Shown one piece after another: positions 1-64,000 of a stretch of 64,000 nt of DNA (its first letter is position 1; the number at the start of each line of letters is the position of its first letter). Origin of the DNA: Chrysoperla carnea (taxonomy: Eukaryota > Arthropoda > Insecta > Neuroptera > Chrysopidae); NCBI RefSeq assembly GCF_905475395.1, contig NC_058338.1, positions 43,373,935-43,437,934 on the forward strand, written 5' to 3'. The position numbers were made by a program, and so were the translations under genes. The notes under the pieces were generated by a model that saw nothing but the letters and a program-made list of their open reading frames with translations, searched no databases and was not told the DNA's origin.

Positions 1-3000
1 AGAGAGATTTTCATGTTTATCCAAATTAATCTTCTTTTAATTATTTAGAAAATAAAAAATTTTTATTTTATTTTCAAGCAACAATAGCATTGATTGACGA
101 AAAAATTCGAGATAGAATCTTACGTAGGAAGAGGGACAGGAGTTCGAGAAATATCATGTACTTTTGGCTTGAAAATGAGATGCCGTTGAGTTTCCTCTTT
201 TATTAGCACCCGAGATATAAGCGAAAATGTCGAAAAAAGTGCTATTTTCCCGGTTTTATCCCTAATAAACAAAAGAGGCCATTTTTGTACATCAGATAAT
301 TTTTTTTTTAAATACTGTACTGTCCCTTTTATAAGTTTTATTAATTAGCGAGATATAAAATTTAAAAAAAAAAAAATTATTTCCAGTTTTTCAAATTTTG
401 TCCTTCAATATCATTTAAATTGTTAGATTAGCGGCAAAAGTGTCAGACACCTCTTTTGTAGAACGATCAACTTCCTACAAAATATGTGTTGAGATTTGCT
501 GTACGTTAAAATGTCAAGATATGAATTTTTTTATAATGGGTTGACGTAAAAATGAAAACTTTGATGAGGAAGACCTTTCTATTAATATTAATATCTCATA
601 TTTGGAAGTAATTCTCTGGAAGTGCATAAAAACTATTGTTCGGCATCGAGAGTGAAAGAAAATAGTCGATTATTTTGACTAACCCAATTGTAGATGTAGA
701 TATGCATCCTCTTGATTGTAATCCTGTTTATTTTAATAAACAGCAAGCCTTTGAACTGTCAATAGTAAGACAAAAATAATGAAAAGAGCACAAAGAGAAT
801 ACGGCATAGAAAGCTTAGAACAGATGAATCTGCCGAAGATATTACTTCTTCATTATCTGAGCAAGTAACATTCAGAGTTACAATATATCTAATAATTATA
901 GACGTACTTGAGGTTGAACTGCAAAAGAAACGATAATTTTACAGCAATTTTTACAGTAACATTTAGTTTCCAAGCAATTTGATCAATTTGAACACTGAGA
1001 GTGCCTTTTTGATTAATATATCCATCTATGTTCTTATTTAACAACGATAAGTTAAGCCGGAGAACTGCCCTGAACAACCAACGCGATTTAACAGGTTCTA
1101 AGAAATAAAGAACTTGAAACTAAAGGACTAAAAAGATCTTTATTGATAAATTTTTTTACGGAAGCGATAATTTTTGAAACTGTCTATGTGTGTAAAATTT
1201 GTTAAGCCGCCTTTGTCCAAAACAGTCGCATCCGTGTGTGTTGGGCATTAGATGTTAATATGTTTATGTTTATCAATCTAATATTATATTAAATATGAAA
1301 AGGTACGTCTTAATCGGAAACCAACACTTGCCAAACAGCAACTTTTGGCCAGACCACTCTTACCATTTGACCAAAGGGTCAAAACCAAAGGGTTGGTAGG
1401 TCAAATTGACCTACCAAGACAGTAAATAAATAGAAGTAAAAGAGACAGCATTAAGCTATAAAAGATTTTTACTGTGTAATAAATAAAAACTTGCAGGCCT
1501 TCGAAAAAACTGAAATTTAAGAGAATTTTTCTAAATGAATTCTTCTGGTGTATTTATTCACATTATATTATTAATACATAAAGAAAATTCGGTAGTAGCC
1601 CCCATATTAACATGTACGTTACAGTAATAACTAAAATAAAATATTTCATAACAGATCATTTACGAATTGATTAAAAAAATTGTAATAAATAGTGAATGCA
1701 AAGTTAATATTAGAATGAAATATTATTAACTGGACAGTATTTAACAGTGAATGAAACAATTTTATGTTTATGAATGAAACAGACTAACCAAGTCGATACA
1801 ATTCAAGCGTTCAAGGTACATTGAATGCATGAGCATGTATGTATTGTACATATAAACCTATATATATATATATATATATCTATGGTTGTCATTATGAATG
1901 GAGGCAACCACTATCACATATGTCAAATGAGTTCAATTAAACAATATAAATACATATAAAATACATGAAAGTATATATGCAAATCAATATTTAAATATCT
2001 AACATGTATTTATATATTTTATTATTCAATAATACTTATTTTATATGAATATATCAAGTTATTGTATTTAATAAATGTATTGTTAACACACCACAAAAAA
2101 TGGTGGTGTTTCACTGAACTTATCAACTAGTACAAAACATAACTAAAACTTATATAGATTTACACAACATTTAGGTACTTACTCTTCATATGCCTCGGTC
2201 ATGATTTGAAATATCAAATATTCTATTATGTGTCCATTTCTGCACTTTTTTCACCATTTTTAAAACATAAATACATCGACATACACCACACAACTATGCA
2301 ATTAGTGAAAAACCTATTTAGGCTTTGACTGTACGTAAAGCGCATGTGCTAAATAAATTTAACATTTGTGTAGAATTATGAATAAGAATTATTTCGAATT
2401 TGAATTCGATCGACATGTTAACGAATAAAAAACCTTCAAGTTTTATATCGTTAGTAATATTAAAATGATATGAATTCGGTGATAACTAAATTACAGAAAA
2501 TAAAAACATATATAATGGGCTGCTGCTTGTATTTTGTAATCCTTTAAAAGTTTAATTAATGTAACTAAGTGATAATAACTAAATTTTGGGCCTGAACTAT
2601 TTAGCCCTGTTTACGGCGCCAAACATATTGAAATTATACGTAGAAATTTTTCATGAATAAGAAATATCATCGACCATATAGAACTGGATGCGTCCTGGTC
2701 TTATATCCCACCATTACTATTTTTTGTTGAATTCACATGAATAGCGAAAATAAAATAACTCGCGACGTATAATACAGATCGAAATGGGCTAGGAATTGAT
2801 ACAGTTTTTGTTTGTTTGTTTCAAGAGGGCTTTTTATACAGCCAAGATACGTCCAGCTCTATATGTCGATGCTTAAAGTCATTCATAATAACAAGATTTA
2901 CACTTTCAATTTTTTTTGATTCACCTATCTGAGTATATTTTTAAGATCGCAGCGCCGCGATAATAAAAAAATGAACTATTTATTCGGTCACCCAGCTGAT

Positions 3001-3834
3001 CATTTTCATTGAATAAAAAGATTGTAGAACTTTTTATTTGTTGTTATACTTTAGGAAATTCGTGTAAAATATTACTCACTGAATTACATTCAGCTACACA
3101 GCAATGTCAATTTAAAGGCATTTTATTTGCTTTTCAAAAAAAAATTTCGGTTTTCCAAACAAAGAACACTAGAATAGCATAAAATTAATAATCCTAAGAT
3201 TATTAATTTTATAATATAAAGCCAAGCGAAGCCATAATATATGGCGAATATTATACATTTTTATAATATTCTATGTCTATAAAGTGACCTATAAAAAGGA
3301 TCCAATTAAAATCGGTAGATAGAGTCGTCCTTATAGAGATTGTCCAATGCGAGTCTCAAGTTTCATAGATTAGTATTTCACATGGAAAACGACCATAGAT
3401 AGCGATGTAAATAAAATCGTAGCTTATTTCGTTCTAATCTGCTATTGTCTGCTATAAAGACCCATCATTTAAAATCTACTAAAGATATTGGTATACGACT
3501 TTTATAGTTTTCTTTCAAAACAAAAAAAAAAATAGAAAAAAGGAAGGCATACTTATATAGCAGTTAAACTGAAGATTGTACAATGGCGTAACTATACCAT
3601 TAAGGCTCGTTCGGCAAATTCATTGGATGGTGCTCTCGCTCAATATAAAAAAGCTCAATCAACGTTATAAACTGTACACGAAATAAAGAGGGTGCGTTAT
3701 TGTCGAAGTTTGCGCAATCTTCTGTTTAATATATGCATTAAATATTACTATTCGTTGTGTGCGTAGTCATGGTAGGGACAATAAAAGCCAGCGCTTCCAG
3801 TGAAAAATTTTGGCGTTAAAGGAGGCTGTTATGA
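1..3834. other. Intergenic region, no gene supported
   Basis: AT-rich sequence with stops in all frames and only short chance reading frames. It holds a (TA)n run at about 1860-1879, many A/T homopolymers and one perfect palindrome at 3179-3212. A short stretch around 690-870 reads like scraps of coding sequence in shifting frames, but no open frame or splice pattern supports a gene. Confidence 0.6.
3179..3212. repeat. Perfect 15-bp-arm palindrome
   Basis: The arm at 3179-3193 is exactly complementary to 3198-3212, separated by CTAA. It would form an AT-rich hairpin. No flanking gene suggests a role as a terminator or an RNA. Confidence 0.8.
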
Positions 3835-4230
3835 CCACGGTCGTATATACAGGTCTGACAACTCGTTGCCCAAACCTGTGAGCGATACGCGTATCGCTAC
3901 TGGAGCTTCTTGATCTAGACTGCAGATGGCGTGCTTGTCGAAGCTTACGTTATCAATACGAAATAAAGTATTGTTTTTTTTGAAAATTGTTGAACTAAAG
4001 ACTTTCAAATTTGTTAAAAAACATATAACATTTTATTAATTATAAATAAAACTAAATAATAATATATTTTCTTGTAAAAAGACGCTGACATACGCGGTCG
4101 AGAATACAAACGACTACTCATGCGCCACCAGTGTTCCACGCGAGAACTACTTTACGGTTCAACTATATCGATCACGCTTCACTCTATGGGATGGTATATG
4201 AAGTTAACAGACCTGTATATACGACCGTGG
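3835..4230. mobile_element. 396-bp terminal-inverted-repeat element with 6-bp target duplication
   Basis: The left end reads CCACGGTCGTATATACAGGT and the right end is its exact reverse complement; the match continues for about 23 bp. The hexamer TTATGA sits directly outside both ends (3829-3834 and 4231-4236), as expected of a target site duplication. The element has no open frame, so it is non-autonomous. A 6-bp duplication does not by itself name a superfamily; hAT-like or a rarer group are both possible. Its outer 100 bp or so at each end are clearly richer in G+C than the flanks. Confidence 0.85.
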
Positions 4231-5277
4231 TTATGACTAATTTGCAGTTCTTTACATGTTAATCTTATAGAAAATGTCAAACTAAAATTATTGAAAAACA
4301 CTAATTAATTAAACTTAATGCATTAAAAATTGTGAAATTAAGAAATCAAATTGCACAAATATTATTTTTCAAAAGTAAATTATCATAATTATTTATTTAA
4401 ATTTGTGAGACAATAATATTAAATTTTTAACGTAACTCATAAATGCAATCCATTAAATTATATATGCATCCATACAATTCTATAATTAAAGTAGTGTATC
4501 GTTACCATGGAAACGCCTCCAAAAAAACTCACGCACGGTGCGAATACAGCTATAATTCACGTTACTTAATACGTTAATATTATAATTTTATATTACGTAC
4601 ATACATTATTCGTTAGGTGCCTTTTGAAGGTGTTAACTTTCTAGTACATCACCTACCTTATTTAAAGCACAAACTCATATTTTGCATGCCTTCTAAAATG
4701 AAAATTAGTATGTGTTGAGTTAGTGTCAAGAGTTTGAATTTAAAGGTTGCCAACTTCCCAATCCCTCTACTGAGTTTTTAAGACTTTGCACTTTTCCAAA
4801 TTGAGCTAGAGGGTTGAAATTTGGTATGAAAGTTGAGTTAGTTTAAAGAATGTGTTATTGAAGTAAATATCTAATAGTAACAAATATTAAACAAGGGAAG
4901 AAATACAACTTCAGTGATTTAGTGCTCACGAGTATTTATTAAATAAAAAAACCATTTGCTTTGTGTGGTTAAGCACATCCCACATAAATTTTATGTTGTC
5001 ATATTGAAATCTTTAGTCTAAATAAGTGACATATAACTTCAGCCACTCAGACTTACAGCGTTACCGGTGTAAAAAAATAACCAAACTTAAAGAACCTTGA
5101 AATTGGAATATGTGAAAAAGCATTATGATGGTTCAATACACTTTTGTACTTATAAATACACACTAGATTTATTGACAAAAAATAAAATTAAAAAATGTGA
5201 TTAAACTTTTATGGACAGAGTTATGTTACAAATATCATTTACATATTAGCTATAAAATTACAATATTTTTAACAAAA

Positions 5278-5283
5278 TTTATT
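5278..5283 (-). promoter_or_regulatory. Poly(A) signal AATAAA for UVRAG
   Basis: On the minus strand AATAAA lies about 80 bp past the UVRAG stop codon, a normal distance for an insect 3' UTR. It is the first canonical hexamer seen after the stop. Confidence 0.5.
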
Positions 5284-5363
5284 CACCCTTTTTGGGGCAC
5301 TTCGATCAACTTTCATATTTATATCAAATCTTAAAAGATACAAAATAAATAATACTGGTCCAT

Positions 5364-8300
5364 TTAAAATTGATTTATTGGTAAATCAATATTATCATCA
5401 GGAAAATTACGAGATATTGTAGTACCTAATATTTCTTCGGGGTATAAATGTTCCTCTGAACACACTAAGGCAGGTCCATTATTTAACCATTCCTGTAGAA
5501 ATTCAGTTCTCCCTTCTTGTAAACTATTCGATAGTGTTGAATCTTCAACATTGAGATGACTTGTTTGTTTATTTGGTTCAGAACTAGGACTAGCATCATA
5601 ACGGGAAGTTGAGCATTCTGCTCCATTGTAGGATTCCATCGAGCGTGCAATACGAATTTTTTTTGTATTTGGAAGTAGCATAGGTTCAGTTACTTTTAAC
5701 GTAGGATGGTCATTAAATGAATTGCACAGAAGATGACTAACACGTGGATCTAATAAATCTAATCCTTGCTCTATGTTACAATCCACACAATGTGAACTTC
5801 CTACAGATAATTGCGATTCATTACTTTTAGACATATCACAGTTGGAAATTGGTGTTTTATCATTATTTAAACTTGCTATTTGTAATCCGAGAAGTGATCG
5901 TGATTTATTACCGGTTTGATCTGAAAAATTGTAAATACATGTTATTAATATGTGAATTTGAAAATTTAAGATTTCACTTTTAATTCTCATTTCTAAATAT
6001 TACGACTTTAGTTAGAACTTATATTATGAAAACTAAGGTAATAATTATTTAAGTTTTTTTAATTGAAACTCAACAATTTTTCTAATTCGATGCGTCATAT
6101 TCTTCACCGTTTATTCATAACGAAATATGTAGTGACTTGACCCAAAAATAAGCCCATAGTCACACTAATGATGAATTCTTTCCGCATGGTGGGCTATGAT
6201 ATTATGATTGAACTTGAGATTATTTCGGTTCCTAATCATAATTTTAAGCAGAAAATAGAAGATTTGAGAATTTACATTCGATTTATCTATAATATTTTTT
6301 ACCTAAGAGGCATTTTTCTTCAGTGTTGCCAACTCAGTGGTTCTACCACTAAAACTAGTGGTTTTACTCTTCCTTTAGTAGGCAAAAATTATATTAGTGG
6401 ACAAATAATTTATAATTTATGCTAATTATTGTTTTGTGATAAAAATCGAAATATATACTGGCAACACGGCTGTCTAGTGGTTTTCAATCGCCTGTTTAGT
6501 GGACTTGAGAATTGAAAGTTGGAAACACTGCAATATTTCTTTCTCATTTCAATATTAATAGTTAATTTTTTTTTGCAAGTATGTTTTTGATATTTTGTTA
6601 AAAATTAATGAATAAACTGGTCAATATTTTTCTTCGTGTCCATTGAGGCATTTATTCAAAATGCTTAGAAGTACAATATGTCAAAATTCATACAATTTAG
6701 CTGGGAGTCAATTCTCATAAGGTTTGTGTGTGATCACGTCTAATTTTAATATTAAGAAAATTTAAGTTTATAAAATACTCCTGAATAAACGTATACAAAT
6801 CAAAACAGTACCTTTTCGTATAAAATAATCCATTGGCGAAGACGATGAACGATCAGATTTTAATGAAGAATTTTTTTTCGTATTTATTGATGTGTTCTTT
6901 TGCTGATGTGTATTGGATGCTGGTTCATAGTCATTGCGAAATTGCATTAACGTTAATAAATTTAGCAACGTTTTACGTAAATCAATAGTTGTTAAACCAC
7001 AATACCATCTCAATTGAGCAATATTTTTATTTAGTAAATACACAGCGTAATGAAAACAGCCTTGATCTTTCCCCCTAACATAAAGAGGGAACCTGAAAAA
7101 CAGTTAAACATTTGCATTTAATAACCTTGTTAAAGAATGAATAAGTAATTTTTATCAAAATACGTACTCGCGGTCTTTATCTGGAATTTTATCGGTAATA
7201 TAATCATAAATTTTTGATCGAGATCCATAATGATGAACAGGATACCGTAAAGGTACATGTAAAAAAATGCTACACATTTGTACAACATGTGCCACATATC
7301 CAAGACCAACACTGAGTGCCGTGTCGTCATTATCTGATAAGGATTCGCTGTCAGGTAAATAAACACCACATATCGTGTATGCTTTTTCACCCATCTGAAA
7401 GTAAAGTTTTTTAAATACAAAACCCAAAGGAGTCTAATTGTTAACCCAGGAAATTTTTTGAAGAGGAGCTTGAACTTTATACTTTTTTCATGTTCTTACT
7501 TTTTTTAAATTTATTTCATTCCCTAAAAATTTTTACAAGTCCGAATTTTTAGTCTGCATAAATAATGTAAAAAATGTTTATTTGTCGATACGGAAAAGAC
7601 GCAAAATGGGGATAGAAGTTTGTGTAAATTATTTGTAGTTACTGTTTTTTATTTATTTTTTAGTTTGTCAAAAATAACGTGCTTCGCGAATTCAACTTAA
7701 ATTGATCCTAGAGAGAAGCAAACTTGATATATTTTTTATCTTGATTAAAACATTAACACTCATGACGTCTTGTCTATAAACAAGAACAATAATAATTGGT
7801 CCATCATAGTAATTTCAATTAATGTTATGCGGGAGCTGTAATCATCGATTTACCTGCAGAATAAATAAGCTTAACTTACCTTTTCAATCGGATAAATATT
7901 TAACAATTCGGATATCAGCTGCTTTCTCCTTAAATTTAAATAAACAGAAGCATGAAGATACGCATCCCTTGTATCGACACATCGTTTACGCCAATCACGC
8001 ATTTTCTCCAAATCACGGCTTAATTGCCTGTATCTATCCATTAGCAATGACGCTTTTTAATAAAATAAAACCGATTATCATTTTTATAATTTGTTATGTT
8101 TATGTATAATAAATTTTTAACTTACAAGTATAATCGTTTTCGTCACTTAATTTATTAAAAGATTGAGTTAAATGTCTTAAATAAGCAGTTTTTCTATCTT
8201 TTTCCTTTGATAATAATTTGCAATTAAATTTTGCAGTTTCTATAATTTTTTTTAATCTCCAAATTTCCTGTCGTTGATATCTAGTTGGTTGAGACTAAAA

Positions 8301-11300
8301 CATACACAGAAAATGATTTTTTAAATTGTTAGAAAATTGTTTTATATTGAACTTGACATTGACTTTCATAATCGTTTTATATTCAATTCAACTTTTATTC
8401 ACCAATAGCAAGAAGAGATAAAGAAAGTTATTCTTTATATAAAATAACTTTTGTTGGAAATCTAATAAGTTCGATGGAACTAAATGCAAAATTTATATGA
8501 ACTTGTTTCGTATTCGATTTAATTGTTTCTATTCTAAGTGACTTAATACGAATAAAAATTTTGAATAATTTTTTTTTTTTCATCATATCAGACTAAAATT
8601 AATTGAATCGGATTGGATAGATTTAATTAAGAATTTGAATTGATCTGCGATTTAATTTGTTTTAAAAAATCGTTTACGTAAAACATTTAAATAAAACTGT
8701 GAAGTTTTACCTGTTGATTCAGAAATTTACTCAAGGATGTTACTGACATCGATAAAGCATTAACATTTTGTTTAATTGGTTTATTTGGTATTTCAGGTTC
8801 AGCGTTTTCATTAAACATAGGACATTTATTGCATATTTGATCTCGTAGATCCTTATTATCTAAAGTTCTATTTCTAATAGTTAATTGAAGGCTATGGAAT
8901 CTAAAAAAATATTAGAATTTTTTAATTTCAATTGAATACGGTAACTTACGAGAACTTAGAAACAAACTCTTTTCATTTTGGTAAGTATGCAGAAACATAT
9001 GAACATACTTTCGTCTATTTATTTATACAATTATTATTATGTTATTTTCTTGTATGAACTAAGGAAAGTATTGTAATTTGTAATTGCGAAAAAAGAGAGG
9101 TATGTAAATTTATTGGAGTCCATAGTAAATTACAAACAAGGTAATTACTTCGAGTAAATTTAATCGAATACACTTATTTTAACAAAAAACTTTTAAGTTT
9201 CATTTTGGGAAAACCCGGAAAATCTCTGTCCTACTCATATATGTAATACTCATATTCGGTTTTAACGTTAAGATGTCAGCGCCACGAGTAAATAAATGTA
9301 AACCATATTCTAAATACTCAGCTGATTTTTTCATTGAATAGAAAGGCTAAAGATGCCCACATCATTATACATCTAAATATGCTGTGCTATATTTGCTCCC
9401 CTAGTCTTTTATAATTGCGATAGTTTTCCTACTTTTTTTTATAAAATTTGTAGTTTGTTTTGTTATATGAATTTTTTACATATAATTTTTTCATTCAAAT
9501 TTAGCACCTTAAATTTTATAATTTTTTGTTTTTGATTTCCATTTTGAATTTTTTTGTTAAATGTTTTCATATACCAACATTTGTATTAGTTTTAATTTCA
9601 TAGTTGTGAGAAATTTTTATTTCCTGACTACAATTTGGAAATTTATGAAAAATTAACTCGCGATTTACTTTTTTAAACGACATAATGATCCAAATGAAAA
9701 TAAAAACAATTATTTTAATGTTTTATATAATTCTTTAACAAATTTTGTGTTGCATAAATTGTTACATTATTGTCTTTTATACGTGTATGGTATGTGCGTA
9801 TGGTTTACAATATTTTAAACAAACATTTCTGTTAAATATTATGTATCTATGGGCGTTGCAAACTATAGTTCTTATATTATCGCTAGATAGTCTTTCTTAG
9901 TATTAAAATCTAATATGGTAGGTCGAGAGAGAGGCCTGGCGAATTTCAATCGGTACAGACAATCATTTCTCTCTTTCGCAGTGTTTGCTGTGCATTTTTG
10001 GCAGTACTGGTGTTTATTATTTTTACCAACACATTCGTATAAATGTGTCTATCTTACCGCACACATGCATATGAGGTAAAAGCTACCTATTTGCATCTCA
10101 CCCCTCCCGCGACGGTTCTTTTTGCGGGATCAAATGGAGTTCTAGTCTAGTCTTTAATGAGGTTGAGTCTGCGGGTTTTTTTGTTTTTGCATTCAGATTT
10201 GCTCCTGTGGTGGCGTGCACCGTGTGATCCTTGGGACAGATATCCGTGCCAGCTGCGCAATAGCGGAATTCATAACTTACATGTGGGTGCAACAAACTTC
10301 ATTATTTAATTACTATGTAAAAAAAAAAGAAACACATGGAACCGGTTACCGCACCACGAATCGTTTTATTCAAGATATTGAAAAATATCTTAAATATTAA
10401 GCTATTTAAAGCTAAAGACCTGATTATTAAGATATTGAAAAATTCGATTAGCTATACTTCTGCATACTTACTCTCATTTATAAATATTATTGACATATAG
10501 CATCAAATAAATCCTTTAGATACTACATGTATATATCACAAGTAAAAAATACATACCTTTGTAATTTATCGATAGTATAACTTGTCCGAAGTTCTAATTT
10601 TGAAATATTAATATTAATATTTCGATAAATTTTTTCGGTTTCGTTGTTTGTAATAACATTTATATTATTTACGAACGGTATAGGTTTACTTATAATATTT
10701 TGTTTTAAACACGTTTGACTGGTAAAATATCCTCCAATAAATTGGAATATAATAGTATTATTTTCAAAAAAATTTGGTGATATTTCTTGAACTTTACTGC
10801 CTAAATATATCAAGCCAGAAAAGTATACTCCCCACACACACACAATTGAATCTGTATTACTATTACCGGTTAGCCAAATTCGTATAACAACACCTAAAAT
10901 TAAAAATAGTTTGGTATATCAAAAATTTAAATCAATTTCTTCTTTACAATTTTAACAATACTCTTCGGGGACAACAAATCTACATAAGAATTAGTTTTAT
11001 TTCTGTCGTCATGTTAAAATCTTAAGAAAAAGAAATGTGTGTAGATAAGTTTTTTCTGTCTCTACTAAAAAGTTTATTCGGGAGGCGTACGGGAAAAATC
11101 TGAAAATAGCTGCGTCGGGATAAAAATTTATTACGTATATTTTTTTGTATCTACCGTTTAGAATTAAAATTTCTATCTCTAATCAGGAAAAAAATAAACC
11201 ATCAAAATGAGATAAATTGAGGGAAGTGGGCGCTTGTTCGTACATCTGCGTCATTTTGAAGATATACACAAAAATTACCGTTTTGCACCAAATTTTGACC

Positions 11301-11825
11301 TATACTTATTCGACTTATTTTTTTAGTTTAGGACTAGAACTATTAGACAAGGGATATTTTAATATTGTTTATCTCAACGAAGATTACTTGTACCATTACA
11401 TCGTAAATATTTCATGTTATCAACTAAAACTATTCTTCATCGAGAATATTGATAATATTTTAATTCTTACCAGAATTATGACCATTTTCATTACTAAACT
11501 CCAATTCTTTCCATTTTGGATTTTCTGAATTGACTTTCTCACTAGTGTAAAATGGCGAACACATACTTGCTAAATGCAATGTGTAATATAAACTTTTACC
11601 TACTGAAGGGTCTAAGCTGACATTGTATCCAATTATTCGAACTAAGTGACGTAAACGTAGCTAAAACATTATACTTTAATTAGAAAACTTCGTAAACATA
11701 CTCTACCTTGATTTTTTATTTGAATAATTCAAAGTAAAAAAAAAAAAAAAAACAATAATTTAATTAGTTTATACCTGTTGTGTAAACAGCGGTGTCCAAT
11801 TTTTACACCGTGCTTGGCTAAACAT
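5364..11825 (-). CDS. Uvrag: UV radiation resistance-associated protein homologue (UVRAG), nine exons
   Basis: Known role of the family: UVRAG joins Vps34, Vps15 and Beclin-1/Atg6 in the class III PI3-kinase complex II that acts in autophagosome maturation and endosome traffic. CDS exons on the minus strand: 11825-11775, 11660-11471, 10893-10557, 8900-8711, 8294-8126, 8052-7880, 7394-7168, 7092-6812, 5920-5364. All introns are GT-AG and the phases join into 724 codons plus stop. Seen in the product: a C2-like domain at about residues 18-150 starting LRLRHL, a charged coiled coil at about 250-330, then a conserved block at 371-490 with [31 protein letters not shown] and [11 protein letters not shown], which are UVRAG signatures. 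The tail (500-724) is Ser/Asn-rich and looks disordered. The start is the first in-frame ATG after a TAA. A tiny upstream exon at 12100-12076 could instead add residues in frame. Confidence 0.93.
6321..6530. mobile_element. Small inverted-repeat element in UVRAG intron 8
   Basis: The ends CAGTGTTGCCAAC and GTTGGAAACACTG are near-perfect inverses over 13 bp, and the inside repeats variants of CTAGTGGTTT. No target duplication is visible, so the exact borders are uncertain. It lies wholly within the 891-bp intron 8 and has no coding capacity. Confidence 0.6.
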
Positions 11826-12790
11826 TTCAGAAAAACTTTTGGAGAGATGCTCTGATACGTTTTACAATTCAAAATAATCAAAACAAGTATCAATTTGACA
11901 GTATTTAGTAACCTAAAAAATAATTAATTAAAAAATAAGTAATACAAAGCGTACATCGTCAATGTTTTTAATTTCGAATATACATTTAACAATATAAATA
12001 AACACTATATTTTTTCGAAATTTGATAAGAAAATTTTGTATTATTTATGACATTACAAATATGATGACAGCTAACCTAAATGCCTCTTGAAATCTTTCAT
12101 TTTAAATGCCCTGAAGCTATCTGTAATTGATATTCTGTCAGAGTCAAAGACTTGGTCAGAGTCACTGCGTGAAGCTAGCACCCTTCCACATAAATTTTTT
12201 GAGACAAAATAATTGAAGTGAAAATAATTAATCCAGTTTTATTTATTTATTTTTATTCATGATTTTTATATTCAATTTTTTATTTTATAAACAATAAAAT
12301 ATACAGGGGATGTTGCTAAAATGTATTATATTACAACGCTCTACCACATATAGCTCCAGCTCAAAATAAGTCGATGTAGCTATAAACAATAAACATGCCC
12401 TGGACCGATAGGGACGCCAAAATTGGACCGATAGGGTTTTTGGCAACATCCAGAATATTAATTTATAATCTTTTCTGAACAAGAATCAATTGACAAAATG
12501 CGCTCTTCGAATTTTGCATCTCAACTCTACCTAACACCAGCTCTATAAACAATAAATTGTTATCTAAATGAAATGGTTCATGTAAAAATTAATAAATAGG
12601 CAACTTGTATTACGTATCGATGTTAACGGAAAGCGTAATTGCTTCCAAGAAAATCATTGATTGGAGTCAGCATTCTTTAAAATTATTTTTTTACTGTTTT
12701 GTGCATTCTTCTTTGCGGTTGATTGATTATTATGTATATAGATTATTATTTAATTTTGGTCTTTATATATTACAACTAATTCATATTATT

Positions 12791-13440
12791 AGCCTAAGAG
12801 GGACATGCATGTTTTACTCTCGAACAGGTACGTGAGTTTTTGTTGCGGAAATAAACGATTTAAGGTTACTCTAACAAATGCGGGAACATCAGCCAGGCAA
12901 TCGGAGATCGTAGGTCTGAGCGGAGAGGCAAACATGCAAAAAAAAATTTGTTTGCAACGATCAGGTACGTGGCTGATGTTTTGCCAGAATGTTAACAGAT
13001 ATGTTAAAAACAGTTTGTCAAAACATCAGCTAGGTAGTCGGAGACCGTAAGTCTAAGTGGAAAGCCTAAGTGGTACGTGGCTGATGTTTTGTCATAATGG
13101 TAAAAACAGTTTGCTAAAACATCAGCCACGTACCTGTTCATTGCAAAAAAATTTTTTATACAAGTTTGGCTTTCCACTCAGACTTACAGTCTCCGGCTAT
13201 CTGGCTGATGCTTTGACAAACTGTTTTTAACATCTCTGTTAACATTCTGGCAAAACATCAGCCACGTACCTGATCGTTGCAAACAAATTTTTTTTTGCAT
13301 GTTTGCCTCTCCGCTCAGACTTACGATTGCCTGGCTGATGTTCCGACATTTGTTAGAATAACCTTAAATCTTTTATTTCCGCAACAGAAAACTCACGTAC
13401 CTATTCGGCGAGAGATAAACATGCATGTCCCTCTTGATCT
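12791..13440. mobile_element. 650-bp foldback transposon, copy 1
   Basis: Starts AGCCTAAGAGGGACATGCAT and ends with the inverse of nearly the same sequence. Each arm is about 300 bp, so almost the whole element can fold on itself. The arms carry several copies of a motif based on ACATCAGCCACGTACCTG and GACTTACGGTCTCCGG, separated by poly(A/T) runs. Its first bases overlap chance reading frames that have no coding meaning. A second copy lies at 40291-40969. A clean target duplication is not visible. Confidence 0.85.
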
Positions 13441-14163
13441 ATATTGGTTGATGTAAATTGTTAAGGTAACGCTTTTATTTTTGTGTGGCGGCATTGAAGC
13501 GAATGCAGTACAAACCGCCTACTTCTGTTGAACAAGACCAAATGTTAAACACATTAATATCGATATTTAATTTTTTTATAAATCGCGCTGAAAATGATTC
13601 TGGTTTTATTTTTCATTATAATAAATACTTTGTGGACAATTTACTATTTGATTGATCCTTGTCATTATATCTATGTGATAACGTAAATCTCTTTTGTATA
13701 AATTTGTTTTTTATGGACTTAATTATTTATTTTTAATGAAAATTACAACATAATATTCAATCATTGTCATTGAATAAACATAGGGTACCAACGCAGGTAC
13801 ATTAATATTTAATTAAAACAAATTGTAATTATGAACTCTTTTACCGTCATAAAAATATGATAAAAGTAATCCTAATTACATAAAAATGCTATTTTTTTAA
13901 TGATAAAATAAAATTCCACGAGCCAAAAAATTTGGTCCACATACGCTTTAATTTCAACTTTTGTTCTCTTTTAGCATATTAGTGGTATTTGTGTCCCTTA
14001 CCCGAGAGTACCTGCCAACATACAGTATTGCTTATTAGGTAATCTTAACCTACTGCGGCACGCAAAATAACTCCACAAAAAAAAGTTTTGAACTGCAGAC
14101 TAATTATAATGTCTGGGTTAATGTGATTTTAATAATACCTAACATTAAATTGTATAATATAAA

Positions 14164-14699
14164 AGTGAAAACAAACAATTGACTGAGTTAGCTGTTGAAA
14201 TACCATATATAGACAATGTTGATTACTCTTTCACATTACACATATATACATGTCACACAACTGATATTCCCATATAGTACATACTATACAATTTGCGCAT
14301 AATTTGCGCTCTCACGGGTAAACAGTGATGTCTACGAAAAAATGTTTCAAACAAAAGTTGTTTATTTTTTATAAGGAACATTTTTTACATTTAAATTTTT
14401 GTTCTATCTCTAACGGTTTACAAGAAGACCCAATTGACCTATGTTGCTCATTTACGAACTCGAACTCACTTTTTACGTCCTAAGCTCGCTATAAAAATTT
14501 CAGCTTGATATTTTTTTTCGTTTTTGAGTAATCGTGATGACAGACGACAGACAGACAGACAGACAACCGGAAATGGACTAATTAGGTGATTTTATGAACA
14601 CCTATACCAAAATTTTGTTCATAGTAACAATATTTTAAAGCGTTACAAACTTGGGACTAAACTTAGTATACCTTAGTATATTTAATATACATGGTATAA
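14164..14699 (-). repeat. Dispersed repeat family A, copy 1 (full length)
   Basis: Read on the minus strand it begins TATACCATGTATATTAAATA, then contains the family landmarks: CCATTTCCGGTTGTCTGTCTG, a GAGATATCAAGCTGAAA-like block, GGTCAATTGGGTCTT, TAAACCGTTAGAGATAGAAC, and the end CAATTGTTTGTTTTCACTT. About 535 bp with no open frame. The superfamily is unknown to me; the hairpin-like 5' end and lack of a poly(A) tail argue against a LINE. Confidence 0.8.
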
Positions 14700-15132
14700 A
14701 AATACTATTATTATAAAGAAGAATTGTTATAACTTTTAAACGAAAAAGCTATATAAAATTTACAATAAAATCGAAAATTTATTAAATTTGAAAATTTTCT
14801 ATTATTTACTCGTAATGATTGAGAATTAATAATTATATCGAAAACTTAATTTAAAACTAAGAACATAAAATTATGTTGTTTTAGTACCTTGATAATCGGC
14901 AAAATCCGTCATTGAGCATGCTTCTGAAGTGTAGGTTGCCGGTGGGCTACCCGGTAGGATATTGTTTAAACTAATTTTATTTAACAAAGAAAGAGAAAAT
15001 GTTCTAAGACATTTTTCTCCTGTTTTGGAGTAAAAAATTCGAAAAATTTGAAAAAACGCGATTTTTACCTAAAAATGAAAAATTTTCATTCCTAAAAAAA
15101 GTGTATGAAAAAAAAATAGATTTTTAATATAC

Positions 15133-15300
15133 AGGGCGTCTAGCTAAGTTGGCTACATATGGAAAAACTTTTATTATTTATTTTTTATAAAAAAACTCTT
15201 TCTTTCAAAATTATTAACATTCAGTCATTCACTTTTGACATCGAATATACAGGGTGCCACAAATTGGGAAAGTTCATCTTATCTGTCTCAAAAATGTTAA
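15133..15300. repeat. Partial copy of the 41.4-kb inverted-repeat family
   Basis: ACAGGGCGTCTAGCTAAGTTGGCTACATATGG with about 130 bp following matches the left arm of the element at 41415-42289, including the ATTAACATTCA and TTTTGACATCGAATAT stretches and the phrase CACAAATTGGGAAAGTTC. Only one arm is present here, so this is a fragment or solo arm. Confidence 0.65.
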
Positions 15301-18300
15301 AAATTGTATAAAAGTATGTGTATTTTACAAATGAAAATCCTAATTAATTACAAAAGGCTATTTATTTTAGTCACTTTTTACCGGGTAACTTAATTTGTTT
15401 AGTAGATATTTTGAGAAAGGTCACTTTTGCCGGTCATCGTTTTATAACTGGCGGAATATTAAATTTATAGCCTAATTAAATAACATAAGATACAGTTTTA
15501 GAAAACTAATGTTACGTTATTTAATAAAACAATATATCTATCATATATATGATTAACAACATAAGTTACCTTTTTATATGCATAACATTCTGATTTGTAT
15601 AATGTATGTAGACTCGTCTTTTTACAAGCTTTTATTTAGTTTCACCTGCCCAGTTGTCTGTCTGTAATCAAATCTTACAAGTCAAATTTGATCCACTTCC
15701 CAGTTTCCGATTGGGCTGAAATTTTGCATGCACATTTATTTTGGATGACAATGCATGGTAAGGTTGTGGCGTCCTGATTTTCCCATCGCTTCTACCATAT
15801 TGGATATATATATACATTTTAGTCTTTTAATAAAAAATACTTTTTAAGGGACAAGCTTTTATTGTACTAAAGAGTAGAAAATAATTGTATCTATGAGTCA
15901 CTCATACCCGACTAATTGTAAAAGCTTGAGGCGCTTAATATCAAGAATGAACCGAAAAATAATTAGGCATGTGGACTAGATGAGGCGTTCCGATTCATTT
16001 CGATATAAGAGAGCTAAAAACTTCAGATTCTAATCAACTCCTCTATAGTCGACAATTTCTATAGCGTATATTTATTCGCTATACGGTTTATTTTTTCCGA
16101 TTACCCTCTATTCACCACTACCCAATTTGTTGACATAATTGTTGTATATTATACGTGTCCACTGCTATGCTACAAATATAAAAAATAAATTGTATATTGA
16201 ATTTATATTTTTATTATTATTTTTTTAATACAAGATTTACCTCTTAATTAAATATCCATAACATTTGTTTAATTAATAATAAAAACAGATTAATGTATTT
16301 TACATGTAGGGCTGAAATAAAAGTTTGAAAAAGTTAATATTCTCGTAAATAATATTTAAATAAATCTTTTCGAAGGAGTATATTTACTTTATGCTTTTCT
16401 AAAACTGTTAATATTATTTAAGTATTATTTATTTATGACCATCGATATATATTCTCTAAACACGTGCAAAAACCTAAAGTAAACACTTACACTAACAGGC
16501 GCAATACAGACTACGAAACCTACGTCGATACCTACAAAATTTATTATCAGTAAGGGTTCTAGTATCTCCAACCTCAAAGAAAGTGGACCAGTTAGTGGAA
16601 ACCCTCACTATGGCACGCAATAGAGCTTCGTACCCAATAGAATTAGCTAAGGCGTGATTATTCAATGTGGCAAAAAGAACCAATGAGTGGAATGCTTATA
16701 AGACTAACTTCAACATTTCCAAAAATCATTAAAGCTTGTAAAAAGATACTCTTAGTCAGCTATCTGTGAGAAAATAGAGGCGATTCTCTGCACGAAAAAT
16801 TCCCTCCAACTGTACCAGGATGTCCCTATTACAGGTCATGGCCTGAATCAAGCTTGGATTATCTAGAGCTTCTGGTCAATAACTATTTCCTTGCTCAAGA
16901 GCAGCGGGAATATAATGGTTACAGCTAATAGTTACAGAGGCTACAGCTAGTTTGTATAATTTCGCCCAAGCGATGATGAAAAATTCGAATGGGCTATCTT
17001 TCGGTTGAAGCTATACAAAACGCCAGGATCATATATTTGTAGCTTTACATATACTATATGACTAGGAAAATAGCTTTCTATGAAACATTTTCAAACAGCC
17101 ACCAAAATGATTTTTTTCAAATCGCCCCCAATCAGAACGATCTGAAAAATATTTAAGGGACGTTTGATAAAGTTACTATGAAATCCATTTTCCTAGTCAT
17201 ATACTAAAACTATAATATATTAGTAGCTTTGATCACCCGTAGCTCGAAAACTACGCTATTTATGTGGCCGTGAGAGCTTTTGATCAGAATGGTCCAAAGA
17301 ACATTTTAGGATGGCTTAGAAAAAGTTTCACAGAAAGCCATTTTTCTATCTAATCTTGCGGGGTACTTTGTCGTATTATAGATCAGAAGCAGTAAAATTA
17401 ATATTTTTGCTACGGGACAGCAAATAGTTTCTACATCGTCATAGCTTTTTTTTTCAACAATTAATTTGATCATGTGGAATTCATCTATCGATAAATATAA
17501 TAGATTTCTTTGATAGGTCACTTAAGACAACCAGTGATCATTTTACCTTATTAGATGATGATTTTACACCACTTTCACCTTATTGGTGGTAAGGTACTAA
17601 GCCAACATCGAAGAAGTACCTATTTGATAACTCGAAAATAGAATTCGTATGTCGCTGAAAATGCATTTTTTGCTATGATGATAAAAAAGAATACAATAGA
17701 AAAGTTTTATGTATAAAATAACAATTGTTAGTCCCTTGTCCCTTAGTTATCTTGATATTAAACATAAATCATTCATATTATGTCATTGTATTGACTTTAC
17801 AGTCGTACGTCTGTTATTCGAATTCCTTAGTATTAAAAAGTTACACTATCAAAGCTCTGCCCTCAAAGAATGTGAAAATTTAAAATGGCGTCCGGAAAAG
17901 TTCTATTCAAAAATACACATGTCGCAACTTCAAAATAATAGAATAAAAAGTTGATGGAAATTTTCTGCTAACCACGGGTTTTCGAGGTCGCTATTTTCTA
18001 TTTTGTATTTTGTAACCATTTTCGTGGGCTTAACGGGAGTTTACAATGACTGCGAAGTCGTGGGGCAAAATCTAAAACTATGTCTTTTTGTTTTGCTAAA
18101 TAAAATTACGAACAAAATAAGTCGTGTTACATCTTTATCAGACTGTTCTCAAAAAATTAGATTTAAAAACTCGAGCGATTCTAGAAATCTTTCGAATTTT
18201 CCTAGTTTGCTAATGTTTTTTATGGTTGTAAAAACTACTTTCACGGTTTTTGCAATAACTTCAGCAATAGGTTAAGGTTTTTGTCCCTTTATGATTTAAT

Positions 18301-19599
18301 AAATATGAAACCTCTAAAATTATCAGTGTTTCTCTACTATATTATGCATGTATTATACATATAAACCTTCCTCATGAATCACTCTATAAAAAAAAAACCG
18401 CGTCAAATTCGTTTAGTTTTAAAGATCTAAGTTTAAAAAAGAGGCCGACAGATTGCAGGAAGTGACTTTGTTTTATACGATGTAGTGATATATCGAAGTT
18501 TGACTGTATAAGCCTGTATAATTGTCTTGAAATTAAACGAGATTTATATCACATATGTATGCACCCTACGTGTAAACATGACGAAGCACTTGATGACTAC
18601 AGCGATGAAAAACTCGAAGTTTTAATATAAACAACTTATAAGTAAAATTTGTTATTCTTTTGATATATAAATGGGGAATGTTTGAAAGAAAAAATGTGCA
18701 ATCGTTGGAATATTATACAGATACAACAAAGCAACCATACGAATAGTAATTCAAACGTATTAAGAGATATAATTTTAATTTATGCATATCGTAGCTTTCT
18801 GTATCTAGATAGTTCCATAATAACTTATGGGCTTGAGTATTATGTAATGCTATGAGATTCATTATCTAGGTATTAACTTATTACGTTCAATAACTAGCTA
18901 TTAATTAACACATCTGATTGGCAACAAATCTATTTAATTTATAATTATTTTGGTTGAATGTGTAATAATGAGCCTGTCCACTAATTTTTTTTTATAATAA
19001 TTTACAAAATAATATAATAATTTTGTATATTTATTGAAATAAAGCAAAAAGTACAGGCAGCAGGCACAGAGAAGTTTTGACAACGCTCATGGGCGCCGCT
19101 AGGATTACATTCATGAGGGTGTATCTGCATCTACACTTGAGTTGGTAAAACAATCGACTTTATTCGTTTACTTTTGATACTCCAAAATGGTTAAACTTGA
19201 ACTTTCGAAAGCTTTTCAAACTATTTTTAGGTAGACGCAAGTAAGACGGTGCATAGTGATATGCAAACGAAATACAAATTCGAATTAAGAATTCATAACA
19301 CCGGGGTGGAACAAGGGAACCAATATGTATACTTTGTGTGACCCTCATAAAAGTAGCCTTTAATAAATTCATGTCGTTACTAGCAAACAAAAACATTTCT
19401 AAAAGAACAAAGACTTGGATGCTAAAGTGTTATTTGTGGCCTGTTTTTTTGTTTTCGAATTTTGGACTGTGACAAAAAGAACCGAAAAACTTCTAGAAGC
19501 AGCGGGGGTGTGGTTATATTGGCGAATTGAGAGTTTTTACTGTACTTTTAATTAATGGTGAGACATGAATTTTTTCGTATGGGACTGAGGTGGAAAAGA

Positions 19600-19921
19600 G
19601 GAGAGATTGCAAGTGCACCCCCTTCTACCCCTCCTCTAATTATCTTTTTACTATCTTAAACTAAATAAAAGGGCATTGAAGAAAATTAAGACGTGCAGAA
19701 ATTAATAGAGAAATTTACGCCCTTTCATATGAGGTGTAACAAGGTAGGTGGTGCTATTTGAAATTATTTTGGGTGACTAGGAGTGAAGGGGTGAAACAAA
19801 AATTTTTCTAGGTCCCATTTTTGAGCCTCGATATCTAAATGGATGTGTTTTCACTCAAAATAATAATCACATCAGGTTAAGAGTTATTAAGGGTGGATAT
19901 ACTTTTGAAATGAACACACTG
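19600..19921. repeat. Half copy of the TA-flanked foldback family
   Basis: The right end GTATATCC-type TIR (inverse of CAGTGTGTTCATTTCAAAAG) stops at 19921 and is followed by TATA. The 300 bp before it match one arm of the complete element at 20659-21378, including CATATGAGGTGTAACAAGG and CTCGATATCTAAATGG. The left arm is missing or diverged. Confidence 0.65.
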
Positions 19922-20658
19922 TATATATGTAAAGTTCAGGTCAATGGGGGAAAGAGAAGCTGCGCTTGACTGCCCTCATAGTTATTTCCATGTTTGTGGC
20001 TAGGACGTAACCAACTTTTACCAAATGGGAGTAAACATGAAATTTTTTATCTAGAGGAGTAAATAAATTCAACAATCTTTTGGTATAAACACATACTAGC
20101 CAACTAAATAACTGACAATTTTTTAGGTCAATGTAAGGGGGGAGGTCAGGGTATATAGGTTACCCTACAACTCTAAACAGCTACTACTTAACTTCTTCAA
20201 ATATGACTATCGATTTGTCTTTTTAAGTTCTAATTTTTGTTTCGTATATGCCCATGATCAGAAAAACTCTCTCATTTTTTATATAAATAACGGAGAACTT
20301 TAGATTTTTATTTTTAAGCTAGCGAAAATTAAAAAAAAAATCTAGAGCGTTATTGGTCGACTTATTTGTTCTAAAGTTATATCTGTTGTTTTGTTTCCAC
20401 TTGAAATACTTTTGGTAATTAATATTCCAAATTAACCTAAAAATTCGACAATGATATAATAATGGAAATTTTATAATTTACGGAAAAATTATTTTAAACT
20501 GCACATCGCCTTTTAACAATAATTTACGTACATTTACGTTACACCTATCATTTCTGTGAAAAACATACATATTCAAAACAAAAGTAAAATTATATGCATG
20601 TTAACTAACGTACGCAAAAACATACATATCATTTAAACAGCTATAATATCATAATATA

Positions 20659-21378
20659 CAGTATGTTCATTTCAAAAGTATCCACTCTTAATAACTCTTG
20701 ACTTGATGTGATTATTGTTCTGAGTGAAAACACGCCTATTTAGATATCGATGGGAAAGTTCTAAAATGGTACCTAGAAAATTTTAGGTTTCATCCCTTTA
20801 CCACCACCCACCCCAACTTTGAAATTTCAAATGACACCCTCTGCTTTCTGATAACTCATTTAAAAGAGCATATAATTCTCTCTCCAAACATGCCAAAAAA
20901 ATATATTTCATAGATTGGTTCCTATGATAGACTAGGATCTTCCATCTCCTGTGTGTTGTCTATAATTTCATCAGCACTCCCTACCTTGTCATACCTCATT
21001 TGATAGGGCGTACAATTCTCTGTTCAATCATGATGAAATCGATCAATTAGTTCTTAAGATAAAATACCCAAAAGATGGAATTCATACCTTTATCATCAGT
21101 GTTATCTGAAGAACCAATCAATCGATTTCATGTCTTTATCATGGTTGAGAAGAGAATTGTATTCCCTTTCAAATGAGGTGTCACGCGGAAGGGGGTGCAT
21201 TTGAAATTGCAAAGTTGGGTTGAGTGGGGGTGAAGAGATGAAACCTAGAATTTTCTATGTACCATTTTTGAACTTCTCCCTCGATATCTAAATCGACATA
21301 TTTTCACTCAAAACAATAATCACATCAGGTTAATAGTTATTAAAGTTAAGGTTGGATACTTTTGAAATGAACACACTG
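20659..21378. mobile_element. 720-bp foldback MITE flanked by TA
   Basis: The left end CAGTATGTTCATTTCAAAAG is inverted at the right end (CTTTTGAAATGAACACACTG), with homology continuing for well over 100 bp into each arm. The dinucleotide TA flanks both sides, the target duplication used by Tc1/mariner-type elements. There is no transposase frame. A short relic of the same family (ATCCACCCTTAATAACTCTT) lies at about 61390. Confidence 0.8.
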
Positions 21379-21734
21379 TATTGTACCTATACAGGATGGT
21401 CCAAGTTATTAGAACAGAACTCCTTCAAGCTAAGTTATCCTGGTAAAAAATGACAATTTCTCAATACACATATAGACAAGAAAGCGTCGGCACACATAGC
21501 AAAATTTTTTTTAAGCAATTACTTCGACAATAATTACAAAAATTTTTATTTTCCAAAATTTTAACACCATGTGTGTAGATACTTTCCCGGTTATAAGTTT
21601 GAGAAATTGTCATTATTTTAACGTTCTCTAACATTTGATAAAGTTCTGCGTTATAAATTGGATCACTCTGTATATACGAGAGACTGTAGTACCGGGGATC
21701 AAAATTTACTTTTTTTTAAACCTTTTTGCAAAAT

Positions 21735-21940
21735 ATAACAATGAAAATTGTCTCTCCTTATACAGTCGTAGAGCTACTGGGTTGTACAATATAGTCCTTT
21801 TAAATACAGTTACAAATATAGAAAAAAGTTAAGTTTTGTAATCCCATCAATGCCCCGGTTTCCTAATTGTTGCTTCGGTCCTGGATCCCAGTAGCTTTAC
21901 GGGTATATAAAGAGAGACAATTTTCATTGATATATTTTGA
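21735..21940. repeat. Imperfect inverted repeat
   Basis: About 50 bp at 21738-21787 (CAATGAAAATTGTCTCTCCT onward) recur inverted at about 21885-21935 (AGAGAGACAATTTTCATTG), flanking a short spacer. It is probably another short foldback element; no target duplication was found. Confidence 0.6.
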
Positions 21941-24388
21941 AAAAATGCTTTCTGTAAGCGTAATACTCACAATTAATATATTCTGCGGTGTCACATAATA
22001 TATGTGATTGAAAAATTGAAAATTTACAATTTCTCTTACTAGCATCCTATTCTCCGAGTTTAAAATTAAAATAGAGCAGGGTCTTGATAATTCAAACACA
22101 CGTAATTGAAACTATTCTCTTTTCTTACAAAATAATTCGATATCTTAAGGGTACTTATTTAGCCTAAAAGTTTATGTACAAAAGTAAAATCAAATCAACA
22201 TGCTTAAAAAATGATTCAACGTTTTTGACCGATTTCAAAAAAGGAGAAAAGTTTTATTTTAGTGGTATTATACATTATATAGACTTTTTTATTGTAACAA
22301 ACTCAAACCACCCCAAACTGTCAGTTTTTATACAAGCGTTCTTTGATTTAAGCGTAATTCATGAACTTGAGGGCTTACCCATATTCTGAATCTCATCTGC
22401 ATTACAAACAATAGGAGATAATTTTACTTGGGAAGTTACCAATTTAGTTTGGTTTGATTTTTGAAATTTGCAACGTTTCGTTGACCTTTTATTTTCCAAC
22501 TTCATCAAGCTAGCTACTCCAAAATAAAATCATTTGCATCCTGAAAATCTATACCATTGTTTTCCTTTAAGACTGTCCATATATTTTAAAAAATTATCAG
22601 CGGGGTCCTTACTTTTTTGTTGTTCTAATAAGACGTTTTAATTATCGAATGAAAAAATATTTATGTAGTCGTAAATTCATTGTTTGAAGCCCTTCTGCTA
22701 AAACGATTGAGTGGGTCGTAAAACAAAGCGGTGTAAGATATAGAATTCGCCGAATGAAGACATTAAAGAAATTATATCGAGATTGCAGATAATTTTTTAT
22801 CAATGGAGTCTAAGGACTGTTCCTACTCTTTATTTAGTGCATGTTTTGAAGTTAGTTTTTTATCATATTAGCTTATTCCAAAAAACCAATAAAATATCAT
22901 ATTTGTTTGATATATTTGTTTAAAGCATTTTATTTTTTTGAGTATTAAAAATTTATGTATTTAATCAATTTCGTTTTGTTTCCTTAAGTTGTTTCTAATT
23001 TCCCTTGAGATTAACAAACAAATTATATGTGTGCCTTTATGTGAATTACGTAATTTAGATTTCACATATCTCATCTCATAGTTGATATAAGTATAATATA
23101 GTTGAACTTCGAAAGTCTTTTCATAAGGAAAGCGGTGGAACTGCACTGATAGAGTTAGAGTGAGGTTCGCCATGAGAGTATACAAGCCAATCCATATAAG
23201 TAGGTATAATACTTCAGACTACAGAGTATTTTTTTCTGAATTAAATTACAGGTGTTATTTTTTTTATTTAAATAGGTTCAGTATCCCGTACTGAATGTAA
23301 ATGGACAAAATCCTTACAAAAATAGCCGGGGGAAGTGCCTCCATTTTAAGGAAAATCGTTTTGGGCTATATCTTCATAGCCGTGCACTTTAGACTAAAAA
23401 TGGTAATTTCATTTTTTAAATGGTTGGTTTTAATTTTAGACAATTAAATTACCTGCCTTTTTTGTTAATTTTTTTTTTTGTATCACTTACCGTTTATGAC
23501 TTATATCTCTTCTAACATTTCTTTAAGCAATAAAATGCTAATAACTTAACTTTTTAATCTATCCATTTTCTAAAAGTGGAGGTTTCTGTGAACATGATAA
23601 CTCAAAAAATAAAAGACATATATGTATTATCCTAATTTATCTAGAAAGTTTTCTTTTCCAAAAAATCTCCAATTGTTACACAATCTAGATTTTTGTTCCC
23701 AGCTTTCGAAACTTCTTTATTATATGAATGTTCTCATTTGCATGATGAATATGCATCCAGTAAATAATTTATGCTCGAAATTAAAATTAAATGAAATTTA
23801 TAAAATAAAATAACAGTTAAAAAATTTGCTGCCAGAACACGTAACTTTCATATAGCTACATCAATAACACAATTCTACAGGTGGATGTTGTGCGGCATTC
23901 ATAAAGAACAAAGTAAAATGAATATTTTGTTATTTTTTAAAAATGAAATTAATTTACACGTCGACTACCGGGAATTAACTAGATTAACTGGGATTAACTT
24001 ACATATTTCAAACGTCGAACCTCCACGATGACTAATATAGAAGTCATGATAAATATACGTAATCATTTTATAATATGCCAATAATTATGTGTTTGCTTAT
24101 AATAGTTATGCTCATTATATGCTAATTTTGTTAAAATTAAGAAAAGAAATTTCAATTCGACATGAACAATAATTGAATATCGAATGGGGATTTTTTATAA
24201 GTATATGTGAAATTGAATGCGATGGAACTGAAGTTTACCCTGAAGTCTACCTTGAAGTTTAATTTTGCTATTACCATTGTATATGACTATCATTTTCGTA
24301 TTGGATCAAATATTTTCGTCAGAAAATCTGAAGATCAAAGAGTGTAAATATTATGTACCAATAGTTCAGTCTCTATCGGTTGTAAATA

Positions 24389-24794
24389 CAGTCAAACCTG
24401 GTTATGTGAGAACTGGATAAGTGAGAAAACTCTATAAGTGAGAGTAATAGCCAGGACCCATCGTTTTAAGCTCCCAAAACCTCTATTAGCGAGAAACAGA
24501 AACCTCTGTAAGAGAGAGAGAGTCGTTTTTCCTTCATGGACCTCCGTAAGTGAGACTGCTACTTATCTATACCTCTATAAGCGACAGTCGAGCTTTATTT
24601 ATTTATATTATTTAGGAGGAACTAGAGCTACAATAAAAATACATATTTACTACATTTGTACTTGCTGTGACTTGTTATTGCTGCGTACCTCTATAAGAGA
24701 GAAACGCTACCCATGTACCTGCATTAGCGAGAAACCTCTATAAGCGAGAATGAGATTGTGCTCCCTTGATCTCTCGCTTATCCAGGTTTGACTG
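24389..24794. mobile_element. 406-bp pogo/Tc1-like MITE with TA duplication
   Basis: Ends are CAGTCAAACCTGGTTATGTG and the inverse of CAGTCAAACCTGGATAAGCG, flanked by TA at 24387-24388 and 24795-24796. The CAGTnnAACCT-type TIR and TA site are typical of pogo/Tigger-like elements. The inside repeats CCTCTATAAGCGAGAA many times in diverged form, making a short-period internal repeat. The 101-residue open frame across it is incidental. Confidence 0.85.
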
Positions 24795-25208
24795 TAATTC
24801 CATTATGTTGAGTACATTAACGAAAATGGAAGAAGGGTGACCCAAAAGTTTGTGACACTCGATTCTTTTATTCATTCATTCGATAGGGGGTTGTTTGAAG
24901 AGTCTAAAAGACTTTGGAGACTCTTGGAAAATAACTTTTTTTGTGTTTTGACCCATATTTTGCGTTCTATTTAATTTGATAATTTTGGTGTCGTTACAAA
25001 AATAAACTTAAGAAAAACTTTTTGACTTTGAACACGAATCACTTTTTTCTATAAATCGTAGAGCGTGTACTTTGGCATAAATTCTTTTCAATCTTCTCAA
25101 AATGTTGCACAAGACCACTATAATTGAAGCTACGTGCAAATTTTCAATTCCCTACCGTTTATAGTTATGGAGAAAAGAGACACCAAATTTTTGTTCTAAG
25201 TTGCTCCT

Positions 25209-25336
25209 GACAAGTAAACAGTAAAGTTTACGAAAAAATTTTTCAAATAAAAGTTGCTAATTTTTTTTTTAAGAAATAATTTTTACATCTTTTACATTTA
25301 AACTTTTGTTCTATTTCTAACGGTTTACAAGATGCA
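25209..25336 (-). repeat. Dispersed repeat family A, copy 6 (fragment)
   Basis: Contains the diverged inverse of the TAAACCGTTAGAGATAGAAC block, the ACATTTAAA spacer and the block ending GTAAACTTTACTGTTTAC. Only about 130 bp of the roughly 540-bp family is present. Confidence 0.6.
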
Positions 25337-25613
25337 TCATTTTTCATCTGATTGAATCAGCAAAAAAAACTTTAGTTTAAATTTGGCATATCTCGGTCAA
25401 TTTTGAAGATAGAAAGTCGCAAAAAAAAACGAAAATGTGCACAATTAAATCAGCTTGAACTTTTTTTTATTTGATACATAGTTTTTAGTAATTTGCAGTT
25501 TTTTAAATTTTCTCCCTGCTCATATCAGCTGGGAGTGGGTAGGACACCTAAATTTTGGTAAGATTCGGCAGATATTCATTTTTAGTGCCAAGTTAACGTT
25601 AATGTTTATAAAC

Positions 25614-25665
25614 TGGTACGTATTTTGCCGCCAAACCGCCTGTGGTACGTATTTTGCCGCCAAAC
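25614..25665. repeat. Direct repeat upstream of AST-CC
   Basis: The 23-bp sequence beginning TGGTACGTATTTTGCCGCCA occurs twice, at 25614-25636 and 25643-25665, separated by CGCCTG. It lies about 350 bp upstream of the AST-CC TATA box and stands out as GC-richer than its surroundings. It could be a paired regulatory site, but nothing beyond position supports that. Confidence 0.75.
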
Positions 25666-25997
25666 TGTCATGTCTTGTCTAACTTTACCTGTACTAAAAT
25701 GTGATGCTAGAAAAAACTTAAATAATATTGATGTCTGACGTTTCCTTTACGTAAAAATTCAATCAATTGTTGCAATTGAAACAATATATAGAAGTCATAA
25801 CAATTTAAAAAACTAACAGCTAAAGATTACATAATTAGATATTATGTTTCATTTATCGTAATACCATTGTAAACACATTGTTATACCTTTATAACAAAGT
25901 GAAAACATGCGCAAGCTCCGCCTCCAAAATGTGCGCCCTTTCGTTAAATGTACAAGCAAATTCATTTGGAAAAGCATGAACTAACAAAGATAAATAC

Positions 25998-26005
25998 TAT
26001 ATAAA
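25998..26005 (+). promoter_or_regulatory. TATA box of the AST-CC gene
   Basis: TATATAAA lies 221 bp before the AST-CC start codon, in the context ATACTATATAAACGCC. A start site about 25-30 bp downstream would give a 5' UTR near 190 bp, normal for an insect neuropeptide gene. This is inferred from the motif and its position only. Confidence 0.55.
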
Positions 26006-26218
26006 CGCCAAACAAACTAATTGTTTGTTTTATTACTACTTCAAATATTGTTCATATAAATCCAATATCAAAATTTGTATTTCGGTTTACTTTTTGGATT
26101 CAATTCTTTTTCCACAAGATTAACATAAAAAAATTGTTAAAAAATAACATTAAAAAAAAATTTGTTGCAAATTTAGTTTGAAACGAATTATAAATTTGCT
26201 TTCGTTATATTCGGCAAG

Positions 26219-29200
26219 ATGTTTGTTCGGGCACAAAATACGGCACGGTTAACTAAAAATAATGTTATACTCATCGTTTTGATGTTGGTATCACTTGGCC
26301 AATGTTTACCTTCGCCAAAAATAATTAAACGTATGGCTGTGGAAGATAATGGAGCTATGGAATATCCAGATTACCAAACGGGTGTACAATATGATGAGTA
26401 TCCTGTAAGTCTCTTATTTTTTTCATGGCTCTAATTAAACTATTTGAATTGCATAATTATTTCGACCAATGAGTAAATTTTTTTTAATTGAAAAGTTTTT
26501 TTAAAAGTTATTAGTGCGTCTAAAATTCAACTTTATGTGTTTTTGTGGAATATACAGAGTGTCCCAAAAATAACCGGACCAAACAGAAACCAAAAAATGC
26601 ATTCCTTACAAAATCCTAAGCAGAAAAATCCTTTGACAATTTTCAATCTGAGCCATCGTTAATCGTTAACGACAAAGGTCTCGATAATTAACATTTTTAG
26701 TTCTAAGAATTTCTCAACTAATATTAGGAAAACTATTATTTCATCAGATAATTTTTCGGTGGGTTTAATATTTACAGAGAAATCGACATTTAAAGACTAG
26801 AACAGAGGCTCTCAAACTAATCTCCTCACTTTGAGAACATTTGGATTATAAGTATGTAACACGAATGATGGAAAATATTCGGATTTCGTACTATTCTAAT
26901 TTTACGGTTTTTAAAATTTTGTTGTTTGAAAATTTTTAATCTCAAATTATTGGAAATTAGGTGTGGCATTTAAAAAACAAAGTGAACTTCTGTTTGATCG
27001 TAAAGGCGTCCCCATATAAAAAATGAAACTCTAAAAACGAGCCGATACTTTTTCACTTTTTTATTTGCCTTTCCGTTTTGGAAATAGGAGGATAGAATAT
27101 TTTTCTAACATCACCTGCATGTCATGCCATTATATTAAAAAACATAGACATATCCAGTGTGTTGCATTTAGGATGAAGACATCCACATATTTTCGTTATT
27201 CATAGGAATATCAATTTGAAATTTTACACAGCAATACAGGACAATGGGTCACATTTTTTAGAGATATCGAAAAAAGAGATGGTTAGAGATATCGAAAAAA
27301 AACTATTAGAAAAAATTGATTAAAATATCTATCACTGTGGTCACTTCTAAACTTCGGTGAATATCGTCATTACGTACATGCCATGGAGAATCACTAATTG
27401 TTCACAACACTTTTAATTGAAATCTTTGCATAATTTCGATATTGTTGTTGCTAGCAGTTCCCCATAGCTGAATGCCATTGGTCTACCTAGGTTTAAGTAT
27501 TGTTTTATACACTTGCACTTTATTGTTCAATGATAGCTTAGAATTTTGACCTAGGAGCCAGTATAAATTATAGAAAACTTTCAAGTTTAACTGTTTTCTT
27601 TTCAACCAGATGTGGTTACGCCAAGTAAGTCTAGCTTTTACCAAGGTGTATACCTAGATATGTAGAAGCAATGATTCTCAATATAATTAGAAAAATATAA
27701 AAAAAAAAATTTTTTTAATATTTAAAAAAATTCGTTTAGTTATTTTTTAATATTTTTTCAAATTTTTTTTCAATTTGTATTTTATGTTTTTTTTAATAAT
27801 ATTTTTATTTTATAAATTATTTTTGATATTTTTCGTGTAGTAGAGCAGGCGATTTACTCTATCTTTTCTCAGTGAAATATTTCGATTACTATTGCTTCTA
27901 CGGAAGTTTTGTAAAGAACTTTTTTTTTTTTGTAAAATTAACTCACAAACAAATTGTATAATAGATAAAACTGCTGTAGACTTAATAGTTTCCGAGATAT
28001 TTGATTTAAAAAAATTTTTGTGACCTTTTGACCTTGAATAATTTGTTTCGCGCACATGATTTTGCAATGGACTTTTCATTGGTCATTTTTTGCATCCGCA
28101 TAAAAATAATTTCGGTGAAAAAAATTTCACTTGAATTTTTTAAGCAGATAAATATCTCTAACTATCTCTGACGATAGGGAAAATAATAACAATCAGCCTT
28201 ATTTGTCGTATGTATATTGACGGGCACTCCATCAGAAAGTAGGTATTGGTAAAATAGAAATTTTTAATATAATTTATCAAAAAATACAATATTTTAATAT
28301 TTATTCAATCAAAAGGTTAATGGCCTTGTCTCTAAAAGTCATATCCTTACGGCTTGTTAAACTATGATATTTTTGTACACTTATTTACGCAGCATATCAC
28401 GATACATTTTATTCATATCATATTCATCGTATCATACGTAAACGCTTTGTTATATTAGTGCCACTGGATTATGGTAAGAATCGTTAGTTTAAAATCAATC
28501 TAGGAAGATTTTAAACTGACGATATATTATGAACGAAATTTAATATTTACAATCTAACGTTTTTATTTTCGTGAGTTTATAAACTAACAATGTTTACCAT
28601 TCAAATCGTACTTTAACACATGAAGAAAGGCAAAATACGCACTGACTGGTTGAATAAGTCGTTATTCTATAAGGGTATAAGAAAGAACCCATAAGAGAAA
28701 AGGCACCCATCTAACAAAATTATCTCAAAATCATTTTTTTCAAAACACCTGCTTGAAAACAAAAGTAGTAAATAATGAACCATTTTTGAAAAAATTTGTC
28801 TGGCTTCAATTTTTGGTAGTTAACTTCTGACAGACCTTTTGTTATAAATTATTTTTTCTACGAAAATACACTTCATAACACCTCCTTTGATTAAAAAAAA
28901 AAGTTTAAGATATCATCTGTCTGTTGCAACTTATCTGGCTGACAACTTTAATAAATTTGCCAGACTTAATTTTGAATACGCAGAAAATGAAGTCTTAAAA
29001 ATATTTGTTTATGTGAATTTGTTGTGAGTATGTGAGTTTGCTGACAAACCAATTTTTATATATAAAATAGATGTCTACCTTCGTACTAAAAAAAAAATTA
29101 TGGTGGATTGAAACCGGTTACTTCGACCTCATCCCTTTTTTTATTTCAAGCGTACTTTTTGAGTGGCTACAGCCTTATTATTGTATATTTTCAATCTCGT

Positions 29201-32200
29201 TATTTTACAATTTTACTAGATATATTATAAATTGACGATTCAAATCCGGTAACATTAATATCATATGTAAACTGTATATATTGCTGTATCATATGTAAAC
29301 TGTATAGATATATCTTTCGGTAGCTTGAGATATCATATTGCAATCTATTAACTTTTCTTTGGGGTACTTTTTCATTTTACCACCATCCAAAATTCACATT
29401 ATTCAAAATTTTATATAAAAAAATTAGTACCTTTTATTTTCTGATCGAAAATTATTGTATTCATACAGAAAATCAAAATAAATGCAATGCCTATTGTTTA
29501 ACTTAATTTGGTAAGTTTAAATAATTTACCTATTCGAAAACTAAACTTTACGAAAGAAATGGTGGAAATGCAGAGAAAAAATGTTATAGTATTATTTCAA
29601 ATGGAAGGTCATCAATTTTTTGATCAAAAGAATAGGCCTGAAAATTGCATATACCTTTTCATCGCTACATAAGCGCAAGTGTAGAGTTAAATTTTTCGGA
29701 CTGGTTGCTAAGTTGGACTATGATAGAATGTATTTGTTATTCATTTTATCCTATTGGTTATAAATCACTTAGCCCGAAACAAAAATGAATCGTGATTATA
29801 AAATGAAAAGACCTAATAATTCAATAGGTAAGCTCGAAAATTTATGATTTTGTTTCAATAACAGCATAAGAGTCATTACTTTAAATTGTAAGACTTAAGT
29901 TAAAGTTTAGATAAATAATTTTTGAATATTGTATATTTTTATACCATGTATATATGAAATATACATAGTATATTAAGTTTCGTCCCAAGTTTGTAACGCT
30001 TAAAAATATTGATGTTACGAAAAAAATTTGAATATAGGTATTCATAGAATCACCTAATTAGTCCATTTCCGGTTGTCCGTCCGTCCGTCCGTTTGTGGAC
30101 ACGATAACTCAAAAACGAAAAAAGATATCGAGCTGAAAAGTGAGGTCGAGTTCGAAAATGAGCATCATAGGTCAATTGGGTCTTGAGTCCGTAGGACCCA
30201 TCTTGTAAACCGTTAGAGATAGAACAAGAGTTTAAATGTAAAAAATTTTCCTTATAAAAAAATAAACAACTTTTGTTTGAAACATTTTTTCGTAAACATC
30301 ACTGTTTACCCGTGTGGGGGCCAATTAGGCGGAAATTTTATAGTATGCACTATACTTGAATATCAGTTATGTATGTGTCACATGTATGTATGTGTAATGT
30401 GATAAAGAAATCAACACTGACTATGCATGGTATTTCAACAATTAACTCAGTCAATTGTTTGTTTTCACTTGTTTAATTTAAGGTTTACTAATATTGCTGA
30501 TTTTTAAAATATTAAAAGTGTTTAAACCAAGAAACGAATTATTATTTTCACAATTTTCAAAAAATTTAGCAGCGATTTTATTTTGCTCAAACTTTCTTAT
30601 TTTAAGCTCCTAAAGTAAATAAAGAAAGGATAGATATGCTAAAAATTGTATATACAATTTTTTTAAGCATTTATTTCACTCGTAATTTCACAAATTATGA
30701 TCGAAAAAAATTGTTCTTTCAATTTTCGTAAAAGAAGATATTTAATTTTTAAGGGGAATCCCCGTGAATTATCTCAAAGTTCACACGTTTGAAAAATCGT
30801 ATCCAGAAAATCTAAGCCTTGAGTAATAAGTGGTTAAGGTAGTTGTACTTTTCCAACTTGATTAAAATTTTTAAACTTTGAATGGGTATACCTTTAAAAC
30901 TAAACCTTCGATATTTATCTTCAGATTTGTAGAAATAGTAGAGCTTTTACAGATTTCATTGAAAATCTCTTCATATTTCGATTTCACATGTGTAGGTAAA
31001 TACTTCTATAAAAATAAATTTGTATTTTTGAATATTTAATATTACGATAGCCACACATTTCTTCCTCCATTTAAAGTCCGGTTTAGCTAAAGTTGATTAA
31101 TTCGTTTGGAAGTTGAAACAAATTTAGTCAAGCGGATCTATTCTTCACTGCATTTTTATGAGTCTTAGTTACATTTTGGTGCACAATAAAGGGCAGTTGC
31201 AAATAAAGTTACAAAAATGGTGCTTTTTAATCTTTTAAGAGATCAGACAAAATGGTCATAAGACTAACACAAAGCACGATTTACGCTAAATGACTATTCC
31301 TTATAATTTTTAAGATGTTGTTCCAGACATGGTCAGAAACAAAATTTACTGTTTCGAATTTTTTCGAAGTGAAAATCTCTGTTTATCCTACTATTAATGG
31401 AATGTATCAAAAAAACTTAGGATTGAACTATTGTTAGAATGTAATAGGATGCATGTAATAATAATTACAGTACTTTTCTTAAAATCAAAGAGTTCTTTTG
31501 CAGATATTTTTTTTATTTAAGTTCAATCATTCTTCGAGAAAGTAAGAAAATCGATAAAATTTATTATTTTCTTTAAAAAAAGAAAATCGCTCATTAATAC
31601 GAAAAATTTTAATTATTCAATGGAAATTATAGATAATTATAAAATACTGCAACTGTTATTTATTTTCGCTTTGAAATACGTTATAGTGTTCAATATCAGT
31701 TCAATTATATGTACAACATATAATTAAATGTCATTATTTCATTAGAGGTTGTTATTCGAGTGGACATCTTTTTTATCATTACTATTTTCTGCATAAATTC
31801 CTTTGTAAAATTTTCCTTTGTATATAATGTACAACATTATTAGTAGGAATATTGGTTAAATATTGAACCTATGTTAATTATATTACTAATAATATTTAAT
31901 TAATGTTATATATAGTGGTAAATGGCTTGTTGATAGCGTTATATAAATAATCTCTATTTTTTTGGGCACGCTATAATTTGAGAACGAATGGAACAAATCC
32001 GCTAATTCTTTGTTTTTTGTGTTAATTATTGCCAGGAGAATGTTTTTATAAAATAAAAAATTTAGGAAATTGAGCGAATAATTTGAGAAATAATATTAAA
32101 TGCAATGAATAGGAATTTGTGAATAGGTATTTATTAGAGTTATATGCGAGCGGAACGAGCTCCAGTGCCGAAGGCTTAGTCCAAAATTAATAGTAAAATT

Positions 32201-35200
32201 TGTGTTTAGCAGGCGGGCTAAGCAAGGGGCGGGCTTTGCGGGTGGGCATAACGGACTTAACGGATAGGCTAAGTATGTTATACCTATTAATGAATAGGGG
32301 CTGCAGGTTAATTCAGATTAATAATCGCTGATCAACAGTTTAGCGTTGTAGAAGGATTTTCGTTGAATTTCTATATAATATATGCAAAATATGTCGCCAA
32401 AATCTAAAATATTCAAGCACACGAATTGTGACTATGTTACTGTGAAACTTTCATAATTATTAATTTGTTTTTTGTACTTAACGATCAACGCGTTTCTTTT
32501 ATTTCTAAATTTTCTAATAAAAACTTATAATTTAGATACACTTATAAAAACATATGTATAATTGAATTTCTGGATTACAATTTCCACTCAAACACATTAT
32601 ACTCACAGTAAATGAACTATTTTCATGACTTTGGTCAACTTTCTGAATATATTAATGCGTATAAAATCCTTATAATAGAGAACTCATCTATTATAAGGAT
32701 TTTGAATTTATAGTTATAGTGTTAGCAATCAAAGAGAAAACACTATCCACTTTGTATCAATGAAGCAAGACTATAGAATCTATAACTCGAAGTAAGTCAA
32801 AGCTATTACAATTTTGAAAGACAATAGTACAATTATTTAGTAGTAATTTAAGGAATACCCACATGTTCAACAGTAATAACCCTGATAATATTCTATCAAT
32901 GCATTGTGCATTCAATCAAAATAGACAAATTATATGTATCATTTTAAGGAAGTACGACCAAGGCAACTTCCTGTAAAAGGCTTCCCAATATAGGAAGCTA
33001 TTGTAATGGGTCCAATTTTTGAAATCAAAATTTTCAACATATCTTTACGTTTCATGATTAGGACAAAGCTTTTATACCAATTTTGAACAGAAGTATGTGT
33101 GTGTGCGTGTGTGTATGTACGTACGTCCGTGGACATTTTTTTAGTTGTCGAAATCGCGCGAACAAAAAATGATATCGACTTCGTTGAGGTGTCGATCTAA
33201 GCGTATTACCAGAAATATGATCCGAAAGTAATTTCATAATATTCGGTCGGATCATTTCAAATCGGGAGAGTTTTTAAAAAAAATTTTCCTAAACGATATC
33301 GCGCGAACAAAAAGTGATATAGACTTAAATAAGGTATCGATCGAAGTGTATTAACGGCAATACGATACGAAAGGAATTTCATAACATTCGAAAAATAACT
33401 TTTCAGAATAAGCAAAATTTCTTATAAAGAAAATTTACAAGTATAGTTACCTCTATCCGGGGACACACTGTTTATATATATATTTTCTTTTTTGGTTATT
33501 TTTTTAAATAAATTACGAATTTTGATGTTTAAATTATAAAATGTTTATATATTAGGTTTTTCCAAGAGATTTTGTATTTTTTTTATTTTTTACCTAACTT
33601 TACTTTTGTAAAATTAACATTTTTTTATTAGCATGCTTATGAGTATATCGAAAACGGTGAAGTTAAGTAAAAAATTTCAAGTGTCAAAAAGTGTTTATAA
33701 AAGTATAATATCGTGTGATTTTAAATCAAATTTTTGACCAAAACCACAAAGTAACCTCCAGTATCGTCAATAACGTGTTTTCGGCAAAAATCCCATAGTT
33801 TTTTTAAAATGTTAAATAAAAAAAATGTTTTATCCGGAAATAGGGTACTTCTGTACCAGTTTATGGGCGTAAATCGAAAAAAAACACAAGTTCATATGGA
33901 TATGATTTTGTTGAGTACTCTCAGGAAAACATTTTCCACTGACTTCCATAAAATTTTCTAGGGATGAATCAATTCCTGGGTGCTTTATTTCCTCGATTAT
34001 AGTTTCTCGCTCTACCCAAGTCGGTGGAAAATGTATTTAACTTGACAAATAGAGAAGATAAATCCCATTATTTTTCTGTAATGAACTGCATGAATTTAGG
34101 TATAATGTTACTTCACCATAGAAAATATCAAAAAGATATCTGATATGCCTATGTTATTATAAGAAATAATATAACATCTGAACATTATATAGCATACCCA
34201 CCACATAGATTCATTAATGTTATAAATATTATAAAGTTATTTGAACGTTATCATTTACACTTACGTAAAATATTAATTTATAGTTTAGTTGTGCGGAAAC
34301 ATTATGCTTTTTTATTTTTATTGTTTTGTATTATTTAAACATGTGCGAGAGAATTTATCTGTATTTATAATGAATTTATCTTTTATTTGTAATTAAGTTT
34401 TGATTGTGTAATATTAATGTGTGTGTACGTATTTTATGAGGGAGTGTTGTACCTGAGACCACCCTATAAGCATACCTTGGATCATTCCGAACGATTGAAC
34501 CTGAGGGCTCTCAGGTGTCTTCCACGGCTCAGCTCATAGAACGAATGTCTTTGAATGTTTATGAAAACTTTTGTACCTACTCTTAGAAAGTTCCCTCTAA
34601 TTCGATTTGTAGTTCATAGCCATATATCATATTCGTTCTCATAATATGCGGATATTTGTAAGTGGCAATCGCGATATCTATGAAAATACGAAACTTTTTA
34701 TTATGATTTTATTTGTAGAAAATTTTAATATTCAAATCAATTTTCAACAATTTTTGCTGCTTCACAGGGAGCGTAGCATACAGATAATAGATTGTACATT
34801 ATCCTCAAGGTATAATACCTTACCCTATTCTAGCGAAATCCTTATTTAGATAGATAATATGTCAAAATCATTATTTCATCAGTTATGTAACTCTGTATTG
34901 CTTACGTTATTGATATCGTTACCGGTAACATTTTTTCATTTCTAAGCACATGGATATCACATCTTTTTACATCTTGATCTGAAATACAGTCAGTAATTGA
35001 TTTTTCCCAGTAATTGTTTTTTTTCACTATCAATAATATTTTACCTTAGACGGTCATTCCACATTGATCAGTATTTGCTTCACTGTTATAAGACCTAACA
35101 TAATTTAAATGTTGAATCATATTAGGTCTATTTACAGTACTGAAATCATAAAATTAGCAAAAAAGAATACGACCAGCAGTGGCGGATTTACCAGCAGGCT

Positions 35201-38200
35201 GAGTAGGCTGGAGCCTAGAGCGGCAAATTTTAAGGGGCGGCAAATTTAGTTCATAAATTTTTTATTTCGATTGACAAAATTTAGAAAAAATTATAATACA
35301 CACACAAAATACGAATTTCAAAAATTATAGAGGAATTAAAATATTCAACAAAAACCGAAATATAGTCCTATATACAGTGCTAAATAATAAATATCTCAAA
35401 ATCTCTGCATAAACAATTGCTAAACGCTTTTGATTATAATGTAATGATCATGAATTTTTAGAATATCGCAATAGCGATTCCATATTATAGTCGAAATTTA
35501 GTTATTTTTACATATTTTCTTCACTGATAATTACTATAATTTTTTCTCCGTGTACCTAATAATTATGAGATCTCCTTACACAATTCAATCTTGATACAAT
35601 ATTGATGGCCTAATCATGATTGCTGCAGCAAGTTTGCAAATTGTCAAATTCTATTCCAGAAAGTTATTTCTTTATGCGTAAAAAATACTGACTAATTTTT
35701 ATTAAATAAAAAACTAGTTCGATATCTTATAGAGATTCAGAATAAGTATAGTCTTTTTGTTTAAATCAATCGAATAGGCGGAATAACTGATATTTGAACG
35801 ATTGCAACATGTCGCAAAATGCGAATTCAAAGTGTCGCAAAATAGTATTGTAATGCTTTTATAATTTGACTTGAATTATAATACTAACAAATAATTAAGA
35901 AAGGATATATTTATTGTGTTGTTTTGTAACTGTAAGTGTAATAATAAATATTTATCAACGTTCGCCAAATCTAGATTTTTTGTGTAAGCTTTATTCCTAT
36001 TACATAAGTATTGTATAGTTTTAACACATAGTTTATACATATAGTTTTAACATATAGTTTTAACACACCTTAACTTACTTTAAAATTGGTACATGTTTGA
36101 GATATTTTTTGCATAAAATATTGTTTTTTGATAATTCTTTGCTGTAAAAATAATCAAGGATCTAACACGGTACCATAGTTCTCGATGATACTAACCATAC
36201 GGGAAAAGTTGATGTAATGAGGATAATGGAGCACAAATCATAAAGTTGCAATTTTATTGATAGATAATTGATATGATTGTGAACTAAGATATCAAAATTT
36301 AGAGGCGGCAAAAATTGAATAGCCTACGGGCGGCAAATCTCTAAATCCGCCACTGACGACCAGCACAGTTTATTAATAAAGGTGTACGCTAATTTGTCAG
36401 ATCAAAACAGAACATAAACGCCGCAAACCGTTGTATACGTTCCATGACAACATTGCCTATTTTTTATTAACTAAGGCCTACTTTCAGTTATTCACAGTCA
36501 CAGTTCTAGCGTTTCTTATCTATAAGAAACGTGGTTTAGAAATTTGGCCTGTATCTCGATAAAAGATTTCGGGTATTCATAGTCGAAAAGTATAAAGTCT
36601 GGTGATATAGAGCCAAAGATAATTTTACAAACAGCAGTAGCCTCTGTTTACAAAAATATTGCTGTTAAAATAGGCCTTATATACTAGCTGTTAATGTTTG
36701 ATTAGATTTAATGGATTTAATAGAAATTTAATATAAGAAGAAGCACGTCTTAAGAAAATTGACGAAGGTCACAATTTCCTTGAGTGGATTATCGGGAAAA
36801 CGAATGTGTTTGGGGAGAAAGCAAAGAAACCTCATAAAAGAAAAATTCCTAAGCTACAAAACTATTATCCTTAATTATTAGTTGCAGTTATATTGGGAAA
36901 TACTTAACACCCCGGAATAGCTTTAGCGACATTTATTGCCATGGGCACACAGTTTCATAAGAATACCTCCACAAAAATCTCCCCCATTCAGAAGTTTTCC
37001 GGAGTTGAGTGTTTTTTACTGGTTAAATGTGGTACTGGATAATATTTCAATACTGACACGATTTTCTTTTAAAACAAATCACAACAATTTTCAAACATTC
37101 GAACTTTCGAAATATCGTTATCATGTATCTACTCTTATATATCGTTAAGAAAAACAAAAATGTAGAATAATTAAATCATGAATTATTCTGTCTTTGATCA
37201 AAAGTCTTTGATTCTTAGAATCTTATTAATTAGATAATATGCAACTAAACACACACTCTCAGTTAGGTATCTTCGCTCTACTTTCTGTATATGTGCTATT
37301 TATTTATATACCGGTGAGTTTTAAAAAGTTCTAGGGGGAATGAAAATACATACAGTATTTTATTTTTTATATACGTCTTCATAGAGCCTAAATGGCGTTA
37401 GTCTTCGATCGTTGGACTAATTAGACTTAGGTTGCGGGCTCGAATCCAGGCAGCGGCAGTGTGAACAATTTATAGTTAATGGGAGTGCAAAATTGATCAC
37501 ATTGTCGTCGCTTGGATAAGAACGAAGTAACCGATTCCACCGACATCATAAATGTAATTGTAAATATGAATGTAATTTAATAAATAAAGATTAACTAATA
37601 ATGATGTGGGTGACCTCTGTGATAAGGCGTATGTCATAAAAACGGAGGTTAAACTCCATTATTATTATTATTATTATATACGTCTTCATAGCGGCATTGC
37701 CAAACAGTGGTCAACTTTGTGTTTTTTTTTTTTTTAAATGAAACCAGGTATTTTATTGTAACTAAATCTTTTGATTTGAAAAAAAAAAACAATTCACCCT
37801 CAATTCCTTGACGTTTCATTAAGTACCTATATTATTAGTACTGGAAGTGTAAATAACAGACTTATCTGTAGAGATGTAAGTACCATTTCGAGGAGCGAGC
37901 TAAGAAAGCTCTGAGGCCAAAGGCCTATTTGACTTCCTCTTATCATTTTTGCCTTTTCTTTTGGGTTGTGAAAACTTTGGTGTCTATCGGAATGTGGTCA
38001 CGTATTCCTTATGAGCGGTAGTTTGATTCCAAAGAAAATTTTTTGTACTTATTCAGGAAACAATATAATGTACTTGGATAATAATAATAATAATAATAAT
38101 AATGGGGCTTTACCTCTGTTCCTCAGACATTTAAGTCTCTAACAAGGGCAACCCACATCATTATTGTTAATCTTTATTTATTTCAACTACATTCGAATGA

Positions 38201-40017
38201 TGTAGATGGAGTCGGTTACTTCGTTCTCATCCAAGCAACGACAGCACTGCCGCTGCCTAGGTTCGAACCCGCAACCTCCTAGCCCAGCGGTCATAGCACG
38301 ATAAGATGCCTTAACGAGCTCGGCCACTGGACTGGTACTTCCGATAAAGACAACCCCATCCATCCGTGGGCATGATAATAAAAATCTTTCAACGGTACCA
38401 AAATTCGAATGTTCGAATTTGTTTAGCAAGATATGCTAGGCTAAAATTTTCTTCTGAATTTTATTTTCTACAATGATTCTTAATTTGATAAAACTGGCGG
38501 CACATTATTTTCTTTTAAAAAACTAAAATAGTTTTTTTCATAGATGGTTGTGCCGAAGAGAGCGGCTCTATTACTTGATCGAATGATGGTTGCTATACAG
38601 AAAGCAATGGAAGATGAAAAATCAGCTCAACGTAGTTCTGGAGGTAATCGATGGGTTTCTTCAGATGATTCAAATTCTAATCCATGGAATGCAACTAAAA
38701 GCACAGAACATCAGGTACATATTTAAATTACAATAATTACAATTAACATTCCCATACGCCAATATTTGATCAAGAGAATCCACAGACAAGACAAAAAAAA
38801 AACTCAAAGAAAGTTGTTAGGTTTGAAAACCTGATACTTATCTCATATTTGAGCTTACTTAGTTCTTTAAGTCTTTAATAGTCTACTGAGAAGACATAAA
38901 AGAGCACATTACTCCAATTATCTTAGGGTTTCAGCTACGAATTTTTACCAAAGAATTTAAAACTTTACCAAAGACATTTATACCACTTTATCTTCTCCAT
39001 CGTTCCAAATCGTCGTCTCCTTTTTGCCTACACCTGTTCATACCATGTATATGAAATATACCAAGGTATATTAAATTTGATGCTATGAACAAAATTTTGG
39101 TATAGGAGTTCATAAAATCACCTAATTAGTCCATTTCCGGTTGTCTGTCTGCCTGTCGTCTGTCGTCTGTCCGTCCGTCATCACGGTTACTCAAAAACGA
39201 AAAGAGATATCAAGCTGATTACAAGAAATTTTATAGCGTGTTGAGGACGTAAAAAGTGAGGTCAAGTTCGTAAATGAGCAATATAGGTCAATTGGGTCTT
39301 GGGTCCGTAGAATCCATCTTGTAAACCGTTAGAGATAGAACAAAAGTTTAAAATATAAAATATAAAAAATGTTCCTTATAAAAAATTAAACAACTTTTAT
39401 TTGAAACATTTTTTCGTAAACATCATCATGATTACTCAAAAGCGAAAAGAGATATCAAGCTGAAATTTTTATAGCGTGCTCAGGACGTAAAAACTGCTGA
39501 GGTCGAGTTCGTAAATGAGCAACATAGGTCAATTGGGTCTTGGCTCGACCCATCTTGTAAACCGTTAGAGATAGAACAAAAGTGTAACTATAAAAAATAT
39601 TCCTTATCAAAAAATAAACAACTTTTGTTTGAAACATTTTTTCGTAGACATCACTGTTTACCCGTGAGAGCGCAAATTATGCGCAAATTGTATAGTATGT
39701 ACTATATGGGAATATCAGTTGTGTGACATGTATATATGTGTAATGTGAAAGAGTAATCAGCATTGTCTATATATGGTATTTCAACAGCTAACTCAGTCAA
39801 TTGTTTGTTTTCACTTGTTTATTACTATTATTTGATTAGAGCAACACTATATAGAATATATCGGCGACTATACGATTAATTGATTTAATATGAATTTTTG
39901 TATTTTTATTAGATGGAATTACAACGTCGGGGTCATGAAAGCAGCAGCGTGGATGGTCAACATCATAAGGGACGAACATATTGGAGATGTTATTTTAACG
40001 CTGTTACATGTTTTTAA
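26219..40017 (+). CDS. Allatostatin double C (AST-CC) neuropeptide precursor, three exons
   Basis: A secreted prohormone of the arthropod somatostatin-like allatostatin C family; these peptides act through somatostatin-type GPCRs and are linked to feeding, hormone and immune control. Exons 26219-26404, 38544-38714 and 39913-40017 join in phase 0 to 153 aa. Seen: a signal peptide (hydrophobic core residues 16-26, VILIVLMLVSL, cut near Cys29), dibasic sites KR 37-38, KR 67-68 and RR 124-125, the family block PKRAALLLDRMMVAIQKAME at 66-85, and the C-terminal peptide TYWRCYFNAVTCF with Cys145 and Cys152 forming the expected disulfide. Arg140 could give a shorter monobasic product. The protein ends on Phe153 with no Gly, so the peptide should have a free, non-amidated C-terminus. 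The donors (GTAAGT, GTACAT) and both acceptors (T-rich, ending AG) are clear. Intron 1 is 12.1 kb and full of repeats; intron 2 is 1.2 kb and mostly repeat family A. Confidence 0.95.
29940..30474 (+). repeat. Dispersed repeat family A, copy 2 (full length)
   Basis: Begins TATACCATGTATATATGAAA and ends GTTTGTTTTCACTTGTT, with all landmarks in the same order as the other copies (CCATTTCCGGTTGTCCGTCC, the GATATCGAGCTGAAA block, GGTCAATTGGGTCTTGAGTC, TAAACCGTTAGAGATAGAAC, CGTAAACATCACTGTTTACC). It inserts in AST-CC intron 1 in the gene's orientation. Confidence 0.8.
32663..32703. repeat. Perfect 17-bp-arm hairpin
   Basis: Arms 32663-32679 and 32687-32703 are exactly complementary around a 7-nt loop. 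It lies deep in AST-CC intron 1. It may be a relic of a small MITE; nothing shows it is an RNA gene. Confidence 0.8.
33151..33393. repeat. Two tandem units of a dispersed repeat
   Basis: A roughly 95-bp unit starting ATCGCGCGAACAAAAA occurs at about 33152-33246 and again at 33298-33393 with about 80 percent identity by eye. It follows a GT-rich microsatellite (TGTGTGTGCGTGTGTGTATG) and CGTACGTCCGTGGACA. The pattern resembles arthropod dispersed repeats with Cys/Arg-poor chance frames; it has no coding content. Confidence 0.65.
35177..36355. mobile_element. 1179-bp hAT-type non-autonomous element
   Basis: The inverted ends CAGTGGCGGATTTA and TAAATCCGCCACTG are perfect over 14 bp, and the 8-bp target ACGACCAG is duplicated exactly on both sides (35169-35176 and 36356-36363). 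Both are hallmarks of the hAT superfamily. Next to both ends are the words GCGGCAAA and GGCGGCAAATT. The AT-rich middle has no transposase frame, so it depends on an element elsewhere. Confidence 0.92.
37385..37675 (+). mobile_element. tRNA-derived SINE, copy A, with 16-bp target duplication
   Basis: The head carries an A-box-like stretch (ATGGCGTTAGTC) and a B box (GGGCTCGAATCC) spaced as in a tRNA with a long variable arm. The body shares CAGCGGCAGTG, CGAAGTAACCGA and AATGATGTGGGT with copy B. It ends in (ATT)n. The 16-bp word ATATACGTCTTCATAG flanks it perfectly (37369-37384 and 37676-37691), showing target-primed insertion. Confidence 0.92.
38080..38334 (-). mobile_element. tRNA-derived SINE, copy B
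   Basis: On the minus strand it starts GTCCAGTGGCCGAGCTCGTT, which matches the acceptor and D arm of Ser/Leu (class II) tRNAs, followed by a B box GGTTCGAACCT, the same body as copy A and an (ATT)n tail. Imperfect flanks GTACTTGGAT and GTACTTCCGAT look like a decayed target duplication. The A and B boxes are better preserved than in copy A, so this is the younger or more constrained head. Confidence 0.88.
39040..39820 (+). repeat. Dispersed repeat family A, copy 3, with internal duplication
   Basis: Starts ATACCATGTATATGAAATATA and ends in CAATTGTTTGTTTTCACTT. About 240 bp of the middle (ACTCAAAAACGAAAAGAGAT to the CGTAAACATCA block) occur twice, near 39184-39424 and 39425-39650, so this copy is about 780 bp instead of 540. 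It fills two thirds of AST-CC intron 2. Confidence 0.8.
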
Positions 40018-40022
40018 ATAAA
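40017..40022 (+). promoter_or_regulatory. AATAAA overlapping the AST-CC stop codon
   Basis: The hexamer begins on the last base of the TAA stop. If used, the 3' UTR would be only about 20-30 nt; a second AATAAA near 40249 would give a more usual length. Which one is used cannot be told from the sequence. Confidence 0.4.
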
Positions 40023-40290
40023 ATATTTTAAATATTATGTATGTATACGTATAATATACCTACATGTATTTCAATATAATTATATATGTGTTACTGTGAG
40101 AAATAATAACTATTTTTAGTATTAATTTTACGTATAATGTTTTTTTTTCTCAAATTTTCATTATTTTAGCATTTATTCCACAGCAACATAAATATATATA
40201 GTTATCAAAATTCGTTTATTTTATTTTATTTTACCTAAAATTTATTTATAAATAAATTTTATTAAAATGATACTTGTTTGTAACTATATT

Positions 40291-40969
40291 AGCCCAAGAG
40301 GGACATGCAAGTTTTATTATCGAACAAGTGCGTGAGTTTTCTGTTGCGGAAAATAAAAATTTAAGGCCGAATCAAATGTCGAAACATCAGCCAAGCAACC
40401 GGGGACCGTAGATTTGGGCGGAGAGCCAAACATGCAATTAAATTTTGTTTTGTAACGAACAGATACTTACTGATGTTTTGTCAGAATGCTATCAGAGATG
40501 CTAAAAACAGTTTGCCAAAACATCAGCCAGGTAACCGAGGAACGTAAGTCTTAGTGGAAAGCCAAACATGTAAAAAAAAATTTTCCATGTTTGGGTCTTT
40601 ACTCAGACTTACGGTATCCGGTGATCCTGGTTGATGTTTTGGAAAACTGTTTTTAACATTATGACAAAACATCAGCCTCGTACCTACCTCCACTCAGACT
40701 TACGGCCCCCGGCTACCTGGCTGATGTTGTGGCAAATTGTTTTTAGTATCTCTTAGCATTCTGACAAAATATCAGCCACGTATACTGTGGCTGATACTGT
40801 TCGTTGCAAAAATTTTTTTTTGCATATTTGGATCTCCGCCCAAACTTACGGTCCCCGGTTGCCTGGCTGATGTTCCGGCATTTGTTAGAGTAACCTTAAA
40901 TCTTTATTTGCCGCAACAGAAAACTCACGTATCTGTTCGATAGTAAAACTTGTATGTCTCTCTTGGTCT
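40291..40969. mobile_element. 679-bp foldback transposon, copy 2
   Basis: Starts AGCCCAAGAGGGACATGCAA and ends in the inverse of AGACCAAGAGGGACATACAA. It matches copy 1 (12791-13440) along its length, including ACATCAGCCAAGCAACCGGG, GTTTGCCAAAACATCAGCCA and the TTGTTGCGG/CCGCAACAGAAAACTCACG pair. It lies 273 bp past the AST-CC stop codon, so it may be part of, or just outside, the 3' UTR. Confidence 0.85.
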
Positions 40970-41414
40970 ACATTGAAACGATTTTTTTTCCTATGATGAA
41001 TGTTTCTCTACAACATGAATTTGGACCGTTAAAAATCTCAACAGAGTCTATAAATTTTGCATACATGGAGAAATTTTCTTATTAAAAAATTTCTAAATTT
41101 CTAATATAGTAGTAAATGTCTAAAAAAATGCAATAAGAGCTTGAGAAGGTATACGAAGTATGGTTTGTAAAAATCAGGCGGTATACGCTAGAAATCTAAA
41201 ATATAGAATTTGTTCACCTTTCAAATAAGGTACGTAAATAGGGTAGGTATATGCAAATTTTTCAAACTATCGGCTTAACGCAGCATATCGCTGTTTACCC
41301 ATTTTATTACATCACTGAAAACATACTGATCTATAATTTTTTGAAAAAAGCACTTTCATAATTTTTAATTTCTTTAATTTTGAGGCAACAACAAACATAT
41401 TGGATATAAACATA

Positions 41415-42289
41415 CAGGGTATTTACTTAAGTTGGCCACATATGTAAAACTTTTATTATAAGGTTTATGAAAAAAAGTTATTCTTTACAACAATCTCTGA
41501 TTTCAAAAATATTAACATTTAGCTATTTACTTTTAACATCAAATGTACGAATTGTCCACAAATTGAGAAAGTTCGATAGGAATATAAATGGTCGTTTAGA
41601 AATTTTGGCCATTTTGAACAAATAATAAGAGAAACGGTTCAAGAAATCACTCCCTACAAATGTACAATTAGATGTATATGGAACACGAAGGTGGATACGT
41701 TGAGGCAAAAAACGAACTGAAGATAATTGTTTAGAAATGAATTGTTAAAGATGGGAATGTTTTGACCACTTCAATTTTAAATTAAATTATGCAAATCTTA
41801 CTTATAAAACACTGTATCTGTTATCCAAATTAACCATTCATCGTAATTAAGATATTTATTTGCTAATTTAAAACATTTATAACAAAATAATCAATACAGA
41901 ACATTTATGTTTTATACATTACGTTACAATTATTATTGTTGACGTAAGTAAAAACATGTTATCTTCAGTTCGTTTTTGTGCCAACGCATCCACCTTCGTG
42001 TTCCACACATGTAGGTAATTGTTCTTTTACAAAATTGTTAAAATACCCTTCTACATATCTCGGTAGTGATTTCTTGAACCGTTTCCTTATTATCAGTTCA
42101 AAATGGGTTAAATTTCTAAACGACCATTAACATTTTTATCGAACTTTCTCAATTTGTGGGGACACCCCGTACATTCGATGTCAAAAGTGAATAGTTGAAT
42201 GTTAATATTTTCGAAAGCATAGATTTTTATAAAGAATAACTTTTTTTCGTAAACCTTATAATATGTAGCCAACTTAAGAAGACACCCTT
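41415..42289. mobile_element. 875-bp long-inverted-repeat element
   Basis: The left end CAGGGTATTTACTTAAGTTG and the right end (inverse of AAGGGTGTCTTCTTAAGTTG) start arms of about 340 bp that pair almost throughout. The inner arm ends GAACTGAAGATAA and TTATCTTCAGTTC are exact inverses. About 200 bp of spacer separates the arms. TA precedes the left end; the right border is less clear. There is no coding frame. Confidence 0.75.
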
Positions 42290-42664
42290 TTATATTCCTA
42301 ATATGTGGGAGTGTTTTCGAAGAACGATCAAATACCAGTTAGTACTACCGTCTATCCTACTATTTGTCATTCCTGCAGGTCCACCTTTAAAATCTATTTT
42401 GGTGTTGTATTTTCGAATGTTGTTATGGTATCAGTTAGTTGGTACGGGGTATTGTTGTATTTTCATTGGTTCTTGCGGCCTGTAAGTCATTGAGATGTCC
42501 AGAAGTAAGTAAAACCTGAATTTTAAAATATCTTTATGATCATACATACAGGTCAAGAGCTAATAAAAGCGAGTTATAAATGAATTAGGTTGATATACTA
42601 TCAAGATTTTTGGATGATAATCAATAGTTTATTATTATTGTCATATTTCCGCTAAAATAAAATA

Positions 42665-42986
42665 CAGTAGAATCTCGATAACTTAAACCTCGGTAACATA
42701 AAAACCTCTGTTACTTCAAAAAATACTATGTTCCCTTCCCATCAGAGCCCAAAACCTCTATAACTTAAAATACGCAACCTCTATAACTTAAATAAATAAT
42801 CTCTGTATAGGCCCTCAGTAACTACATAGAAACATGTACATACCTCTATATTAACTAGGGTACATAGAAACATGTACATACCTCTATATTAACCTTTACC
42901 TAACATAGACACTTGATAACTTAAAACCTCTATAACTTAAAATATTTTGTGTTTCCCTTGGACTTTAACTTATCGAGATTCTACTG
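42665..42986. mobile_element. 322-bp pogo-like MITE with TA duplication
   Basis: TIR CAGTAGAATCTCGATAACTT with exact inverse AAGTTATCGAGATTCTACTG (the right end reads AACTTATCGAGATTCTACTG, one offset base), flanked by TA on both sides. The inside is built from repeats of ACCTCTATAACTTAAA, and a 39-bp piece (TACATAGAAACATGTACATA and following) is present twice. Confidence 0.88.
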
Positions 42987-43433
42987 TATATATATGTTGA
43001 TGCTTCGATATGCGTTGAGATAGTTGTAAGACGCTTGGAGAGTGGGAGTTTCTTAGTTGAATAGATGCTACAACAGATAAGCCACGATACAAGTCACTAG
43101 CAATTTCATATAACACCTATAATACCTCTTTCTTAGATGCATTGGTTAACGCATGTACTATGTCATATTCGTGATACATATTTATATGCCTAGTTGTAAA
43201 TCGATCATTCTGTATATTAAGTATGTATTACACAATAAATCAATTGATAAATGTTAATTTGAAATTAATGGTAATTTTCAATTTTTTTTATTATTTCAAA
43301 TAATAAAATGTTTATATTTTAAAAAAGAAATCGAATATGTAGAATACAAACCATTCTTTTATTAGTGTATTTAAAATTATTATAACAATAATACAAAATT
43401 GCGATAGTTATTTGAAATTATAATCGGAAATAT

Positions 43434-43439
43434 TTTATT
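43434..43439 (-). promoter_or_regulatory. Candidate poly(A) signal of the gag-like gene
   Basis: AATAAA on the minus strand about 240 bp beyond the stop of the gag-like gene, the nearest canonical hexamer seen. Confidence 0.35.
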
Positions 43440-43678
43440 TAAACTTCATACACAATCAATAAATATTACAAAGCTTTTAAATACTTGTATAAGATTTAAT
43501 ATTAGATCTTTACTTTGTTGAGTGGAAACAATGATGATAAGTGACTATTTTACATTAGGGTGTTTGGTTTTTTTACTAGAGTAAATTATAAACTTATACA
43601 CAATTTAGTTAAAACTAGACTTAAAAGAAGCAGCGTGTATTGTGATTTAATGTGGTAGCAGCTAGTGGATGACGAATT

Positions 43679-46600
43679 TTAAGATCGACAACGTGATCTT
43701 GTTTCTCGAGATTGCGAAATACTTCTTGTTGTAGACAATGACATACTTACAGGGATAGCATTCATTAATTGTACTCGAACGGGACACTAAAAAAATTGAT
43801 AACAGGAATTTATTTCAAATCGAAATTAAGGAGATATGCAAGGATTGAAGTTCATTAAAACTTTATAAATACATTTTTTGATTAACAATGTTTCCAAAAA
43901 TCACAAAAAATTCCTAGGTCATCGAGTTTTTTATTAATATCTTATCGTTCAAAGTTGACTGAAAAAATGATGAATTATAATGTTTATCCTTTTCAATTGG
44001 ATATTTCTATATCAAAAAATCTAGAGTGTGATAAAAAACTAAAACTAAAATATTTAGACAATCGTGTAGTTTATAATAATACCATAAAAATATAAGGTTT
44101 TCAATGATGTAAAAACAAAATTTTAATTTAATTATGAGTTCATCGAAGATCCATCATTTGATGAACAGAAACGACCAGGCGTGGATCTAGAAATTTTTTT
44201 CCGGGGGGGGGGGGGGGGGTAGAATTTTTGTCATTTTTGTTTTTCAATAAAATAACAAAAAAACCAAATAAACAAAGATTTTTTTTGTTTTTCGGTTTGT
44301 AAAATATTGATTCAGCTCTTTTTTTTGAAATGCGGGCTGTTTTGGGGGGGGTCATGACCCATGTGAGCCCCCCCCCCCTTAGATCCGCGCCTGGAAACGA
44401 CTATAGTTTGATATCTATATTATCAAATTTATAAGCAGCACTTGCACACAATATATTATATATTTTTGTAGTGGTATTGTAAAGGTAAAAATAAACCATT
44501 ATGTGACCACAAACCATGTATTTGGTTTATATGTGGAAACTACAATTGATAAGATTGACCTTGAAAATTACAACTGACAAGCACAATGGGACAGGCGCCT
44601 TTCGGAACGTTAGAAAAAATGACTCAATAATATGTGTCGGAGACCTATAGTTTATTATGCAGGGTTAAGATTCAATGTTACTGAAAGAATTGTCTTATTT
44701 TGAGAAGATCGATTTGTATTTAAAGAATTTTTAGAACATCCTTAAGTAATCATGGTTATTCACAGATTTAAATTGGTTTCGACTTAACGAAGTTCTATTG
44801 AATATTAAAAAAGAAGTTCTATTAAAATCAATGGAATTTAAAAATATCTTACACTTTTGTATGCAGCATGATGTGCTCCTGAACAATGACAGCATATTGG
44901 ATTATTTCGTGGACGTGGACAAAATTCTACACCATGAGGTTCACCACATCGAACACATCGGGGTAAGTGTCGACAATTCGCCGCCACATGCCAAAAACCC
45001 TAAAATATTACAGAAACAAAATACCTGTAAGATTTTAACAAAAATTCAGGTTTCCGCAGAATTAATTGTCATCTGATCATAAATGACGATGAAAAAAACT
45101 ATAATGGATCCAAGTATTTTTTTTTAAATAAAGATTTAAGAGTATGGGAACGAAAAAATGTAATTCTTCATAATTGTTCCATGATACAATCTCATATTTC
45201 ATGAGGAATTGCTTTTTTAATACGTAAATCTAACATTGTTCTCTTAAATAAAATAACATAGTATAATATTGCAAAGCAATAATCAATATTTATTTTATAA
45301 AGGAAAGTTAGTATTAACAAGTAAAAATAATTTCCTTAAAATTTAAAGACACATTTTCTTTATTTTCTTAGTATAAAAAAAAAATTACCTATAAAAACCA
45401 AGTTTTTATTATACATGTTTAAATTTTAAAAAAAATTTTTTTAATTTTGCCTGTAAAGTTTTAGCTCGATTGGATCACGGGAAAAGGGTTAAAAATCGAT
45501 TCAGGTTATTTTCGGCAGACAATCAGACAAGCATATATGCAGACACTATGATTTAAAAGAAAGGGAGTAAAAATGTTAGTTGGATCATCATATATATATA
45601 CCGCCCCCAAACAGAGGGCTTTCATTTTTACACTTTCGACTTTTAGAGTATCTCAAGAGACCCTGCACTAATTTTATAGAAATTACGGCTCATGTTACTG
45701 GATTTTGTAAATGCTAAACTTTTTGAGTTATGGCCGCTATAATGTAACTAATATATTTTGTCATTTAAAAAATACGTAAGTAATAAATATATATTATTGA
45801 GCGAGCCATTTGGATCGTTATGGAGGCTTGATAACGATGCCAAGTGCTACAAAATCTAATAATACAAGTAGATTTGGCAGAGGCCAATAAAATTAGTGCA
45901 TGTTTCAAATATGAAGTACGTTTAAGAAAAATAAAACATATATTTCGTATATTTTGAAAAAGGAAATAAAAAAATTTTTGTTAGGGTCCATGTACACTGT
46001 AGTTAATCTAGCTTTATTCGAAGGAAAACTAATATTTTTGATTGAAGATTGATCTTTGCCACACTGATTTGCTCGTTGTAGTCGTCTGGAATAATCTTTT
46101 CAAATATCTAAACCATCACTCGAACCGCTTCAATTTAACAAAACTTACTCTACCGGCAGCGCCGGCTCTACCCCCAAATCAAGGTCGAGCGAGATCGTCT
46201 TTCGGCGCCTTTTTTCAAAAAATTAGCCTGTATTTCAATAATCAGCACTTAAAATGCGAATTTGTTTTTCGCATTAGGCTTTTTGGCGCCCCTTGCATCC
46301 TGGAGTCTGGGTCTCGCCCCACTTGCTCCATCCTTGGTTCGGCGCTGTCTACCGGTATTATCTTGAACTGTTTAAAAGTAATTTTAGCTTGTGGGGGGGG
46401 GAGAATATATAAGAGTTCTCGCAGCTTTCTTCTTTAAATAAGCGACTGTTGCAAATGTTATATGTTACTCCATTGACATGAGTAGATACTTTTATTTACT
46501 TTGGCAGTTCTGTGAAAGTGTAGGGGTCTAGAAGATTTACCCACTAAAATTTCATTTATGTAACATTCATTTACTACGTGACGCAAGATAATCTATATTA

Positions 46601-49600
46601 TCATCTCTTTTTTAAATGAAAATAAAATATTGTAAATGATTGACATTTTATAAACATATAAATAATTAATTAGTTGCCGTTTGCATGCAGGATATATCTA
46701 TCATTTTTATGATACTAAAATAGAAAATGATTTAAAAAAAAGAAATGAATTTAAAGTATTAAATAATAAAATTGATTATTATATTAAAAAAAAAAAAAGT
46801 GACACTCAAGCTCATAATAATTTCTGTGTTAATTAAAACAATTAAAACAAACATCTATAAAAACAATTAATGGATATATTGTAAACCCACAAGAACATAT
46901 AAAACATGCTACTGGCATCTGTCTATTCAATTGAAATAAATTATTTAACCTCTTTCAATTCAAAAATAACTATACGAACGTCCTACATGTCCAAGAAAAT
47001 TGTAATTAAACAATGCACAGATTGCAACAATGTGATTTAATAAAATGATATTTGAACAATACATTGCAGAAACTAACTCTATTGTTGTAAAATACAGACG
47101 ATTTGCGAGAGGAAATTTGTATTTCTTGAGACTGTAGCCGACACTGTGCATTTAAACTAATAAAATAACATGAGTTGTAATAGCCGGAGAGCTCAGTGGC
47201 TTTTTTGAGTACGTACTTGAGGCACATGTGGATGGTGAAATCGACATCTTGGCTGGGAGGTTTAGGGACGTTAGTGAGCTATGCATTTTTTAATTTGCAA
47301 ATTTTTCCTTTGCAATAAATGATCTAGACACACTTTAATACTTATAAAAGTTTAAAGTCTAATATTACATGATTAAAGCATACGAGTTATCATCGCCTGG
47401 CATTATTTGGTGGCAGCTTAAATAGAATGGCAGGTGAATTTAATTTGCAATTTTTCCTATGCAAAAAATGTTCTTAAGGCACTTTTGAAACTTACAACAT
47501 TTTAAAGTCTTATGTTCAGTTATACGAGTTATCATCGCCTGGCATGAATTGGTGGGAGCTTAAATAGCCTGACTACTTCATTTTTGAAATTTGGAAATAG
47601 AACTCGTTGTAAATATCTCTTTTAAGGACGTACTTTGAACTTCATTTTTTAAGGACATAAATTTGTTTATTAGACCTATACAATCCGTTTTTGTACCATC
47701 TAGGCATACCCTACAACAGAAGATCTGTCGTATCGTATCTGTTGAGGCAATTACATGCTAAACACATATAATATAATACCTCTCACTTAGATGCATGGCT
47801 TAAGGAATGTATTCTGTCATACTAATGATATTGGTATATCTAGATGGTACAAAAACGGTCTGTATGAATGGAAAAATGGGAGATTTAACACATCCTCTAA
47901 AGAATATATTTCTTTAAATGCTGTTTCAAAAACATTAACTTTACAATTTTTTTTTTTTAATCAAAAGATTATTTCAAATAATGGTCCATAAAATTTCAGT
48001 GTCTGTGCTACTTATACTGATTTACTTTCCTATAAGAAAAAAACACATCTTTTGAAAATCTGGCGATGCTTATTTTTACATATACCGATTATATACGTGC
48101 AGCAAAAATTAGGCGTTTACATGTGCGTGTTTGCGTTCCCTTTCACCTTTTATAACTTTTACCCTTCTACCTGTAATGAACGTTTCTAAGCATAATTTTA
48201 GGATGATTTCTTCACACACGCTAAAGCTGCGAAATCTTGCCATTATCTTTGTTAAATAGATACGAAAAACAGAACGTGCATTAAGTTTGTCTGGATAGAA
48301 TTATAATATCATTTTCATAGATCCGAGTATTACTTTTATAAAAAGCCTATTAATTATCATGCCTTTTATCTAACCTTTAAATTCTTTGAAGGTCTGCAGT
48401 GAATTGCATTTTTAGAGATATTTGGATGGTGTATTACATCACATATTTTTCTAATAATTTTAATGAAAATATTGGTTATTTACTTGGCAACGATAGCACT
48501 GTAGAACAGAATCTGTATCGTGACCATCATTTGCTGCTGAATTTGATCTTGAATTTCGATACCATCGTTCAGGTACTGCTAAAAAACGAGCTGCATCAAA
48601 AAAATTAAGCCCTTGTGATATTAAATTTTCGTAATGATTTGCATCCAGTATTTCAACTCGTACATTATTTCGAAATCGATCAACGTTTTCATAAGAAATA
48701 CCTTGAAATGTTAATGCTGTACAAATATCTTGCATTGGAATAGACCATGGAACATCTCTTAGAGTTGCTATCTGAAATAATAATTTGCTTTAGTTAGACT
48801 TACTAAAAGATTTATATTACTTACGTGGCCAAGTGGAGTTCGCTAAGTATTTCTAGTTTTCGGGTGCTTTTCCAAAAATGAGCATAGAGAATTTTCCAAA
48901 CTGAACCGATTTTGGAGATCGTGGCCTTTTTTTAGTTGTTCCGGGTACGGAACTCTAAACTTGAACTTGTTACATAGCTAAGAACGCTCTCCATTAAATT
49001 ACATTTCAAACGAAACAAAAAAAATCAAAATTGGTTCATCCTTTTAGGCGCTCCAATACCACAGGCAGACAGACAGACATATAGAAGACACACACACATG
49101 GCGGTCAAACTTATAACACACCATTTTTTCTTTCGGGGGTTAAAAAAGTTTTTTCCAAGTATAGAAATTACAAAAGATAAGAAATTTGAGACGAGCTTCA
49201 GATAGAAAGTTTATAAATACTAATATTATCCCAACTCCATCCGATAGTTGAAAGGCATGACATTTTTTTGAAAACATTTTATGCTTTAAAATTTTGTATA
49301 GAGCCCGTATAGGTTCGTTAAAAAGATTAGGTTGTGGATATGCATTTTAGAATGAAAATTTTTAAACAAATTTCGATATAAATCTATTTTGATTGAAAAA
49401 AAATTTGTGGGTATATTTTTTGGAATGTACATGGTTTGGAATGGATTTTGGCATATAAATATTTTGATCCCAAAACATTTAGGTAAACAAAGTTTCTGAG
49501 TGAGGATCAAAATGGGAATAGCAGTGTAATCATCTTGAAGTGTTTTAAAAAAAAAAAATCCATAAACATTTTCAAGCCAAACGTTAAATTTGTTCGTTTA

Positions 49601-50655
49601 TTATTAGCATATCTGAATAAGAAAAAACTTGGAAGGATGCACGAAATATATATCGAATCTCACTTGGTCTTATGTTCCTTACTTGTTTATAACGAGCATC
49701 TCGACGTGAGAATCTTGCAACTTGAACTGGCCCATGAAGTGCTTGAGCCAAATTTAAATTTAATAACAGATTATCTGCATCTAATTCATGAGTGAAAGTT
49801 GCAATTAAGCCGCATTTTGTCTCTGAAACCTATAAAAAAAATCATAAAATTACAATACAATGTAATATTGAATTACAAATTTAAAGAAACCTCTGACACA
49901 AAATCAGATCTGATCGATTCGATTGTAACATCGTGTCATCCTAACATCGTATATACCTATCTATGTGTCATAGCTCCTAAACGAATGAATCAATTTTGAT
50001 GTTTTGATACCTTAAATGATCCTATTGGTTTAATGAATTGAATTGCCTTCTCCAAGTCTTTGTAATTGACTGGCTCTCGTTTCTCGTCACCTGGTCGAAC
50101 AATTGTGGGGCAAGCCGTTACATATAGAGAACACACAAACTCTAATTTTGAAAGAGACGCTCTTGGATTTTTATTGTTTTCAATATTTAAGTTGGTTGTA
50201 TCTGAAGTTTTATTGCTTAACGGTTGCTTATTTATCTGTACATCATTTTCATGAAAACGATTACTACCATTGAAAGAATTTTCACATTTATTAAAATCGT
50301 ACGATGTATTTGTTCCAGCATCTGATGATTTACAACATAAATTATCTTCTATGTTTGAAAGATCTTCTAGATTAACATTCAAAATTTTCTTCGATTCACT
50401 TGATTGTATGTAACTATCTGATTTATGTATGGTGTAATCGTTTATAGTATCAAAATTATTTATTTCATTTTCTTTCTTTAAACCACTAACTGGTGTCGAA
50501 GGTTGAGGCACGATTTTGGAGGTTGAAGCATTATTCGCCATGTATTCATTTTCATATAATGGTTGAGTAACTTCGGTTAACGACGATCTGGATATCATGG
50601 TGGGCTTTGGTAGTTTATTTTTTTTGCACTTCAACCACTTTTTACACCCGGTCAT
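43679..50655 (-). CDS. Spliced Gag/ORF1p-like zinc-knuckle protein, probable domesticated LINE gag
   Basis: Exons on the minus strand: 50655-50011, 49829-49683, 48771-48484, 44999-44853, 43786-43679; all introns GT-AG and phase 0, giving 444 aa. Seen: a disordered Asn/Ser-rich N-terminal half (1-180), two alpha/beta segments (about 185-265 and 265-340, the second with LRDVPWSIPMQDICTAL and NNVRVEILDANHYENLISQG), then three zinc knuckles: C-X2-C-X4-H-X4-C, C-X2-C-X3-H-X4-C and C-X2-C-X3-H-X6-C, followed by a short Ser/Arg tail. This triple-knuckle series after an RRM-like region is the plan of ORF1p/Gag from jockey/I-type LINEs, which bind RNA. There is no reverse transcriptase beside it. The clean T-rich acceptor at 50706, 50 bp before the ATG, implies an upstream leader exon I could not find. 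A strong GTAAGT inside the last exon could allow another 3' end. The host function is unknown. Confidence 0.8.
44176..44393. mobile_element. 218-bp hAT MITE with G-run and C-run arms
   Basis: Ends CAGGCGTGGATCTAG and TTAGATCCGCGCCTG are inverted, and GAAACGAC is duplicated exactly at 44168-44175 and 44394-44401. Each arm carries an unbroken run of G (left, over 15) or C (right, about 12), so the arms can pair through G:C tracts. It sits in the last intron of the gag-like gene. Confidence 0.92.
46157..46347. mobile_element. 191-bp hAT MITE
   Basis: Short inverted ends CAGCGCCG and CGGCGCTG with a perfect 8-bp duplication TCTACCGG (46149-46156 and 46348-46355). Inside, GGCGCC words and TCTTTCGGCGCCTT give a GC-rich block. 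It lies in intron 3 of the gag-like gene. A chance 131-residue plus-strand frame spans it. Confidence 0.9.
47292..47580. repeat. Imperfect tandem duplication, about 150-bp period
   Basis: AATTTGCAAATTTTTCCTTT through ACGAGTTATCATCGCCTGGC and the word GGCAGCTTAAATAG occurs at 47292-47430 and again, diverged, at 47442-47575. It lies in intron 3 of the gag-like gene; no coding or RNA role is apparent. Confidence 0.75.
48860..49145. repeat. Dispersed repeat resembling a LINE 3' tail
   Basis: The order ATTACATTTCAAACGAAACA, AAATCAAAATTGGTTCATCC, GGCAGACAGACAGACATATA, CACACACACATGGCGGTCAA ACTTATAACACACC (two adjoining pieces) and TTTCGGGGGTTAAA matches a very widespread type of insect dispersed repeat, possibly the 3' part of an RTE-like LINE. 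It sits in intron 2 of the gag-like gene. Confidence 0.5.
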
Positions 50656-51486
50656 TTTATAATAATACTTTAGATATCCTTTGTTATTACGGCTAGCCGT
50701 TTTTACTATGAAAGAAAAAAGAATTTATAATAGAAACAAAATCACAAAGAACCCACCATAATTTTAATGTAAAATAGTTTCTATTCAGAGTGCTTATAGA
50801 ATATACAAGTTAATCTTTTGCATCCTGAAAAATAACACAAAGCTAGAATTGATTTAATGTTTTCTTAGTGGACCTCTTCTAAAAAAAAAATTAGTAAAAT
50901 CAAAATCTAAGAATTTAAAAATGCTAAATTATCTTGCTTGAGTTTCGGTTTTGAAGATCGCAAATCTAAATCTAGGAATAGAAAATAAGAAAATTCAATA
51001 TCCAATTTGTACCATTTTAAACTGTGAACACTAATTATTTGTAATTAAAAATGTTTGCAACTAGATTTTTTGGGGCATTCTTAACGATGCAGTAAACCGA
51101 ATCCCCGAATTGGATGTTGAAATTTCACATTTATTGTAAAAATTTTATGTTTTATCGTTTAAAATAATTGAGTTTTGAAAGTTATCCGTATTCAAAGATA
51201 ACATAGATAATTTAAAGTAAGTGTAAGGAAAGTTTTGTGTTATGTCAAAATAAATATCCTGATCAAACCAAACGTAATGTACGCACATATTGGGTTTGGT
51301 ACTAAATCAGAAGAATTAATTCACACAGTAAAAACTAAAAGTAGCTATAGAATTAAATTCTTTAAAGAATCAAACAAGTATTTGACTTCTAAAATTAATA
51401 CCTTAAATTTTCAGAAAAATATATTGTAAATAAAAAAAGTAATTGCTAAAGGGCTCTCAGGCTATTCTTCTGAATAAAATCTAGGC

Positions 51487-51566
51487 ATATAGATAAGTGC
51501 AAACTCTCAGACAATTTTATTTTTATATATAGATAAGTGCAAACTCTCAGACAATTTTATTTTTAT
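51487..51566. repeat. Exact 40-bp tandem duplication
   Basis: Two identical 40-bp units (51487-51526 and 51527-51566), each starting ATATAGATAAGTGCAAACTC. No divergence between the units, so the duplication is recent or could vary between individuals. Confidence 0.95.
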
Positions 51567-52288
51567 AATTATATAGATTTCAATAATTTTTACCCAGAAA
51601 TGTTAAAATCTTAGGTTGTTACATGTAAGAAATACGACATACTAGAAAAACCTTTCACATTTCACCCGTTAAGTCATAGGTTTAAAAATAAAAAACAATT
51701 TGTATAGGTATTGATTTCAAATTTTATTAAAATCGGTCCAGCCGCTTTACCCGCTTAAGCCAATTGGACTGATTGTCTTGTTATTTTCCCATTTACTTTA
51801 GTAACGATTAGGGATTTTTTTGCGGAAATTGGAGAAACGATAAATATTTTATTTGATGTAAAAGCGTACTAAATACATAATAATCCAATATTTTGTTGTG
51901 CCGCGGAATATTAACATTAAATAAATAAACTGGTGCAGTCTACTACAATAACTGTCAACTGAAGTAACTCAAGAGTTAATTTGTTTAGAGTTAAAACAAG
52001 CATATTAATTACTACTGTCTTTCTTGTGTTCTTGTAATCCTCGTTGTAAATTCAATTATAGCGGGTGGAACGTAAAAATGAAAATAGAAAGTATTTTATT
52101 GACAAATTCTTATTGTCTATAAACACAACAAACCAATAAAGAAATGTGGATCAGATACAATAACAATGGGCAGAAAATTTTGGTTCGTATTGATGAAGCC
52201 GATAAGGATTCACGAGTTTGAAAAAGAAGAATTGGTCAAATATTATTGAGATGGCCAAGAGCCAAGCTTGTAAAATTTTGTTTACGAG

Positions 52289-52446
52289 CTGCCCTGGTTA
52301 CTTTTTTTTTAAATCCTGTTAAGTTTCTCAATTTTCATTGGTCACATTCTGGTACAGTGGAATAAGAAAAAATCTGGTACAAGGTTTGAATAATAAAAAT
52401 TGGGAAAATTACCAGGATTTTCGAAAAATAAAAGTAACCAGGGCAG
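52289..52446. mobile_element. 158-bp MITE-like inverted repeat
   Basis: CTGCCCTGGTTACTTTT at the left is exactly inverted at the right (AAAAGTAACCAGGGCAG), and the arms continue with an AATCCTG/CAGGATT pair. No target duplication was found, so the superfamily is open. Confidence 0.75.
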
Positions 52447-55400
52447 ATAGAATAGAAATAACTGTAACATATCCAAACAAATCGATAGAATAAAGTGTAC
52501 AATCGCATTGCTTGAAATTCAATTGTAACTTTAATCATTCTTATCTGGAAAACTGCTTTTCTTTATAAAAATTTTTTCCATCAATGAATATTTAAGAGAA
52601 TTCTTAAAAAATTATAAAGTATCACGCCAATCAAAGAATGATTTCATGCCTATCAAAAATGTGTATAGAACAGTCTTAACAAGGAGTGTATATTCAACCA
52701 AATCTAATATTATCCTTGCATGTTAAGAAAGAATGGTTATTGCTGTCTTAACCAATATACTCATTCTTGCCCGAGTCGTCACTTTTATTTATGTTTTTCT
52801 CATCAGTAACATTTCCATATCATAATATTATTGTTAGTGAAAAAATGAAACATTAAATGGTTATACAAACCATCAAACCATTTATTGTTATACAAGTCAC
52901 GTATCAGAGGACGATTTAATCATCCGTAATAATTAACATGAACATTTAGTCTTTTTTTAACAATGTTTACTGTTTTTGTTACAATTCCTTTATGATACGA
53001 AGTTTATGTTTTCACCTCGAAAAACAAAATATAAAATGTAACGGCCTTCATCAAATTTTTTTGCTATTACCCCAGTAAAATTATTTGATTAATTATGAAT
53101 TAATGCTCGGTCACCACGAAGCTAGTTTTCAAGCCAATATTTTAACATACTGACGTGGTTTAGATACTTTCCTGGATTGGCATTAAGATGAGCAGTATTT
53201 GTGGTGTATTGTTAGACAAACGTATTTGAAGAGGGACTTGGCTTTTAAAGAGGAGCAAACGAAGAACGTCTTCATTACGTATAGATTTGTACTTCTACTT
53301 TCGCAGAATATTTGTAGAGCAATAGCGCTTTGCGAATGGTACAGATAATTTTGGCTTTGTTGTAATCATATATTAGGTAATATAATGTGCATTTCTTCAG
53401 TTTACGCGCAGCTTCCATGTACAATGGCAACAATAATTTGGCAATAGAGGTAGACTTGGTTTGTATGTTTGAAAAATAGCTTACTATACTAACTTCTACA
53501 CCGTTGTGCCCGACTAATTAAGGATGTATGAGTAAGGTAGTGAGGACACAAATTTACAAAAATTTATATTTTCAATTTTGATGGTCAATTATAATATAAC
53601 TTGACAATATAAGGTGAAAAGTAAGAATACAATTTTTCGATACCTGAAGTTATTTTCAAAATATCGGAAGTTGAAAAATTTGCTTAATTATTTAGCTTCC
53701 AATATTTCGAAAACCAAGGCATATATCAACAAATTTTATTCTTATTTTTCGTCTACATTTATGAAGTTATAACAAAATTCTTCACCAGGTTGAAAATAAG
53801 GTACAAATACTTTCAACCACAAGTCTAAACTTGTCTTGGCGCTTGTACTACCTTAACGCACTTTTTTTTTTGTTTAAAATGTCGAATCAAGCCACATATC
53901 TTCGACAATTTTTAAGGTTTTAATTAATAAATTCTGTCACATATAGGCTGTTTTCTTTTTAACAAAGAAACGTTTGCCTTTCTAAAAAACTCACGGAAAC
54001 AAACTCGGTAAAAAATTTTCTACACTCGTGTGCTATTCCGTGCTACATTATTTTAAATTTCCAACAATCATAGCTAAATATTGTTTTTTTCACAATCTCA
54101 ATTGCGTTTGCAAAAACTTCATAAAATTGTATCTATACTCAATTTTCATGTACAAAAACTTAAAGGTTCGTTTAGCGGTACACTAACCAGAAAATTCTTG
54201 ATCTGGCATCCTAAAAGCCAAATCCATCACCGTTTTTTATTGTTGTATCGCTGCACATTACTAGTGTACCTAGTTCCTCTCATTAGCATTATTAGTGGGA
54301 ATGATATTATGATGGACTGACTTACTAGGTAAATGGACAGATACAACTTACCTGTCTGTTGGATTCCATTTATTTTAACTTATAAAATGTTGGTGGTAGT
54401 ATGATGTATACCGTCCGTGTAATAATAAAGATTTTTTAATTTATTTTATTAAACAGTTATATCAATCTGTTTTTATACACATAGGTACTTGTAGTATTTA
54501 TTTATTTATGGTTTTTATTATTATTATTAGTGTCAATAAAATAATAAGTGACTTATATAAAAATAAATATTAGGTAAGTAATCTGTCTATAACAATTGAA
54601 CCTTTTTTTTTTACAATAATATTCAAATATTTAATTTTTAAATTTTATTTTTATTGTTGTATCGTATTATTCAACGAGTTTACTATTGTGAGACTTTGTA
54701 AATGCAACAAAAATGCATTAAAATGTGAGTTTTAAAAAGTTGAAATAATCTCTTTGTTTACTTTTAAAATCTAGATTTCTAATTAATATTCAAGCAAGTT
54801 TTATTACATAGATATTCTAATATAATATCTAGTTTTTACAAAGTATTACGTTTATATTTTTAATATGTGCAATTAATGGTGTTATTTATTATATATTGCA
54901 AAAATTAAACTGACCTTATTTAAAATTCAAGAAATACTTAATAGATAAAAATAAGAGATATAACAAAATATAGTAAAAAATCGATTATCGTTTAAATACC
55001 GCAAGCATGAATTCTAGATCTTAGTCAAGTGTAACATCCTTGGAAAAATCCTCAAATATGTTCATGGAAATCTATCGAAGAATGTATTTTATTTTAATAT
55101 CTCATACTAGAACTTAAAAGAAAAGCTTAAAATAATAAACAAACCAAAAATTAAAAAGATGTAAGGGTAGAAATTGAAATGTTTATCCAACAAAGTTGGA
55201 AAAATCTAAAATGAAAATTTACGAATGCAAAATTTATTCAGAAATTTGGAAAAAAAGTTTCGTATCGATCAGACATCGGCTTCATTTATTATTTAACAGT
55301 TAATAAAAAAAGTGAACATTATTCAGATTTTCGCTTATAGCTTTGCTTCTATAGCCATAGAGTACTCAAAGCTCAAACTGTTCATTATGAAATAAATTGC

Positions 55401-55534
55401 AACATAAAATTTTACAGAAGCGAAGTTTTTTTTCTTTATTCCAAAATTTAAAAGTAGGTACTGTACTATACAATAAAATGAACTTTTTTCATCATATGAA
55501 ACTATGGGAAATGGTAGTTATTTGGATGGCGAAT

Positions 55535-55969
55535 AAGGGCCGGATTTACACAAAGCGCCGCCCTTCGGCAATGGCAACAAATGCCACCCTTATAAGCAAT
55601 GGCAAAAAATGTCGCCCTAAGTTTCTTCAGTTAATTCTGATACAATGAAATACATCACAATTTAGAATGAAGGGATCGAGTCCACGCAAATCTCTTTTAT
55701 TGATGCCAAATGCTTAAGAGCGCGTAATTATTTCAGAAATCGTAAGAATCAGGATTTAAAAATTATACCTACGTTTGGTTGAGAATATGTTTGTGAAATT
55801 CAAAAGTATAACATTTTTTAACATCTTCAACATTTTTCGTCAAGTCTAAGAGCAAATTCACATGTAGGTACGTAAAAATATCAATTTGACTTGTCGATCA
55901 ATTTGCCGCCCCCAAAATTTGACGCCTAGGGCCATGGCCAATGTGGCCCAGTATGTAAATCCAGACCTG
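55535..55969. mobile_element. hAT-like relic
   Basis: The left end AAGGGCCGGATTTACAC and the inverse of the right end, CAGGTCTGGATTTACAT, are similar to each other and to the ends of the hAT element at 35177, followed by GCGCCGCCCTTCGGC on the left and GCCGCCCCCAAAATTTGACG on the right. No target duplication remains, so it is an old copy. Confidence 0.6.
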
Positions 55970-56135
55970 AATGCCTAAAGGAGCCTGGTTCCGTTATAAA
56001 ATAATAACCGCTTTTTTCTATTAAATTTATTACAAAGTTTGTAATGTGTTATATGAATAAATTTAGCTACTGACGATGATTGCGATGCAATCGAAATATC
56101 GATATTTAGCGAAAAGTAAGTTTGGTGTATGTTTT

Positions 56136-56488
56136 TTAATTTTATTTTTATACCATGTATATGAAATATACATGGTATAAAAATAAAATTAAGTTTGTAA
56201 CGCTTAAAAATATTGATGCATATGAACAAAATTTTGGTATAGGTGTTCATAAAATCACTTAATTAGTCCATTTCCGGTTGTCTGTCTGTCATCACGATTA
56301 CTAAAAAACGAAAAGAGATATCAAGCTGAAATTTTTAAAGCGTGCTGAGGACATATTAAGTGAGGTCAAGTTTGTAAATGAGGAACATAGGTCAATTGGG
56401 TCTTGGGTCCGTAGGACCCATGTTGTAAACCGCTAGACATAGAACAAAAGTTTAAATATAAAAAATGTTCCTTATAAAAAAATAAACA
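56136..56488 (+). repeat. Dispersed repeat family A, copy 4 (3' truncated), with a perfect hairpin
   Basis: Positions 56136-56162 are exactly complementary to 56166-56192 around GAA, a 27-bp-arm hairpin centred on the family's 5' end TATACCATGTATAT. Then the usual landmarks follow (GTCCATTTCCGGTTGTCTGT, GAGATATCAAGCTGAAA, GGTCAATTGGGTCTTGGGTC) until the copy stops near AAAAAATAAACATT. Confidence 0.85.
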
Positions 56489-58872
56489 TTCGCCATATAC
56501 TGCCACAAATTTTGCCTTGGGTATAAATGATTTGTCTATAACTCAAATGTCATATTTGCGGTAATGTTAATACCCACGTATTGACATTTTTTTTGACATG
56601 CCGATGGGTTATTTTAAATTTAAAACCTCGATGTTTTTTTTAGATATTCAAAATATTAAAATATGGGACTATTTTTATCGATTACGTTTTACGAAAATAT
56701 ATTTCCAATTTCTCATGATATTCAATTATTCAGTGTGTAATATCTGGTATCATATTTACGTATTACGGAAATAACAAGAATTTTTTTTATAAAGTTATGC
56801 TAATTAATTTATCAATAAATAACTAACTGTCAAGTTTACGTTTTTTTTTATTTTCTTCAAATTAAAAATTATTTTATAAATATTTTCTTACATCATTTTC
56901 AAATATTAACATTCGCTCGCTATTAACTGCATAAGGACCTGCACAATTTTTTAAAGTTGATTATCAGGTCGAATTTCTATTTTAATGTTATGTAGTACGC
57001 AATTCTACTCTGCCCCTTTTTAACTGTTAATGTCTTAAATATGCGAAAACGTTGAAAAATTATCCGATTTACGTAATTTTTTGTTAATTTTTACGTTTTA
57101 CTTACGTAATTATGCTTTTAGGATACACCTACACCTTTTTTATTCCCTTCTCAGGAATTCGGCTTTTAAGCCCCAGAGTTTCCGAAACATATTTAACAAA
57201 ATAAATGACGATGAAAAAATAACTATGGGAATTTTTGGGGTTACTGAATTCAAATCTGAGCTTAAAAAATATGGAAATTCAAAATAGCGACCGAAAATTC
57301 TAAAAAAATTAAAACGAAGAAACTTGGTACCAAAATTAAAAAATAAATAGCAAAGGTAGCAAAGAAAGTGAAAAATATTTCAGAAAATTTTTTTTTTAAT
57401 TTTATAGTAGGTACTTCTTAACGTAATGAAGAATTAAAATACTTTTCTATATTATGCAATAAATAATTATGCATATAAGTTATAATTTATGTAATTATAA
57501 AAATAAATACTTTTTTTAAATAATTTTGTATTATAATTCCTAAAAAATGAACTTTTAAAACAGATAAACAAACGATTTTGTAAGAATAAAAAAAAGAGAT
57601 CTTGGTTTATTTTTGTTTTATTCTTCAAGTTCAGATTTGGATTCATCAACCTCGAAAACCCTCAGAACAATATTATTTTTTAAGTATATTGGTTTTGATG
57701 GCGTTTTATACTATCGGGAGTCGAAACGAGGCTTTTTAGATAAACATTTAATTTTTGAGCTACCATTTTGAATTTTCACATTAATTTATGGTCAGATTTA
57801 TAGTCATATTTTTTATATTATCGGTGGTTAAAATAGAGATTTCGGCTACAAAGATAGATTTTTTGTTTTCATTTTGAATTTTCATATTTTTCATGATCAG
57901 ATTCGAATGCAGCAATTTATTTTTTCATCCTCATTTACTCTTTAGAAAACGTTTCGGGAACTCTGAGGCTTACAAGTCGAATTTCCTAAAAAGGAAGTGA
58001 AGAAGAATCACAACGTATTTTAAGGGATTTATTAAAAAAAGAGAAGGTGACCTTGATTTTACATTCATTCACTGCACTAGATTAATATTGTCCATCTTTT
58101 CATGTTAGTATCATTAACGCAGAAAAAAAAAATTTATTTTTATGGGCTCCGACAATCTCAAAGAGACTGGCTATCAGCTCTTCAAATTTTGTCTATAGAA
58201 AATGGTTTTGTCATTCTCCATGAAGTTAAATTATCCTGATTTAAGAGAAAGAATTGCGAACTTGTAACTCAGAAATGTGACAACACTGTTGCTACTGTTG
58301 TTAATTTTTATAATAGTCGCTGAAACGAAACACTAAAAACAGCCCAAGTTCAAAAAATTGGAACAGTATCCATATTGGACTTTCATCCCCCGAATTTATT
58401 GTTTATAACAAATCAAAATTTAAAAAAAAGAAAAGAAAGTTATTAGCAATTTAGATCGGAAAGGCACTTTTGGTTCACCCTGCAGAATTTGCATTAAAAA
58501 GAAATTCCTTTGAAATTGCCGGCTGTTTGGGAGGTCATGTCAAATAAGGGTTGTGATGAAGTACTATAATTTCCCACCATTGTTTATGCATAATTAATAA
58601 ATCATAATCATAAATAATAAAACGTCTTCTTTTTAATTGACGTCAAACATTATAGAGTTAGGTAAATAATTAATGAACAACTATGGTAAGAATCGAAGAT
58701 AATTTTATATTTTATACATATATTTAATATCTATGTAATTTTTCAAAAGAAAAAACGGAAATATTTTTAACTAAAAACTAGGTGAAGGTTACTTTCACCA
58801 ATGTATTGCATACAAATAAAGTATCTATTTAATATACACAGATGCTTTAATACTAATATATTTATACAGAGG

Positions 58873-58914
58873 GTCTCAAGCTATAATAGCGCCGTCTCAA
58901 GCTATAATAGCGCC
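58873..58914. repeat. Exact 21-bp tandem duplication
   Basis: Two identical, adjoining units of 21 bp beginning GTCTCAAGCTATAATAGCGC. Confidence 0.95.
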
Positions 58915-59033
58915 GGACTTATCAAATGGAAGATATCGTTAAAATAATAACAAATCTTAGTCCAGCGTCGTTCTTAATCTAAGCGTTCGTCACCTTAGGG
59001 TTTCAATTCGGGATCTAACGCAATAAGTTGAGC

Positions 59034-59091
59034 GCTTTTACAAATCTTTATTGTGATGTTGTGCTTTTACAAATCTTTATTGTGGTGTCTC
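59034..59091. repeat. 29-bp tandem duplication
   Basis: GCTTTTACAAATCTTTATTG is repeated after 29 bp with one difference in the following bases (TGATGT against TGGTGT). Confidence 0.9.
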
Positions 59092-59894
59092 CCATGATTA
59101 TAAAATAAACACACACAGTACGATTTAAAACCACGGCTACTTGATTAACATTTGACGAAAAAAAAAATTTTTAACCTTCTGTATCTCGTTAATAAATTAT
59201 TTTCGAACCAATGTTAATATATGAATAATGTTAATAATAATTTTTCATATTTTGAGCTAGAAAATACATACCTAAGATGTTGTTGTGCAATTTTGAAACA
59301 CGCTGTATTAAAAAAAATTATGCAGATGTATTTTTTGTAATTATTTTACAAACTGATTATGGAAAACATAATTATCATTAGCTAAATTTGAATATTAGTC
59401 TAGGAGCTATAGGGAATACTATTGCGTAAAGATATTGTGCTATCAAAGCTCATCGTCGGACTAAAATGGGCTCGGTCAGTTAAAATTGATTTATAATTTA
59501 AATTGAATATTTCTAAGCCGAAAAAAGGGCCCAAAACAAATCCAACTCAAATTGACAACCTAATATAAATAAAATTAGAGACGTACATGAACAAAAATTT
59601 ATGTGGCCATTCCTTTGAAAGGCCAAAACAAAAAAGCCATACTCAACTTTTTGCAAATTGTTGCCATTTTAACAGCAATAAAATAGTATGTATGATAAAT
59701 CGGCTCTTAATTGTAGAAAAGGCATAACTCAAATATCGATGATATTGTGCAAACATGTGGCAATGAGATTTCTCCAGAACTCAAAAACTCGGTAAATATT
59801 AGACGTTAGGCAAATTGATCTGATGATGAATTTTAGAAAAATTTATTCCTTTAACTTGACTTGTAATAAAAAACTGAGATAATCATTCATTTTC

Positions 59895-60515
59895 ATAAGC
59901 AGATAATACAAGATCCGATTTAGGGTCGACCTTCACCCATCTGTTTACCAAATGAAAGTTAATTTTTATGAAATGTAAAATATTAACAAATACTCCTGTA
60001 ATGGATTGCTTAAAAAAATGTGGTCAAGACTACTTTTAATAAAATCATCAAAACTTGGAAAGCTTGGAAAGCTTGGAAAGCTTGGAAAGCTTGGTTTACT
60101 TTATTTTTTGACCGATATTTCTTGGACAATCATTTAACACCGTATTTGCAATAAAATTATCTTTATTTAGAAATGCGAGTCAATGAATTAACAGATGAAG
60201 GAAATTACTGATTTCAACTTGTATACCTATATGCGATAAAAGTGAACGAAAAGAGGCAGACAACTCAGCTGCTACATATTCCTTTTGGCTTTTACTTTGG
60301 AGTAGACCAAAATTCGTTAGATATGCAATTCAGTGAATTTCCAAAAAATTGTACTCGTGGTATTTTCACTAAAAGTATTTTTGACCACAATTTTTTAGGC
60401 AACCCATTGCAGGCATATTTGTAAACATTTTATATTTCATAAACATAACTTTCATTTGGTAAGCAGATGGGTGAAGGTCAATCCTAATTCGAATCTGAGA
60501 CCACGAAAAAATTTG
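59895..60515. mobile_element. Foldback element with about 140-bp arms
   Basis: The left arm (GACCTTCACCCATCTGTTTACCAAATGAAAG, seen as GTCGACCTTCACCCATCTG then CCAAATGAAAG) is inverted at the right (CTTTCATTTGGTAAGCAGAT then GGGTGAAGGTCAATCC). The inner arms pair too (TGTGGTCAAGACTACTTTTA against TAAAAGTATTTTTGACCACA). The ends are too diverged to place exact borders. Confidence 0.7.
60054..60094. repeat. 9-bp microsatellite (CTTGGAAAG)n
   Basis: About four and a half units of CTTGGAAAG in perfect array, within the spacer of the foldback element at 59895-60515. Confidence 0.95.
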
Positions 60516-62668
60516 TCGAATCGCACACTCGGGCATATATAGATTTATCATAATACTTTAGACTTCGTCGTTCTTTCTGAAAGCAATTTTTCTAACAGGC
60601 TTTATTAAGACAAATTATACATAGATTAGAATTAAACGAAAGTGACTTATAGGTAAGTATGATTAAAACTAATTAGTGGTTAAATGTTTTAAATAGCTGC
60701 TGAGATTTTTATAAACCTACAAGACATTTGCATGTCTGTTTGAAATTTACTATTTCCACAATGCAGTGTTAGCATAAAGATAATATCATAATTTAATTTA
60801 ATTTTTTCTTATTATTAAAAATGATTTAATCAACTTAATCAAATTAACGATTCATGAATTATCAATTTTATTACTATAAATATTGTAATCGATCAGATTA
60901 ATTTATTTTAATTCAATGATCGATTGAAAAATAAGTCGAATAATGCTAATACTGCCACAATGTGAACAGTATAATAAATTCGAACAATTTTGAAATTTTT
61001 TACGGATAATTGGTAAAACACAACGTTTTGGTGCATTTTTTATCTTATAAGGCACTAAGACCTTAAAAACTACTTTTTTGTACGCATTTCATAAACGCGA
61101 TGTAATAAATAGGCAATTATATATAGTTTCTCGACTATATATAAATATTAAGATTTGCTTTATGACTGAAGTGCTTAACAGCCCATTGTTAGTATTAATG
61201 TTTAACACGTTTGTTACGATTGCCTATTGTTACATATATGTAGCGAACGTGTTAAGAAAATATTATCTGAGGCATATTTTAGCATAACACACAATCCCTG
61301 TTATACGATTAATAACTTTCTGATTCAGTAAATTACTTTTTCATTGATCAATTTATTTTCTAAAACGCATGATAAATATTTATATTTTATTATCCACCCT
61401 TAATAACTCTTGACTAAATGTGAATACATAGATGTGATTACAAATTTTTTGTAGCATCTATTTTTTTAGGATGACCAAGTCTAAAATATAACGGAAACTT
61501 TCCTCAAGGTTATTTAACTTGTTAATCAATAATTAACTTTAAGAGTTATACGCATTTACAATAGAAAGTTTATGGTACTAAAAATCAAGGATATTTTTTT
61601 CAATTTTTAATTATTTTTTCTTTAAAATTGTTTAAAAAAACCACAGCAGCTATTTAAAACCTTTATCCACCAAATAGTTTTGAACACACTTAAGCCATAC
61701 TTTCGTTTAATTCTAGTCTGTAATTTAATTTGTCTTCAATCCTCAACGTGTTAATAAACCCTGATAGAAAGATTGCTTTTAGCAACGAAATCGTTATATG
61801 ATAAATGTATATGGCTGAGTGTGTCATTCAACAAATTTTTGTCGGCTAGCTTATAATAATGGATGAACACGCTCGGTTTTAAAATCACAGCACCATGTCG
61901 GATGTTTTGCAAAAAAAATGATCAATATTCTATAGACTCAATAGGGTATAATTCTGATGTCAAATTGGCCTTATTATCCATAAGAATGTAACATCACTTT
62001 TCTATTCGTGAAGTAAGAATTCTTCATCTGAAGTAATAAAAAAAATTTATTCCGATTCCCTATTGTACCTGAGATACCATAATATAATATATCTACTATA
62101 ATATGATACAAATGTACTACAGATACATTTATGGGAGTACATTGATCCATATAATTTTTCACTCATTTGAAGTTTTTCAATTTCTGACTTTGTTAAAACA
62201 TCCAAACAACTAGCTTTGTTTCCGTTAATTTTTACAAAAAAAATATATGTATTAATAATAAATTTAATCATTTTTAGTTTCCAAATATAGGTATTACTTA
62301 GTTATATTACTAATAGTATGCCTCTGGCGGCGAAAGTAGTTTGTATAGACAATAATAAAAACTATTAAATATTAATTTTGTGTATTGGTTACTGAATATT
62401 AAAATAATTATAGTTAGACCAATTTTAAAGTAAGAGTGGCCGGATATTAAACAAATCATTTTTGAATCTCATTGACATTGTTCGTATCTCTACACTGAAA
62501 AAAATTCTTAATACCAACCGATATGAGGTTGTTTCAACCTCATCGCGAGATCATATATGGCGAATGGTGCCACGAATGTGATACAACTACCATACGGGGT
62601 TGAGTGGTGAAATGGACACAAACGCATGAGTTGTTTGTATGAAAGTAATATACTGTCTAACAAATTTC

Positions 62669-62930
62669 GATAGAACAAAAGTTTAAATGCAAAAACTGTT
62701 CCTTATAAAAAGATAAACAAATTTTGTTTGAAACATTTCTTGTTAACATAACTGTTTACCCACGAGGGCGAAAATTACGTGCAAATTTTATAGTATGTAC
62801 TATATGGGAATATCAGTTATGGACATGTGGCTATCTAAGAGTGGATATCATTCTTTATTTACATGACGTCGATTGCTTCATCAACACTGCCTATACATGG
62901 TACTCAGTAAATTGTTTGTTTTCACTTGTT
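62669..62930 (+). repeat. Dispersed repeat family A, copy 5 (5' truncated)
   Basis: Starts inside the family at CGATAGAACAAAAGTTTAAA and keeps the 3' half, including ACTGTTTACC, TATAGTATGTACTATATGGG and the end TTGTTTGTTTTCACTTGTT. Confidence 0.8.
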
Positions 62931-64000
62931 AAATTACAGCATATTCCGAAAAATAATTTTGCATGCTTTTCCGGGATATGCTGTAATTTGCAAGTGGCAA
63001 ACACCTAAAACCTTAAAGTGCATGTCAATACAAAAAAAAAATGTATGTGTCGAACTTTGTTTGTTTGTTACACTCTCACTCAAAAACTACTAGACTAGTT
63101 TTGATGAAACTTTTCAGTTGTGTAGCTTATTACACATTAGAATTTTGTAAGCTATAACGACATGAAGTGTAAGCTATAAAGAAACATGAGTTATAATTTA
63201 TTTTAATATCTTTTCAGCCCCATTCGCGCTTGAACGATGTTGTTTTTTCATTCGAGCCGTTTTAAAGTCAAACTAACAGAATACCCTCAAAACAATTTTT
63301 TTCTTCAATATATGCTAAAAAGATGCATGCGACGTGAAATTCCATAAAACTAATGATAAAAAGCGTGAGGAATCGTTTTTACACAATTATTATAAATTTT
63401 TGATAACCACTCAATTCATAACTTAATAATTGAATCAATTGCCTTCATAATGACAGCTCGTTTTTGCAGTTTTAATAACGTTCTGTAAATTCATATTCAA
63501 TCAATTCATTCAATTTACTGAAATCTGTCAGCAATTCAGAAAAGGGGAATCTACCTACAGTGGGAAAATTTGCTTGTGAGGAGACATCGTAAATCTTAGA
63601 ATAGTGTAGCTGAAAAATGTATAATACGAAATCATATCATTCATTTGTGGCCTAACATTGATGATAGAAACTTGCATATACCTTTCAGATAATGTACCCA
63701 CCAGAGGGTTGGGTTCAAACCAATAACTATTTCAAACCTATTTTTGTAAAATATTCATAGTTTAACTAACCTTTGTGCTGCTAGATGACATGCAGATAAA
63801 ATTTTTCAATATCCTCTAATATCATTTGACAACAATTTACAGAGGCCATGTGCACAATGCGCACACGGCAATATTTGGGAACCACACTTATATCAACTCT
63901 TATGTTCGTGCCCTACCCGCGTTCCAAACACAAAATATACACGCTAAAATATGACTACCTCTAAAAACTTAACTAAAATGTCAAATTAATTCTACTCTTA

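Follow-up and report, generated by a model that had tools for sequence, protein, structure and literature searches.

The capture of LTR gag genes by host genomes is well documented. Mammalian genes captured from LTR gags and other transposons, among them ARC, PNMA and RTL, have gained introns both in their untranslated and in their coding regions (excerpt of PMC3257199). As of 2014, L1TD1 of placental mammals was the single described novel protein-coding gene to have arisen from a non-LTR element; it derives from L1 ORF1, which comprises a coiled coil, an RRM and a CTD, and it consists of two ORF1-like units encoded by two coding exons (excerpt of PMC4161310). The EKA effectors of powdery mildew, a fungal gene family with effector function, likewise evolved from LINE ORF1 (excerpt of PMC4641428). 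Among the matches listed in a search of the open-access literature, judged by titles and the openings of abstracts, no domesticated type I ORF1p gene was found, and the conversion of a LINE ORF1p into a single-copy, intron-containing host gene appears to be rarely reported for such elements.

Here, we analyzed a 64,000-nucleotide stretch of the genome of Chrysoperla carnea (hereafter the window), which harbors a predicted gene on its minus strand. We consider it probable that this gene is a single-copy spliced host gene, which encodes a basic protein of 444 aa and descends from a LINE ORF1p of type I (jockey/I-superfamily-like). The gene shares with the type I ORF1p of I, Jockey, R1 and other clades the three CCHC knuckles, the spacing of their ligands and the first linker, whereas it is split by four predicted introns, present in a single copy, devoid of ORF2 and written in host codon usage. 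Its tail after the knuckles, which is basic, Ser/Arg-rich and of pI 12, comprises 34 aa, compared to 106 to 185 aa in 20 LINE open frames. Like L1TD1, it would be a spliced protein-coding host gene made from a LINE ORF1 without a reverse transcriptase; unlike L1TD1, it contains three knuckles and one ORF1-like unit, and no Pfam domain of the L1TD1 kind was found in it. L1TD1 is the nearest precedent, although it comes from another type of ORF1. An origin from LINE ORF1 would also be common to the gene and EKA, but the latter is a family of fungal effectors. The gain of introns in turn recalls ARC, PNMA and RTL, which, in contrast, are not LINE-derived; no capsid-like Pfam match, as expected of an LTR gag, was detected in the gene.

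Gene model and zinc knuckles

The initial annotation had proposed five exons with an intact frame and GT-AG introns, and this structure was reproduced. The joined minus-strand frame extends from an ATG at 50655 to a stop codon ending at 43679, runs through 444 codons without a stop and encodes a predicted protein of 50.2 kDa with a pI of 8.7. Exons 1 to 5 measure 645, 147, 288, 147 and 108 nt, respectively. The features of the locus, in window positions, are as follows:

50656..50705, minus strand: probable 5' part of exon 1, behind the acceptor-like TTTTTCTTTCATAG ending at 50706
50011..50655, minus strand: coding exon 1, 215 aa with an N/S/T/Q-rich N-terminus; recognized as an open frame, with a weak codon signal
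49830..50010, minus strand: intron 1, 181 bp, phase 0
49683..49829, minus strand: coding exon 2, 49 aa, sixth-ranked coding segment of the window
48772..49682, minus strand: intron 2, 911 bp, phase 0
48484..48771, minus strand: coding exon 3, 96 aa, RRM-like region plus the beginning of knuckle 1 (48484-48498)
45000..48483, minus strand: intron 3, 3484 bp, phase 0, divides knuckle 1
44853..44999, minus strand: coding exon 4, 49 aa, end of knuckle 1 (44973-44999), knuckle 2 (44919-44957) and bulk of knuckle 3 (44853-44894)
43787..44852, minus strand: intron 4, 1066 bp, phase 0, divides knuckle 3
43823..44535, no strand assigned: copy of an abundant repeat in intron 4, with matches at 43823-44175 and 44410-44535
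43679..43786, minus strand: coding exon 5, 35 aa and stop, final Cys of knuckle 3 followed by the tail
43434..43439, minus strand: candidate poly(A) signal, the first AATAAA past the stop, 240 nt downstream

All four introns are bounded by GT-AG and lie in phase 0, and their retention would introduce 4, 12, 72 and 20 in-frame stops for introns 1 to 4, respectively. According to a simple consensus score, the donors of introns 2 and 4 rank top in their open frame, while those of introns 1 and 3 are tied for the top rank; the donor of intron 1 is weak (GTATCA). A search for a splice-like pattern found nothing. Since the acceptor-like site ending at 50706 is located ahead of the start codon, a further exon upstream of exon 1 is likely. 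The N-terminus encoded by exon 1 is probably disordered, and the part following the N/S/T/Q-rich stretch may represent the start of a first RRM.

The three knuckles of the predicted protein follow the pattern CX2CX4HX4C-X5-CX2CX3HX4C-X8-CX2CX3HX6C. For comparison, 20 LINE loci of the same genome were hand-picked among the genome-search matches, most of them having long open frames. The three motifs and the X5 first linker recurred in 20/20 of the fetched ORF1s, all three knuckles lying within one open frame in each copy, while the second linker varied from 7 to 15 residues; the order and spacing of the knuckles are therefore of the ORF1p type, as had been claimed. The protein search with the joined product that the annotation had called for likewise resulted in BLAST matches in 20/20 ORF1s. 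Around junction 3, up to a distance of four residues, these alignments were free of gaps for all 20 ORF1s; around junction 4, the same was true for 17 of the 19 ORF1s reaching it. The joining of exons at these two positions restores knuckles 1 and 3. Junction 1 was spanned by 1/20 alignments, which was ungapped, and junction 2 by 2/20, one of them ungapped.

Comparison of the whole product with LINE ORF1 alignments by hhalign gave probabilities of 96.9-98.7% and E values of 1e-10 to 2e-16, and the match is colinear into the RRM2-like region (aa 227-418, E down to 2e-16 with the knuckles). When the RRM-like part was aligned without the knuckles, the probability was at most 2.5% and the best pairwise E value 0.019. 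At the level of sequence comparison, the predicted knuckles prove to be homologous to those of LINE ORF1p; for the RRM such homology is suggested, since the profile match becomes significant only when the knuckles are included. A single-sequence fold of exon 3 was unusable (mean pLDDT 37.7). Searches of Pfam, NCBIfam (prokaryote library) and PDB sequences yielded no domain match for the gene. Two candidates were rejected: RDV-p3 of Pfam, which stayed below threshold (E 0.022 and 0.12) and was judged weak, and the HIV nucleocapsid (E 0.11 at best), which was judged a generic knuckle match. PRE_C2HC, a Pfam domain preceding such knuckles, was found in one of the three LINE ORF1s scanned (L049) and is absent from the gene.

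Coding signal and codon usage

The GC contents of exons 2-5 at the three codon positions are 0.522, 0.474 and 0.143 with an intron GC of 0.301, and their codon periodicity is highly significant (chi-square p 1e-18). The corresponding values of exon 1 are 0.349, 0.353 and 0.279, and its periodicity is not significant (p 0.18). The open frame of exon 1 comprises 244 codons, which is longer than any frame in 100/100 order-3 Markov sequences of 64 kb (longest Markov frame, 202 codons).

Every exon scored negative with a hexamer model that had been trained on LINE ORFs, and only then was a codon model built on kinase-domain sequences of this genome, namely the 20 stretches with the best kinase matches. 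With this model, exons 3, 4 and 2 were the second, fourth and sixth coding-like segments of the window, the top segment (5379-5888) being located near an ATG14/Vps38-like open frame. The synonymous score of exon 1 was attained by 20% of the null pieces and that of exon 5 by 5.5% (n = 924). Of three open frames that served as reference in the ATG14/Vps38-like gene, two were also unremarkable, with synonymous scores attained by 24% of the null pieces each.

Synonymous codon use of the gene as a whole deviated towards the kinases by +0.103 nats per codon, compared to 0.082 to 0.236 for left-out kinases (n = 20) and -0.244 to -0.052 for left-out LINE ORF1s (n = 20, some of them near-identical to each other). 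The values of exons 1 to 5 were 0.033, 0.173, 0.163, 0.212 and 0.113, respectively, with exon 1 the lowest. In the same manner, the GC3 of the gene (0.209) resembles that of the kinases (0.200) and not that of LINE ORF1 (0.348). The codon usage of the gene is host-like, not LINE-like. The negative hexamer scores agree with a codon usage unlike that of LINEs; taken alone, they would count against coding.

Neutral evolution was simulated starting from the CDS of the gene. Of the simulated copies, 3.7% were free of stops at 0.05 substitutions per site and 0/300 at 0.1 substitutions per site. Because few or no copies stay stop-free, neutral drift of the gene is disfavoured. This result also bears on the possibility that the locus is a non-functional chance arrangement of LINE relic pieces, which would be in line with a gene structure predicted from sequence alone, with repeat matches over about 45% of intron 4 and with introns 1 and 2 being supported almost solely by sequence signals. 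We consider such an arrangement extremely improbable, given that a frame of 444 codons without a stop would not outlast neutral decay, that GT-AG is found precisely where homology requires the junctions, that all zinc ligands are retained, and that exons 2-5 combine their periodicity with a GC3 of 0.143, below the GC of the introns. No exon was overlapped among the 85 listed repeat matches, the locus itself aside (best 40 of 10,730 candidates scored), and intron 3 contains a short repeat-matching stretch at 47761-47865.

Copy number, divergence and descent

Protein searches of the genome (559 Mb in 337 contigs) identified the gene as single copy. When exons 2-5 were used as query, the 150 best of 285 candidates were scored; four of these are the exons of the gene itself, while the other 146 show 31-46% identity and are confined to query residues 120-217 around the knuckles. 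The N-terminal 353 aa matched their own exons at three places and, at chance level, one further site (E 2.92; 4/4 candidates scored). No relative of the gene was found in collections of viral contigs and of genome contigs other than those of animal genomes.

The lack of N-terminal relatives would be expected if the gene were a chimera in which the host contributed exon 1, perhaps together with exon 2, and only the part from RRM2 to the knuckles was acquired from a LINE by exon capture. A common phase 0 of the four introns and a codon signal in exon 1 that is unlike that of exons 2-5 point in the same direction. However, the 355 aa preceding the knuckles are within the range of 217-363 aa determined for 19 LINE ORF1 frames (the truncated L048 was left out), and the N-termini of LINE ORF1s are variable, too. 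We regard a chimeric origin as unlikely.

In a tree of the knuckles, the longest terminal branch is that of the gene (2.5 versus a median of 0.15), which is placed in no supported LINE group. Judged by this divergence, the predicted gene is old or fast-evolving; with no close LINE and the longest branch, it therefore does not represent a recent copy of any LINE family observed in this analysis. The same long branch without a close LINE, the four coding introns and the host codon usage could also belong to an ancient host gene that contains an RRM and knuckles and is related to LINE ORF1p by common ancestry and not by capture of a LINE; it might, for example, be the source of LINE ORF1. This is very unlikely in our view, as the three-knuckle array occurs in 20/20 fetched LINE ORF1s and has been described for jockey-lineage elements (excerpt of PMC4120745), and the documented direction is that from LINE to host (excerpt of PMC4161310). 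From the sequence comparisons, we infer that descent at this locus, too, ran from LINE to host.

The search of the window with 18 ORF2 queries revealed no ORF2 match adjoining the gene, in agreement with the claimed absence of a reverse transcriptase partner; their sole match is at 27333-27632, a relic of 300 bp. Of the fetched LINE loci, 18/20 contain an ORF2 that measures 400 aa or more and includes the RT motif. LINE copies are intronless, and a spliced open frame is therefore that of a host gene. This reasoning of the initial annotation held, with 20/20 LINE copies unsplit and the gene split: instead of the intronless layout of ORF1 followed by ORF2, the locus displays four predicted introns and no ORF2 nearby. 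Single copy, predicted splicing and the absence of a reverse transcriptase are features expected of a domesticated LINE ORF1 gene, here with a descent deduced from sequence. The domesticated LINE gag proposed from the outset is thus supported by the split frame, the single copy, the lack of ORF2 and the host-like codon use.

Proposed capture and possible role

According to the domestication reading, an ORF1 would have been captured without its ORF2, with retention of its three zinc knuckles and, probably, of the RRM region. The captured ORF1, left with a C-terminal tail of 34 aa, would then have gained four coding introns and taken on host codon usage. Because of these introns and this codon usage, the capture probably dates far back. 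In vertebrates, the introns of captured genes lie mainly in the coding region if the gene is older and in the 5' UTRs if it is younger (excerpt of PMC3257199); by analogy, four coding introns would fit an old capture.

Together, the knuckles and the RRM-like region would probably bind single-stranded RNA. CCHC domains have been called probable accessory RNA-binding domains, and the HIV domain has been cited for its role as a chaperone (excerpt of PMC4120745). The protein would probably act as a nucleic-acid chaperone or as an RNP-packaging protein for host RNAs. Such a general role on host RNAs seems likelier than direct co-assembly with resident LINEs, because the gene is strongly diverged from the LINEs now resident.

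Some other genes captured from retroelements have been proposed to act by restriction. A captured ORF1p could restrict LINEs by binding LINE RNA or ORF1p and thereby poisoning LINE RNPs. RNA binding is consistent with the domain content, and the genome carries many open-frame LINE ORF1 copies, so a target for restriction exists. However, the identity to resident ORF1s is 31-46% in the scored matches and restricted to the knuckle area, which argues against co-assembly. Since poisoning needs co-assembly and the gene is diverged, poisoning of resident LINE RNPs is disfavoured, and restriction by the captured ORF1p appears doubtful to us. Quite unlikely, too, is a role as a spliced RNP regulator, possibly controlling resident jockey-like LINEs in 5S rRNA genes.

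If the domestication reading is true, the gene would represent an independent case of a knuckle-bearing type I ORF1p turned into a host gene whose coding region is interrupted by four introns, and a LINE ORF1p would be useful to its host without the reverse transcriptase. It would also serve as a marker with which the gain of introns could be dated, starting from an ancestor that had none, following an approach described in an excerpt of PMC3257199.

Some further observations concern the repeats and resident LINEs of this genome. Pfam searches with six LINE ORF2s detected RVT_1 and an endonuclease domain in 6/6 and RNase H in 2/6; RNase H-bearing and jockey-like LINE groups are therefore both present. 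Telomeric arrays as an explanation of regularly spaced LINE copies were rejected, as the 20 fetched loci contain no TTAGG run of at least three units and several of them are 5S-linked; the genome has a TERT domain and TTAGG repeats. The repeat copy in intron 4 is broken by DNA that displays runs of G and C as well as inverted ends.

LINE copies at 5S rRNA genes

Different jockey-like LINE copies of the Chrysoperla carnea genome were found to end at the same point of the 5S rRNA gene, directly 5' of GGTTCTCGTCCGATC. The junctions are distributed as follows:

Loci: L033, L035, L040, L043, L047 and L050, plus the start of L034
Contigs: the start of C6, C7, C108, C119 and others

A motif scan of loci L013 to L072 identified the 5S core in seven loci, in six of which it follows immediately after the LINE, and Rfam recognised 5S in all six loci tested. 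In a motif search, no 5' part of the 5S gene was found. Among the matches listed by a genome protein search, a spacing of ~11 kb between matches to ORF1, the first LINE open frame, was frequent at the 5S-linked loci. These results suggest site-specific insertion of several LINE families into 5S genes. Passages of PMC11202950 report jockey-like elements in the 5S arrays of Tribolium freemani and the element Mutsu in zebrafish 5S.

Further coding-like segments of the window

7155-7433, minus strand, ATG14/Vps38-like open frame (Pfam, below cut-off)
5364-5999 and 6768-7103, open frames accompanying it
26177-26434, plus strand, short open frame whose start resembles a signal peptide
38544-38669, plus strand, coding-like segment

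The closest recognised host gene in the window is the ATG14/Vps38-like frame (E 1.5e-5; 24.7 bits, below the 33.2 cut-off), which is presumably UVRAG-like. In the codon model built from 20 kinase-domain stretches of the genome, the segment at 38544-38669 ranked third in the window, and host-like codon usage was also detected at 26306-26407, within the short open frame. This frame, which has no Pfam match, could represent exon 1 of a precursor for a secreted peptide.

Repeats and telomere-related sequences

27333-27632, minus strand, LINE ORF2 relic (C-terminal region)
39178-39653, 228-bp unit in two copies (84% matches)
51487-51567, exact 40-bp tandem duplication

The relic was identified by ORF2 comparison, showing 86% and 79% identity to the LINE loci L049 and L042, respectively. 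Elsewhere in the genome, a telomerase RNA-binding domain is encoded on contig C4 (16343644-16344015) within one 714-aa open frame, and (TTAGG)5 gave 458 overlapping matches, the first ones listed being located in the interior of contig C1.
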